Below, piece by piece: positions 1 to 64,000 of a DNA stretch of 64,000 bases; the first letter of the stretch is position 1, and the number at the start of each line of letters is the position of its first letter. The stretch lies in the NCBI GenBank assembly GCA_905250025.1, contig CAJNOJ010000185.1:140971-204970 (forward strand), given 5' to 3'. This DNA comes from Adineta ricciae (lineage: Eukaryota > Rotifera > Eurotatoria > Adinetida > Adinetidae). A program made the translations under genes and the position numbers. Under the pieces are notes generated by a model. That model was not told the origin of the DNA. It saw only the letters and a program-made list of their open reading frames with translations, and did no database searches.

Positions 1-150
1 GGTTCCTTCGAGTTCATCCAATGTCCAATCTGTTCTGTTATTTAATGTTTCATTTGAAATTGATGAATCTTCAGGTACTATTCCAGCTGAAATATAACTA
101 ATAACTACAAGTAATACCAATGATAATAATGATGTAACGAAAATTTTCAT
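1..150 (-). CDS. Secreted protein, N-terminal fragment
   Basis: This is the first 50 codons of a gene that runs off the left edge. The ATG is at 150-148. The translation begins with a typical signal peptide: a short basic start, then a leucine/valine-rich core (MKIFVTSLLSLVLLVVISY), then a small-residue cleavage region. An Asn/Ser-rich segment with two possible N-glycosylation sites (NET, NRT) follows. No stop or splice donor is seen before the edge. The mature part is missing, so no family can be named. It is probably secreted. Confidence 0.55.
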   Translation of the reverse strand, partial: MKIFVTSLLSLVLLVVISYISAGIVPEDSSISNETLNNRTDWTLDELEGT

Positions 151-1267
151 TGTTAATTGTCTAATCAACGAATTGAAGAAGTTAAGAAGAAATTTCTTGA
201 TATATATTTTGTAGGATCCAAATAAGATTATACGATGTTTGTTTGATGAATAGACTATCGAAATTTGTTCGAGTATTTATACTACAAGTTTTATGTGTGG
301 TGGGATTTCATCGTGAAAGTATTATATACATGAGTCATGATAAAATAATTCTTTCCCATTCTATGGATCTCAGATAGGAAATCTTTTTTTCCCTTCTTCC
401 CATATATCATCGTCTATGACCTAAATACTTTTCCAGCTGCTTTATGTACTTATATGACTTATTTTGTGTGGTAAACCAAACAAGAGTGTCATGTTCTTTG
501 GATTCTGTTTAGGTTAAAAGAGAAACATTTAAGTGAGACAGAGAAATGTTGAAAGTAATGTTTCCTTTCAATAATTTTTGCTTTTAAATCAAATTATTTC
601 ATCATAAGTGATAGTAATCAACATATCTTGGACAATGATTAAGAATGTGTACTGAATTATCACGTGATTCGATGAACACATCTTTTCTTCGTCATGTTTT
701 CACGAATCTCTTAGCCCTCATCGGATGATTGTGTCTACACAAATTTAGCTTCAAAATAACAAAAAGAAATAAATAAACTTATTTCTCTGAACATTCTTGA
801 CACGATCTAAATTTATTCCTTTTACTAAAACTATCAAAGATTTTTCAATTTTTCAGTTTAAATTCACCATTTCAAACATCTTTATTTATGTAAACGTTTA
901 TCAATATTCTATTGTCTGTTGAAATATATCGTATCGACCAGACTCGTAATGTACAAGAGTCTGATTTATTGGAATATTGACATGAAAAGAATGTGTGTAG
1001 AGAAAATGAGACTATGAAAATGTTGCTTCTACGCTTATGTTGATGTGTTTATTTTTAATCTCATCGATGAATTATTCACTTGTTCTTTTAGCTTTATTAA
1101 CGGATACATCATATTTTTCTTTGAGTCAGTAACAGATAAACAAACATCATGAATATGAGGTATATAGAAAAAAAAAGAATTTATTCGATTCAGAAAAAGC
1201 ACTTGCACAAATACACATCAGAGAAAAAGACTAAGCACAGCAATATGAAGATTTGGACTATTCACTT
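151..1267. other. Intergenic, no gene seen
   Basis: About 1.1 kb of AT-rich sequence upstream of the secreted-protein gene and downstream of the metalloproteinase gene. I found no ORF with supportable coding character. A TATA-like stretch near 201-212 lies about 50 bp upstream of the ATG at 150 and could be its promoter. Confidence 0.5.
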
Positions 1268-2588
1268 TCAGTTGTGAAAGTTAGAACCATAGCTAAATGA
1301 TGAAGAATGTGAACTACTACAACGTCGTTCCGTTCTATAACCACCAGGAAATCTTATAGTCTTTTCAACACAATTGTTTCCATTTCCTCCTGTTGGTCTT
1401 CCTCCTAAAAATAGAAGAGAATAAGTTCAAACATTTCTACAATTTATTATAGAAATTCTCTTCCACGAAGTTCACAGAACCTGTATTGATAAAGAACACA
1501 TTTCGGACAAAAGAGATCTGAAATTTTTCTTCATAAATATCAGTCATAGGATTTAACTGTTCTATGTTCTGAATGAAAATAAAGTGCATTCTCACCTGGT
1601 CCTGGAATTCTTATAACTTCTCCTTGCTCGTCATCATCATTGTCGGCACCGCCGTGATTTGAAGGTGGTGGTATTCTTATAACTTCTCCCGACTCATCTT
1701 CATCATCATCGTCAGGTGATGGTATTGTAGGTTTTGGATTTGCTTTACCACCAGTCTTTCTTCCGTATATCTTTTGGATTTCTGATCTATCAATTGGTGG
1801 TACGATATCTTGTTTGCGAAATTTTCCTTCTCTGTGTTGAAAGTACATAATTGCATTAGGATCTTCATCATGATGTAATCCAATCACGTGACCAATCTCA
1901 TGTACAGCTACCATAAACAAATTGGTTCGACCATTGTTATGTCTTGGGAATCTAAAAGAAACAGAAAGTCAATCACTGATCTTTAAGAGATAATGATACT
2001 TAGATTATTAGTTCAATGTAGTGTAAAATGATATCGAATAACACTCCTCCATCTTCTCATATGAAATTGAGCTCAAATCTTTTTCTTGGTGTACTCACTC
2101 GTCAGACCAATTTTCATCTTTATCAAATACCATAATAGGGTTTCCATCATCAAAGTAAGGTACTGGACTATTCGGTTGTACGAATGCCAATACTCTATTT
2201 CTTCCTAAAGTAAACAAAAAGAGATCTTTGACTATTGATCGATGTAAATCACTAAAAACATACCATCGATATATTTGAACGAAACTGGAATATCTGCTTT
2301 GCACGTAGCACAAACGTTACTAAATTCTAATGGGACAATATCTGCCCAACGTTGAAATGCTTCGCTGATGATTTGGATTGTTCGTTGATGACCAATTTGT
2401 TGAGGAGCTGGTCCTTTAAATGACCAGGTAATACGTCGCTTACGCCATTTGATTCCATGAGCTAAAGCGAATTTGCCATGACCACCATCTTGTACACCAC
2501 AACGCGGAGTTCTATCATCTTTTACGGGTGCTGTTTGAATTACACTGACAACAATTGCCAATAATAGTAAAATCCAATGACATTCCAT
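1268..2588 (-). CDS. Secreted matrix metalloproteinase (M10A) with minimal prodomain
   Basis: Four exons (2264-2588, 2099-2204, 1596-1951, 1268-1404) join in phase to 307 aa. A signal peptide (about residues 1-19) is followed almost at once by the cysteine switch PRCGVQD (Cys30). A matrixin catalytic domain comes next, with the zinc motif HEIGHVIGLHH (His161, Glu162, His165, His171) and a Met-turn (IMYF) after it. Typical MMPs have a prodomain of about 80 aa and often a hemopexin C-terminus; both are absent. The tail instead holds acidic Asp/Glu runs and recurring EVIRIP / TIRFPGG segments rich in Pro and Gly. The family cleaves extracellular matrix or secreted proteins and is kept latent by the switch Cys binding zinc. 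The family call is firm; the last exon rests on phase agreement. Confidence 0.88.
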
Positions 2589-3313
2589 GAATAAACGATC
2601 GACAAATCAGTATTGATTTGGTTTAGATGGTAGACGAATGTATAGTTATTACCACATATTGATACGGGTTTTATACAATTTCATAGCACCGTTCCAGGCA
2701 TCTTCGCTCAAGTCCGAAAGCCCCATCAATCAGTATGGGAGTTTTCAATGTTCCAAACGCGAGATTGTCTTACTACTGATAAATGATGTCATTGTCTGTA
2801 TCCATTAGATGGGGAAGATCATCATGACATGAGGAAGACAGACTTGATTCCTCTCTTGTGCCGAAGAGAATCGTTGGTTCTGTGGGAAGAACGATAAAAA
2901 GAGAATCTTTCCCATATCCATAAAAATAATATGACTGACATATAGATGTTCTCTCGTTATATATAGTAGATTGGTTTCACAATCGTATCAAAGTGATTCT
3001 TGTCGTTTTTTCATTGATATTTTTCTGTCCATTTGTTATAGTTGTAGAAAATGCTGTATAGGTTAGATTTCATTTGTATCTTTCTCAATCTCTTTTTAGC
3101 ATAGTATTAGTTATACAGTTGAGTATTCATATCTCAGATACATTTTTGATCACTTCACTTGTCCTATGAGTTTCAGATCTACATAGTGGAATTTCATTAA
3201 GAAAAGACAAATATGTTGTATGTAATTAGAGAGCAGTGGAACAGATTTTGATGTTTTCTAACTCGTTGAAATATTTTTAGATCAAAAAGAAAAATCGGAA
3301 CGTCTTTATCGAA
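2589..3313. promoter_or_regulatory. Shared upstream region of divergent MMP and MORN genes
   Basis: 725 bp between two divergent genes for secreted proteins. It contains TATA-like runs (for example TATATATAG near 2958-2966). An acceptor-like TTTTTAG at about 3274-3280 precedes the MORN gene start by some 35 bp, which could be a 5'-UTR or trans-splice acceptor. No coding sequence was seen. Confidence 0.35.
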
Positions 3314-4176
3314 ATGCAATGCCATTCATTTATTCTCAGTATCTCACTATTATTGATTGGTTCTACTTGTTTCACTAGTGGCCTCTTCTTTTTTAAAAGT
3401 CGAAATACATCCGTACCATCCTCACAAGCTTCATCATCTCCATCAACAACGACTGGCAGTAAGAATTATCGAATTGATATTTTTCATGTGAAAGTCTTTT
3501 TCCCTTTCTGTCTCTGATAGATCCTATATCGACGAAACCTTATATGACAGTACCACCGTCCACATGGAGTAACTTTCATATTGATAAGAGACGACTGAAT
3601 TTCATTTCTATTTATTTATTTTCAAAGTCGTACCGATGATTACTGAAACAGTCGATGAAGAGGGTAATACTTATGTAGGACAAATTGATTCTACTGGAAA
3701 AAAACATGGTTACGGAGTGTTCACTTTCTTCAATGGATTGATGAAATATAGTGGACGATGGGACAAGAATTACATGTCAGGCTATGGTGAAATGGTATGG
3801 GCTGACAAACATCGATATATTGGCTATTGGAGAGCTGGTCAAAGATCAGGTTATGGTATTATGATCTGGCCAAGTGGTAATCGTTATCAAGGTGAGTCAT
3901 TTGTCTATAATTCTACTTTTTTAGATATCGAGTGCCGAGAAGACAGTAGAGTTTTCTTTTCCTGCATCTTGATGTTTTTTTGGTTGTTTAGGAAATTGGG
4001 TGAGAGATAAAAGACAAGGACAAGGAATTCAAACTCAACCCAATGGTCAAAAACAGAGTGGTAAATGGTACAATGATAATTTTATCGGTGATGATGTTCA
4101 AACACAGCGATATGTTGATAATGTATCATTCACTGGCAAAAATGAAAAGAATATCTTAAATGAAACAGAACAGTAA
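3314..4176 (+). CDS. Secreted MORN-repeat protein
   Basis: Four exons (3314-3458, 3521-3568, 3628-3891, 3992-4176) join in phase to 213 aa. Residues 1-23 form a signal peptide, followed by a Ser/Thr/Pro-rich linker. Four to five MORN repeats follow (YVGQIDSTGKKHGYGVFTF; YSGRWDKNYMSGYGEMVW; YIGYWRAGQRSGYGIMIW; YQGNWVRDKRQGQG; then a degenerate one). MORN repeats usually occur in cytosolic proteins that bind membranes or cytoskeleton, such as junctophilins, radial-spoke proteins and PIP kinases. A signal peptide in front of them is unusual. The short second exon (48 bp) is supported only by phase and by its GT/AG ends. No enzymatic domain is visible. Confidence 0.82.
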
Positions 4177-4532
4177 TCAGAAACAAATGATAGAGCAGTT
4201 AATCTGTAATTACATCATTCTCTCAAAAAACATTGAGATGATTTTATGAAAGTTTCACCTTGTTCATATTCGTTTATTTTAAATTTATTAAAATTTTAAA
4301 CACTTTGTTTTGTTCTTCTATTACTCGATTTGCATTGTATTTTATCAATAAATTTCAGCTTATCTCCCTTCTTTATTCTATGCAATTTTGTTTTTCTTCT
4401 GAAATGAGTCAAAAAATAAGAGTCGGTGATGAACTTTCTCTCTATAGAAGAATCGATCTGTTTATTTCAATAACAAGAGAAAAGATGATAAATTGTTCTT
4501 CTAGAATAGTTTATGTACACAAAAAACGAACT
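4177..4532. other. Convergent intergenic region
   Basis: About 350 bp between the stops of the MORN gene (+) and PRPF31 (-). It is AT-rich, with several AATAAA-like motifs on both strands. The ORF at 4260-4583 is composition noise and overlaps the last PRPF31 exon. Confidence 0.5.
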
Positions 4533-6416
4533 TTAAGTTGTTTTTGGAATAACAGATGGACTAATTTTAGTAAAACCAAATGAATTTGAGAAATATTTTT
4601 GACTTTCAATTCCTGTTCGATCTTTTTCAGCTGCATTTGGATTAACAATTTCCAAACCCTACAATTCATAGAGACTCAGTTGTGTTTTATGAAAATATAT
4701 TCTTACTTGAAGTGGAGTAAATGCAACACTCGATGCAGTTCCACTGATTTGTTTTCGATTGTGAACTGTTGTTGTTCCTCCATATGTATTGTTTTGTTGT
4801 TGTAAAGTTTTCTTAAATAAAAAGAAACGTTGGTTTTTGAAAGGAAAAGAAAAGAAGAAAAACGAACTTGAAGTTTTTGTGAAATTCTTGCTTTAGTTTT
4901 TGAATCAACCTGAGCTGCACGAACTTTTCCTGAACCTGATTTACCAATTAAACCTGCTGAAAAACCCAAATCTTCTTGATAAGCATCTTCTTCGATCTAA
5001 AAGAAAAGTTTCGTTGAGAAAAGATTTGAATTGATATTCTTACTGTTCCAAAAGCAGTTTTATTTGCACCACTTCTCAATTCAGTCATTCCAAGACGTTC
5101 TTTCATTTTTCTGTGTCGTCTTCCACCACGTTTCTTTCTTCCAGAATCGATTGGTGCAGGTAATGGTTTCACTGCTTTGACTGGTGGTGGTTCAGTTAGT
5201 TTTTCCACTCGTTTTTCGATTTCACTGAGCAACGCTTTTCCTTGTTGACCTTGTGGACATTCATGACAACTGTCAATACGTGCAGCTAATGTTACTTTAC
5301 ATGAGACTAGACGAGCAACTTTCACTCGAAGATCCTAAAAGTCGAAGTAAGAAAGAAAATTTTTGAAATAAAAGAACAGAGACTCACCGGTGGACAATCT
5401 TGAACAATTTTTGAATAGTAAATCGCTCCAGCATGTGGCATTGCTGCAGTTGTTGAAAATCCTCCGAGTTGTTTCTTCTGCGCACCCAACAATAAAATAT
5501 TACACGAAGGCATTTTTGTCAGATTTGTTAATCCACCAGCCATTCCAATTAACTTTGCTGCAGTTGATGCACCAACAATTGTTGATAAATTTGGTGCAAT
5601 AAAACTCATTCGTGATTCCACATATGTCAACATTGTTTGTTTATCTTCACTCAATTTCATTGCCTAAATAAAAACAAATTAAATGAAAAGAAAGATCATG
5701 TGAATGAAATTCAAACCATTTGACATCCTTCCATCACTCTTTCTAATTCTTCATCTGTTAAATTTTTCCTAAGAAAAAGGAGACAAAAATCAGTGAAATG
5801 AATCTTTTCATCTGTTCTTCATTTACCCCTGAGTTGTTGATGCAGAAACACTGACGATCATAATCGTTGCTTGTGTCAAGAATTTCTGAAGATGTTCATT
5901 ATTCTTTGCTCGATCAACATTATTTGCCAACACCTAAAAAAGATCCATTTCATTCTTCTCATCCACTTTTATCGAAGTTGATCTCACTTGAACAGTTTTA
6001 AGATAATCCAATGGTAATTGAACAAGTTGTTCCAATTCAGGAAATCGTTTTTTATAGATTCCTTTGACAAAGTTGTGAATGATGTCGATTTCATCATCAA
6101 TTTTCACCAGTAAATGATTTGCATCAACAATGAGAAGATATTCAGGATCATATTCAACAGGTCCTTCGATTTCCATTGTTGATTTTCGTTGATGTTTTGT
6201 ATGAAAATCGATTTTTCTCATTGTTTCTTGTAATAAGATCGATTCTTGTAATTTGGCAACATGAAAAACACTATTGACATTTCTTTTCGACTGATTTAAT
6301 TCATTTGGATTTGGATCAATGTCCATTTTCATCGATTGATCTTTTTCTTCACCTGTATTTCGTTCATTTTCAGTTGTTTCTTCTAAATCAGCCAAAAGTT
6401 CATCAGCTAACGACAT
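4533..6416 (-). CDS. PRPF31: U4/U6 small nuclear ribonucleoprotein Prp31
   Basis: Eight exons (5988-6416, 5827-5933, 5717-5768, 5388-5663, 5044-5334, 4868-4996, 4707-4811, 4533-4658) give 504 aa, close to the 499 aa of the human protein. The protein starts MSLADELLADLEE and has a NOSIC/Nop domain including RMSFIAPNLSTIVGAST and GGLTNLTKMPSCNILLLGAQ. The conserved EPPPVKAVKPLPAP and KKRGGRRHRKMKERLG segments and a C-terminal TASSVAFTPLQGLEIVNP follow. Prp31 binds U4 snRNA with the 15.5K protein and stabilises the U4/U6.U5 tri-snRNP in the nucleus. An in-frame ATG six codons upstream (6434) is possible, but homology favours 6416. All introns are short. Confidence 0.97.
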
Positions 6417-6549
6417 TTTTCTATCTAAAATCACAAAATAAACACGTTGTCTTTCTTTCTCAAGTTAAGCGCAAGATTGGTTGTGTAATTACAACTGAAT
6501 AAAAGACATGTGGAAAGAGTAATTTCATTGGGGAGAAGAAAAACACAAC
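6417..6549. promoter_or_regulatory. Compact bidirectional promoter region PRPF31 / DXO-like
   Basis: Only 133 bp separate the divergent starts of two RNA-processing genes, so this stretch must hold both 5' UTRs and probably a shared promoter. No clear TATA box was seen. Confidence 0.4.
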
Positions 6550-9500
6550 ATGGATGCAAAATTTCATCATAAAGAGAGAAAAATCGTTCCGCGTTTTCGT
6601 CGTAAAAACGCAAATAATAATTTAATCGATGCTGATGACGCCGAAGCTCAAGCTTTGATCGACAAAGAATTAGAAAGTCATTACGTTTGGACAAGTGACA
6701 CAATTAATGAAGATTTCAAACATCAATTCGATAATTATCAAAGTGAAGAAAATAATCAACAAATTTCAATCAAAGATGAAATTTACCAAAATCAACTTTA
6801 CGATATAAATGATGGAGAAAATGAAGATTTGTGGAAAAAGAAAGTCGAATTAGATGAAAATTATGAAGTAAAATGGAGTGATGATCAACAAGAAAGAGAA
6901 ATTCAATTTAATATTCATTCAATTCAAGACAAACAACAACAATGGTCTTTAGATAATCAAAATCACGAACGAATTCAATTAAATCTTTTCGATAAACAAC
7001 AATTAAAAAATAAACACGATTTAGAAACTGATGATTCAAATCAAGAACAAAATTTCATTCAAGGCGAAGAATTTCGAAATCAAGTAAAGATTATCTTCAT
7101 TCAAAATCACAATTTCTCTGTTTCTCTTTAGATGAAATTCGCTATAGAATCTCAATTAAACGATTTAAATATATTTCCGGAAAACAATGAAGATCTTCGA
7201 TCGACCATCATCGATCCGAATCTTCCAATAATTGATACAAAATTAAGTTGTGATCAAGAAGCGATTATTCTCGAATGGATTGAAGGAACATCTGAATATC
7301 AATTATCATTACCCGTTGAAAAACCTACTGAAGAATATTCACCACAAAATGATAAACAAATTGAAATTGATTCGAAGAATCTCAAGGCACTTCATTGGTC
7401 ATTGGATTTACTCAAAGAAAACTTGATTTTATCTTATTTAATTAGTTTACCAAGTAATGATCGAGAACAATTGTCGATTCCGGAAGATCTTCAAGTGAAA
7501 TTATCGATCGATGATGAGAAGAATTTACAAATTTTCTCATTAAATGATTCAATATTTTGTCAAACGATAAGTTTATCATCGAATGATTTGAAACAACAAT
7601 TATTAACCATCATTGATTCAATTCAAATGAAACAAAACTTCGGAATCGATGAACAAAACTCAATTTGTCAATGGTCATTAAACGATTTGAAAATATTCAT
7701 TCAAAATCTTTCACCAAATGAAATTCTTCATCATCTCTATTCACCTGAAGACGCAACAAGTATTTCACTTGAACAAATTCTCATTGAAAGTGATGAAATC
7801 AGTGCTCGTGCATTTCGTCGTTATCGTTGTAAACATATGTCGATAAAAAGTGAAGAAAAACAACAATTTGATTCAACGGAAAGTTCACATTTAGAATTCA
7901 AAGGAAATGAAACCATTGCGATTGGAGAAGAACAAATACAAAATGATTTCGATGAACAACAATCATTCAAAGGTTCATTTGAAATAATTTTCATTTTCTA
8001 AATGATTTCTTTTTTAACTTTTCAGATATAACAACATGTGAAATTCTATTAAATGAAAATATTTCTCAATCTTACGATATTAAAGCGAGTGAAAGTTCTC
8101 CTATTAAACTTGGTCCATGTTTATTTCGATCGGATTACGAACGTGAACCACCGAAAACTTGGTCACGTCTTCGTCGTGAAATCGGTTACATTTCTTACGA
8201 TGCTTCACTTGCTCAACCAACTTATCATCTCGATAAATCATTCAAACGTTATGTTCACATTCCTAAACAACGAACTCAATGTTCTTATAATGTTTATCGT
8301 GGTTATGAAGAATTCAAAGAAAAAGCTCGATTAAATCCTGAGAATTATTTTCGTCCTCATGATGGAACTGATCTTCGTCCATTACTTTCCTGGTATTCAC
8401 AAAAACAACATCTATTCTCGAAAACAAATTCTACTCTATTAAAACCACCAACATTCATCTGTCGAAGATTAGTTTTACGAACAATTTTAGCTAATCTTTA
8501 TTGTGATAGTGATCCATGGAAATTACTTGTTGTTCGAATCAAAGGACAATTCTATTTAGCCATTGCAAATAAAGCAACGAGACATGTAGAAAATATGACA
8601 GAAGATGAATATAGTGGATATAAATTTGAACAACTTTTTACAACACAACAACCGAATACAACGAGATTTGAAGAACAAATTCCTCTAGACAAACCTCAAG
8701 AACAATTTCATACTGTACAATATTGGAGATTTGGAGAATTTAATATTCTCTATTCAAATGAAATTGATGGAGAAATTCATCAAGATATGATACCGAAACA
8801 AGTACGAGATGTTTTAATAAATTTAATTCTCATTTCTCGCGATTCTTTTTTTTAGACGGATGAGTCAGTAAAAGTCAATTTAACACAATCGACAGAAAAC
8901 GAAGAAGAAGAAGAAGAAGATAGGGACGATGTAGTTGAAGATGAAAATAAAGTGGCTCAAATCAATGAAAATCTTGAAGTTATTCAAACTGATGAAAACG
9001 AAACAGTTGACAAGAAAAAACGTTTTGAAAATGAAATCAAAGCTGGTTATGTCGAAATGAAATGTACAAACAAAAAAATCTTCTATCGCGATGAAAATAA
9101 ATTACAAACACTTTTCTGGTGGGCACAAATGTGGTTAGCAAATGTCAACACACTCATGATTGGTTACAAATCTTCTAATGATGGAACTATTAATCAAATC
9201 GATTTATTTTCTATTCAAAAACTTATCTGGAAGTTTCTTTCTCGTTACGATCTTTATCTTAAATATTGTCTTTCTTATCTTTATTCATTTCTTCAATTAA
9301 TTCAACAAACAATTCATATTGATGATCCAAATACAATTCACGCATTTGCTTATATTCCTCAACCTTTAGAAATCGATCCATTGACTGGAGAAGCTGTGCA
9401 AGTTGATTTACCGCAATGTGTTCCTTTTCGTTACACACAAATCAAAAGATCCAATCAACGACACGCGAATTTAATGCCTGAATGGTATCTACAAGAAATT

Positions 9501-9647
9501 CTACGAGCAATTCCAATACGAGGAATTATTGATGAGAAAACAATTGAACAGGAAATGAAAAAACGAATTGGTCATCGAGGAAGAGCATCGTGTATACTTA
9601 AACAAGAAGAAAATCACGAAAAAAAACGTCCGAAGAAAAAAAAATAG
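6550..9647 (+). CDS. DXO/RAI1-family decapping exoribonuclease with long N-terminal extension
   Basis: Four exons (6550-7083, 7132-7972, 8026-8801, 8856-9647) join in phase to 980 aa. From about residue 480 the protein matches the DXO/Rai1 fold. GYKFE lies at about 655-659. YSNEID takes the place of the family's GEVD motif, and GYVEMK supplies the ExK motif. A conserved KLQTLFWWAQMWLANV...GYK segment follows. These supply the metal-binding acidic residues and the lysine expected for activity. The family removes non-canonical (for example NAD or unmethylated) 5' caps and degrades the RNA. DXO is normally about 400 aa. Here an Asn/Gln/Glu-rich N-terminal part of about 470 aa with no recognisable domain precedes it, and an acidic insert of about 60 aa splits NEID from VEMK. 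The C-terminus is Lys-rich. Confidence 0.85.
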
Positions 9648-9712
9648 TCTGATAAATTTTATTCAAATTCTGTTTCTGGTTAAAATAAACGTCTTTTAAA
9701 AAGTCTAAACCC

Positions 9713-10849
9713 TTAAGATCCAAATAATTCGTATAAATGAGCACGAGTTTCCACTGGATTTGTCACCGAATAACCTTTTGTTCGGGGATCATTATAAATC
9801 TCATAATCATTGCCACCCTACACGGAACAACTCATCGCACTCGTACTAACAAAACTCTTTTTAACTGACTTACCTTGAATGTTTTATCACCGAAAAAGTA
9901 GATATTTTTAATATTATCTTTTTCTAAATGTTTTATCGCATAGCGTTTATCCCAACCTTCTGGAAAGATATCGAAACTGATACTTCCACCTAAACCGAAA
10001 ACCAAATTTTATGACATTAGAAGAAAATAAGTTTTACCAATGGCATAAACTAAATTTAGATGCGCAAATTTTTCTTCAAGATCTTTGATCATTGTTGCGC
10101 GAATTTTATGAACCTATAAAGACGAAAAAAGAAAACGGTTACAAACGAAAATTTTAAGAAGAGTAACCTTACGGAATCATAAGCTTCGAATAGATCTCGT
10201 TCTTTCTGTGTACAATTTCGACCAACAGGAGAAACATTGATAAGACCATTACGAAATTCAATAAAAGTTCCACTAAAAATTCTCGATTTATATTAACGAA
10301 AGAAGAAAAAAAAAGATCGAAAATACCGTTTAAATGGTAAACGAATGTCAGATAAATATTTTAGACAATAATTAATAAGTGTTTGTAAATCATCATCACC
10401 AACATACTTTTGAATATTCTAGAAAAGAATTTCTAACTAAAGAAAAATCTTTTTTTTCGATAAAGTGAAACAAACTTCTTCGAAAAATTGTACTCCATTT
10501 TTATAACCAACAAGACCATTTTCAGCAAAAACATAATCATATTTCGCAATTGCTACATCAACAAAACATTGTTTGACAATGAAATTTTTCTAAAATAAAA
10601 CTCACCTTGTGTTCCTCCGATTTGTTCAGCAATTTTCACAATATCAGATCCTCCAACTAAACCAATGAGACACTTCTTTCTAACTTCTTGTAGACACATA
10701 TCCATTTCCGGTGTTATCGATTGTCGTGGTATAGTTACTGTTCCATCCACATCAAATAAACAAATTGTATCTAATTTTCTTGAAATCATCCAATCATCAT
10801 TTCCAAGTGGTTCACCCGGTGTTGTAAATGGTGTATTCGGTGTTGCCAT
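9713..10849 (-). CDS. PMM2: Phosphomannomutase
   Basis: Seven exons give about 269 aa. The N-terminal HAD catalytic motif [10 protein letters not shown] carries the nucleophile and acid/base aspartates. [14 protein letters not shown], the cap-domain segment [29 protein letters not shown] and [21 protein letters not shown] follow, all hallmark eukaryotic phosphomannomutase segments. The protein ends [10 protein letters not shown]. The enzyme converts mannose-6-phosphate to mannose-1-phosphate in the cytosol for GDP-mannose, N-glycan and GPI synthesis. An N-terminal stretch of about 25 aa before the HAD motif is somewhat longer than usual. TTCTAG sits just before the ATG, and an unknown same-strand gene ends 130 bp upstream, so co-transcription with trans-splicing is possible. 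Confidence 0.95.
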
Positions 10850-10979
10850 ATCTTGTCTAGAATTTAAAAAGAAATGAATCTCGATTTGTTCAGAAGAAAA
10901 TGTATTTATATATATATATGTATATGTTTTTTGTTTAGCATGCGCTAATACAAAGAAAGAAAACAAATAAAAATTAAGA

Positions 10980-11441
10980 TCATAATGGTATGTTTTGATG
11001 AAAATTTAATCCATGTCGACGACATCGTTCCAGATGTGCATAATAAAGTAAAAGATTTTTATTTCCATAGGTTGGATTGGATGTTGTTGATAATTCCGAA
11101 GGAATTGTTGTTAAACGTTGAATATCATGGATAACACAATCTCGATTGGGACATATACATAACTGAGAATGAATTGAATTCATTAAACTCGTCGAATTTG
11201 TTGTCGATGATGTTGATGACGATGACGAATCGGATTCATTTGAACTTGGTGGTGAATAATTTTCCGGATGAGAATAAATATTCATCGAACTGAAAAAAAA
11301 AAACAAATAAAATTTCAACTTTTTCTGTGTTTATAAATCCATTACTTTGTCTGAAGATCCGTTCTGATTGCCATTCGTTTTGATAAATTTCCTCCTCCAC
11401 TATCTGTCGATGAGTAGGGATTATCTTCATGATGTCGTTTC
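10980..11441 (-). CDS. Unrecognised small protein, 5' end uncertain
   Basis: Two phase-compatible exons (11346-11441 and 10980-11289) encode a Ser/Thr-rich low-complexity segment followed by a conserved-looking C-terminus. That C-terminus has CICPNRDC and YYAHLERCRRHGLNFHQN, whose Cys/His spacing hints at metal binding, though I recognise no family. The first in-frame ATG in the upstream exon is at 11374. Sequence upstream of it is also open (KRHHEDNPYSSTDSGG), so another 5' exon may exist. A GTAAGT donor near 11500 follows an exon-like segment that does not join in this phase and may be 5' UTR. The gene lies directly upstream of phosphomannomutase on the same strand. Confidence 0.45.
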
Positions 11442-12241
11442 CTTTACAAAAGAAAGAAATACAAAATTGAATTAAATATTTGGAAAAAAAACAAACTTAC
11501 ATGATTTATATACAAAAATAATAAAATTAAATGATGGATAAAGAAATCTGGTCTTGATGAAATGCTCCTTGAAGATTTATCAAGACTTCTCTTTTCGTAC
11601 TATTTTAAAACGAAATATTTCAATGATTAAACAGAATTAAATCTAGTCTGACTAAACAAAGATGGTCCAACGAAATGTCTCCATTTGATCATTACCTTAA
11701 CTAATCAATTTTCCAATGAAATTTTTATTTAAAAATTTTCATTTGAAAAATCAATACGAATTCTATTCCAGAATTTTTTCTTTGTAAAATAAATCGTGTT
11801 GATTATGATAATTTAATCTTGTCTGAAGATGGCGCTAGTATCCGGATCTCTACTATTCGAATATAATGAACGGGATATATGTATGGTCATTCAATAGATT
11901 TTTAAAATTTAACATTCAGTATCAGCGAAGTCCGAAAAGGGAGAAAAATTAGGAAGGAATGTCTCGGAAAAATAAAGTCAAACAAATTCAATTAGTAAAA
12001 ATCGTACAAATATCAGAAAACGAAAGAAAACAAAATTCAATTGAGATCTAAGTATACAAAATAAGAAAGTTTATTCAATCAACTATAGTTGATGTTGTGA
12101 ATTATTTAAGATAAATGAGAATGGCTCGAAGGAAATCGGTAAATTGAAAGAAAGAAAATGATTGAAATCGCTACAAAAGTTTTTCGTACAAATGTTAATA
12201 TCAATTCCAATGGAAGTAACCGATAAGGAATAATCTTATTT
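11442..12241. other. Intergenic, possible 5' UTR exon
   Basis: 800 bp of AT-rich sequence. A segment on the minus strand at about 11501-11600, ending in a GTAAGT donor, could be a non-coding 5' exon of the small gene at 10980-11441. Otherwise it is 3' flank of the nitrate reductase gene, with no ORF supported. Confidence 0.35.
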
Positions 12242-14644
12242 TTAAAAACGAATAAATTGTTCATTGACATTCCATCCAGCATCGTTTGCAAGTTGATAAA
12301 CATCATCAGACATTTCAGGTGGACCACAACAAAGTAATAAACCATCATGAACATCTTGTATTTGATTTAGAGTTAAATGTTGATTGGAATTTGTATTTAA
12401 ACGTGTAATAATAAATTGAACTTGTTTTAAAGATTGAAGTTCATCATGTAAAAGAATATCTTTTTCTGTTTTATTAAAATAAATTAAATTACATTGAATA
12501 TGATCTCGAAAGGCATGTTGAAATATTTGATAAATACCCGTAATTCCACTTCCACCAGCAATCATCGTCAGTTTATTAATCTTTCTCTCTATGCCGTGAA
12601 TTGAAAAGATTTTATTCTGATGATATTCAAAATCTCCAAATGGTCCTTTACATTCAATTGTATCACCTGGTTTCAATGCATTCATACATAAAGACATTTT
12701 TCCAGCTTTTGGTGTTCGATATAATTTAATAAGTAAATCAAATGTTCCACATTGATTTGGTTCAGATATTGGTGTATATGCTCGAATCAGTTTTGTATGT
12801 AATTCAGTGAAACATCGAATAAATAAATGTTTTCCCAACGGTACACCTAATGTTTGTTTCGAATGTTCCAATGTAAATGTAAAAAGTATCGTATCATGAT
12901 TAACATTGATTTTTTTCTCTAATTTGGCTTTTCTCCATTGTTTTTGTGAAAGAAATACTTCTCGTTGAGTGTCGTTATTTGAATTTGTTTTGAGAATTCC
13001 AATATGATATTGAGTTAATAATGATTTTGCATGATCACTATGAATAGCTAAGAAATCTTCAGAAGCATCCGTACCACTTGATAATAAAATCGAATTTGCA
13101 CCACCGGGATGTTCTTTTAAATATCGAGTTACATCATAAACATTTCCATTGATTGCAATCCATGTATCATCATTTTTATTATGTTTGGATAATTCTTCTT
13201 CAGTGATGATTTCTGTTATTGAATCATTTGTCATTTTAATATTCGATGATAGATATTCATTAGAAATTTCATTTTGTGATCCCCAAAATCCATCGATAAG
13301 ATTTCTTCCTTGTTCTTTCACTTTTTCCATCCATCCACCTTTTGTCAAACCAGGTATTGTTGGATGTTCAAATAATAATTGATTTGTATTATCTTGTTTT
13401 GTAATTGTTATTCGATGCCAACAATTATTTAACATACTGAGAATATTCCAATAAATATCTCGTGGTTGAATATTCATTGATTCATCCATTGCACGAACGA
13501 GAATATCTTTTGCTTTTGAAAGTTCATTTATTGAAATTTCGATATTCCAAAAACACCAACAAAAACAACTTTCTCGATTTGACATATCTAATTTTCCACC
13601 GAAAAGTTCTTCATCTGATTTTATTTTTCGATAAAGATCTTCTGGATAGTTAATCGTTGTCAATTTCCATGTTTGACCTTGATCAAGAGAGATTTCGACT
13701 CTTCCAACACGTATTCCACCTCCATTATAAGCATATCCACGAATATGATAATATTTATCTTCTTCAATTTCAATTATTTCATCATGAGTCGGATAACAAA
13801 TGACACTTTGAATATTAAGATTGTATAAAGCATATCGTTCATCTTTGTACCAAGATTTATCATGTTCCACTATTTCAGGTGTTACCATTGTTGGTAAAAC
13901 TCGATTATCGTAAATATGATACCAATTATCACTTGGTTTATCACTAAGAATAATTCGTTTTAACCATTTAACACTTCTTCCACCAATATGTCCAGGAATG
14001 ACAATACGAAGAGGACGTCCATGATCAGGTCTTAAGAATTCACCATTCATTTTATAAGCTAACATAACACCCATCGATGGATTCATTGCAGTTGATAAAC
14101 GAATACTTGTTCCATAATGACCATTTGGAAGTTGATCAATACCTTCCATCCACATGTATTTTGTTTCCAATTTTGGTTTAGTTAATTGAAGAATTTCATT
14201 TATTAAGATTCCAGTAAATAAAGCTGTGCTAACGGCAGCACTTCCCCAATTAAATCCATGACCTTTTCGTATGATATTTTGTTCTTTACGTCGATTTCCT
14301 GCACAAACCATTGTGACTGGAATTGTTATTTGAGGAAATTTGAAAAGTTCATTCAGTGTAAATGACATGGGGTTTTCAATCATTCCCTCAATATGAATCG
14401 TCCAATTAGAAATATCTTCGTCAGATATTTTTGGAACAGGTCCATGATTACGAACAAACCATAATTCAGTTGGAGTTAAAAAACCATGATCATAGAGAAG
14501 TTTTAATGGTGGTTCACAATTGAATGGATGAATTCCCGTTAATCGAATTAATCGTGCATCTCTTGCGACATGTGAATCTGGAGTTTTTTCATCACATTCT
14601 AAAATTTCTGTTGGTTTTTCTGTTGTAATTGGTAATGGAAACAT
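12242..14644 (-). CDS. Assimilatory nitrate reductase (Moco / cytochrome b5 / FAD-NAD(P)H)
   Basis: A single uninterrupted 800-aa ORF. The N-terminal molybdopterin sulfite-oxidase fold has the Moco cysteine in TMVCAGNRRKEQN (Cys114) and is followed by the dimerisation domain (to about 430). The cytochrome b5 domain (about 475-550) has both axial heme ligands, His512 in EHPGG and His535 in AIHSD. The ferredoxin-reductase-like part has RAYTPIS (621-627, FAD), GPFGDFEY, GGSGITG (697-703) and LCCGPPE (nucleotide binding). This domain order and the motifs match plant/fungal/algal nitrate reductases, which reduce nitrate to nitrite in the cytosol. Animals generally lack the enzyme. The complete lack of introns over 2.4 kb, among genes with an intron every 100-500 bp, supports acquisition by horizontal transfer. 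No nitrite reductase or nitrate transporter gene lies in the window. Confidence 0.94.
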   Translation of the reverse strand: MFPLPITTEKPTEILECDEKTPDSHVARDARLIRLTGIHPFNCEPPLKLLYDHGFLTPTELWFVRNHGPVPKISDEDISNWTIHIEGMIENPMSFTLNELFKFPQITIPVTMVCAGNRRKEQNIIRKGHGFNWGSAAVSTALFTGILINEILQLTKPKLETKYMWMEGIDQLPNGHYGTSIRLSTAMNPSMGVMLAYKMNGEFLRPDHGRPLRIVIPGHIGGRSVKWLKRIILSDKPSDNWYHIYDNRVLPTMVTPEIVEHDKSWYKDERYALYNLNIQSVICYPTHDEIIEIEEDKYYHIRGYAYNGGGIRVGRVEISLDQGQTWKLTTINYPEDLYRKIKSDEELFGGKLDMSNRESCFCWCFWNIEISINELSKAKDILVRAMDESMNIQPRDIYWNILSMLNNCWHRITITKQDNTNQLLFEHPTIPGLTKGGWMEKVKEQGRNLIDGFWGSQNEISNEYLSSNIKMTNDSITEIITEEELSKHNKNDDTWIAINGNVYDVTRYLKEHPGGANSILLSSGTDASEDFLAIHSDHAKSLLTQYHIGILKTNSNNDTQREVFLSQKQWRKAKLEKKINVNHDTILFTFTLEHSKQTLGVPLGKHLFIRCFTELHTKLIRAYTPISEPNQCGTFDLLIKLYRTPKAGKMSLCMNALKPGDTIECKGPFGDFEYHQNKIFSIHGIERKINKLTMIAGGSGITGIYQIFQHAFRDHIQCNLIYFNKTEKDILLHDELQSLKQVQFIITRLNTNSNQHLTLNQIQDVHDGLLLCCGPPEMSDDVYQLANDAGWNVNEQFIRF

Positions 14645-15563
14645 TTAAAGTCATAAAATAAGTTGAAATATCGAGATTTGACTTTCGATAAACAAACTGC
14701 ACAATATGTGTATAAACAATATATATATGTAGATTAATACCTTTTGAATGAATATCGTATTTCTCTTTCATACAAACTACCATTAAGACGACGCATGTTT
14801 TCGTTCTTTGTATCATAGGTCAAGAAGGGCGAATCATTAAATACAAAAGTCATTGATAAAAGATAACTAACAGACCATTACGACCAAATTCTTAAAGAAC
14901 AAATGTCTTTGTATCATTGATCTTTGTGTCAATTAAATGTTATATTGACTTCAAATTCGATCTCTTCATATTTTTATCGCTCAACACGACTGTTAATAAT
15001 GATTCATACATGCGAAGATAGACGTTTCGCTTCTTCTCAAATGAATCATAGTTTTGATTGAAGTGTAATAGAAGAAAAAGTCCATAGACTGACTCTAATC
15101 AAAATCATTAATTTCTTTCATTTTTGATATTCTATAATATAATAGATATTTGAATTTATAACACAAATACTGCGAGTATCATTATCAAAAAGATATATCA
15201 ATAAGTGAGAGATTTCTATTGATTGATACTGTTTATTTATCATATAAATTCAAATATCCATAAAAGTCACTTTCAAATGATTCTATCCGATCAAAGTTTA
15301 TCGATAAGATTTCTTTCGGTTCAACCTACTTAGCAGAAATCAAGTGGAATTTTCTATCCAAAACATTTTTTACGTACTGGAAAATGTACTCACTTTTTCT
15401 CCCCATGTGATGACGCATTAAGTACAATTACTGTTCGTTGATGATATTTGATCGTGAAATACATCAATAATTTGTTTCAATCAAAAAGTACATAACGATA
15501 ATATCTTCAAAATATATTTGACGAATAACTTTTGCTCGATCATGCATAACTATCAATATAAAT
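14645..15563. promoter_or_regulatory. Shared upstream region of nitrate reductase and ART-TPR genes
   Basis: 919 bp between divergent starts. It has several TATATA stretches (for example about 14712-14728 near the nitrate reductase side) and no supported ORF. It must carry the promoters of both genes. Confidence 0.35.
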
Positions 15564-17910
15564 ATGTTGTCGATGAGAGAAATGAAGTATAACGTCTACT
15601 ATTCTTTACTTGGTGAAATGCCTTTTTTCAAATGGCGTTTGGGCAAAAAGCAAAATGATGGAAAAGAAAAAGAGAAAAAAAGTAGAAGACGTGATCGAAA
15701 TGAGCAACAAAGAGATCAACAATCGCCGAATCAAACTGAACAACCAACAGTCAGTGATGATGATACAATAATGGTTTATTTAGCAAGTGGACCACCAAAA
15801 GATACAATTGTCGAAGTTCTCAGATCGCTTAATAATAATGAAATTCAGGTCAGGTTCGAATACAAATCGTGTATTCATATTTATTTTATTTATTTCAGAT
15901 AAATCAAACAGAAGATGAGTGTGTTGATTCGATAAAATCATTATCAGACAAAAAGGTTCTTCTAATTCTTGATAAATCACCATCAGAAAGTCTTCTTGAA
16001 TCTATCAAGAGTCTCTCACAAGTCGATTCACTTATTGTCTATTCAAAATCATTTGGTAATCATGAAAATGAGCCGACTTCAGCACAGACTAGTCGTGCGA
16101 TAACCCGATGTGAAAATCCCGAAAATCTTGTGAATATAATTCAATCAACTCGCAATGAAATTGCAAAACAAACAGCAGCATTCAGTGTTTATAATCAAAA
16201 AGATAAAGCAACACGAGATTTAAGTAAAGAATCTGCTTCATTTCTATTTTTTCAATTACTTAAAACTGTGATATTAAATATGCCGAAAACACAAGAAGCG
16301 AAGCAAATGATGGTTTCAAAATGCAAAGAATTTTATCGAGGAAATTTGGTTGAATTGGCCAACATAAATGAATTTGATATGACATATAAATCTGATGAAG
16401 CTATTCAATGGTATACAAAGGAGTGTTTTTTATACAGATTTGTTAACAAAGCATTACGTACGGAAGATGTCGATATTTTATATCATTTTCGTTTTTATAT
16501 TGTTGATCTTTGCAAACAACTCGAATTGAAATTTGAAGATTTGAAAACTAAAGGAAAGAATTTAATTAAATTGTATCGTGGATCGTGTCTCAATCCAGCT
16601 GAAGTGGAAAATTTTCAAAAAAGTATTGGAAATTTGATCGCAACGAATGGTTATTTGTCAACAAGTTATGATCGTGCTGTTGCATATGGATTTGCAACAA
16701 AACCAAATAATCGAGTTGGTGTTGTTCAAGCACTTTTCGAATATCAAGTTGATATTAGTCAAGTGAAAAGTATTGTGATTGCTGATATTGCACAATATTC
16801 CGCTTTTCCAGAAGAAGCAGAAATGCTTGTTGATATAGGTGAGAAGAAAAATAAAAAAGAAAATTTTCTTTTTAAAAAAAAAAGTATCTTTCAATTTAGG
16901 TGCTGCGTTTCGAATTGAATCATGTACCTATGATCCAACAGATAATTTGTATCATGTACAAGTACAAGCAACCGATCAAGGTGCTGCTTTAGCCGCTGAA
17001 TATATAGAATATCAAAAGAAGAAAATGATGGATGCCAATGTTGTTCTCTTATTTGGTCATTTGCTTCTCGAAATGGGCGAATATGAAAAAGCGAATAGGT
17101 ATTTCGATAATATTCTAAACTCGTCAAAACCAAATGATGAAGAAATTGCTTGTATTTATTTTAATTTTGGACGTACACATCGTTTAAGAGATAATTTAGA
17201 AGAAGCGTTTCATGCTTATCTTCGTGCTTATAATTTACATGCATATGCCAAACCGAAACGCTTAGCAAGTGCGGCAAAAGCTTTGAATGGCATTGGAATT
17301 GTACTCTCAGCTATGGGAAGAGATGATGAAGCTTTACAATGTTTTATAGGTGCTTTAGAACTATTCAGAAAAAGTGTGAGAAAAAAACATGTGGATGTCG
17401 CTGGAACTTTAATCAATTTGAGTACAATTCAGTGTGACAGAAAACAGGTATAGAGTGTATTTGTATAAACTCGAACGAATGATAGAATATTTGTTGTTTA
17501 TCTAGTATGATGAAGCATTGGTCAATACTTTGAAAGCACAAAAGCTTTTTCAACATTGTCTTCCTGGTGCTCATCCAAATCAAGCGTCAACATTTGCAAC
17601 ACTTGGTAACATTTATTTTGGTCTTGATCGACTTGATCTGTCAATCGAAAATTACAAACGAGCATTTGAAATCCAAATGCTTTCATTACCAAGTGGTCAT
17701 CCGGACATAACTCGAACACTACACAATATTGGTTTAGCCTATGAACGACGTGGTGATTATAAAGTGGCTCATGATTATATTCAAAAAGCAGCAGAAACAA
17801 TATCAAATCAAGAAAAACAACAAACCGAACATCCACTTGCACTTGTTGTGGATCATGGAAGAAATCACGTACTCGCTTCCTCGATGAATTGTCCAACATT
17901 TCGATTTTAA
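15564..17910 (+). CDS. Arginine-type ADP-ribosyltransferase with C-terminal TPR repeats
   Basis: Four exons (15564-15848, 15899-16838, 16900-17447, 17506-17910) join in phase to 725 aa. The middle holds an ART fold with the full R-S-E triad of arginine-specific enzymes: Arg322 in KLYRGS, the STS motif at 349-351, and the ExE motif Glu401-Ala-Glu403 in PEEAEML. Downstream (about 430-710) are kinesin-light-chain-like tetratricopeptide repeats (for example EMGEYEKANRYFDNIL, ALGRDDEAL-type helices). The family transfers ADP-ribose from NAD to arginine side chains; TPRs usually bind partner proteins. ART-TPR fusions are a multicopy family in bdelloid rotifers. A Lys/Arg-rich N-terminus and no signal peptide suggest a cytosolic protein. 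The triad implies an active enzyme; the target is unknown. Confidence 0.9.
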
Positions 17911-19393
17911 ATCAAATATTTTTGTTTAAATTTCAAAATATATACGTCGAAATGACCTTTTTATACCTTGTAACTGATTGTACCTGTTTAATTTGAGAGA
18001 AAAGAAGTATTAGATAGTCTTACATTGCTCATCGCTGTCAGGAACCATCATCCTAGAACGTCATTTTGTATGATATCATAATACAATATTCTGACACATG
18101 AAAGTGTTTGATCTAGTTTAGTATCAAGTACGATTGAAGAGATGATGAATTAGATACATTAGTTAGAAGAACATGTTCATATGAAACTATTTGATATCGA
18201 CCTTCTCAGTATTAGAATGAAAGTTATTTTTCAACAAATTCTCAATCATGTTCCTTTTGCTCCGAGAATTCATTTTTCTTCGTTGAATTTTTATACTGAA
18301 CCCTGGTGCTAGTACACCCAATAGAAATAGTGCAAAGAAAGAAAGAAGAAATATTTCAAAGATGAAAACATCAATACATAGATTATCTATACACAACGTA
18401 TAGATGGAGATAATCGACTGGCAATGAGAATAAAGCGTTTTCTTTAATTTATCATTAAATGTTAATTATACATGACACGAAGATTAAAACCAGTATCAGC
18501 AACAGATTTATATGCGCAGATCATATTATATTACATCAACAACAAGTCACGTATGTTTGGATCTTTATTTAATTGAAAAAAGCGAAAGACGTAAAAGATA
18601 ATGTCTCAATAGAATCGCTTTATGTAGATCATTATGAGATACATCATCGAAATATTCACCATATTATTCTGTTTAATCTGCTTATTTTAAAAATGTGATT
18701 ATTGGGAAGGAAATGACTTGACATCGAACGATGAATATTCTTTTTGAACTTCTGATAGATCAAGACAGAGACAGAGTTTGCTTCGATATCAATGAATAGG
18801 ACGTCAAAATCGTATTTGATTGTGTTGGAAAATAACAACAGGATCAATAAACAGACAAAGAATGTATTGATTCGTACAAACATTATTTTAAACGTTGTGT
18901 CTATTCAAAATTCCAAAATATGTGTATGAGAAGCCTAAGTTGACCTTATTTTCTCTTTCTACTAAGTACATTGACTGCACTCAATCTTGAAGGAACGAGA
19001 CTCCAGACAGTCTCGTGCTCTTTATCGCGACGTGTTTTTGCAGGAAAGAAAAATACACAATTCGTTGGACAACAAACAAATGCCGCCAGCAATTCGAGTT
19101 TTCTTTTTTATTAAAATCTACGAGGTGAACAGAGGTATGATGATGAATTGAAAAAATAAATCAATAGACATTTACCTCAGGTTCGAAATCAGTTTTCTTT
19201 TCTTTTCTCATTTGAAATTCAATCTTTACAATACAAAAATATTAAAAACAAACGAGAAAATTCATTGGTACTATTGATTTATTTTTTACTTTCTTCATTT
19301 GAATAAAGATATCATACGAAACAATTTCTCTTTCCACATCTTTATAGCTACACAAAAACATGAAAAGAGAACAGAAGAACGAATGAAAGATCT
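17911..19393. other. Long intergenic region
   Basis: About 1.5 kb. The minus-strand ORF at 18187-18396 (69 aa) has one hydrophobic segment and a basic tail, but no homology or splice support. The ORF at 18656-18883 looks like noise. A perfect 8-bp hairpin is noted separately at 18995-19016. Nothing else is convincing. Confidence 0.4.
18995..19016. repeat. Short perfect inverted repeat (hairpin)
   Basis: ACGAGACT and its exact reverse complement AGTCTCGT are separated by a 6-nt loop (CCAGAC). The stem is more GC-rich than the surroundings. It lies about 375 bp downstream of the small gene at 19394-19657 on that gene's strand. Function unknown; it may be chance. Confidence 0.3.
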
Positions 19394-19657
19394 TCACGGG
19401 GATTTGGATGACAGAATTGGTCGTGCAGATGATGAGGCGAGTAGAATCTGATTCGTACTAAATACTGATAAACCAAGTCCAACGAGTGACATTAAAACAG
19501 CTGCACTGAATGATAGACGTTCTTTATTCAACAATGAATTTGTTAAATCATGTTTCTATAGAATAAATCAACTATAATGAAGTCGATTCAATCGAACAAA
19601 AGAAATACATACGGGAAATAATTTTGATCCAGTCTTAGTAACAACACTGAATATCAT
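19394..19657 (-). CDS. Small single-span membrane protein (68 aa)
   Basis: Two exons (19613-19657 and 19394-19555) join exactly in phase, with a GTATGT donor and a TATAG acceptor. The product is 68 aa. It starts MIFSVVTKTGSKLFP, and a short basic/polar segment precedes one hydrophobic helix (AAVLMSLVGLGLSVF) and a Ser-rich tail ending SSKSP. The size, a non-acidic N-terminus and one helix suggest a small inner-membrane or ER subunit, but I cannot name it. The start is the first ATG of the exon. Confidence 0.5.
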
Positions 19658-20447
19658 GATGATTGATATTCTCTCAAAGAGATTTTATCTGGAAATGAAA
19701 AGGAAAGAATGTATTTACGATTTCATTCTCGTTCGTTCTTTCGAAATCATTCGTTGATGAATGATCGTATTATACTTTGTACTTTCGCATCTTGTGAGGA
19801 TCGTCCATTGTAATAGAGATCAAAACCCTCAAAACATATTTTACAATCACAGGGTGGAAAAAGATGTCGCTCTCATACGATAGGCGAAAAGCGAGTGAAC
19901 AAATCTGGATATTTGAAGATCTAGATAGGGGTTCAGTTTTATCAAATAAAAAAGAACATCATTTTTCGATAAGTCTGTTGTTAAGTTTTTGCAAAACACA
20001 TCATTGAATCTCGTTTGAAAATGGTATTATTGATAAATCAACCGATTTTTTTAAAGACAGTTTATCACAGCAAATTGAATTTTGTGGAGGAATTTTAATA
20101 AATATAATATTCTTTATTGTAAACATGATCTTGAGGTCTGTACATATCATTCGGTGTTAAAAGAAACAGGATTGTGCTTATGAGATACTTCTTTCAACTC
20201 TGACATGTCATCTTCTCATAAGATAAGATATAATCTACTACTTTCTGTTTGTACAAAATATGTTTTGTTGTCGCAATTTCAAGTGAAAGGAATTTTTCCC
20301 ATGCTGCTATCTAAGCGTGTCTGGGGCAATTTCATATATTAATATTAGTCATAGGTGGTGAAAGTTATAAAATAGTCTTTAGCAATATAAGTCGGAAACA
20401 GTACCAGCAAAGAACATTCTATCTATATCTCCATATTATTAAAAACA
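19658..20447. other. Intergenic upstream region
   Basis: About 790 bp between divergent genes. Nothing coding is seen. GTTATAAAATAG (about 20363-20374), some 80 bp before the ATG of the mucin/Ig gene, is a plausible TATA element for it. Confidence 0.4.
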
Positions 20448-23330
20448 ATGAGAGTGACACTAGATTTATTCTTCCTACTTTTGTTGAATTGGACTCCTTT
20501 ACAGAAAATCGTAGCAATCCCAATGGATGAATTTGAACAAGAAGCTTCCACAATATCAACCTTTTCAACGGATACTACTCAATATAACAGTTCTTATTTC
20601 TCTTCATCACATTATCTGACTGTTAGTACTGACCCAACGACTTCATCCACAGATAGTACCATGAGTACTGACCCAACGATTTCATCTACGGATAGTACCG
20701 TTAGTACTGACCCAACAACTTCATCTACGGATAGTACTATGAGTACTGACTCAACGACTTCATCCACAGATAGTACCATCAGCACTGACTCAACGACTTC
20801 ATCCACAGATAGCACCGTTAGTACTGACTCAACGATTTCATCTACGGATAGTACCGTTAGTACTGACCCAACAACTTCATCTACAGATAGTTCCGTTAGT
20901 ACTGACTCCACGATTACGTCCACAGATAGTACCGTTAGTACTGACCCAACGACTTCATCTACGGATAGTACTATGAGTACTGACCCAACGACTTCATCCA
21001 CAGATAGTACCGTTAGTACTGACCCAACGATTCCATCTACGGATAGTACCATCAGCACTGACTCAACGATTTTATCTACGGATAGTACCGTTAGTAGTGA
21101 CCCAACGACTTCATCTACGGATAGTTCCGTCAGTACTGACTCCACGATTACGTCCACAGATAGTACCGTTAGTACTGACCCAACGACTTCATCTACGGAT
21201 AGTGCCATCAGTACTGACCCAGCGATTACGTCCACGGATAGTAACCCCGTCGCTGCCGAGAGTTCTTTGTTCGATGTTGAAAATTCAACGCAGTTCAATG
21301 ACACTGACGGTACGTGACATGTCATAGATAGTATTTGATGATTTTCTTAATTCAAATATCTAAAGTTGATCTTGTTTTATTGAATAGACTCAACAACATC
21401 AACATTCGATAGATTAAGTATCATTGATGCAGTGAAACTGCGAGTTGTTGTTGGTCCTAAAATACTTCAAATACATCGTGGACAAATAACTTATGAGCTA
21501 ACTTGTACCGTCTACGGTGTGGATGCGAGTACACATATTTACTGGAGTCATGAACAGCTCTATCGAGTAAAATTCTCAAACAACATCATCGTTTGTCTCA
21601 AATAAGGCTCTATACCTATCGTTTTAGCGTTACGTCTTCACCGATAAAGAGATTAAAAGTGCTTTACCTTGGCAAATAACACACAAAACGCATATTACAG
21701 TTGCGTTTCCAAATTCTCTGGATAAGTATACATGTGTCGCGCGAGATATAAACGGCAACACTGTCACCGATACTGTTTCTACGCAAATAGATTCTGATAC
21801 TTACGACCAAAATTTTGGAAGGGTAAGTTTTGCATAGAATTAAAATCTATTTGGCTCTTATTCGTCTTATAGAGTAATCTTGGTTTTAAACCTTTGCGCA
21901 TTATTGCACCGAATACGAATGGTAAAGATCATGTAGAAATTGAATGTACAGGCGCAGATTCGTACGATGAAAGCAAAATAAAATGGTATTTTAACAATCA
22001 GGTAGGTATCTGTTTTAGTTTAAGTGTAATCTTTTACAAATTCATTTATCTATTTGTATCTTTTCATAATGATTTAAGCGTCTTGTTAATGGGCATCCCT
22101 TCTATCCTCGTGGAAAAATCCTTCTTATTGATCCAGTTACACCATCACAGTCAGGAAATTATCGTTGTACAATTGCCAATCATCGCTATGTAGAATCCTC
22201 TATTATTCTTACATTTTCAAGTAAATAGATAAAAAAAGATAAAATCTAAGTGAAGATTTTTATTTATAAGAAAAACCAGATGACATTGTTCATCCAGTAT
22301 TCGATCCGGCAAGTCCCTTATCTATTAACGAAGGAGAAAGTCAATTAATTCGATGTCGATCGGGATATTATTTAGCTTACTGTGTATTCCGCAACGGTCA
22401 AAGACTTCCATCGGGTATCTATCAAAATGGCAATATTTTAATGATTACAAATGCAACTTCTCGTTACTCTGGAATGTATAATTGCACACTAATGAATAAT
22501 GAAGGTAAACTTTTACGCATTTCATATGAAATTCAAGTGAAACGTAAGCAAACACACAATTTGTCCCGAAGTATGATTAAAATAAAACTAAACTTCTCTA
22601 CTATCTTTTGTTATTTTTCTTTTGTATGTGGTTTACCAAAAATAATTTTTCGTCCACAAATCATCGATCTAGTTGAAGGTCAACGACTGATTATCGAGTA
22701 TACAGTTATTGTGAGTGAAGAATGAAAAAAAATATTACAAAATGAATACAATTTCTATTTCTAGTCAGAAGATCCAGTTGAAATAGCTTGGAAGAAATAT
22801 GTAAATCATAGTTATGAATCAATTTCATCTGCCTTTATAATCGAATCAAATCGACTTATTCTTCAACGTGCTACATTAGATGTAATTGGAACTTATCAGG
22901 TTATCGTACGTAATTCATATGGTGAAAGTCGACAAAATCTACGTATAAATGTAAAACCACGACGTAGTCAACAACGAGAATCTGTTCAAGTAACGATTCA
23001 ACCAAAAGAAATTATAATTGAAGCTAATGAAAGAACAATCTTGAAATGTGATGTGAAAGGTGCTCAACAATATCGAGTTACATGGAATAAATTCGCTTAT
23101 AATACTAGTCTTCCTGATTATGCTCATGTATGTATTGAAAATTGAAAACAAACGAACCATCATCATGTATTTGATTAAAATAGCAACAAGGAAATGATCT
23201 GATCATTGTCCCATTCAATGATACATCTACTGAAACGATGTATTTCGAATGTCAAGTTGATGTATCTGGTGAATCTATATCATATAATGCTTACGTACGA
23301 GTTACTATTGGTGATGGAAAAAGTCAATGA
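20448..23330 (+). CDS. Secreted protein: Ser/Thr/Asp tandem repeat followed by Ig-like domains
   Basis: The first exon (20448-21309) encodes a signal peptide (about 1-24), a short linker and 16 tandem 13-residue units (consensus STDPTTSSTDSTV), then joins in phase to Ig-like exons. The Ig-like part shows about five beta-sandwich domains with paired cysteines and tryptophans (ELTCTVYG...YWSHEQ; VEIECTGAD...IKWYFNN...GNYRCTIAN; LIRCRSG...GMYNCTLMN; IAWKK...GTYQVIV; TILKCDVKG...YFECQVD). The stop is at 23328-23330, with no C-terminal membrane span, so the protein is probably extracellular. The repeat is likely heavily O-glycosylated. Splice phases agree at most junctions. The exception is 22542-22628, where a GTAAG donor lacks any AG acceptor but the frame stays open. 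Confidence 0.82.
20625..21248 (+). repeat. 39-bp coding minisatellite, 16 units
   Basis: Sixteen uninterrupted copies of a 39-bp unit (624 bp) encode 13 residues each. Variation falls mostly at a Pro/Ser codon, a Thr/Ile codon and the last codon of the unit (Met/Val/Ile). Because the unit length is a multiple of three, the antisense strand is also open through the whole array. Confidence 0.95.
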
Positions 23331-23811
23331 AGTAATACCAATCAATAATTATTATGAATAATGATGCTCCAGCAACATTTGCTTCATTTTGTCTTATTTA
23401 ACGTTTAGTTTATAAATTAAACGCTTTTCTCAATTGTTTTTTCATGTGTAGTACTGACGAAATTCTCTCGAACATTAAACTTTTCTTTTTCTTATATTGA
23501 AATTAGAGGATAATAGATTACTACAATTCATCATACATACGGAAAGAAAAGAAACGAGATTGGTGTCATCGTTCATTGAGTAAAATAGATGGAGTTAAAT
23601 ACAATTTTCATCTTGAAAATAATTGAATGAATTTTTCGATTAAAATTCCTATGGAAAGAAATATTTTCTCATTTAAAATTTGTTATTTATTTGTTGAAGA
23701 TAAAAGTCCACATTTTACCAGATTTTATTTGAGAAGAAAAGGATTTGGTTTGGTTGATGTCGAATTTGCCTCGAGTGAATTGATCTATTTCGTATTGAAA
23801 AAAAACATCAA
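23331..23811. other. Intergenic
   Basis: About 480 bp. The ORF at 23627-23836 overlaps the next gene's first exon in another frame and has no support. Nothing else is seen. Confidence 0.4.
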
Positions 23812-24446
23812 ATGGATTGTCCACATTCATTGGTAGGTAAGTTTTATGAATCTTTTCATCTTTCTAACAAATTCAATTGTTTTAAATAGAAAAAGAGAAT
23901 GTTCTCGAACAAGCCCTTCGAACGTATGAAGAAAGTGAACGTTCATTGAAATCGATTTGCATATCTGTCGAAGAAGAAAATTCTCAATTAGAAAATCAAT
24001 TGAAAAGTCTTCAAAATCATCACACAAATTTATTAAAACAATATCATTTAGTCAAAGAACGTCTTCATCAAATTCGTGGTGAACATGCTCGATTAGCTGA
24101 ACGACAACTATTTATTGACCAACAAACAAATCAAATTCATCAACGGTTTACTTTCATTTCTTCATTTTTCAAACATCAAAAGTCTCTTTTTAGTTATCGA
24201 CAAACTCAATTAGCTTTGAAAAAGATTCTTTCATTTGCTAAAACAACGAATGAAGAATTGACTGGTGAAAGTTATTCGACTTTAGGATTGAAATTGATTC
24301 CAATCGACGAAGATAAACGTTCAATGAATGATATCGGAACAAATTATGATCCACCTTTACTTTCATCAAAAAGAAGATTAACATCAAGTGAAACTCAACA
24401 GAAATACTCAAAAAATAGCTCATCATCACACAGATCATCGAAGTAA
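23812..24446 (+). CDS. Coiled-coil protein, unrecognised
   Basis: Two exons (23812-23836 and 23890-24446) join in phase to 193 aa starting MDCPHSLVEKENVLEQAL. Residues about 8-105 are strongly helical with heptad patterning (SVEEENSQLENQLKSL, LVKERLHQIRGEHARLAERQ). The C-terminal third is Ser/Lys-rich and probably disordered. No signal peptide or membrane span. The first coding exon is only 25 bp, which automatic callers easily miss. I do not recognise the family; a cytoskeletal, ciliary or vesicle-tethering role would be a guess. Confidence 0.6.
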
Positions 24447-24570
24447 AATAAACAATCCTTTTGTTTCTTTCTTTCACAAACTAAATTTCTCAAGAATTGA
24501 AATACTTTCTTATCAGATTCTATCTTTGTAGATTTGTTTATTTTTCTTTATTTATTCGTCAACTCGTCGA

Positions 24571-25268
24571 ATGGCCGACGAGATCAATACAGAACTAATT
24601 CAACACGACAAAAGATCATCAAATGATGATTCATCACCGAATTATTTGAATGGAAATGATTCGATCGAAGACGATGCCAATGAAAGTTCTTTCGATCCAT
24701 TATTAGTTCATGAGGAAAGTTCAAACATTGATTCAAGTCCGGAAATCGACTATCAGGAGAAACCAATCGAACTCAAAGCTCAACGAGAACTTGACGAAGA
24801 TGAAGTCCCACCACCTGTCGTTCCAACTGAACAAACACCGAGTGAAGTTGAAACAACTCATTCGAGAACAGAATCTGAATCAAATATAACTGATGATCGT
24901 CCATTGACAGAACTGGAAACACCTTATGAACATCATGAAGAAAACGAAACTTCACCTGTGGAATTATCGAATGATCAAAGTTCATCCAATAATCATTCAT
25001 TCGTAGAAATTGAACAATCCCTTGAACTTGCTGAAACTGACCAAGAACAAGAACAAGAACAAGAAGTAAATCAAACACCAAATGAATCGATAACGGAAGA
25101 AGATAATATTCAAGAAGAAGTACATTTCACTGAAGAAGATTTTCCACCTCTGTCTTCACCTGCAGTCACAACTGATCAAACAAAAGAAGAACAAGAACAA
25201 CCATTAGCATCAACTATTTTCAAAGAGGAGGAATTTCCACCTTTACCTACAGCAGAAGCGACAACAAT
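24571..25268 (+). CDS. Acidic disordered protein, 3' truncated at single N
   Basis: An open segment from ATG 24571 encodes 232 residues rich in Glu, Asp, Ser and Thr, including a Gln-Glu repeat (EQEQEQE) and two copies of an FPPL motif (EEDFPPLS and EEEFPPLP). It reads up to the lone N at 25269. The sequence beyond the N belongs to an unrelated F-box-family gene, so the 3' end is lost. A TTTGTAG acceptor-like site lies about 37 bp before the ATG, and the coiled-coil gene ends only 124 bp upstream. FPxL motifs in acidic regions occur in RNA-binding adaptor proteins, but that is a weak hint. Confidence 0.55.
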
Positions 25269-25269
25269 N
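25269..25269. other. Single N: unsupported join between two genes
   Basis: The isolated N separates the acidic-protein exon from F-box-family sequence. No flanking duplication is visible here, unlike four of the other single-N sites. Both flanking genes lose their ends at this point. Confidence 0.7.
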
Positions 25270-26601
25270 TTGTTATTACACGCAGCAACATTAACTCATT
25301 TGACGATTGATACAAGATTTGAAATTGAATCAGTAAGTAAAGTTATAAATATTTTTTTGAGATAGATGTAATCATAAATGGAACTTATCTGTACAGCTTT
25401 TAATGCGTCTTTCTTATTTAAAGAGTAGTGTGACATAGAAATACATTCATCCCAAGTGCAATTTAATCTCGATCGTGAAAAATATTATATTTCGTCACTT
25501 ACATTCTCTTCGATCGCTTGATTTCGGACCAAATGATTTCAATGGGATACATGATTGGCGCATAACACATATATGTGCCCGACTTACTTTTCTGCGTGTC
25601 TCCTTGTGGTGGCCGTCCGATGTAGTTCGTCTGATATCAACACCACCTTTACCGGAAACATTAAAATATTTGTACATCTCTTTAAGTGATATTCTATCTG
25701 CGATGCTGTCTCGTCTACCAAATAAACAACAGTTAGCTCCTATGAAACAATTGCGTAGTTTTACATTCATGAAGCCTTTCATATGGAGATTTGACAACGA
25801 ATTAGCTTTCATCGAATTATTGACGTGTGAAGATATAATGCCGATGCTGCAACGAGTAAAGTTATCGATAACTCTGGATAACCACGAGTTCGATCGTTTC
25901 AAACAATGTTCGATTTTCAATGACCATCGATGTATTGAAGATTACGACAGATTTAATTCCACATGGAAGTTTTTCTTATCCAAAAGAAGTAAGAGGCTCA
26001 GCACTGATGGTGAATTATTGGTACAACATTGGATATTCTACAACTGTGTCACTTAGTAGAGTAAATTCAAATTTTGAGACTGAAGATCAAATTGATTTTA
26101 TTGACAAATGTTTTAGAAGTCTCGATACCAATTTGATCGACGTTGGGTGTGGTATACTCATTCGTGGTCTTTTCAAACATTCTATATGATACCACTTTTA
26201 CATCAATGCAATCATGAACAAGAACTATACGCAACACCTTCATCATTCAATAGCATCTCACCATTACTTACCACTCAGAACCTGTTACCACGATGAATTG
26301 GAATTCATTGCGCACATTTTCAATTCTTCCATTGCTGAAATCACTGCGAATAACTATTTACGACTATAAAACTATACTTGAAGACCAGCATTGTCAATCA
26401 ATTGTTGAAAAAATACCAATGCTAGTCGATTTTGTCTTTTGCTTTCGAGGACGTACTATACGTGTCCCCAATCACGAATATTCTTATATTCATCAGAAGT
26501 CGATTAGAAATTTATATCATCATGTATCCATGCTCACTTCCAATTGTCAACATAAGGTAGTTATCGAACCAGATGAATGTGGATTGATGGTCTGGTTATG
26601 A
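25270..26601 (+). pseudogene. F-box/LRR-like family pseudogene
   Basis: This is homologous to the intact paralog at 57947-59406. A short exon (THLTIDTRFEIES) leads by a GTAAGT donor into KYIHPKCNLIS, then RHLHSLRSLDFGPNDF and LQRVKLSITLDNHEF. Near 25935-25950 about 40 bp present in the paralog are missing and the frame shifts: PKEVRGSALMVNYWYN continues in another frame. After a further intron the SRYQFDRRWVWYTHSW segment runs into a stop near 26295. The region corresponding to the paralog's IPSDRIISVDCL part is deleted, and only the C-terminal block (LLKSLRIT...IEPDECGLMVWL) remains open. The 5' part is cut by the N. Multicopy proteins of this type, with a degenerate F-box and leucine-rich helices, are common in bdelloids. 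Confidence 0.75.
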
Positions 26602-27386
26602 CTTAAACTCGACTAAATGATTTTTCTCATTGTCTACTTGTTTTTCTAGGTTACCATCGATTGAACTATTGACAGAATGCTTTTTCTTTGCTCAATAATA
26701 TCGTTACCTATTAGAACTTTGTCAGTGAACTCCTACGAATAAATTTCGAAACTGAATCTTTACTAATTGTACTCGAAAATAATTAGATGTATCTTTTATT
26801 TTCTGTCGAAAACGAAAAAACATGTGATGATACATCTAAAATAAATTCTGATTATCTTCGTTGTATTGCACCACTCTATGCATATAAAATGCACGAAATT
26901 ATACACAATCAAAGATAAACTAAATGGACAGAAAGTTCATGTTCTTTTATCATTCTGTTCACTTCTCCGATGTTGAATTTATCCAATTCTTTGCTGCAGA
27001 CCATCCGCTGAGCGTGCTCATTTCTCACTGCACACAATACACTCATAAACTGCAGAAAATTCACGTTTCTTCCACAACTGAAAATCGTTCAACTCACTCG
27101 CGGCTTTCTTTGGCTGCCCACTACAGCAACAACACAGTTTTGGGCCAATTTTACACGACAATCTTCACAATACACCCCATCTTTTTTCATTAACTTCAGC
27201 ATGCACTAAAAAAGCGGATCTCTTCCATTATTTCACACAATTCTAGATTTTACCGTCTTTTGTGTTGTACTAAACGGCGCAGATTCTGCCGACGCTGCCC
27301 AGGTCGAACAATCCCATACTCGGATCCGAAGCATGGATTTCCTGGATTTTCTAAGGGTCATCATAGAACATAGCTGAAAAGATCGC
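26602..27386. other. Flank with possible degenerate 3' exons of the RING-like gene
   Basis: Between the convergent pseudogene and RING-like gene. On the minus strand an exon-like segment (about 27101-27202) after a TTTTTTAG acceptor encodes MKKDGVYCEDCRVKLAQNC and then a stop. Another open piece lies at about 27256-27355. They may be 3' exons of the gene at 27387-27900, but phases are ambiguous. The segment from 26602 to about 26900 holds nothing seen. Confidence 0.3.
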
Positions 27387-27900
27387 TCATAAAATTTGCA
27401 ACAACCGACGGGATTTTCCTAGTCGGATTCCAATGCAATTCCGTTCCAGGAATCCGATCGGATTTTTTGACCTGGGTGATGAACCAAACGAAGCAGCAAC
27501 ACTATTAGATGTTGGTGGAATAAACGGAGCAGGTTCATCACCATATGTCGAAAGATGTAATAAATTGTTTTCTGAAGAAAAACTTGGAGTAAATGCAGCG
27601 GGGAAGACGGAGGATGGCACAGCAGGAGTTGGAGCGGCAACCGGCTTCTGCTAAAGATTGGAAAAAGATAAAATAGCTTTTAAGAAGGGGGAAAAGCCAT
27701 ACTGAACGAATAGAACAACGATCGAAATCGGCGATGATGTTGACTGCCGTGATTTCCTTACAGAAACACTCCATTTCCCAATCGTCTTTGTATCGTAACA
27801 TGGTTCGAGAGCAGTCGATACAGACGAAATGAATGCAATTAAACATTATATATTTGGTTTTCGTCTGATAACAAGCGCTACACCTTGTGTCGCTACTCAT
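27387..27900 (-). CDS. RING-like zinc-finger protein (family copy 1)
   Basis: Exon 1 (27703-27900, 198 bp) encodes a Cys-rich module: CSACYQTKTKYIMFNCIHFV, then CIDC and later CFC, in RING-like spacing (C-x2-C ... C-x-H-x3-C-x2-C ... C-x-C). Exon 2 (from 27650) begins QKPVAAPTPAVPSS, is Pro/Ser-rich and reads to a stop at 27387 unless spliced earlier. A paralog at 56487-57587 has an exon 1 of exactly the same length and a matching Pro-rich second exon, which supports the model. RING proteins are usually E3 ubiquitin ligases. The C-terminus is uncertain. An upstream in-frame ATG at 27954 is possible. Confidence 0.55.
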
Positions 27901-28684
27901 TGACGAGATTTTACTTGAAAAGTTATCTAAAACATCGAAATACCCACTTTTCACGTGAAAAAAAACGATTGGTATTGGGTCGTCGAAGTATGCGACAGTA
28001 CGAAGAAAAGACAGGGAAGAGTGGATGCTATTTAATGTTGTTAGAGAATAATTTCAAATATACTTTCATGACCATGTGACTGGTATTCGTCTCAGATATC
28101 TTTCTCTCGTGTGCGGAGAACGATAAACGGAGATTTTCCTAACTAAATTTTTCTGTTCTTCTAACCATCGACCGTTCGGAATATTTAGTCCATAACTAAT
28201 GTGTTTCAGTCGTATGCAACACGTGGATGATATTTTTAACCACTTCACGTTCATGTTTTGTAAATATTCATTGGTTTTCCTTGAATTTAGCTTTCGTAAA
28301 TTAAGTGTCAAGACAAAAAGAATTCGAAATGGTTGCCTTCTCTCTACAAATAAAACAAAATGCAACGTTAAAGTTCATTCGCAAGCGTTGCGTTCGAGAT
28401 AAGATATGACTGGGAAAACTCAAACGACTTGTTTCTTCTGATAATTTCCTGAAAGCGATGGGATCATTGAAATCCTCTCGACAAGAAAGCTTGTATAAAC
28501 TCTTTTTCGATTGATCTTTAACCATGAGTTTTTTTTGACAATATTCAACATTGAATAAAAAAAGTCGTTTATTAAAATGGTTGCTTATCTGAATCTGTTC
28601 TTTTTATTTCAAGTTATTCGAAGAAAAACGATAAGAATACAAAAACAAAACGAACTACATACAAATAATTACATTAAATAAACA
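27901..28684. other. Region with unassigned minus-strand ORFs
   Basis: About 780 bp. Two overlapping minus-strand ORFs (28066-28365, 28301-28525) contain no domain I recognise and do not join through an intron of normal size. They could be a decayed gene or noise. Confidence 0.3.
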
Positions 28685-29643
28685 TTACTTTTGTTCATCT
28701 TCTTCAGCCTAGAAAAGAAAAAAACAATTAGAAAACATTCGTCCCTCTCTTATTTCATCAAATCTTACTGGATAAACAAACGATGTTAACTTTTGACAAC
28801 GATCAGTGCAACAAATTTCACATGTATATAAGCCCATATTGATTTCAAATGTTGCATTTGTAATGTCTAAATCCGTATTTTCACCGAGTGTATTTATTAA
28901 TTCATCGTTAGGATTAAACCACTGAATTCGACATTGTTTTTGCTGAGCACCCACACGACAAAACAACGATAGAGACTTTCTTGGTTCGAACAAAGCTTGT
29001 GTTGAATGAACTATTCAAAAGAAAAGAATTCAATGAGAAAGATTCCAAATCTTTCTTTACCGATAAAAGATGAATCTTTAATAAAATTCGTTGGTATTGA
29101 ATAAACATCAGATTTCTCATTGACATTGAGATTTACAGTAAAAGTTTGTTGAGCATAGATCTCTTGATGAACTCCAATACATTGATAAAAACCATTCATA
29201 TCAAAATGAACTTTTTCAATCGAAATTGTTGAAACAATTGAAACAGCAAGAAATGAATTTTCATCTTCATTTTCCTTTGTCTAATAAAGAAGAGTTGAAA
29301 AGAATTTTTTTCAAAATAAAATATTTACTTTGGAGAGAAATGATTGAATTAATGTTCCATTGTGAAGCCAAAAAATATCAATTTGAGGAAAATTCGATAG
29401 AAATAAACATGTTAAATTAAATTTTGTATTTTCAACAATCTGAATTTCTTTCGGTGAACTAAATTTCGACTGAAATGTAATCGTTTTATGTTTTCTCAAT
29501 TGATTCAATAAAGTCGATGATGTTGTCAAACCAATCAAAATCGTTAAATACTTTTTTCAAACAAAACAAAACAAAAAAAGAATTTTTCATTAAGAAAAAT
29601 AAATGAGAAAACTTACAAAAAAAGTTAAGAATGAATAAGACAT
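28685..29643 (-). CDS. Small secreted two-Ig-domain protein
   Basis: Five exons on the minus strand join in phase. The first is only 27 bp (MSYSFLTFF) and the last encodes AEEDEQK. The first two exons form a signal peptide. Two Ig-like domains follow: FNLTCLFLSNFPQIDIFWLH...GFYQCIG, and LSLFCRVGAQ...RIQWFN...GLYTCEI. Extra cysteines near the end (CEICCTDRCQK) are atypical. There is no C-terminal membrane span, and the tail is acidic. It is probably a secreted binding protein; the partner is unknown. It resembles the plus-strand Ig protein at 20448-23330 in general design only. Confidence 0.7.
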
Positions 29644-30814
29644 GATCAAGATTGATGTGTTGTTCGTTTCAAATTATGGAAATGACTCGTTGACGACGAA
29701 TAGCAATGTTGACTATTCTATTAACATATTATGCAATGAATGACGCCGCTTGAATGACATTAACAACGGTTCTTCTTCTTTTTTTTTTCTATCATTCGTA
29801 TTCAAACGTGCAGAAAAAAAACGAGAGACACAAAGAAATAATCTATGTCATCGTGACTTGGGTCGAAGTGACCGTTGTTAATCTATCATTTTGCTTTTAT
29901 TCTTAGTCTCATCAACCAATACTATGATTTGTATGGCATAATTGAATTACTGAAGAAAAGGAAGAGGAAGTAGACATGTTGTTCAGTAGATAATTTCATC
30001 TTTTATCCACATTGAGTAGATGAACTTCAAGGACGTTTTTTATAATGTAAAACGAAAGGAGAAAATATTTTGAAAATTCTTTGTTACTCCGAAATGATTT
30101 TTATCGGAAGTTTTTAGTCTGTTCTTTTAATGATTGATTATCTTTCTCGCGTGAAAAGATTATCTTTTTCTTCTTTTTTTCTTTGAATAAATTTCTTTCA
30201 TCTTCTATTAATAAAAAAAGTCCTAATTATTTCTTATCTATTTATAATAATTATCATTTCAAAAGATATGAACATCAATTGAAATAAATAGAAAACTCCG
30301 GTAAATATCTTTTTTACCTTTTCCGACAAAATTTTTCATTAGAATTGCTTATCTACGAACAATTTCTGAATAGAAAATAGATTAGTTTTTGTTTACTTTA
30401 TATTGTTCGATTGAAAATTGACATGATTTTGTTTTATATGAGTATATACTACTTAAGAAAGTATCTGACTGAAGAGAATTGTTACACATGTTAAAAAGTA
30501 TAAATGAGAAAGAAGAAAAGAAACTTTTAACATCCGTTCTTTGATGTTAATTTCAAACTCGTTTTCTTTTGACAATAATAGTCAAAGATTTTCATCATAA
30601 TTTTAAAGGAATGAGGTAAAGCTCAAGTAAAACGAGAAGAAAAAGAAGAAAAAAAAGAAAACGTCGCTGTTGTCTTTTTTTCCTCTCTCTTCTATTCTAT
30701 TTGAGAAAACGAAGAAGAAGAAGAAGAAGTCTATTACAACTAATTATATTTCAACGTTACACAGTGTGAATAAGAAAAAAGAGAGATCGATCAAGTTATA
30801 GCTCATTTATATCA
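29644..30814. other. Intergenic region upstream of divergent genes
   Basis: About 1.2 kb, very AT-rich, with poly-T and A/G-rich runs and an (AAG/GAA)n microsatellite near 30711-30728. No supported ORF. It must carry the promoters of the Ig gene (-) and the transporter gene (+). Confidence 0.45.
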
Positions 30815-32880
30815 ATGCAACAACAATCTCAGGCTCAAAATCTTCGTGGTTCACGATTAAGTACAAGTTCTCATTCTTCAACATCTTTAATAACAAGTCC
30901 TGTATTAAATGGATTACTTCCTATACATCGTGCATCTCAAACATTACCTTCAAATTTATCTATTGGAAAAGAACAAACGTCTCCTCAAACGCGTTTTTTA
31001 CAATTAACAAATGATCAAATAAAACGTTTTGAAACACTTAAACAAATCTTATTATTTCTAATTTTAACAATTCTATTTGCGTTTCTTCTTATCATAACAG
31101 TTGAATTAGCCAAAGAACTTATTCGTGACAAAAAAGAAGAATTCTCTTCAAATTTATCTTTATCAAACAATCAAACAAAATCATTTAATGAAATATCACC
31201 ATCGATTCGCTCATTTTTTGCATCTGTTTGGATTTTCAATGTTTTTCTCTTCTTCATTTGTTTAATTATACATTTAATTCTTTATCGACAACGTTTACAA
31301 CGCGATCGAGCTCGAGCAGCTTTTCTCCGGTGAGGAAAAAATCTTATTTTTTGTTTTCCATTTTATTTATTGAAGTTCAATCTACAAAGATCTTTTCTCA
31401 AGATTTTTCCAAAAGAAGTCAATCTCGTCAGAAAAGTTCATTAAAAATTCATATCCATGGATTGTATAAAATAAGCTTAGTTGACAGAACATCCGTTGAA
31501 GAGAAAGAAAAAGAAGACCGGAAGAGAAATGTTACGTATCGTTACTTTCCTTTGAAGAATATATGCATCAAAACATCAAAAAATGAAAAACAACATTAGA
31601 AAGAAGAATTTCTCATGTTTTTTATCATGTTTCTGTCAAGAGATCGACCTTGATGACTATGTGTTTCTTGTTAGGAAACTTTCACTGACAGATTTTATCA
31701 AAGGGAATCTTTTTTTTTTAGAGAATTTGGTCAAATTTTTGATGGTGGAAAAACTTCGTCAACAAATACGTTGATTGATTATTTATTAAAAACATGTTTA
31801 TTGTGTGTTCTATGGTATTTTTCATGTTATCTACTGTTTCGCTCAATGACGATACTCTTACCGGTGGAAGTTTTGATCTTATATTCTATAACAGTCACTC
31901 TACGTCAAGTACTCGGATGGATTTTTTTACAAGAAGAATTTATTGGAAATAAAGTTAGGGAAAACTTTGTGAAAAATTCGATGTTTCGTTATTTTTTTTG
32001 TTAGATCATTGCACATATTCTGGCGTTGTCTGGTTTACTTTCGTTAGCACATAATGATGGCTTTCGATTTAATCGATTTTTACTTGGGTTAACAATGGTT
32101 GTTGGTGCTGTGTCGATGAAAACAACATTTGATGTATGGAGAAAAAAAAGGGAAATTTTTAGATAAAAGATATTTTTTGAATATTAAAGGTACTCGTCAA
32201 TGGTTTTGTAAAAGATTTTAAATGTTCGAAATATCGAATAGTGATGATCAATGTTTGTCTATGTGGAACATGTATTTTTTGGCCATTTGCTCTATTATTT
32301 CATGTAACTCAAATTGAACCAATCATAATTTATCAATTTTATTCATTAATTCCAATTCTTACATTAATTTCTGCGCTTTGTAAGAATAAAAAAAGAACGT
32401 TCCATGCACTTGATTCTTTCTTTTTTGTTTTCTTTTATTGAAGTATTCAACATATTCTTAATAACATTTCCATTTAAATATACAACATTACCCAATATAA
32501 CTTCGTTACTCATCGCTATTCCATCTGTTGCAAGTAAATTCTTTCTTTTTTATCTATATTCTTTATCGAATTAATAATTCATTTCAGTTATTGATCATTA
32601 TTTATATACAAAAACTTATTCTGCTTTGGTTATCACCGCAATTTTATGTTCTTGTGCTGGAATTCTTCTTTCCATGATTCCCAAACAATGGTTTCAACCA
32701 AGTGAGACAACTAAAATGAAACAAGCATTAGGTTTACTTAATAAAGATACCAATCCGAGTGCTTCTGCTGGTTTATTAAATCCAACAGGAACAACTACTG
32801 GTACATCATCAGCTTTCGAAGAAATTAGAGCTCAACGACGCATTAGAAACGCACTTTTATACAACGATGGTAAAACGTGA
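30815..32880 (+). CDS. SLC35F3/F4-like membrane transporter (DMT superfamily)
   Basis: Six exons (30815-31329, 31722-31953, 32005-32133, 32190-32379, 32444-32533, 32588-32880) join in phase to 482 aa. A Ser-rich cytosolic N-terminus precedes about ten hydrophobic segments. The first ends ITVELAKELIRDK, comparable to the TQLAKL region of SLC35F3/F4. CVLWYFSCYLLFRSM, LRQVLGWIFLQEEFIGNK (matching the family's SWIVLRDRFxGVR block) and ALVITAILCSCAGILLSMIP follow. The family sits in endomembranes or plasma membrane; SLC35F3 has been linked to thiamine transport. The first intron (392 bp) is long for this locus and contains ORF-like noise. The substrate cannot be read from sequence. Confidence 0.8.
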
Positions 32881-33461
32881 TCTCTCCGTGTTTTTTTGCT
32901 CATTATTATTTTATTTCATGCAATTCTTATGTACATCTAAAGATGTCATCCATCCTCTTCGCATCTTTTCAATTAAAAAATCACTAAAGAAACATTCCGG
33001 TTACCTTTCCTGTGTGAATTTCTATTTTTATTTCAAATAAAAAAAGGATTATGTTAAAATTTTTTCAATATTCTTCTCTAAGACAAAAATACTTTGTTCA
33101 CCAACAAACAAATTGTTTCATTCTTCTGTTACAAAGTTTCTTTCACTGAAAAACAAAAGAGAATCTGTTTCTATTAATAATATGTCATTGATCTAGAAAG
33201 ATGTTTGTGTACTTGAAAGGTGAGTGTACATATGTAACTAGTTCTTATAACTGATCTTTCATATGATAACTTGTAAAAGATTAATCGGATTAGAAAGAAT
33301 GTTTCCGTAGAATATTATTTCCATTCAAGTTTGATGAAATACATATATAAGAAAATATTTTGAAAGAAATTTAATGAAAGAAACAAAATATTTTGTGACA
33401 TGTAAATTGATTGGTTTATTTTTATAAAGTCTCATTTGTTTTTTTTTATTTAGGTTTTTAA
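32881..33461. other. Convergent intergenic region
   Basis: About 580 bp between the transporter stop (+) and the MIOS stop (-). It has several polyadenylation-like AATAAA motifs and no gene. Confidence 0.5.
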
Positions 33462-36400
33462 TCAACAAAAGATGCCATCAATCAATGTACATCGACAGAA
33501 ACATTTCGCAATAGGACATTGTTGATTCATTGCAAACCAATTTGACACATGTTCAGCATGTCCACCATGACGACATAAACGACACCATGTAAACCATTGA
33601 CTTGACATTAAAGTATGTTTATCTAAATATCAAAATAAACTTTGAAATTTCATCCATTTGTTATTACCTGGTAAAGGTTCATAAGCATAAGAAGCATCTT
33701 CGATATATGTTGTTAAACTCATCATACATATTGAACAACGTGGTAAAACTTGTCGACATTTACTACAAACCATTAACTAAAAAAATCAAATAGATTAGAA
33801 AGAAAATGAATTGTCATTCGAACCAAATCTGAATTTTGTGATTGTGGATATGAAGATGAAGATGAAGCAGATATTCGATTAGACATTGTTTGTTGAGATC
33901 CACGTGTTTGAGGACGTACAGGTGTAGTTGTAATTGGTGTCGAATTGACGTTTGATGATAAACCAACTGGTGTTGGTGTTTGATTTGACATACCGGGATG
34001 AGTTTCAAGAGGTGTTTGACAGAAAATACATGAAAAATGATGATTGAAATTGATTGAACGATCGAATAGATGTCGACGATGTGGTGCTGTGCCTGAAATA
34101 TGACTTCGATAAATATCAAATTCCGCACGTTCATTCCACATTTGAAGTTCATCAAGAAGAACTCGAAATCTAATTTTTGTTTTTGACAAAAACAAAAAGA
34201 TGATAATTTCGATTTTGAAGAAAATTTTTACCCTTCAATCCATTCTTGAACATATCGACATTCTTGATGAACATCTTCAGGTACATAAATAGCAAGTAAT
34301 GCAGCTGTACGAATATCACTGGTTTGATCAAGATAATTTTGAATTAATTCACATCCACTTTGTTTCAAACCTTTTCATTTTAATTTTTAAAATGAATTTA
34401 TTTTGAAAAAGAAAAACTAACCTGTTAATAAAATTCCTTGTAAATCTCCTTTTTCTCGACTTTCATCTGCTAATTTTTCTAATTTTTTCTCCAAAAGATG
34501 ATCATTTAAATATTTCGCTGCAAACGCCACTTTATCATTAAGATCTAATTGTTCATCCTTAAGAAAAGAAAAATACAAAAATAATGAAAAATCTACAAAA
34601 AAAACCTATTTACCAGAACACATTCATAAGAAAGATCATTTCCATCTGGTGTTAAAATAAATGCAAACATTGCTCGAACATATGGACGATGAAATAATTT
34701 TGTTACTGATGAAAAATCATGAATGAAACTTTCATCATTATGATTTGTTAATGTCGCACGAATCGAACCAAATAAAGCAAGACTTAATGTAGCTAATTCT
34801 TCTTTTCCACCTGAAATCATATGTTTTATATGAATTTATCGAAGAAAATCAAACAAAATATTCACCTCTTTGATGTCCTTCGTTGAGAACTTCCATTGCA
34901 CGAGTGATATTCATTTGAAAAATATAAATAGCAGCAACTTTTTCATATTCATCTTGTTCCAATAATGATGCCATACGATCATATCCACCGGATTTTGAAT
35001 CAATATTTGACCAACCACATAATTGACCAACAATTTGTCTAATCAATAAGAATAATTGATTAATTTGATAGAAACAACGAAATTTACCTCTCTGGTGAAT
35101 CAAAAATTGTTTTAGTATGTGTGGAATTTGTCATTGAAGACCAAGATTGTTGTTTCACTATACTTTTTGATGAAGGTTGAACTTCTTTTAATGCATCAAT
35201 TACTCCAACAAATGGATAAGGATCTCTCGCAGTACTTGTATCTTAATAAAAGAAAATTCTTTTCTAATTCACAATGAATTTTATTTTACTTTTAATCCAT
35301 CTTTGTATTTGTTCAATAGTTGATTGAGTTTCTTTTGACATCGTTCGTAAATCCATTTGAATTATCTAAAAACATTGGAATTTCTTGAAAAAAAGAAGAA
35401 TTTTAATCAAATAAATACTTCAGTATTCAATGTTGATTGTGTTGGTGTCACACTTCGTCTTTCATTTTGTACATTTGAAAGATCGTATGTGAATAAAACT
35501 TTCGATGTTAATTGATTTTGATCTTGAGAAATAATTGATGAATACATTTCATGACCATTTGTCCATAAAAGTCCATTTCGTGGTGAATAATTCTAAAGAT
35601 TTCTGTTAAAACTTTATCTTTTCAGATAAAAATCAATTTACAATTGTCGATCGAGATGGAATGACATAATCGAAATATTCTTTTCCACCTAGAAGAACAA
35701 GACGATGTTCATCGAAATAATTCCAATCGAACGAAGCTAAACCAATTCGATAACGTTGAATTGGACCTGAAAAATCATTTCATTAAAACAAAACAAAAGA
35801 TATTTTCCAATTTTACATTGAAGAAGTCGATGAACAAAAACATCATTGTCTTGAACAATATTTGTACTCATTGATAATAGATGAAATTTTGGAGAATCTT
35901 TTATACAATAACCAAGTTGTGGTGATCTAAATTTCGTTTATATTAAAGAAACTCATCGAAGAATTGTCTTACCCAATTCTATTCCAAGATAATTTTACAA
36001 TTGGTTCATGTTCTTCACGAACAATCAATGCTTTATCAGCCGAACGAGTATCATAAACATAAACAGTTTTCTACAAATTCACAAAATCAATTTAATTTTT
36101 ATTAAATAAAACTCATCTTACATCGCTACTCGATGCTAAATATCGTTCACTTGTATCACAACATAAATTAAATGGTCCTTTGGTCGAAAATGATAAAACA
36201 CTTCCTGATGGTACTAAAATTACAAAAGTCAAATCTTTCTCTCAAATATCAAATTCAGTCTTCTCTATTAACACAATTTTTAATCAAATTAAACTAATTT
36301 CAATAGATTTTCATCATCTTCTTCATTAAATTGAATCTCATAAAGAATAAATTACCTCTTGGATCATAAATTTTGATTGTTCTTGTATTATGTTGAGTTG

Positions 36401-37501
36401 TACATGCAGCAAATAATTTTTCATTTGGTTTAAACCATGTTAATGAATGACATTGTTCATGTGTTCCTTGTTCAAAAATTGCTTTACAACTCTGTTGATT
36501 ATGTAAATACATATCATATCGTTTATATTCTTCAATATTTGTCGCTGATGACGATGTTGGAAGTCCAGTTCCATTTGGTATTGTTGGTGAAGACATTCCA
36601 TTATGATTTATATCCCAAATAGTCAAACAATTTTCCGTACGATGTCGATCATAACCAGATAAAAGCTTTGAAATTGNCATTTGGTTTAAACCATGTTAAT
36701 GAATGACATTGTTCATGTGTTCCTTGTTCAAAAATTGCTTTACAACTCTGTTGATTATGTAAATACATATCATATCGTTTATATTCTTCAATATTTGTCG
36801 CTGATGACAATGTTGGAAGTCCAGTTCCATTTGGTATTGTTGGTGGAGACGTTCCATTATGATTTATATCCCAAATAGTCAAACAATTTTCCGTACGATG
36901 TCGATCATAACCAGATAAAAGCTTTGAAATTGAAAAAGAATACAATGAAATTTGACAAATGATTGTTTTACTAGATTTGGATGTTTAGAATTCCATGCTA
37001 ATGCTACACACGCTCGTCCTTGTCTCGGATCGATGACTAAAATTAGAAGTTTATTAAATAAAAAATTCTTCAATTCAAACCTATTCTTCCTTGACTCAAT
37101 GGATCCGATCGATCTTTCACACTAAAATAAATTCAATTGATGAATTTATTTCCAATTTACATTTCTTTTAACAAACTTTTCAAAAATAATTCTTCCATTT
37201 GGTTGTCCAATAGCAAATACATATGGATATTCTTGTGATGGCCACCATGCACAACACTAAAATAAATCTTTTTTTTGAAGATCTTTCATTGGAAAACAAA
37301 ACCGATGTAACAAACTTTGATATAATTCTTTTCATGTAATGGATAGTTGAGACTTGTAGTTCTTTTATTTGTTCCACCGAGAACACATTTTCCACTTTCT
37401 CCACTTAATGGTCGATCAAATGTGTGAATAATGATTTCAGCACCGATTTCTGCTAATTGATTTCGATCGTTCGGAGACCAATGAATTTCGGTTTTTTGCA
37501 T
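33462..37501 (-). CDS. MIOS: GATOR2 complex subunit MIOS
   Basis: A multi-exon gene from ATG 37501 (MQKTEIHWSPNDRNQLAE) to stop 33462. The N-terminal half is a WD40 propeller (GRACVALAWNSKHPNLLLSG, NCLTIWDIN, TIKIYDPRG). An alpha-solenoid with the conserved AMEVLNEGHQRG and RAEFDIYRS segments follows. The C-terminus is a Cys/His-rich RING-like zinc module (CSKCRQVLPRCSICMMSL; WFTWCRLCRHGGHAEHVSNW; CPIAKCFCRC). This order matches human MIOS. GATOR2 acts at the lysosome upstream of mTORC1 in amino-acid sensing. The gene contains a false 255-bp duplication around the N at 36677; with the N this is 256 bp and breaks the frame in the raw assembly. The TTTCAG just before the ATG and a 37-bp gap to the upstream sulfotransferase gene suggest trans-splicing from a polycistronic transcript. 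Confidence 0.93.
36422..36932. repeat. 255-bp direct duplication around a single N in MIOS (assembly artefact)
   Basis: Bases 36422-36676 and 36678-36932 are the same sequence with about three substitutions, separated by one N at 36677. The same WD40 exon would appear twice. Near-identity and the lone N point to two allelic or overlapping contig ends placed side by side. Confidence 0.9.
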
Positions 37502-37538
37502 CTGAAATACAAAACTAACGTTGAAAAATTCAATTCAA

Positions 37539-39006
37539 CTATGTTTGTCGTTTGGCATCGAAATCATAAAGTTTTTGTTGATCTTCTTGAGATATTCCAT
37601 AATTAAAACGAGGAACTAAGGGAGAAAGACGTGTTGAAACCATTTGATCATATTCTTTCGATTGTTGAACATCAAAATGATTCAACCAATCACCAATTTG
37701 ACCTTGAAAATACGAAAATCGAATTGAAAGAATCTTTTTTTTTTGGAGAAAATACGAACCTTTTCTCAAGAAAGAGAAGGATTTTTTCACAAAACCCCAA
37801 TCTTTAAACCAATCATAATTGACTTTGGGATTATTTTTCATTGAATCAAACGAACACCATTTTTCCAATTTATCCAATTGTTCTTCAGTCAATTCTTTTT
37901 CTTTTCCTAAATATTTCGCTAATCGACGAACACTTCCTCGAAAATCCTTTAAACAAAATTTCATTTTTCCTTCAATGAAAATCTTTCACAACAAACTCTA
38001 AGCAAATCTTCATAGGAAATACAGCAAATCGTTTCATTCATTGCATAATAATCATTGACATGTTTCCACCAAGGTGCATAATAAACTAAATGATCTCAAA
38101 ATGTATTTTGATAAATCTATAAACAATGAAAAAACCTTCATCAATGAGAAATGATCGAACAAATTCATTCCACGGTCCAGAATAAGTCAATTCAATGTTG
38201 ATTGAACGAAGAAAATGAAATAATGACACAGTTACATCTTTCGGATTTCGATAAACATAAACGATCTAAAGAAAAGTTCATTTGATTAGTTTAGAAAAGA
38301 GATCGAATCATTTTACTTTGGCTTTCGTGAAAGATTCATTAAAAAATGTGGGTGGAAGATGAGTTTTAAAGAATCTTTGTTGATTTTGAGTCAATTTTTG
38401 TAATTTCACAGTTGGCCATTCGATGAAAGCAAATCTTTCTGAAATATCGATTTTCTTTGCTGATTCATAATCGAAATTCGTTTGTATTAAATAAACAATT
38501 TCTTGAATTAATGTTGTTCCAGATTTGGGAAATGATGCACAAATACAATCATTTGAATTAAATTGAAAATGTTGAATTTCATTTAATTTTCCAATAATTT
38601 GTTCCGGTAATAAATAATTTTTAATCAACGCACATTTTTGTTTGAAATATTTCAAATTCATCCAAATTGGTTGAAATTCTTCATTAATTTCTTTATTTTT
38701 TTCAAAAAGATTTTGTCGACGTCTATACCAAATAATTGTTCCTGTAATTGCCATCAAAGCCATGACAATATTCACAACACGAAAGGTTTTTTTTAATCGT
38801 AAAACTGATTGAAGTTTGATTTGTTGTTCAGGAGTTAAATTATTAAGATCAATTCCACGTTCCAATGCTAATTTTTTTGCTTTTTTTCCATATTGAAAAT
38901 GATTATATAAACTTTGAAAAAGATTGGAATTTCGATATGATAATGAAAATTGACGACGAATGAAAACATTTGAACAATGATGGAAATGATTTAAAAATAA
39001 TCGCAT
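37539..39006 (-). CDS. Membrane-anchored cytosolic-type sulfotransferase
   Basis: Exons joined in phase start at MRLFLNHFHH (39006). Residues about 75-95 form a transmembrane helix (VVNIVMALMAITGTIIWY) followed by RRR. The sulfotransferase domain then shows the 5'-phosphosulfate loop FPKSGTTLIQE, the 3'-phosphate motif VYVYRNPKDV, the WW/EDLL region (YAPWWKHVNDYYA, ISYEDLL) and the C-terminal RKG before QIGDW. These are the PAPS-binding motifs of the SULT1 family, so the enzyme is probably active. SULT1-type enzymes are usually soluble and about 290 aa; the N-terminal anchor of about 100 aa is unusual. TTTTTTTTTAG precedes the ATG by 12 nt, and the gene lies between ADAT3 and MIOS with 90 and 37 bp gaps. 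Confidence 0.9.
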
Positions 39007-39096
39007 TTCGTCTTTTATCTAAAAAAAAAGAACAAATCCATTCTTTGAACATAATATAAATTTGTTTTTATCAATAAAACAAAACAAATTTTGATT

Positions 39097-40051
39097 TCAC
39101 TGATTGATTTCATCAATAGAAAGATCTTCTAATTGATAAACGAGAAATCGATGATTCGTTTTTTTTAAAGTATTTAATTTATAAATTGATCCTAATGCTC
39201 CAAATTGTTGATTTGATTTCACATAATAAACAGTTGATATTCGAGAATGAAGTAAAGCCATAGCACACATAATACAAGGCTCATGAGTTAAATAAATAGA
39301 ACATCCATTTAATAAATATGCTTTTTTCTTTTCACTTTTTTCAATAAATTTTTCTAAAAGATTTTCTCGATGATAAAAGGAATTTTTTGAAAGATAATCA
39401 ATGGCGACAATGGTTGAATGTTGTAATGGATGATCTTGACGATAATCACGTGAACCGACAAGAGGAATTTGTCCATCATTATCAATAATAATTGCACAAT
39501 GAGATTCTTCATCATTGTCTTGAATTTTCTACAAACAAAAAATCACGAATTCGAATGTTTTTCTTTTGTAATTCGAATAAACAAACATGAAGTAAATCGA
39601 GAATAATTTCGTCATTTTCATTCAATTTCTTCTTTGATATCGTTTGTTCCAGAAGTTTATTTTCTCGAAAGACTAAACTTGGCCAAAACTGTTCAATACA
39701 TCGTTCATATTGCCATTTGACTAAACAAGGTGTTTTCGGAACATTGATTTCTCTGATTTGTTCATCAAAATACTTTTCAAATAAATCATTTGAAATTGGT
39801 TGAGAAAATTCCGATGGATAAAGAATAATCTCCGAATTATAAATTCGTCGAATGTGTTTCAATGAATTCTCCCATGGATAAATTTCATCGATGAAATCGA
39901 GAATTTCCGATGTTAAACGACGATCTTTGATACGAGCAACGATCATTGATTGAACATCAGGTAAATGAAGATATTCATCAGAAATTATCGGAGACCATTG
40001 ACATTTCTTTATTGAAGATTTACAAAAACGTTTTAATGAAGAAGAAATCAT
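39097..40051 (-). CDS. ADAT3: tRNA A34 deaminase non-catalytic subunit
   Basis: Two exons (39587-40051 and 39097-39528) join in phase through a 58-bp intron with a GTTTGT donor, giving 298 aa. The C-terminal half is a cytidine-deaminase fold: GSRDYRQDHPLQHSTIVAID, then LTHEPCIMCAMALLHSRISTVYY, FGALGS and NHRFLVY. The zinc ligands His and PCxxC are present. The catalytic HAE glutamate is replaced (HST), the mark of the ADAT3/Tad3 subunit, which pairs with ADAT2 to make inosine at tRNA position 34. The N-terminal part is the substrate-binding extension typical of Tad3. The start codon directly follows TTTTTTTTTCTTCAG, only 21 bp after the SAYSD1 stop. Confidence 0.92.
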
Positions 40052-40072
40052 CTGAAGAAAAAAAAACCGAAA

Positions 40073-40678
40073 TTAAGACGAAATTAAAGGTGATCCACCA
40101 TGTCTTAATTGACGATCATAATCGTCAGCAGAAAATGTTCCTTGAAGTTTTTCAAAATTAGGATTAAACACGGAATAAGCACTTAATTGATCAGTACGGC
40201 GACGATGTGTACTCAAATTTGTCCAAATGAGATACAAAAGAGATAAAATAAAATAAATCGCACCGAATTCAAGACGAATAAAAATAACAAATAAAGTTAA
40301 CCAAACGAAAAATTTCAAAAGAATTATTTGCCAAGTGACTTTTTCTTCAATTTCTTCTACTTTAATTTCAGATGATCGATGTGATGAAGAGGGAAACATT
40401 GATATAACACGTGATATCAGTTGANAAAGAGATAAAATAAAATAAATCGCACCGAATTCAAGACGAATAAAAATAACAAATAAAGTTAACCAAACGAAAA
40501 ATTTCAAAAGAATTATTTGCCAAGTGACTTTTTCTTCAATTTCTTCTACTTTAATTTCAGATGATCGATGTGATGAAGAGGGAAACATTGATATAACACG
40601 TGATATCAGTTGATGCCAATTGATCAAGGGTTGCTTTGACGAATTGGATTTACGAAATTCGGCTAATTTCGCTTCCAT
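40073..40678 (-). CDS. SAYSD1: SAYSvFN domain-containing protein 1
   Basis: The ORF starts MEAKLAEFRK (40678). It has a hydrophobic hairpin (KFFVWLTLFVIFIRLEFGAI YFILSL) and then the diagnostic motif SAYSVFNPNFEKLQGT with a short tail. This order matches animal SAYSD1, an ER membrane protein that binds ufmylated ribosomes at translocons. As assembled the ORF is 201 aa because 63 codons around the N at 40425 are duplicated; with that removed it is about 138 aa (human 183). It appears to be the first gene of a four-gene minus-strand string. Confidence 0.92.
   Translation of the reverse strand: MEAKLAEFRKSNSSKQPLINWHQLISRVISMFPSSSHRSSEIKVEEIEEKVTWQIILLKFFVWLTLFVIFIRLEFGAIYFILSLXQLISRVISMFPSSSHRSSEIKVEEIEEKVTWQIILLKFFVWLTLFVIFIRLEFGAIYFILSLLYLIWTNLSTHRRRTDQLSAYSVFNPNFEKLQGTFSADDYDRQLRHGGSPLISS
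40237..40613. repeat. 188-bp direct duplication around a single N in SAYSD1 (assembly artefact)
   Basis: Bases 40237-40424 and 40426-40613 look identical by eye and are separated by one N at 40425. Repeat plus N is 189 bp, a multiple of three, so the ORF stays open and a false second membrane hairpin appears. Confidence 0.9.
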
Positions 40679-41167
40679 TTTATCACTAAAATATGTAAAT
40701 CAGCAGATCTGGATCGATGTGCACATCTTTCGCAGAACAATTTTTGGATTGGATTTCTATTAACCAATGAAAACTTTTCCAATTGACATCATCAATTTCA
40801 ATGAAAATTTTTCTAATTTTATTCCAAAAATCTTAATCATTTTGATCTGCTCTTTTTATTTAAGAAATTCATTCATTATTTTCGGTAGATGTCGCACTGT
40901 GTACCTAAATGTTTACTAATATCGATCACCAAGTAAATGTAAAAAACCTGATGCAATGTCTTATTTTGATCATCGTTCAATCAAATTTGACAAATTCTAT
41001 CGAGAATTCAATATCGAATGTATTTCTATTATCTTTATTTCATACACTTTCTTATACATTACAGGTGAGAGTAAACAAATGTACATGTACATTCCTCTAA
41101 TGGTTTATCCTAATCATGAAAATGTCGAATCAACAGTAAAAAGAGAATTATTTTTTGACAAAATGTT
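40679..41167. other. Intergenic
   Basis: About 490 bp upstream of SAYSD1 and downstream of the next minus-strand gene. The plus-strand ORFs at 40909-41189 are unsupported. Confidence 0.4.
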
Positions 41168-41979
41168 TCAGATTGTCGTAAGAAAATGATTTCTATTTTT
41201 TTCATTGTAAAATTTGATGATATTAAATTCTATTGAAGCCAGAAGTTTTGATTGAATTGATTGGACATATTTTTTCAAATAATATTCATCAGAATAATGA
41301 ACACAAGTTGTTTTTGTTAAAATCATCGATAAACTTTGATTTGTTGCATAAAAAAGAACAAATTTCGTTTGTTTTCCATGAATATATTCCTTAAATTCAT
41401 ATAAACAAATATCAAATCCTTTCGTTAAAAACGATGAGAAATAAACAATCCAATGAATAATAATTTGATCAAAGTTCATATCGAAAAAAATCAAAATAAA
41501 CGAAAGTGATTTCGATTTGAGTAAAAGATTCCAATCAAGTCGTACATTTGGTTGTTTGAACATTTTCTTTTCAAAACGAATTTCATCACCATCATGAATT
41601 TCATTCGAATAAGAAAAAAATACGAACGATGAATAATTATAAACACAAATTATATGAGATCTTAGAGAAAAATGTTTCCAATAACAATCTCGTGGAAAAA
41701 TACTTTCTAAAAACAAATATTTCGAATCTTTGAAGAAAAACAATATTTCAAACCATTAAATGTCGAATTAATTTGAAAAAATGATTCATTATCAATGATT
41801 TCAACATGTTTATTCTTTTGTTCAATGAAAAGAAATAAAAGAATTCCACTGATTAAAAGTATTAATGAAAATATCAATGGAATATATAATAAATATTTAT
41901 CACAAATATTTGATTTCAAAGATCTTTCACTTTCTTTTGAAAATAATGAATTAATACTAAATCGTTGATTTTCATTCAT
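41168..41979 (-). CDS. Type II membrane protein, unrecognised
   Basis: The ATG at 41979 begins MNENQRFSINSLF. A single hydrophobic helix follows (YIPLIFSLILLISGILLFLF), then an extracellular part. Two open segments join in phase by an intron of about 47 bp (GTTTGA...TTTTTAG), giving INSTFN then ESIFPRDCYWKHF. The luminal part is rich in aromatic residues and contains few cysteines. I recognise no domain. An apparent longer ORF upstream starts at a TTG and was not used. The Cys-rich gene on the same strand ends about 260 bp upstream of this start. Confidence 0.5.
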
Positions 41980-42238
41980 TGAATAACAAAACAAAGCAAA
42001 TGAAAAGAAATTTTTTGCGCTTTTGAACAATTCTTTTTAACGAAAATGCAAAGTGAATATGAATTTAACATTTCAATTCTAAAAGATTTTATATTTTCTT
42101 TATTCGAATATTGAAATATCAAGAAGAATTTTTCTTTAAATAAAATGTAATTAAATAATTCTTATTTGAATTAATCAATACATCCTTTAAAAAAAAAAGA
42201 TCAATTTCAATATAAAATCAAAAGATAATTTTGATTTT

Positions 42239-43705
42239 TTACAAACCTATTGAACATATACGTGATTGATCATTTGAACAAGTACGTAATTCAATATCAT
42301 CAATAGCAATATGAATTCCCATTTCTGCATTAATATTTGAAATCATTGAAAGAGTAACAGCAGATTCTGTTGCATTAAATGAAATACCAAATTTCATCCA
42401 TGTTACTTCTTTATTATTTGCCATATTACCAATATTAGCATAAACAAGATTTTTCTTTAATAAAATAGTTTCTACTTGAAAAATTAGATTTGCAAAAGAA
42501 TTATTTTGTTGTATTGTTAAGTTATTCACATTTGCTATATAAGCAGAAAATTCATAACATAAACCAATACAAAGATTAGTAACATTATATTTAAAAATTG
42601 TTGAATTTGTTTGATTAGTATTTATAATATACATGTATCCACCATTATCATATGGAGTATGATCCATTTGGAAAATAAACCAAGAAGAAAATGTGTTATT
42701 TAAAGAATTGATAAGAACATAATTGCCATTATTTGGTTTTTGTGTGTAATTAAATGTAAAATCTGTGATAAAACCAAAGATATTTGTTGTTGTATTCAAA
42801 ATTTGATCATAACCAGAACCAAATGTTATTAAAAATTTTGGTTGACAATAATTCATACAATTATTTGAACATTGATTTTTAGGTGCTAAAACAAAATCAA
42901 TAACAAGGTTTTTCATATATTTATCTCAAGAAAATCAATTTTTATACCACAAATATTATTATTACAATTTCCACTTATACAATCTGTGTTATTTTGACAT
43001 TTTTTATAATTACAACATTTTCTTTTTAAAGAACAAATACCTCCACAATCAACATCTGTTTCGTTTTCATCTTCATCCAAATCAATACAAGTAAAAGCTA
43101 AAATAAGAAAATAAATCTTTTTCTTTTTTAAATATTTTTCTTACGTAAACATATTCCATCAATACATAAATCACTTTGACAATCACTAGAAATGTTACAT
43201 TTTTGACCATTATCACATTTATTTCCTTGAGAACATGTTCCTCCACAATCTATGTCAGTTTCTTGTCGATCTTTATCTTTGTCTTTACAATATGAAGCTA
43301 AAAAACAATTGATTTTTTCAAAAAAAAACCAAAACCAAAGATTATGAATTTGAAAGAAATATTTACGTAAACAAATTTTTGTTATATTATGACAAAAAGC
43401 ACTTTTACAATCCGAATATTTGTCACATGTTGCACCAACTGAACATTTTCTTATTGTTGCACATTTTCCACCACAATCTTGATCTGTTTCTCCATCATTT
43501 TTTCTTCCATCATAACAAAAAGAATCTAATTAAAATTTAAAAAAATCTAATCTTTAACTTTTTCTCAACTTTTACTTTTTGTTGATTTAAGAAAATGAAA
43601 GAATAGTGAATCTGGATTAAAATCACAATCTGGTTGTAATTGTAAACGACATCTCGCATATGTATATGGATAATTCATATAAGATATTGGAATAATATGA
43701 CCTAA
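42239..43705 (-). CDS. Cys-rich (DxDCGG) repeat protein with Bacteroidetes-like C-terminal domain, 5' cut by gap
   Basis: Several exons run from the N gap to stop 42239. The first segment after the gap (HIIPISYMNYPYTYARCRL) could be the end of a CUB-like domain. At least three Cys-rich repeats follow, each in its own exon: GETDQDCGGKCATIRKC, ETDIDCGGTCSQGNKC and NETDVDCGGICSLKRKC, each ending in a C-x4-DC-x-S-x2-C-type block. The 215-aa C-terminal domain has LITFGSGYDQI, MDHTPYDNGGYMYIIN, LCIGLCYEFSAYIANV, VTWMKFGISF and IAIDDIELRTC. That pattern closely resembles a module of Bacteroidetes secreted surface proteins (DHTxNDxxGYM ... GLxxGxxYEFxAWxxN ... DDIxFRxC). The protein is probably extracellular. 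The 5' end, including any signal peptide, is lost in the gap. Confidence 0.7.
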
Positions 43706-43799
43706 NNNNNNNNNNNNNNNNNNNNNNNNNNNNNNNNNNNNNNNNNNNNNNNNNNNNNNNNNNNNNNNNNNNNNNNNNNNNNNNNNNNNNNNNNNNNNN
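43706..43799. other. Assembly gap (94 N)
   Basis: A run of unknown bases interrupts the 5' part of the Cys-rich gene. Its true length is unknown. Confidence 0.95.
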
Positions 43800-44836
43800 T
43801 TATTGAGATAACAGATTTGTTTTATTGTTGAAAATGATTTTCATAGGAAAACTTTCAATGACATGCGATATAATCAACTTTTTCTTCGAAAAAATTACAA
43901 TGAATGTTTTATTCTCTTATTTGTTCTTCAATTAACAAATCTTAATAGTTTTCTTCGTAAGATTTAGAAAAAAAATGAAAGAACAACATATTTGTAATTG
44001 TAATTGACATTTCCCATAACAATTTTAAAGATTTTTATGGATAAATTGGATGTGATGATCAAAATCTTCTGATATTGATACAAATTGTAAAAGAAATTCT
44101 TGATTGTTGATACATTACTTTTTGTTTTTATTATGAAAATTAATTTGAATTTATTAAATCTGATTCAATAAAAATCTATTTCACAATCTTATCATTCATT
44201 TGAGAATGTTTTATTCACGATGATACATGATGAAATGAAAATATTTCAATAAAACCTTCTTGTACATAGACTTGATTATAGAATTTCTTTAAAAACAAAA
44301 TGATTGCATTCGAAAACTACTCTACATTTATTGTTTTACTTAAAATACCATGTGCGGCGAAGAATAATCGCGATTACGTCGATTATTATCTTTATGGAAA
44401 ACTTTTCCTTATCGAAATTTACTACGAAAGGAATATCCAGAATTTCTATGGTTCTTCTCATGTTTTCTTTGTGTGATTTCTACCTATTATATTCGAAAAC
44501 GCTTTTATCTTCATAATTCCATTTAAACATCTCTTTAGATTTCCTAAAATGTATATTTTTATCCTTTTTATTGGATTCTTCATGACTTCTTTTAAGACGT
44601 TTCTCATTACCTTCTTTCTTTATTATTTGTGACACCTTCACTTTTTCTCATCGGATCGGATTGTTTATCATTATATTCATCATGTCAGTATCTTCACGTT
44701 TCTCACATGAATTCTCTTCTGTCATATTGTTGTGTTTTGTATTCATATCTTTATCTATAATCTTACATTTATACTTCTTATTATGATCGTTACTATTACT
44801 CTCACGAGATTTCTGATGACTAATTTCGCCTTGAAA
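43800..44836. other. Region right of the gap, no gene seen
   Basis: About 1 kb of AT-rich sequence. No exon of the Cys-rich gene is recognisable here, so its missing 5' exons are either inside the gap or the two sides are not truly adjacent. The ORF at 44304-44516 (+) is unsupported. Confidence 0.4.
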
Positions 44837-45190
44837 TCACTGGACTCTTTCTGATTTAGAAGTACTCTGTAGAGTCTGCCTTTTAGCAATGGGGTCAATC
44901 AGGTGATGAGTTTTAGTATTAACAGCAAGCATAATGTTGAAAGTTGAGCTTTTCTCAGAGTTAATATGTTTCTCAACAGCTTTGGTCGCTCCAAGAACAT
45001 AATCAATATTTTTCCCTGTAGCACTAAAAGCTTTGTTAATAGATGTTTTAGTGGATGGATTGTAAGTTTCACTATGGTTATGACTATCTGATTCAATTTC
45101 AGTTGATGCAAGAGTGTCATTGTCTACTTCAATTAATAGATTAACTGGTGGATTGAGATCAGTTTCAGCACCTTTAATTTCATGAACGAA
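44837..45190 (-). pseudogene. Orphan 117-codon open segment, gene fragment
   Basis: An open frame with protein-like composition runs from TTC at 45190 to TGA at 44837. It includes GAETDLNPPVNLLIEVDND, FSATGKNIDYVLGATKAVEK and MLAVNTKTHHLIDPIAKRQ. There is no ATG at its start, and a stop lies just upstream. It could be a last exon whose upstream exons are not found, or a decayed copy of a gene. No family was recognised. Confidence 0.35.
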
Positions 45191-46376
45191 TCATCGATTA
45201 TTACCATCGATTCGATCACTTATTGGAAAGAATAGACTTATTTTGATTGATATTTTTACAGCAGCAAAATGACAATATTCGAACCTAATCCAGAAAACGT
45301 TTATTTTTCAGTGAATTTTCTCTTTTGAAAATATTTTCTTACAAGAAATAATGTTAAAAAGAAGAATAGTTTCATTGTGTAAAGAACAATTTCAAAAATT
45401 TCTCCTCTATTATATTCTATTTTAATTAATAGAAAACAGATATTATTTAAAAGTACTATTGGATGTATCTAGTTATGCTAAGAGATGAAATAATTCAAAT
45501 CAAATGTTGAATACAATAAGAAAAACATGTTTTTTTGTCGATATTTCTTCCTCTTTCTATTTCACTGTCAAATCAACAAGTTGTTCTTCATTAATCAAAT
45601 TCAAATATACATCTTATATCTTTAAAAGTCAAAATTGTATTCTTCACTAGAATTCAATAACCAATGAAACACCAAGAAACAACTGATCAATGAAAAGTCT
45701 CTTGTTTTCATTTGCTAATAGAAAATCGAACTTTTCTTTTAAATTAATTTTAATATCGAATCATGATTATAGCCATATGTTAAAGTCGATCTATCAAATT
45801 GAATTTGAATTTCATCTATGTTTTTGTGTTTATAGTAATGTTCAACAACCATACAGTAGAAATGTACATATAGAGAAATGAAATTTGTTTTAAATTGTAT
45901 TTGAGTTTCTAGACGCAATAATATAATTTCAACTTCTTTCAAATAGAAGTTTAATTTCATTCATATCTTGAACTATTGAGATTTTATTCATTTTTACTCC
46001 AGAAAATTCGTAAATTCTCAGAAAACAGCTCAAGACTTTATCCAAATTCATAGTAAATAAAACAATCGACAACTATATCTTGATCTTACACATTCTCAAA
46101 GAGTAAAAAGTTTTAATTAAAAATTAAAACAAAATCTTTAGTACTGAGGAAATATTTGACTTTGATAAATGCTTGAAGCACTGTTTATGATGATTCTGTC
46201 AAAAAAAGAGAAAATGAAATGATAAAAATAAAGACTAAGACAAAGATTACACTACATATTTTGACAAATCTCTTAATAAAAGATATTCTTACATAGTAGA
46301 CGAACTAATTATAATATTAATACAATGTATATAAATGTTAGTTTTTAAATACCAAAATCATTAATAAAGAAACACA
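45191..46376. other. Intergenic upstream of GPCR
   Basis: About 1.2 kb, extremely AT-rich. Small ORFs near 45690-45960 on both strands are noise. TATATAAATG at about 46327-46336 may be a TATA element for the GPCR at 46377. Confidence 0.4.
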
Positions 46377-47339
46377 ATGTCGGATATTTTAGGAGAAATT
46401 TCAGTAAAACTTGCTCAAATTCTTTTACCAATGATAATATTTGTTGGTGTATCTGGAAATATTTTGAATATAATTATCTTAACTCGAGCAAATCTACGAA
46501 ATCACGCCTGTTCAAAATATTTCTTAGCACTTGCTTCAAATAATCTTCTTTATTCATTATTTATCATCCAATATTTCTTATCCAATGGATTTTCTATTGA
46601 TGGTCAAACAATATCAAATATTTCCTGTAAAATTCTTCAATATATTGGTAGTGCATGTCCATTTCTTTCACCATATTTTATTGTCTTAGCTTCAATTGAT
46701 CGATTTTTTGCCAGTTCATCAAATGTAAATATACGTTCAATTAGTAATGTAACAAATGCAACAAAATCAATAATATTTATTGTAATTTGTACATTATTAT
46801 TTTTTATAAATACTCTTGTTTTAAATGAATATCGTGATGATGGATATGGATGTGCCATTCGTCCTGAAACTTTGTACAATCAAATATTTTATATTCTACA
46901 AATTATTCTATTTGCTGCTATTCCTCCTATTCTAATGATATTCTTTGGTTTATTAACAATTTATAATACAACACAATTACAAGTGAACATTCAAGTAACT
47001 ATTCGACATCGTCGAACAGAAGGTCAATTAGCACGAATGCTTTTTCTTCAAGTTACTATTTATATTCTATTGAATATGCCTATGTGTATTATGTATTTAA
47101 TGTTAACATTACCAGTTGGTTATATTCCAACACAGGAATTTTTCTTTGTTTTATCAATAAGTTCGATTTTATTTAATTTTTCATTTGCAACAACATTTTT
47201 CTTATATATTCTTACGGCACGAGTTTATCGTGAAGAATTATTTCGTTTGATTTCGAAAGTTTTTCATTATAGACGTGCAAATCAAGTTCAACCAATGTCA
47301 ACAACACGTCATCCGGAGGTAACACGTCATAGAAACTAA
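46377..47339 (+). CDS. Rhodopsin-like (class A) G-protein-coupled receptor, intronless
   Basis: A single exon of 320 aa with seven hydrophobic segments. TM1 carries the GN motif (GVSGNILNIIILTR). A Cys at the start of TM3 (NISCKILQYIG) and another in the second extracellular loop (DGYGCAIRPE) form the usual disulfide pair. TM3 ends ASIDRFFAS, so the DRY motif is DRF. TM7 ends ATTFFLYILTARVYREEL and lacks a normal NPxxY. The C-terminal tail is basic. It resembles the lineage-expanded peptide-receptor-like GPCRs of invertebrates. The ligand is unknown. A plasma-membrane location is expected. Confidence 0.85.
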   Translation: MSDILGEISVKLAQILLPMIIFVGVSGNILNIIILTRANLRNHACSKYFLALASNNLLYSLFIIQYFLSNGFSIDGQTISNISCKILQYIGSACPFLSPYFIVLASIDRFFASSSNVNIRSISNVTNATKSIIFIVICTLLFFINTLVLNEYRDDGYGCAIRPETLYNQIFYILQIILFAAIPPILMIFFGLLTIYNTTQLQVNIQVTIRHRRTEGQLARMLFLQVTIYILLNMPMCIMYLMLTLPVGYIPTQEFFFVLSISSILFNFSFATTFFLYILTARVYREELFRLISKVFHYRRANQVQPMSTTRHPEVTRHRN

Positions 47340-48068
47340 TTAATGAATTTTTTTTCAACATTTTTATGTTATTAATGTTGTTTGTCTGTTTTGTATCTTT
47401 TGTTAATTATCTTAGAAAATACAAAAGAATTCTTGTAAGATAATTTATTTTAAAAGAAAATGTAGGAGAAAAAGATTTACACTAAAATCTGATTAAATTC
47501 CGAATATTTGACTGATTTACTAAAAATATATTCATAAATACAATGAAGAAAATGATGAGAGATTTTGAACAGTGATATTATACGATCATCGTATATGAAT
47601 TATGACTCGACAATACTATATTAAACAAAAGTTTGTGTAAAACTTCAAAATATTCTCAATGAATATACGTCAGTAACATCCGTATAAAATAAACGAATGT
47701 GTCATTGACAGGTCTATCTTTACGATAATGAGAATAATAATGAACTCATCTAGAAAGATTTTTTTAACAGTTCTTTATACATAATATTCACAAAATACCT
47801 GGATAAAGGATTAAGATGTGGATTTTAAAATATCGGCAGCTACCGCACTCTACACAAATTTCGTGAGTCAATACAAGTATTATTTGCTCTTTTGTCAACC
47901 ACAGAAACAGAACACGATGACGCCAATATGTTGAAGAAAAGGGGACGGAAAAATCCGATGTCACTTTGTTTGCATATAGCGATTATTTCATAACAACATT
48001 TCTTCATACTTCTGTTTGTATCAATACACAAATACATTTTCAAACCTTCGTCGATTGTTAATCTATCC
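47340..48068. other. Intergenic
   Basis: About 730 bp. The minus-strand ORF at 47840-48070 overlaps the next gene's start and has no support. No other feature seen. Confidence 0.4.
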
Positions 48069-49755
48069 ATGGCTTCATCGGACGATTTCTTCTTTTCAAC
48101 AGGAGTTGATAATCATAATCCTCCATCATGTATGATTAACTTGAAAGATTTGATCATTTCAATGATGATTTCGTTCATTTAGATGGTGATTCAACTGTTC
48201 TCGATGAATTTTTAAATGAAATGCGATCAATAAGTAAATGAAATTTTCATACATGTTCAAAAAACTCTTCTTAATCAAACTCGTTTTTAGATCCTGACAA
48301 TGTCGATATAACGTCGATTGATACAAATCAACTTGATTCCATGTACAATGAATTATGCGATGGTAAAATAAACACAAAAGTTTGTTTTCATATCATTCGA
48401 TTAAATTCATAATTCAGGTCAAAGTGGAAGCATAGAAATGCATGGAATACCATCATCTTTACACAATCAATTCGATTCTCTTCAAATAAATGAAGAAAAT
48501 CGAACGATAAATTCTATTCCATCACTTACTAATGATAATCAAGTGATTCAAACAAATGAAAAACAAATTGATGGTATAATATTTTAAAAAGAAAGAAAAT
48601 CTTTCTATTCTTCTATTTAAATGATTTATTCAGGTTTAACTCAAGCAATGGCACAATTATTTGATGAAGATTTTCCGAGTTCATCCGAAACATCGACAAC
48701 TTTATCAGAAAACCCAGTTGTCAAATCGGTTTGTTATTTCATATAAAACGCAAATTTATGCAAATTTCTTTTTCTAGAATTTCAATGTTCGCTCAAATTT
48801 GGTTAACTCTACTGAAATAATCGTAACAAATCAAATCTTACAATTTCGTACATCACCATTTTTGAGTCAACGAGTTCGATATGCGAGTGATCATAACATA
48901 TTTTTCCGTTATATCTCAGCACCAGAGAACAATCGTATTAGTTTTCATGTAAAGACATTTCTTTATTTAAATTTCATTCTATTTTCATTTTTTCCCCAGG
49001 CACTTCAACTTCGTGATCGCTTACCACCGGATGTTTCTGTCGTAATGCGTGTTACTCGCACTACAAATCCATATGAATCGGTGAAAATCTGTCACCCTTA
49101 TCCTTTGTGGGTCAAAGATCCAAAGGCACAAGTTCATCAAGGTTCATTATTACTTGACGTCACTACAGAAATACGAAATAATGACGAAATTAGGTGAATA
49201 TATTAATTAGTTAATAAAGACAGAATCTTATTAAGTTATTTTTTTTTAGTTTTGAAAATTTAATGATGGAACGATTAACACAAGGTCTATTAAAGAGAAT
49301 GACTCAATGGCCAATCTTTACACCGAATCAACTTGACTACAATAGTAAGAACAGCACAAATCTATTGTCTTACTTATTTTAAATAACTTTTTAGATTTTC
49401 ATCAATCCGGTACAACGGATTCAAAAATTCTCGTTGAAAAATACGATCTACGTCATAGTATTTTGCACTTTCAAATCTTTTTTGTTGATACAAATCACGT
49501 GGCCTATCCAACTGATTTGTTATGTGAAACAGATTCGATATTCGAATATGAAGGTAAAATCTAAATTTACCCGCACATTTAATCATAAATCTTTTTTCAG
49601 AGAAGGATCGATTGGAAATTCCCAACTATTTACCGACTACACGACGACGTCAACCCAAACGATTACAACCACAAACATCACGCAAAGTAAATTGAAGTTT
49701 ATAACCGCAGAAAATTCCAAATATCTTTTCATATTTTTAGAAACGAGCCAACTGA
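48069..49755 (+). CDS. Probable transcription factor (Rel/p53-like beta-sandwich suspected)
   Basis: About eleven short exons join in phase from ATG 48069 (MASSDDFFFSTGVDNHN) to a TGA at 49753-49755. The N-terminal 120 residues are acidic and Asn/Ser-rich, like an activation domain. The middle is compact: RVRYASDHNIFFRYISAPEN, LPPDVSVVMRVTRTTNPYES, VKICHPYP, and later YDLRHSILHFQIFFVD and CETDSIFEYE. The order FRY..., VKIC..., DLRxxxLxFQxFF, then an SDxI-type block is reminiscent of a Rel-homology N-domain. LPPDVSVVMRV also recalls the p53 LPPGTxVRAM segment. The C-terminus is strongly basic (TRRRQPKRL, SRKKRAN), consistent with nuclear import. The gene model is good; the family is tentative. 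Confidence 0.5.
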
Positions 49756-50109
49756 AGGGGCTCATCCGCCAAGAAAACATTACAATGCGTATAAACAAGT
49801 GACTGATTTCAAATCGTTTTAGTCAAGAATGAATAAATGAATATTCTCCGAGTGATTTTTATTCCCTCTTGTTTTGTTATCTTTTTTAAACAAGAAATAA
49901 ACTTATTTATCGTATAACGTTCCGAAAGATGTCACTAATCATTGATAAACATAAGTGAATGTCTCACATATCTGTTGTCGTCGATTAATCCATAAAGTAC
50001 CCAATGAGAAAAAAGCTTTGGTCATATTTTACAGTTGAATTCCTATTATCGAAAAAGAAAGATAAATATGAAATCGAAGAAATATTTGTTACATTCTTCT
50101 CTAATTTAG
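49756..50109. other. Short intergenic region
   Basis: About 350 bp between same-strand genes, with an AATAAA-like signal near 49829-49846. An acceptor-like CTAATTTAG lies immediately before the ATG at 50110, as expected for a trans-spliced or 5'-UTR-spliced mRNA. Confidence 0.4.
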
Positions 50110-51409
50110 ATGAGTTCGATTCATACATTAAAACGGCAATGTCAATGGTGTTCTCAGAACATTTATGATTTAACAAAGTCACTCAATTGTCCACATATTA
50201 TTTGTAATCAATGTCTTTTAATCGACACAGGGTGTCAGTCGACTTGTCCATTATGTTGGTATGAAAATGCCGGACAGTATGTTTTAAATTATCGTATTTG
50301 TTCAGGTAAATTGACGAGAATTGTGAAGAAATTTTTTGTCGAAAATCGTTGTTAGTTTGTTGTAGTGATATTAATTCTAGTGATCGAATTCCAAAATGTA
50401 TTGGAAAACATCATTATTGTTTTAAGTGCATTCCCGAAGGTTGTATTTTGTGTCAATTCCAACTAATAAAACATTTCAATCAAGTGAAATTTCGTGATAT
50501 GCCAGTACATGATCAACATATTCTGTTTACGTGTCAAATCTGGCAAAAGAAATTCGAAGAAATTCAAGAAAAATTGAAAAATATTGCCACATCGTCTTTT
50601 TCTAATAATATTATTCACAATGCACAACAAGAACAATCACTAATGAATTCAGGTAAGAGAGTCATTGTGAATCTGTTCTGATGAAAATCTTTGAAGAACT
50701 TACAAATGAAGAACTGGGTGATTGTATGATTTGTCTTGATCAGTTAAAATCTTCTCCTTCATGTCGACTCGACACTTGTGGTCATTCATTTCATCAATCT
50801 TGTATTGATAAATGGTTCGAATCAAATGGAAAACAATCTTGTCCAAGTTGTGGACATGTTTATGGAATTACCAAAGGTTTGACAAATTAAAAAAACTGTT
50901 CATCAACTTTCTGTTTCGTCTTTTTCAGGACCTCAACCTGCCAACGGTCGTATGATAGTTCGACTTATTCAAACAATCCTCCCTGGATACGAAACTTATC
51001 ATTACGAATCTAATGAAGGTCCAACCATTGAAATCACGTATTCATTTTCTGATGGAATTCAAGGTCCATTGAATCCAAATCCTGGTGCACCATATAGTGG
51101 AACAGTACGAAAAGCATATTTACCAAATACCAAGGAAGGACAAGAAATTTTAAGTTTACTACGTCAAGCTTTCAACGATCAACATATTTTCACAATTGGA
51201 AAATCAATCACTACTGGAATGGATAATGTGATCACATGGAATGATATTCATCATAAAACGAGTATTTACGGAGGAGTTGATCGGTAAATTTTTGACAATA
51301 AATTAATGTATTTAAAAAAGAAAAAGACTTTTTATTTAGTTTTGGTTATCCAGATTCGACTTATCTGTATCGTGTTCGTCAGGAACTTGCTGATAAAGGA
51401 TATAAATAA
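50110..51409 (+). CDS. Deltex-family E3 ubiquitin ligase with several zinc modules
   Basis: Five exons (50110-50305, 50356-50652, 50697-50876, 50929-51283, 51340-51409) join in phase to 365 aa. The N-terminal Cys-rich module (CQWCSQNIYDL...CPHIICNQC...CPLC) is RING-like. A second Cys/His cluster follows (SVCCSDIN...CIGKHHYCFKC...CILC). Residues about 175-225 are a RING-H2 (CMICLDQL...CGHSFHQSCIDKW...CPSCG). The C-terminal Deltex domain has ITYSFSDGIQGPLNPNPGAP, GTVRKAYLPNTKEGQE, WNDIHHKTSIYGG and FGYPDSTYLYRVRQELADKG. Deltex proteins ubiquitinate proteins, and also ADP-ribose or nucleic acid, and act in Notch and DNA-damage signalling. Most similar in layout to DTX3/DTX3L, with extra zinc modules. 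A Notch-type WWE domain is absent. Confidence 0.92.
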
Positions 51410-51486
51410 AAGAAATTTGATTTGTTGTTTTAGTCGAATATTTTTTTGTAAATAAAACTTTTTTTTTCGAATAATTTCAGATAAAC

Positions 51487-52699
51487 ATGGCATCGTCATA
51501 TTGGAAAAGTTCACAATTTGACCAATGGTTATTCGATCGTCAAGAATTGTTATCTGTTCGTTTACGTGACATTGCATCGTGGCCAACAAATCCAAATTCT
51601 TCTTCAATCACAGAAGATGATTATTTGAAAATCTTAATTTTCTATTCAAATATCATTCAAAACATTGGAGAACAATATAAAGTTCGTCAACAGGTCATTG
51701 CAACAGGAATTGTTTATTTAAAACGATTCTATGCTCGATATCCATTGAAGAGTATTGATCCTTGGCTTCTTTGTCCAACTTGTTTATTTCTTGCAGCAAA
51801 AGTCGAAGAATTTTCAACATTAAGTCATCCAAGAGTTTGTAATGCCGCTGCAACGACTTACAAAAAATATGCTCATCTACTTGGTAAGTCACAAATTCCA
51901 AGTCTAAGATATAAAAATATCGTTTTTCTTCGAAAATCTAGGTGGTCCAAATGAATATCCTTATCAAATCAAACATATTCTCGAATGTGAATTCTATTTA
52001 CTTGAAATAATGGATTGTTGTTTAATTGTTTATCATCCATATCGTTCCTTAGACATGTACACACGAGAATTTCAAGTCGATCAACAATTATTCGAAGCTG
52101 CATGGCGTATCATCAATGATTCATTAAAAACCGATGCACCATTATTATATCCTCCATATGAAATCGCTTTAGNTGAATATCCTTATCAAATCAAACATAT
52201 TCTCGAATGTGAATTCTATTTACTTGAAATAATGGATTGTTGTTTAATTGTTTATCATCCCTATCGTTCCTTGGACATGTACACACGAGAATTTCAAGTC
52301 GATCAACAATTATTCGAAGCTGCATGGCGTATCATCAATGATTCATTAAAAACCGATGCACCATTATTATATCCTCCATATGAAATCGCTTTAGCTTGTT
52401 TGTTACTTGCCGCGACATATCGCGATAAAATGCCTCTGTTAAAACAATATATGATCGATGCTCAAATCGATGTGGAAAGAGTTTATGAAGTTGTTAAACA
52501 TTTACTTAAATATTATGAGTTAATGACAAGTTACGACGCTGATGTTCCGAATGAAGGAAAACAAATCAAAGAGATTTTATCCAAAATTCCCAAACCAAAG
52601 GTTCTCTCCAATGATTCAGCACAATCAAATGATCAAACAGCAACGTCAACACAGCAAAACTCAGCGAATACGAATAATAATAACAATAATAATCAATAA
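51487..52699 (+). CDS. CCNC: Cyclin C (Mediator kinase module)
   Basis: Exon 1 (51487-51883) starts MASSYWKSSQFDQWLFDRQE, close to the MAGNFWQSSHYLQWILDKQ start of animal cyclin C. QQVIATGIVYLKRFYARYPL, DPWLLCPTCLFLAAKVEEF, then HILECEFYLLEIMDCCLIVY and EILSKIPKPK follow. The tail is Asn/Gln/Ser-rich. Cyclin C pairs with CDK8/19 in the nuclear Mediator complex. The assembled second exon contains a false 221-bp duplication around the N at 52173; repeat plus N is 222 bp and stays in frame, so the raw ORF shows the HILECEFYL block twice. AATAATTTCAG precedes the ATG by 6 nt, 77 bp after the Deltex gene stop. Confidence 0.95.
51952..52394. repeat. 221-bp direct duplication around a single N in cyclin C (assembly artefact)
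   Basis: Bases 51952-52172 and 52174-52394 are the same sequence with two visible substitutions, separated by the N at 52173. They look like two haplotype copies placed in tandem. Confidence 0.9.
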
Positions 52700-52827
52700 A
52701 TAAAAAAGACGAAGTCATTCTTTTTTTTTCTGTTTAATAGAATAAAATGTTCGTGTAAATATTGTATAAATCCATTTACTTTAGATTAAAAAAGGCAAAT
52801 TATTGATTTTTTCGATTCAATGTTGTT

Positions 52828-55781
52828 ATGGTTAGTTTAACGATGAGCCAAATATTGGCAACAACGACAAATAATCGAAAAAAGAACGCCGATGGAGAAT
52901 CAACAACAAGTCCACCTGTATTTCAATCGAATTTATCGTGTGTTCTAAATGATCCGAAAAAAAGTCGAGCAGAAATTTCCACATTTTTCACCAAAACATG
53001 GGGTTTGTTTGTTTATTCTCATTGATTCCATCAACAACTTTTTCTCTTTTTCCAGGAAATTCTTTTGTTGATCGTACACCCGATTCTCTCGCACGTCTCG
53101 GTGATTACACTCTCAATGATTTCGAAACATATTTTATCAGTCTACGCAAAAGTGAAAAGTACGGTCGACCACGTTTTGTTGGTCAACAACAATCAACAAA
53201 TGAAACACATCCAATTGAAAAATCAAGTCCGATCACAAACATTCCACAATTATTTCTTTCATCACAATTTACATTAAATGATTCATCAACATTTAATTTA
53301 GTTTTTCCAGGAATAATTCCAACAAATCGTTCGTTATCTCCAATTCAATTTGATCAACAACAAAAATCGCGAACAACATCAACAAGTTCAGAAAAATCCG
53401 AAGGAAATCATCGACGACAATCGACTTCATCTAATACAAACAAAACAACTTCCAATGGAACAGTGAGGTTCGTTCTTTCTTCACATTCATCGATTTTCTC
53501 CTGATGAAATTCCATTTTAGTGTTCCAAACTCTTCTCCCAAACATTCAATTAGTTCTTCAACACGTTTGTTACAAGATAAATATACTCATTATTTAGATG
53601 AAGTAGAATTATTAATTAGTCGAGCATTATCAACAAAATCTCATTGTTTTCATGATGCTGTTCGTTCTCATGATGAAATTCAATCATTTTTAATGACAAC
53701 ACGTCAGGCGATTTTGTCACTTCGTGAACAATTATCGACCTATGACTCTCAATCTTTGTTAACTCTTCTTCGACTTTCACGTTTACTTCGTCAAAGACAA
53801 AATCAACGTGAACTTCTCAAGCGTTTAGAATCTTTGTCCATTGTTAAACAAACACATCTTCAAGTTCAATCTTTATTATCAACGAGGGATTTTCTATCGG
53901 CGTTAGATTTAATTGATCAAACAAGAGAGATTATTTCAACACAATTAAATGATCTTTCTTCATTAAGATTTTATGATTCACAACTAAAAGAACTTTATCA
54001 ATTGAATATCAATTTAATGAGACAAGAATTTGGACAAACTTTAAATCATTTATTAATTAATCAACAAAGTTTATTGACAGATGTTTCAACAACAAATGAA
54101 TATGTTGAAGATGATAAATTTATAACAATTTTGATTGGTTTAATACGAGTTAAAGATGAAAAATATGTCGATGAAATTCGATCGAAATTTGAATCTTACA
54201 TTGTTGAAATTATTGAGAAATCTTTACAAATCAGTTCGAAAGATGTTCATCCAAATAAATCAACAAATAAAACGAACAGGTTAATTTTTCATCCGACATT
54301 TCTTTTCTAAATCTCTGATATTTCAGTGAACAAACAAATTCCAATGAAGAAAAAGCATCTTCGTCATTGAACACACGTTATGTTTATCCTTCGTCAATCA
54401 ATAGTCATTCAAGTTCATTTCCATTATGGTATCGATCGATGACAAATGTATTCACATCAACTGAACAAGGTTTTCGTCGTTTATCGAATGTTAATCATTT
54501 GATAATTGAATCACTTTCAAAACATCAACAAAATTTCAATTTGTCTCTCTTGACAAATCTTTTTGATTCAATTGAAGATCGTTTAATTCATATTTTAAAT
54601 CAGGAATGTTCACGTTATCAAGTTCAATTCGAACGATTATCATTGGATGAATATGCACAAATGGTTAAATTAGTCGAACAATTTATTGAAAATATCAATG
54701 AATATGAAAAGAAATATTCATCACTTCCTTTGAAAAGTTTCTTACAAATTCAAACAAGTAAATTTCTCAATTATTTTCACGACGAACGAAAACAACGGGT
54801 TTCGGATACGTTGGATAATGAACAATGGAAACAGGTAGATCAATTATTTCAAAAATACATTACAATTAGAACTGATCAATGATTTATTTTCAGGTGGCCG
54901 TTCCTCGTTCAATTCAAAATTCGATTGATGAATTATTTTCTCAAACAACCTCCAATACATCTGATACGTTGATAATCAACAATGAACAATTTGTATTAAC
55001 ATATAGTGCTCTTCATTTGTTTATGTTAGTACTTGATTATTGTTCATGTGCTCAATTATTAGCATCGTCATCGATCAATGATGTTCAACATCGTCTTATT
55101 GAATTACTTAATATATTCAATTCGAAAACGTGTCAATTAGTTTTAGGTGCTGGTGCTGTAAGATTAGGAAAAATTCGAACAATTTCAGCTAAGATTCTTG
55201 CCATTACATGTCGATGTTTACAATTTGTGAAAATAACTTTACCAAAGATCAAATCACGATTTGATCAACTATTAGTAAGTAATGTTCTCCTCTCATCTCT
55301 CATCTAATTGAATTTTCTACAGGTTTTATCTGAAAATTCTTCAAGCATTTCTTCCATTTCGTCGAACAGACAATTCGAACAATTCACTAAATTATACTCG
55401 GAGCATATCGATGAAATTCATAGTAAACTAATAACCATTATCGAAAGTACATTTGGTGATACGTTATCAACATATGAAGTTCGTGCTCCAGTTCCAAGTG
55501 ATTGTTTTCGCACACTTGTGACTCGTCATATTATGGCATTTTACAACGCTGTAGCGCGAATTGTATCACCAAGTGACCTGATTTTACTTTTTACACGTCT
55601 TAATTCAATATTTAAACAATTATTAGCAAAACGTTTACGTCAATTGAAAATTGCTAATGATGGAGGACCACAACACGGTCTTTTAACAAGTGATCTACTG
55701 TATTATATGAATCAAGTACAAAATTTATCTGGACTTGAAATGTTAGAATTCCATGTCGATGAAATTTGGACTGCTAATTAA
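52828..55781 (+). CDS. VPS54: GARP complex subunit VPS54
   Basis: Six exons (52828-53002, 53056-53467, 53521-54279, 54327-54834, 54894-55274, 55323-55781) join in phase to 897 aa (human 977). Matches to the Vps54 family include the N-terminal helical-rod segments LLQDKYTHYLDEVELLISRA and VQSLLSTRDFLSALDLIDQT. The C-terminal Vps54 domain has FNSKTCQLVLGAGAVRLGKI, YEVRAPVPSDCFR and NDGGPQHGLLTSDLLYYM, ending LEMLEFHVDEIW. VPS54 anchors the GARP tether at the trans-Golgi network for retrograde endosome traffic. A second ATG five codons downstream is possible. It begins 128 bp after the cyclin C stop on the same strand. Confidence 0.96.
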
Positions 55782-56156
55782 CAGTTTTTCCTTTTCCTCT
55801 TTGTTTGATTGTTCTTTTACTTGAAATATATGCATGGAGCACTATGGCAAATCATTGACAAGATTTTGATTTTTGCTCATTAGATTTGTGAAAGCCAATA
55901 TCGAATGAGGGCGTGTGAAGGTGAAGAGAATAGTNAAGTACAAAATTTATCTGGACTTGAAATGTTAGAATTCCATGTCGATGAAATTTGGACTGCTAAT
56001 TAACAGTTTTTCCTTTTCCTCTTTGTTTGATTGTTCTTTTACTTGAAATATATGCATGGAGCACTATGGCAAATCATTGACAAGATTTTGATTTTTGCTC
56101 ATTAGATTTGTGAAAGCCAATATCGAATGAGGGCGTGTGAAGGTGAAGAGAATAGT
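55714..56156. repeat. 221-bp direct duplication around a single N at the 3' end of VPS54 (assembly artefact)
   Basis: Bases 55714-55934 and 55936-56156 match along their whole length and are separated by the N at 55935. The second copy repeats the last 22 codons of VPS54, its stop and its 3' flank. Confidence 0.9.
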
Positions 56157-56486
56157 TGTATGGGCATCATGATGCAATCTTTCGCTTCAGATAAGGATTG
56201 TTTACGAGCTGGAGCATATTGATTCTTGAAATCTTTCCCATTATCTTCGCGTGTTAGTTCTACGACGTTGTTATGCGCGAAAGAAATGTTAGAAATGGAT
56301 CGAATATTATCCATTATATTTCAATATACTCTAGCCTTCTTGTTCGAAAGGAATATCAATACATAGATTTATATTATTCTCCTTTTTCTTGTGTTGTTTC
56401 ATTTCGAAATGATGTCTTAGCTACGGTCCATCGGCTCCAGTCTAATGGAAATAAGACAATCGTGGTTACAATATCAAATGTCGAAC
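56157..56486. other. Intergenic between VPS54 flank and RING-like gene
   Basis: 330 bp. Small ORFs on both strands have no support. This is 3' flank of two convergent genes. Confidence 0.4.
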
Positions 56487-57587
56487 TTATCGAACACTTA
56501 GGTCGCGCTCTTTCAAACTTTTGATAACCATTTCCCTGTTGAAAGTGGTTATCTCTTTGGTGCACAACATTATTTCCACTCTTTCTTGTTTGACTGCGCA
56601 CACCACATCAACTGTCTAAACACAATCGAATTTCACTCCACACAAAGATCAATTTTATACTCACTCGTTGATCATCCTTTTTCGAAACCACAGTGTAAAC
56701 ATTCTGTTGATGCTTTCATGAGCTTCAAAATATACTAATAAGAGAACATCGTTCATATTGATATTCTGCAAATATTCAATGGAAACATCTTATCCGAAAC
56801 TGTTCCATCAATAACAGCACGTTCTCCATGAACACCTTCAGTTTCGACTACACCTGACTGCGCCGCAACTTGCCAACTAACTCCTGAAGCTTGTACAGCA
56901 ACCGGACTATCCCAATATGAAGTCTTCGACAACCCAGCATCTACCGGATTTGGCAGAGTGGCAGCCAAACGAGGAAAGAAATTCGAATCATCTTTATCAC
57001 TAGAAACAGGCCGTCGTACCGTACAATACATCGAAACCTAAAGGATGTATTAGAGATGAGCGTCTCTCGAGTCTCTGTAAACGAAGAATGCCTTTATTCG
57101 AAAAACATCGCCAAACATGTAAAAAGAGAAACTATGTGAGCGATAGAGAAAAACAGATGGTCGCGCATGTGAAGGTATGTACATATCTGTAACAGGATGG
57201 AATGATTTACAACGTTCACGATTGAAAAACCGAACTCACCACGGCCTGGCTGTGCAACAACAGATTGNTAACAACGAGCAATCGAACTTACTAGAAGGTG
57301 TGAAGCGGAAGTGACATGGAGGAGAAGGGGCGTTCGCTGGTTGCTAGTATGATAGAATAGTGAAAATTAATATGCAAGAAGGGTATTACTTCGGATATAG
57401 ATCGACTGTTATTGTCGGGTTGGATGGTGACGTTTGTGATTTGTTGGCAGAAGCATCGCATTTGCCAACGGTTCTTAAATTGGATCGTGGTTGTTGAGCA
57501 TGGATGGCAAATAATATGGAGGCAATTTAACGCGATTTGCGTGCTTGCTGATTCTCCGCATGCGGAGCAAACTCGGTTGGATTCCAT
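56487..57587 (-). CDS. RING-like zinc-finger protein (family copy 2), interrupted by single N
   Basis: Exon 1 (57390-57587, 198 bp, the same length as copy 1) starts MESNRVCSACGESASTQIAL and carries NCLHIICHPC and MRCFCQQ in the same RING-like spacing as the gene at 27387-27900. Exon 2 begins QPANAPSPPCHF, matching the Pro-rich second exon of copy 1, and hits the N at 57268. On the far side, further phase-compatible exons encode VSMYCTVRRPVSSDKDDS, WDSPVAVQASGVSW, VHGERAVIDGT, NVYTVVSKKDDQR and TVDVVCAVKQERVE, ending at a TAA at 56487-56489. The reading frame across the N is not certain. Probably an E3-ligase-like protein. It is divergent from the F-box-like gene 359 bp away. Confidence 0.55.
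57268..57268. other. Single N inside the RING-like gene
   Basis: A lone N without an obvious flanking duplication. It interrupts exon 2 of the RING-like gene, so part of the coding sequence may be missing or misjoined. Confidence 0.7.
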
Positions 57588-57946
57588 AGCAATTGTTTAA
57601 TCTAAAATGAGGAAAATACGTTTGAGTTGAACATAAAGTGTGGAGAGATTAAAGCTAATCGTAAAAATTGAGATGGAATAGACTATCAGTGTATTTCGTT
57701 TCGATATATGTTCGTAATTTACGTTCATTCATATCATAGTCATTTTTCTCGGTACACGTGATACTGTATACATTCATAGTAGGAATTTTGTTTCCGTTCT
57801 GCTCTTTCTCGCAGTTCGATTTTGTTTCGCCTCTATTAAATTTACTTTATCTGGCTTTTTCGTTGACTAGAACACGTGAATAAATCTAGCAGTATTTCGT
57901 ACATTTCATCGCATACATTGTAGCGACTGGCTTTTGAATCGTTAAG
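57588..57946. promoter_or_regulatory. Shared upstream region of RING-like and F-box-like genes
   Basis: 359 bp between divergent start codons. It contains CACGTG-like elements (GTACACGTGAT near 57755 and GAACACGTGAA near 57871). The repeated CACGTG is the only motif that stands out; its role is not shown. Confidence 0.3.
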
Positions 57947-59406
57947 ATGTATAAGCCAAAAAAGAAAGTATGCTACGAATTCTTCCGTCATGCTATTTGT
58001 ATCAATGAAAGAATAAGTTCATGTGATTACATCATTTTCCGAATGATTGATTATCGAATGACCGATATTTCGAAGTTAATAAGAGAAAGACTACTTGAGA
58101 AGTCAATGATGATACCGTTGACTAACCCCCTGCATACCGAGGAGATTTTCGTTCTAGATAGTCCATTCGATGTAATTCGTCTGATGTTGACACCACACTT
58201 ATCCATGACTCTAAAACATTTGCATATTATTGTACGTGGTGCTCAAAATATGACCTATTTTCATGTACCGAATAAGCATCGATTAGTTGTTATGAAACAG
58301 CTGGAGACTTTCACATTTGTGAAATCTTTTATATGGAAATTTGAAAACGAGTTGCAATTTATTGAACTATTAACAAGTGCAGATATAATGCCAGTATTAC
58401 GACGAGTAAATTTATCGATTGCTCTTGATACTGAGGAATTGAACCGAATCAAACAAAGCTCGATTTTCGATGATTATCGATGCATTGATGTGCATTTCGC
58501 GCTACATATAGTTGATGTTAATGCAAGGTTTGGGCTATTGAATTTGATTCCACGCGGTAGCACTTCTCATCCCAGAGATGTAAGAGGTTCGGTTTTCATG
58601 TTTAGTTATTGGTACGACGTCGGTTATTCAACTTCTGTTGAAAGTAATCGGGTAAATTCAATTTGAGCTGAGAAATCAAAGCTATTCATTTTTTGTCATT
58701 TTAGCGATCTCGATATAAATATGATCGGAAATGGTTATGGTATACTCTTCCATGGTCATTCGAAAAATTCTTTCAAATACCACTTTTAAATCAATGTGAT
58801 ATTGAAAGAGAACTCTATGCATCACCGTCATCATCTAATATAATCGTATCATCTGATATTTCCACATTAAACGAACAAGCTAATCTTTCACTACTACGTA
58901 AATATGTACCTGTGGGTTCCATACTTCTTGGAAGGAAGGATGAATATTTTAAGGAAGCTAATATAAATATTCGCATAACAATTCCGTCTGACCGTATCAT
59001 TTCAGTCGACTGTTTAGACAGTCTAAATAGTTTTATGTACACAGGAAATCTTCGTTCCATTCATATTATCTTAACATTTTCAATTTTCACCGGTACTCTT
59101 AATTGGAAATTCTTACGTTCATTTTCAAACCTTTCATTGCTGAAATCATTACGCATAACCCTCCACAGTGGCGAAGTTTTGCTCGACGATGAACACTGCC
59201 GATTAATTGTCGAGAGAGTACCAATGCTCATCGATTTTGTATTCTGCTTCCGGGGAAATCTTGGTTTTTTGAATAATGATGGTCCATTCAACATTTATGG
59301 AAAATCTATTTTGAATTTATACCAACATATTCGTATGGCAATTGCCAATCGCACGCACAAATATGTTATTGAACCAGATGGATGTGGATTGATGGTTTGG
59401 TTATGA
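57947..59406 (+). CDS. F-box/LRR-like multicopy family protein
   Basis: Two exons (57947-58651 and 58705-59406) join in phase to 468 aa. The sequence is a run of amphipathic leucine-rich segments (TLKHLHIIVRG, MKQLETFTFVKSFIWKFENE, VLRRVNLSIALDTEELN, LSLLKSLRITL, VPMLIDFVFCFRG) ending EPDGCGLMVWL. A paralog, now a pseudogene, lies at 25270-26601. In related copies an F-box-like N-terminus precedes this part. Here the first 60 residues (MYKPKKKVCYEFFRH) do not clearly form an F-box, so the 5' end may be truncated or the start misplaced. Such proteins usually act as SCF substrate adaptors; that role is inferred from the family type only. Confidence 0.65.
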
Positions 59407-60321
59407 TTCAAATACAACAGCAGTTGTCTTTACGATTCATCGTAGACAGTTGGTGTTAACAATGCAATAGTTTTTGTGTCTTCTTACATGTATTTTTTCC
59501 ATAGATAAACAATAAAAGAGAATAAAAATTTACCATTTAGCGTTTCTAAGAGAAGTATAATCAAAACAAAATAAAGAAAAAGTCGCAAATAACAGAGATT
59601 CAACATCGATAGGATAAAGTGACGTTTCAATGAGTGTCATTTAGGAGTGAGAGTGTGGTGAGAAGAATTCAAATGTAGTAAATCGTGAGTAACAATTTTT
59701 CGTTGTTTCGTATAAAATCGTTTATGACGACAAACAAATAAGTAAACGAATATTTGCGCTTTTCTAACATCGGCACATTTATTAGATGTCGTACCATGCA
59801 TCAAATGAACAGATGGCTCACGTAAGTTAGTGTGACCAGGTTTTCTACTTTTTTGTCACTGGTAATTGATAAGTCAATCTGAACAGTTCATAAGAACTGA
59901 ATTAATGAAATGGACAAACAGTTCCAATTCCAAGAGCGAAATGAAATTATCACATGCGTACTTACTACTACAAATGGTTGGTCTTTCTTTTTATACAAAA
60001 ACTTTCGAAAGAAAAGTTAAGTTTTGATGAAATGTTTCTACACGATTTACCCTTATCAGAATTTTCCTCACTTGAAAGAAAAACAGATATTTTACTATTA
60101 AAGATCACACCTGTTCTTTTTTTTTGAAATATATGCATTAAATACTACGACAAATCATTGACGACAATCGTATCTCGATGTTATTTATAAAGACTGAAAC
60201 CGTCCGCGCTTGATCTTTTTGACTAATTGATTTGTAAAAGCAAATATCGAATTTCATTTCGCTCTTAAATGTGTATCCATTGACATACTCAACGTACGAT
60301 TGTCGAAAGTGCTAAAAATAA
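59407..60321. other. Intergenic
   Basis: About 0.9 kb, no supported ORF. A stretch near 60123-60280 (AATATATGCATT...CAAATCATTGAC...TTTGTAAAAGCAAATATCGAAT) resembles the VPS54 3' flank at about 55828-55905 (ATATATGCATGG...CAAATCATTGAC...GTGAAAGCCAATATCGAAT). This suggests an old dispersed copy of that segment. Confidence 0.4.
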
Positions 60322-62841
60322 AACGATGGTTTTTTCCAACATATTTGTCGTAATTTACCTTCGCCGAAAGAGAGAGGAAAAGCGGCTTATAAGCTTTCAT
60401 TCAAACCTGAGGAAGTAGTCTATGTACATGAAAAAGAATCGAGTCTTGACATAGCTTTATCATATGAAAGGTCGAAAAAAGGTAAGTAGACACGTTCTTT
60501 GGTTTCCTAAGAAATACGAGAAATATTTTAGTGTAAAAGAGAAAAGCATCAACGTCGAATGACAATATTTCACTTGTTTATCTCAAGTGTTTATTTAATA
60601 TTGTCCAATATTATAAAATTTCATGAGATTTCGTGCGAAATCTTTATTAATTTATATTTTGAAATCGATTATTTTTGTAAGTGAAAGTTTTGTGATAGAA
60701 TTCGAAATAAATCCCTCCTTTTAGATAAAACTTTGACTAATCAACAAAAAAGGTATCGACGCGAGAATAGTTTAACAGATTTACATGAATTAATTGTTGA
60801 AAATCGTGAAAATCGAATTCGACATGCCATTTCTATGGATATTTCACTAAATCTTGTTGATCATTCCTTTCAAACTCCATTATATTACGCATGTCAACGA
60901 GGTCGTACAAAGCTTGTTCAATATTTACTCGAACACGGTGCTCGACACGATCTCTTTGATCTCAATAGAATTTCACCATTATGGATCGCATCAAAACAAG
61001 GTTTTCATGAAATTGTTTTACTTCTTCTTGAACACGGTGCTGATCCAAATCATCGATCTATTGATCAAACAACATCTTTATATCAAGCATCATATTACGG
61101 TCATCTCAAATGTGTATATCATCTTATTCGATATAAAGCTCGTGTTGATTATGCCAAAAATAGTGGTGCATCACCTTTATTTGTTGCGGCAAGAAATGGT
61201 TTTCATCGAATTGTAAAACATTTGTTAAAATTCGGTGCCGATCCGAATCAATGTCAAGAAGATCTTCGATCACCTCTACATACAGCCTTATTAAATAATC
61301 GTGTGAGATGTGTTCGAATTCTTCTTCGACATATTAATATCGATTGTTTAATTCAACAAAAAGATATTTATGAATGGAATCATTTTCATTTTCTTGCGAA
61401 AAAAGGAAGTTACAAATCCGCTCGTGTTTTGTTTCATCATTTGAAGAAAAAACAAAAAGAAATGAACTTTAATGAACAAGATTCATTTGGAAATACACCA
61501 ATTCATATTGCTTTATTCAACAAGAAAAGTAAATTTCTTCAATATTTACTTAAGAAAAATGTTGATATAAATCAACCGAATTGTTTCGGATGGAATTATC
61601 ATCAATTGAAATTGAAATTCGAAGAATCTTTGAATTTGAACATTTGTCAATCAAAAGATTACTTTGAAAATTTATTATCAATTCATTTAATCAAATATAC
61701 AGATGAAGATCGATTAATTAGTGAAGAAATTCAATGTTATGTTAAAGAATTACTTACAGTTATTGAAAGAATAAATCCTTTATTTCGTAGTGAAATCATT
61801 TGTAGTGGATCATTTTATGAAAATACTCGTGTTGGTTTACCTGATGAATTTGATCTTATGATCGATTTAATTGAAATTGAACATTTAGCGAAGTTTATTG
61901 AGGTGAATTCTGATCCACCGGGTTACGGGCGATTGTATCCTGATGATAGTTACGAAGCTTTTCGAAGATTAGTTTTCTATTTAGATCCCAAAACATCCTG
62001 TCTTTCTGCTGAGAAAATTCGCAAACAATTCTATCAACTTTTAACATCTGCACGATCCTCTGTGATTAATCGAGAAACTTCCTCACATTTTAAACATTTG
62101 AAACTTGAATGGACAAGTGATGATAAACAATGTGGAACAGCTATTCATGTCGAATGGTATGGTGTTCAATATCCATATTTATCAATTAAAATTGATGTTG
62201 TTCCTTGTTTAACAATTTATTCATGGCCTCGAACAGCAACATTTGATTGTCCATTAGAAAAACATCAATTTCATATTATTCCTCGTAGTCCACAAGTTAA
62301 TGAAAGTTTTCTTTGGCGAATTTCTATGTCACAATTGGAATCAATTCATTTACAAAACATTTCATTAAATCAAAAAAATGGATATTTAATTTTAAAATGT
62401 TTAAGAATTTTATTTCCATTTAAAAGTCACATTGGAACATCAATTTATACAAATGAAGATCTCTTAACATCATATATGTTTAAAAATGAATTTTTTCATG
62501 AATTATATCGATTTCCATTTGAATCTCAATGGATTAATGGAAGTTTGACTCATCGAATATTTGGAATTCTAAAGCGTTTACATAAACATTTACTTCTTGG
62601 CTCAATTAATTCATTTTTTATTCAAAATTATAATATTATTGATTTAAATGAATATAAACAAATTCGTTCAATTGAAATTCAATATCTTCGAACAATTCTT
62701 TCGCATTTAAAAGAAAAATTCGATTTTATCCAAAAGACATCTTTACGTCGACATACAATTACTCATCTCGGATCAACTCAACGAAAACCTCGACTCAGAC
62801 AACGTGCATTTACTCATTTTCCTGAATTTCAATCATTGTAA
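60322..62841 (+). CDS. Ankyrin-repeat protein with cGAS/Mab-21-type nucleotidyltransferase domain
   Basis: The main exon (60725-62841) joins in phase to an upstream open exon ending at 60481 (LSFKPEEVVYVHEKESSLD). No ATG was found in that exon, so the true 5' end is unresolved and 60322 is only the limit of the open frame. About seven ankyrin repeats come first (TPLYYACQRGRTKLVQYLLE, SPLWIASKQGFHEIVLLLLE, SPLFVAARNGFHRIVK). The Mab-21/cGAS domain then shows CSGSFYENTRVGLPDEFDLM. Counted from codon 60733, GS is 359-360 and the metal-binding Glu372 and Asp374 match E225/D227 of cGAS. The third carboxylate, Asp488 in IKIDVVPCL, is also present. The full triad suggests an active cyclic-dinucleotide-type synthase. 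The cGAS zinc thumb is not seen, as in other cGAS-like receptors. The tail is basic. Confidence 0.85.
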
Positions 62842-63314
62842 AAGACTTTCTTGTCACTCAAATCATTTTTCACTATGAATTTTCTCGATCTGATGACTCT
62901 CAAACTGAACTCTTCCTTTGAATTATAATCCACAATGCATTTTTCACGAATATTTTCCAACTTATCTTTCTAAGTTTATTCTCTTTGACAGAGAAAATCT
63001 TAGTTCGTCTTTTCACTTTCTGAACACGTATGACTCGTTCTAGGATGGAAAAATTACATTTTTCCAACTTGTTTTTGTTAAAACAAAATCGATAAATGCT
63101 TCCTTATCGTTACTTACAATGACATTTTTTTTTATTTTTCCTTTATTTCAAAGAAAGAAAAACTACTTTAATGAGTCATAGGTATTTATATTTGTGAGGA
63201 AAGAAACAAAAAAGCGTCATTTTTGGCTGACTCAAAACGATGTTACATCGCAATGACATTGTGAAACATAACTTCACCTTTTTCCTTTGATATACCCGAT
63301 AAAATAAATCAATC
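62842..63314. other. Intergenic
   Basis: About 470 bp, AT-rich, between same-strand genes. Nothing coding is supported; the minus-strand ORF at 63176-63418 is a shadow over the next gene's start. Confidence 0.4.
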
Positions 63315-64000
63315 ATGTCCGATAACCAAACTTCGGCATCTGAGTTGTTTTTCGTAAGTAAAAAAGACTCATTCCCAATGAAAAAGCAGAGAAAATTTTT
63401 TAGAGAAATCCTCATCAATATTCTCCATTAATCCTTCATGCAAATAGTATTGCGAGTGGTCTTTTATTTAATTATTATTATTCATATCTCAATCGACAAA
63501 TTGGTTCAAGTATGACACACTTTTTTATTGATATTTTTATCGAAACTTTGTTTATTTTTAGCGAATAATATTTTTTTAAAATTCATTTTCAATGAAATTC
63601 TTTCTCGAGATTTATTTCCTTCGATAATTTTCGTCAAATTTCACACATTGATCGAAAAAAGTTTTCTTGAAAGTATTCCGTCGACTTTTGAATCTGATGA
63701 AACTGAATTAATTCAATCGAAAATTCTTCAATTGAAATTTGATGAAATTTCTCATGAAAATTCAACAACAATCGCGAATTATTCGTTAATTGGTGTTAAT
63801 GATTTTGGAATTTCTCTTCAATTAATTCGGATCTTTCAAGATGAATTTCGTCTCACTAATTTGACTGAAATTCAATTAAACGATGACATAAGACAATGGA
63901 ATTATCAATATTTTCCTTCATTATCCTCTGATTCGTAAATATTTTTCCTTTTGAAATATTTTATTTAAAGAATTTCTTTTAGAGAGAATGAAAACATCAA
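63315..64000 (+). CDS. Unrecognised protein, 5' part (runs off right edge)
   Basis: Four exons (63315-63353, 63404-63509, 63562-63934, 63983-64000+) join in phase from ATG 63315 (MSDNQTSASELFFRNPHQYS). The encoded part is helical with aromatic and Asn-rich stretches (LILHANSIASGLLFNYYYSY, FIFNEILSRDLFPSIIF, ISLQLIRIFQDEFRLTN). No signal peptide or clear membrane span and no recognised motif. The gene continues beyond the window. Confidence 0.55.

Follow-up and report, generated by a model that had tools for sequence, protein, structure and literature searches.

An ankyrin-repeat cGAS-like receptor gene adjacent to a STING-family gene in the bdelloid rotifer Adineta ricciae

In the bdelloid rotifer Adineta ricciae, a gene that joins ankyrin repeats to a cGAS/Mab-21-type nucleotidyltransferase (NTase) lies directly upstream of a STING-family gene, an arrangement best read as a physically linked pair of cGAS-like receptor (cGLR) and STING genes in an animal. 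Both genes lie at the end of the 64,000-nt stretch of DNA that was analysed, here called the window, which closes the 204,970-base contig C185 of a 130-Mb assembly, and a complete copy of the STING-family gene is present on another contig, C145. The preferred reading, to which we assign a probability of about 0.6, is that the fusion protein (ankyrin-cGLR) is a cyclase, probably triggered by a protein, and that the adjacent STING-family gene encodes its most likely receptor.

Results

Ankyrin repeats, a Mab-21 NTase domain and Mab-21_C were found by Pfam within one open frame of 702 residues (window 60733-62841, plus strand). Ank_2 was matched with E 2.2e-42, Mab-21 (PF03281) with E 2.2e-12 (47.9 bits, residues 361-541; cut-off 24.1) and Mab-21_C (PF20266) with E 3.4e-11 (43.6 bits; cut-off 24.1), and ankyrin and Mab-21 were the only families above their own cut-offs. 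A preliminary description of this DNA, made from the letters alone, had read ankyrin repeats N-terminal to an NTase in one gene and had proposed comparison with the PF03281 and ankyrin profiles; both profiles match above cut-off, and the reading stands. The effector names that NCBIfam attached to the ankyrin part were all far below cut-offs and reflect ankyrin repeats only. In the predicted structure the ankyrin region has a pLDDT mostly above 85.

The database model of the protein, P0001, comprises 759 aa, with two further 5′ exons beyond the 702-residue frame. Joining the three exons in Table 1 across GT-AG introns reproduced P0001 letter for letter. This A. ricciae protein is already present in NCBI/UniRef under the automatic name Mab-21-like and is 100% identical to the window frame. 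The coding start near 60322 given in the preliminary description found no support, the exons of P0001 beginning at 60464; an alternative start, MTIFHL, sits in exon 2. The hydrophobic N-terminus MTIFHLFISSVYLILSNII is a possible membrane anchor and resembles the N-terminus of the A. steineri protein (0 of 500 shuffles were as good). An anchor as a family trait was considered and rejected: comparable N-terminal hydropathy was seen in only 7 of 32 aligned rows, among which gene models differ, and similarity exceeded that of shuffles in only a few of 21 pairs.

Table 1. Positions of the ankyrin-cGLR and STING-family features in the window.
Feature	Position	Strand	Evidence
Ankyrin-cGLR exon 1 (P0001 model)	60464..60481	+	exon join reproduces P0001; GT-AG introns
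Ankyrin-cGLR exon 2, hydrophobic N-terminal stretch MTIFHLFISSVYLILSNII	60532..60676	+	19-residue hydropathy 1.82
Ankyrin-cGLR exon 3, ankyrin repeats and NTase up to stop codon	60725..62841	+	Pfam, exon join
Ankyrin-repeat region, residues 16-300 of the 702-aa frame, ~8 helix pairs	60778..61632	+	Pfam, predicted structure
cGAS/Mab-21 NTase core and Mab-21_C, residues 307-664	61651..62724	+	
GS motif (359-360) and predicted catalytic E372/D374 (DEFDLM)	61807..61854	+	alignment, codons checked
Predicted third catalytic Asp, D488 (IKIDVV)	62194..62196	+	alignment
Intergenic gap, ankyrin-cGLR stop to STING-family ATG, 473 bp	62842..63314	.	
STING-family exon 1 (MSDNQTSASELFF)	63315..63353	+	open reading, C145 comparison
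STING-family exon 2, STING helix-1-like IASGLLFNYYYSYL	63404..63509	+	helix-1 matrix
STING-family exon 3, no family match alone	63562..63934	+	open reading, C145 comparison
STING-family exon 4 start, gene cut by end of contig C185	63983..64000	+	comparison with C145 exon 4

The STING-family gene starts at 63315, on the same strand and 473 bp downstream of the ankyrin-cGLR stop codon. It lies just beyond the stretch covered by the preliminary description, which does not mention it. Searches of the rest of the assembly did not recover the remainder of this copy. Its visible part gave no Pfam match, no STING among its PDB matches (phmmer) and no hhalign match to the second STING domain of the C145 protein, and the AlphaFold prediction of exon 3 (pLDDT 41) was set aside; its STING identity therefore rests on homology to the C145 copy, with which it shares 82% amino acid identity over exons 1-3. 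Over 172 codons of these exons dN was 0.085-0.09 and dS 0.33-0.43, and the low dN/dS (∼0.2-0.28) suggests purifying selection on the gene. Scored with a matrix built from the first helices of four PDB STINGs, IASGLLFNYYYSYL ranked first among all 43,673 19-mers without a stop in the six frames of the window (37.75, the next scoring 28.5), and the second STING domain of the C145 protein scored 50.0 on the same matrix.

On C145 the gene has 16 exons, separated by GT-AG introns of 34-101 nt and joined in one open frame of 812 aa; the exons were picked by hand, and two acceptors, those of exons 7 and 12, depart from the usual pattern, as does the 34-nt intron. A frame change near exon 9 was considered as a lesion and rejected, being explained by a 55-bp GT-AG intron, letters of which began two of the C145 search queries. 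The 812-aa protein matches STING_LBD (PF15009) with 46.1 bits and E 4.6e-12 (best stretch 598-804; cut-off 27), and a second stretch passes the lax limit of E 10. The 3′ part alone matches the same family (38.5 bits, E 9.9e-10), and among its 16 PDB matches at E ≤10 there were 12 STINGs, the best a metazoan TIR-STING (E 0.013). By homology to this complete copy, the neighbour of ankyrin-cGLR belongs to the STING family. By eye, against the PDB alignments, a Tyr and an Arg of the STING ligand-binding site look kept in the second C145 domain.

The C145 protein appears from sequence comparison to carry two STING domains. Pfam found no family in its first 325 or N-terminal 452 aa alone, and neither these pieces nor exons 4-8 alone drew support from Pfam or the PDB. 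Pairwise comparison of module A (window exons 1-3) with 8efn gave a score of 47, which one shuffle in 1000 and one piece in 925 from other proteins also reached; with 6wt6 nothing was found, 968 of 1000 shuffles doing as well. For module B, made up of C145 exons 4-8, the score against the TIR-STING 6wt6 was 60 over 48 columns and was reached by none of 1000 shuffles or 568 pieces of other proteins; comparison with 8efn showed nothing, being equalled by 406 of 1000 shuffles. Comparisons of modules A-C, B-C and A-B gave scores close to chance, with 50, 295 and 148 of 500 shuffles, respectively, scoring as high. Since exons 4-8 resemble TIR-STING, the N-terminal half probably represents another STING domain that has diverged, a likely though unproven first domain of the protein. 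No PF23417 N-terminal transmembrane domain was listed for the 812-aa protein, and a six-frame genome search for PF23417 gave none above cut-off (best E 3.01; short exons hide matches). Residues ∼430-570, between the STING-like domains, look TIR-like by eye; the libraries do not confirm this, neither Pfam nor the PDB giving a noteworthy match and NCBIfam giving one at 19 of 440 bits.

The preliminary description had proposed a search for STING homologues in the same genome. As a six-frame profile search with PF15009 this found nothing above cut-off, the best match (E 2.23) falling in a repetitive 748-aa frame and being taken as chance; splicing the C145 copy of the neighbour revealed STING_LBD. 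The six-frame search was negative because the domain is split over short exons (39-373 bp), so further STING genes in this genome are possible.

Upstream of the STING-family gene on C145, blastn identified the final codons of ankyrin-cGLR together with its 3′ flank (200 columns, 74%, E 1e-33). This relic consists of a decayed end only, with its stop codon changed, and a PF03281 search gave no match on C145. The same order being kept as a relic, the genes were already linked before the two copies split; by this comparison their ancestor had the cyclase gene ahead of the STING gene, and the two linked copies represent one event, not two. Between the C145 relic and the STING-family gene lie ∼2.1 kb (L016 3443-5578) that are absent from the window copy. 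Window 57575-58155 and L016 2273-2854 share 97.6% identity, the STING-family stretch ∼77%; the 97.6% stretch possibly arose by gene conversion or recent duplication.

These data bear on the alternative that ankyrin-cGLR is active but signals to some receptor other than its neighbour, the two genes lying together by chance and the product acting elsewhere. Metazoan cGLR and STING genes are, by a published remark, often no longer linked (PMC12424679), the genome holds five other Mab-21 matches besides ankyrin-cGLR, and the linkage is seen in one species and one assembly. Against this, strong STING-family matches within the genome were obtained only at the window locus and on C145 (three more had E 0.2-0.5), the same gene order is preserved in the C145 relic, and a rough calculation for 6 NTase loci falling ≤500 bp from 2 STING loci in 130 Mb gives a few in 100,000. 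Chance adjacency is judged unlikely, and the linked pair is preferred.

The residues expected of an active NTase are present in ankyrin-cGLR. All 32 aligned rows share G, S, E372 and D374, and D488 is kept in 30/30 rows that reach that position; the 32 rows represent 31 distinct proteins, the window frame being part of P0001, and four partial relatives (P0121-P0124) stand outside this count. The preliminary description had recognised in GS, ExD (DEFDLM) and a third Asp (IKIDVV) the layout of cGAS, and these residues are located as it stated and conserved in relatives. D488 aligns with the second Asp of PIDVDLVPA in Cv-cGLR1. D374 and D488 are 113 residues apart, compared with ∼99 in Cv-cGLR1 itself (counted from the alignment), and the motif spacing quoted for cGLRs, X50-90 (PMC12424679), is narrower than that of ankyrin-cGLR. 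The best PDB sequence matches of the NTase were 8gjy ('cGAS-like receptor 1', E 2.8e-21), 8gjw (Cv-cGLR1, E 2.1e-16) and cGAS, and Mab21L1 was the last of 42. Cv-cGLR1 is an active enzyme, activated by dsDNA (PMC9980059). Structure prediction, which the preliminary description had suggested for comparison with cGAS, gave a model of ankyrin-cGLR with the bi-lobed cGAS fold.

In a tree of 41 rows, from which 5 of the 32 were omitted (P0001 as a duplicate, P0027, P0028, P0030 and P0037), 27 rotifer-type NTases clustered together (support 99/99), separately from the two Mab21L genes of this genome. With Mab-21 and Mab-21_C, a complete triad after GS and the predicted fold, ankyrin-cGLR is by sequence a cGLR, and by its retained active site and separate tree group it stands outside the non-catalytic Mab21L proteins. 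It would be expected from these residues to be catalytic and to synthesise a cyclic nucleotide. A non-catalytic Mab-21-like scaffold with a developmental or protein-docking role is improbable: Pfam Mab-21 models do match, and the superfamily holds Mab21L proteins that have no predicted functional active site (PMC9980059), but the invariant acidic residues, the position in the tree and the ranking of cGLRs and cGAS ahead of Mab21L1 in the PDB all argue for an enzyme.

Among the other Mab-21 genes, that on C147 (L005) has a frame of ∼900 aa with GSS...DFDFM and DADLVPAIRLDFW motifs and may, from these motifs, be a second active cGLR. Its internal exact repeats and undetermined residue look like assembly artefacts, and its row was too long-branched for placement in the 41-row tree. 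L004 (C828) and L006 (C734) are a near-identical pair of diverged Mab-21 genes, of which L004 contains the motif GGDMDIMF and lies next to a Cys-rich frame resembling a zinc finger; L001 (C29) and L002 (C10) are closely similar copies of one ordinary gene of Mab21L type.

The preliminary description had favoured a sensor of nucleic acid and had suggested that the ankyrin part supplies recognition or regulation in place of a missing zinc thumb. Across the region that aligns with mouse cGAS, no Cys/His thumb is indeed seen. The helix matching the DNA-binding spine of cGAS is net negative (-2 to -7) in 32/32 rows, and the pI of the NTase is 6.03-9.1 (median 8.34, 30 rows) and 6.42 in A. ricciae. 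With no zinc thumb in that region and no basic spine, ankyrin-cGLR is by sequence not a cGAS proper, and the acidic helix together with the absence of a thumb there speaks against a cGAS-like DNA platform. A cGAS-style nucleic-acid sensor in which the ankyrin repeats stand in for the thumb is accordingly improbable. The predicted cGAS fold, the sensing of DNA or RNA by several animal cGLRs (PMC9980059) and the basic NTase pI of many relatives, above 8, would be compatible with it; the acidic spine, the low pI in A. ricciae and the STING-paired choanoflagellate cGLRs, which need no nucleic acid (PMC12424679), count against it, and the claim of nucleic-acid sensing is left unsupported. Ankyrin-cGLR probably senses protein, and its ankyrin repeats, likely the sensing or regulatory part as first proposed, would bind a protein, as such repeats usually do.

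In a protein search with the 702-aa frame, ankyrin and Mab-21 occurred together in 28 of the best 120 of 1852 matches, and all six of these 28 that carry an organism name are from Adineta or Rotaria; the remaining, metagenomic proteins are presumably of rotifer origin as well, by their similarity. P0030 (Didymodactylos), listed without a Mab-21 domain, is by alignment a truncated relative, and the listed Adineta vaga relative, P0037, is either a chimaera or a faulty gene model and does not continue past the EFD motif. Searches with the NTase only (26 of 26 matches and the best 120 of 207) listed no ankyrin Pfam domain outside the rotifer-type group, and the two named matches outside that group among those listed were both corals. 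Protein searches are limited by length, so that larger fusions would escape them. A scan of viral contigs confirmed no relative, and the best 50 matches in a viral fold library bore no cGAS-like names, being ankyrin, uncharacterised or unnamed proteins. Within the aligned sequences, the active site of ankyrin-cGLR is conserved across bdelloid rotifers. Horizontal acquisition of a bacterial CBASS operon, which an operon-like layout and the richness of bdelloids in acquired genes (PMC11258130) might suggest, is very improbable given an NTase of Mab-21 type, a metazoan TIR-STING as first PDB match of the STING domain, introns in both genes and one scan of prokaryote contigs that confirmed no relative.

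Discussion

Modelled on cGAS-STING and on the choanoflagellate pairs, the linked rotifer genes would act in one pathway. The ankyrin part would detect or dock a protein, a pathogen or damage cue, releasing the NTase, which would then make a cyclic dinucleotide; the STING domains encoded by the downstream gene, the most likely receptor, would bind it, and binding would lead to a defence output. A narrower form of this proposal, an operon-like bdelloid pair in which a protein-sensing ankyrin-cGLR signals to the adjacent two-LBD STING, perhaps from one trans-spliced transcript, is put forward tentatively, at a little short of an even chance. In bdelloids of two species more than half of transcripts carry a spliced leader (PMC1925144), which makes a shared transcript of the two genes possible.

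Adjacency gives guilt-by-association evidence on which receptor hears which enzyme, and the linked rotifer pair would be an exception inside animals. If the reading is true, the linkage of cyclase and receptor survived, or re-formed, within the animal kingdom. Three questions become directly testable: which cue the ankyrin-cGLR detects, what role two ligand-binding domains play in one STING, and whether linkage in animals was retained or arose anew. A fungal pathogen of bdelloids is known, and the host response to it has been profiled by RNA-seq (PMC11258130), so that the pathway is open to assay.

Comparison with known systems

Fusions of ankyrin repeats to cGLRs and linked cGLR-STING genes in choanoflagellates are both already known. 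The preliminary description had considered the fusion possibly undescribed; cGLRs with ankyrin repeats, including one from the coral S. pistillata, had been reported by Li et al. 2023 (PMC9980059). Their ankyrin- and TPR-fused cGLRs belong to the same superfamily and include the same ankyrin and cGLR fusion, and such fusions are a minority, 87% of cGLRs having no appended domain; in the available passages of that paper the only mention of rotifers concerns TLR loss. The words 'rotifer', 'Adineta' and 'ankyrin' do not appear in the main text, as available, of a survey of eukaryotic CD-NTases and STING (PMC10732462), and no report of a linked cGLR-STING pair or of a two-domain STING in rotifers was found in searches of open-licence papers.

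Among solved structures, Cv-cGLR1 (8gjw) and the 8gjy cGLR are closest to the NTase in sequence, with the third Asp aligned in 8gjw; the dsDNA-activated Cv-cGLR1 (PMC9980059) is represented there by a chain that starts at residue 288. The metazoan TIR-STING 6wt6, nearest to the STING domain of the neighbour by sequence, has by name one TIR and one STING, whereas the rotifer protein carries a pair of STING-like domains around a middle region for which no TIR match was confirmed. Bacterial CBASS systems with STING effectors likewise place a cyclase gene next to a STING gene, but they use another NTase family (SMODS-type), have no introns and form a true operon, so that the likeness is in layout only.

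The closest parallel is in the choanoflagellates M. brevicollis and S. macrocollata, in which, according to a 2025 preprint (PMC12424679), adjacent cGLR and STING genes act together. The choanoflagellate cGLR needs no nucleic acid to make 2′3′-cGAMP, which is bound by the neighbouring STING. These genes are likewise adjacent, separated by 178 bp in M. brevicollis, and the cGLR has a complete catalytic triad; unlike the rotifer pair they are not animal, ankyrin is not mentioned in the preprint's available text, and the M. brevicollis genes are mutually antisense. The rotifer genes lie 473 bp apart on the same strand, with a STING that apparently has two ligand-binding domains, and compared with the fusions of Li et al. 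2023 the rotifer ankyrin-cGLR forms a conserved lineage beside a STING-family gene.
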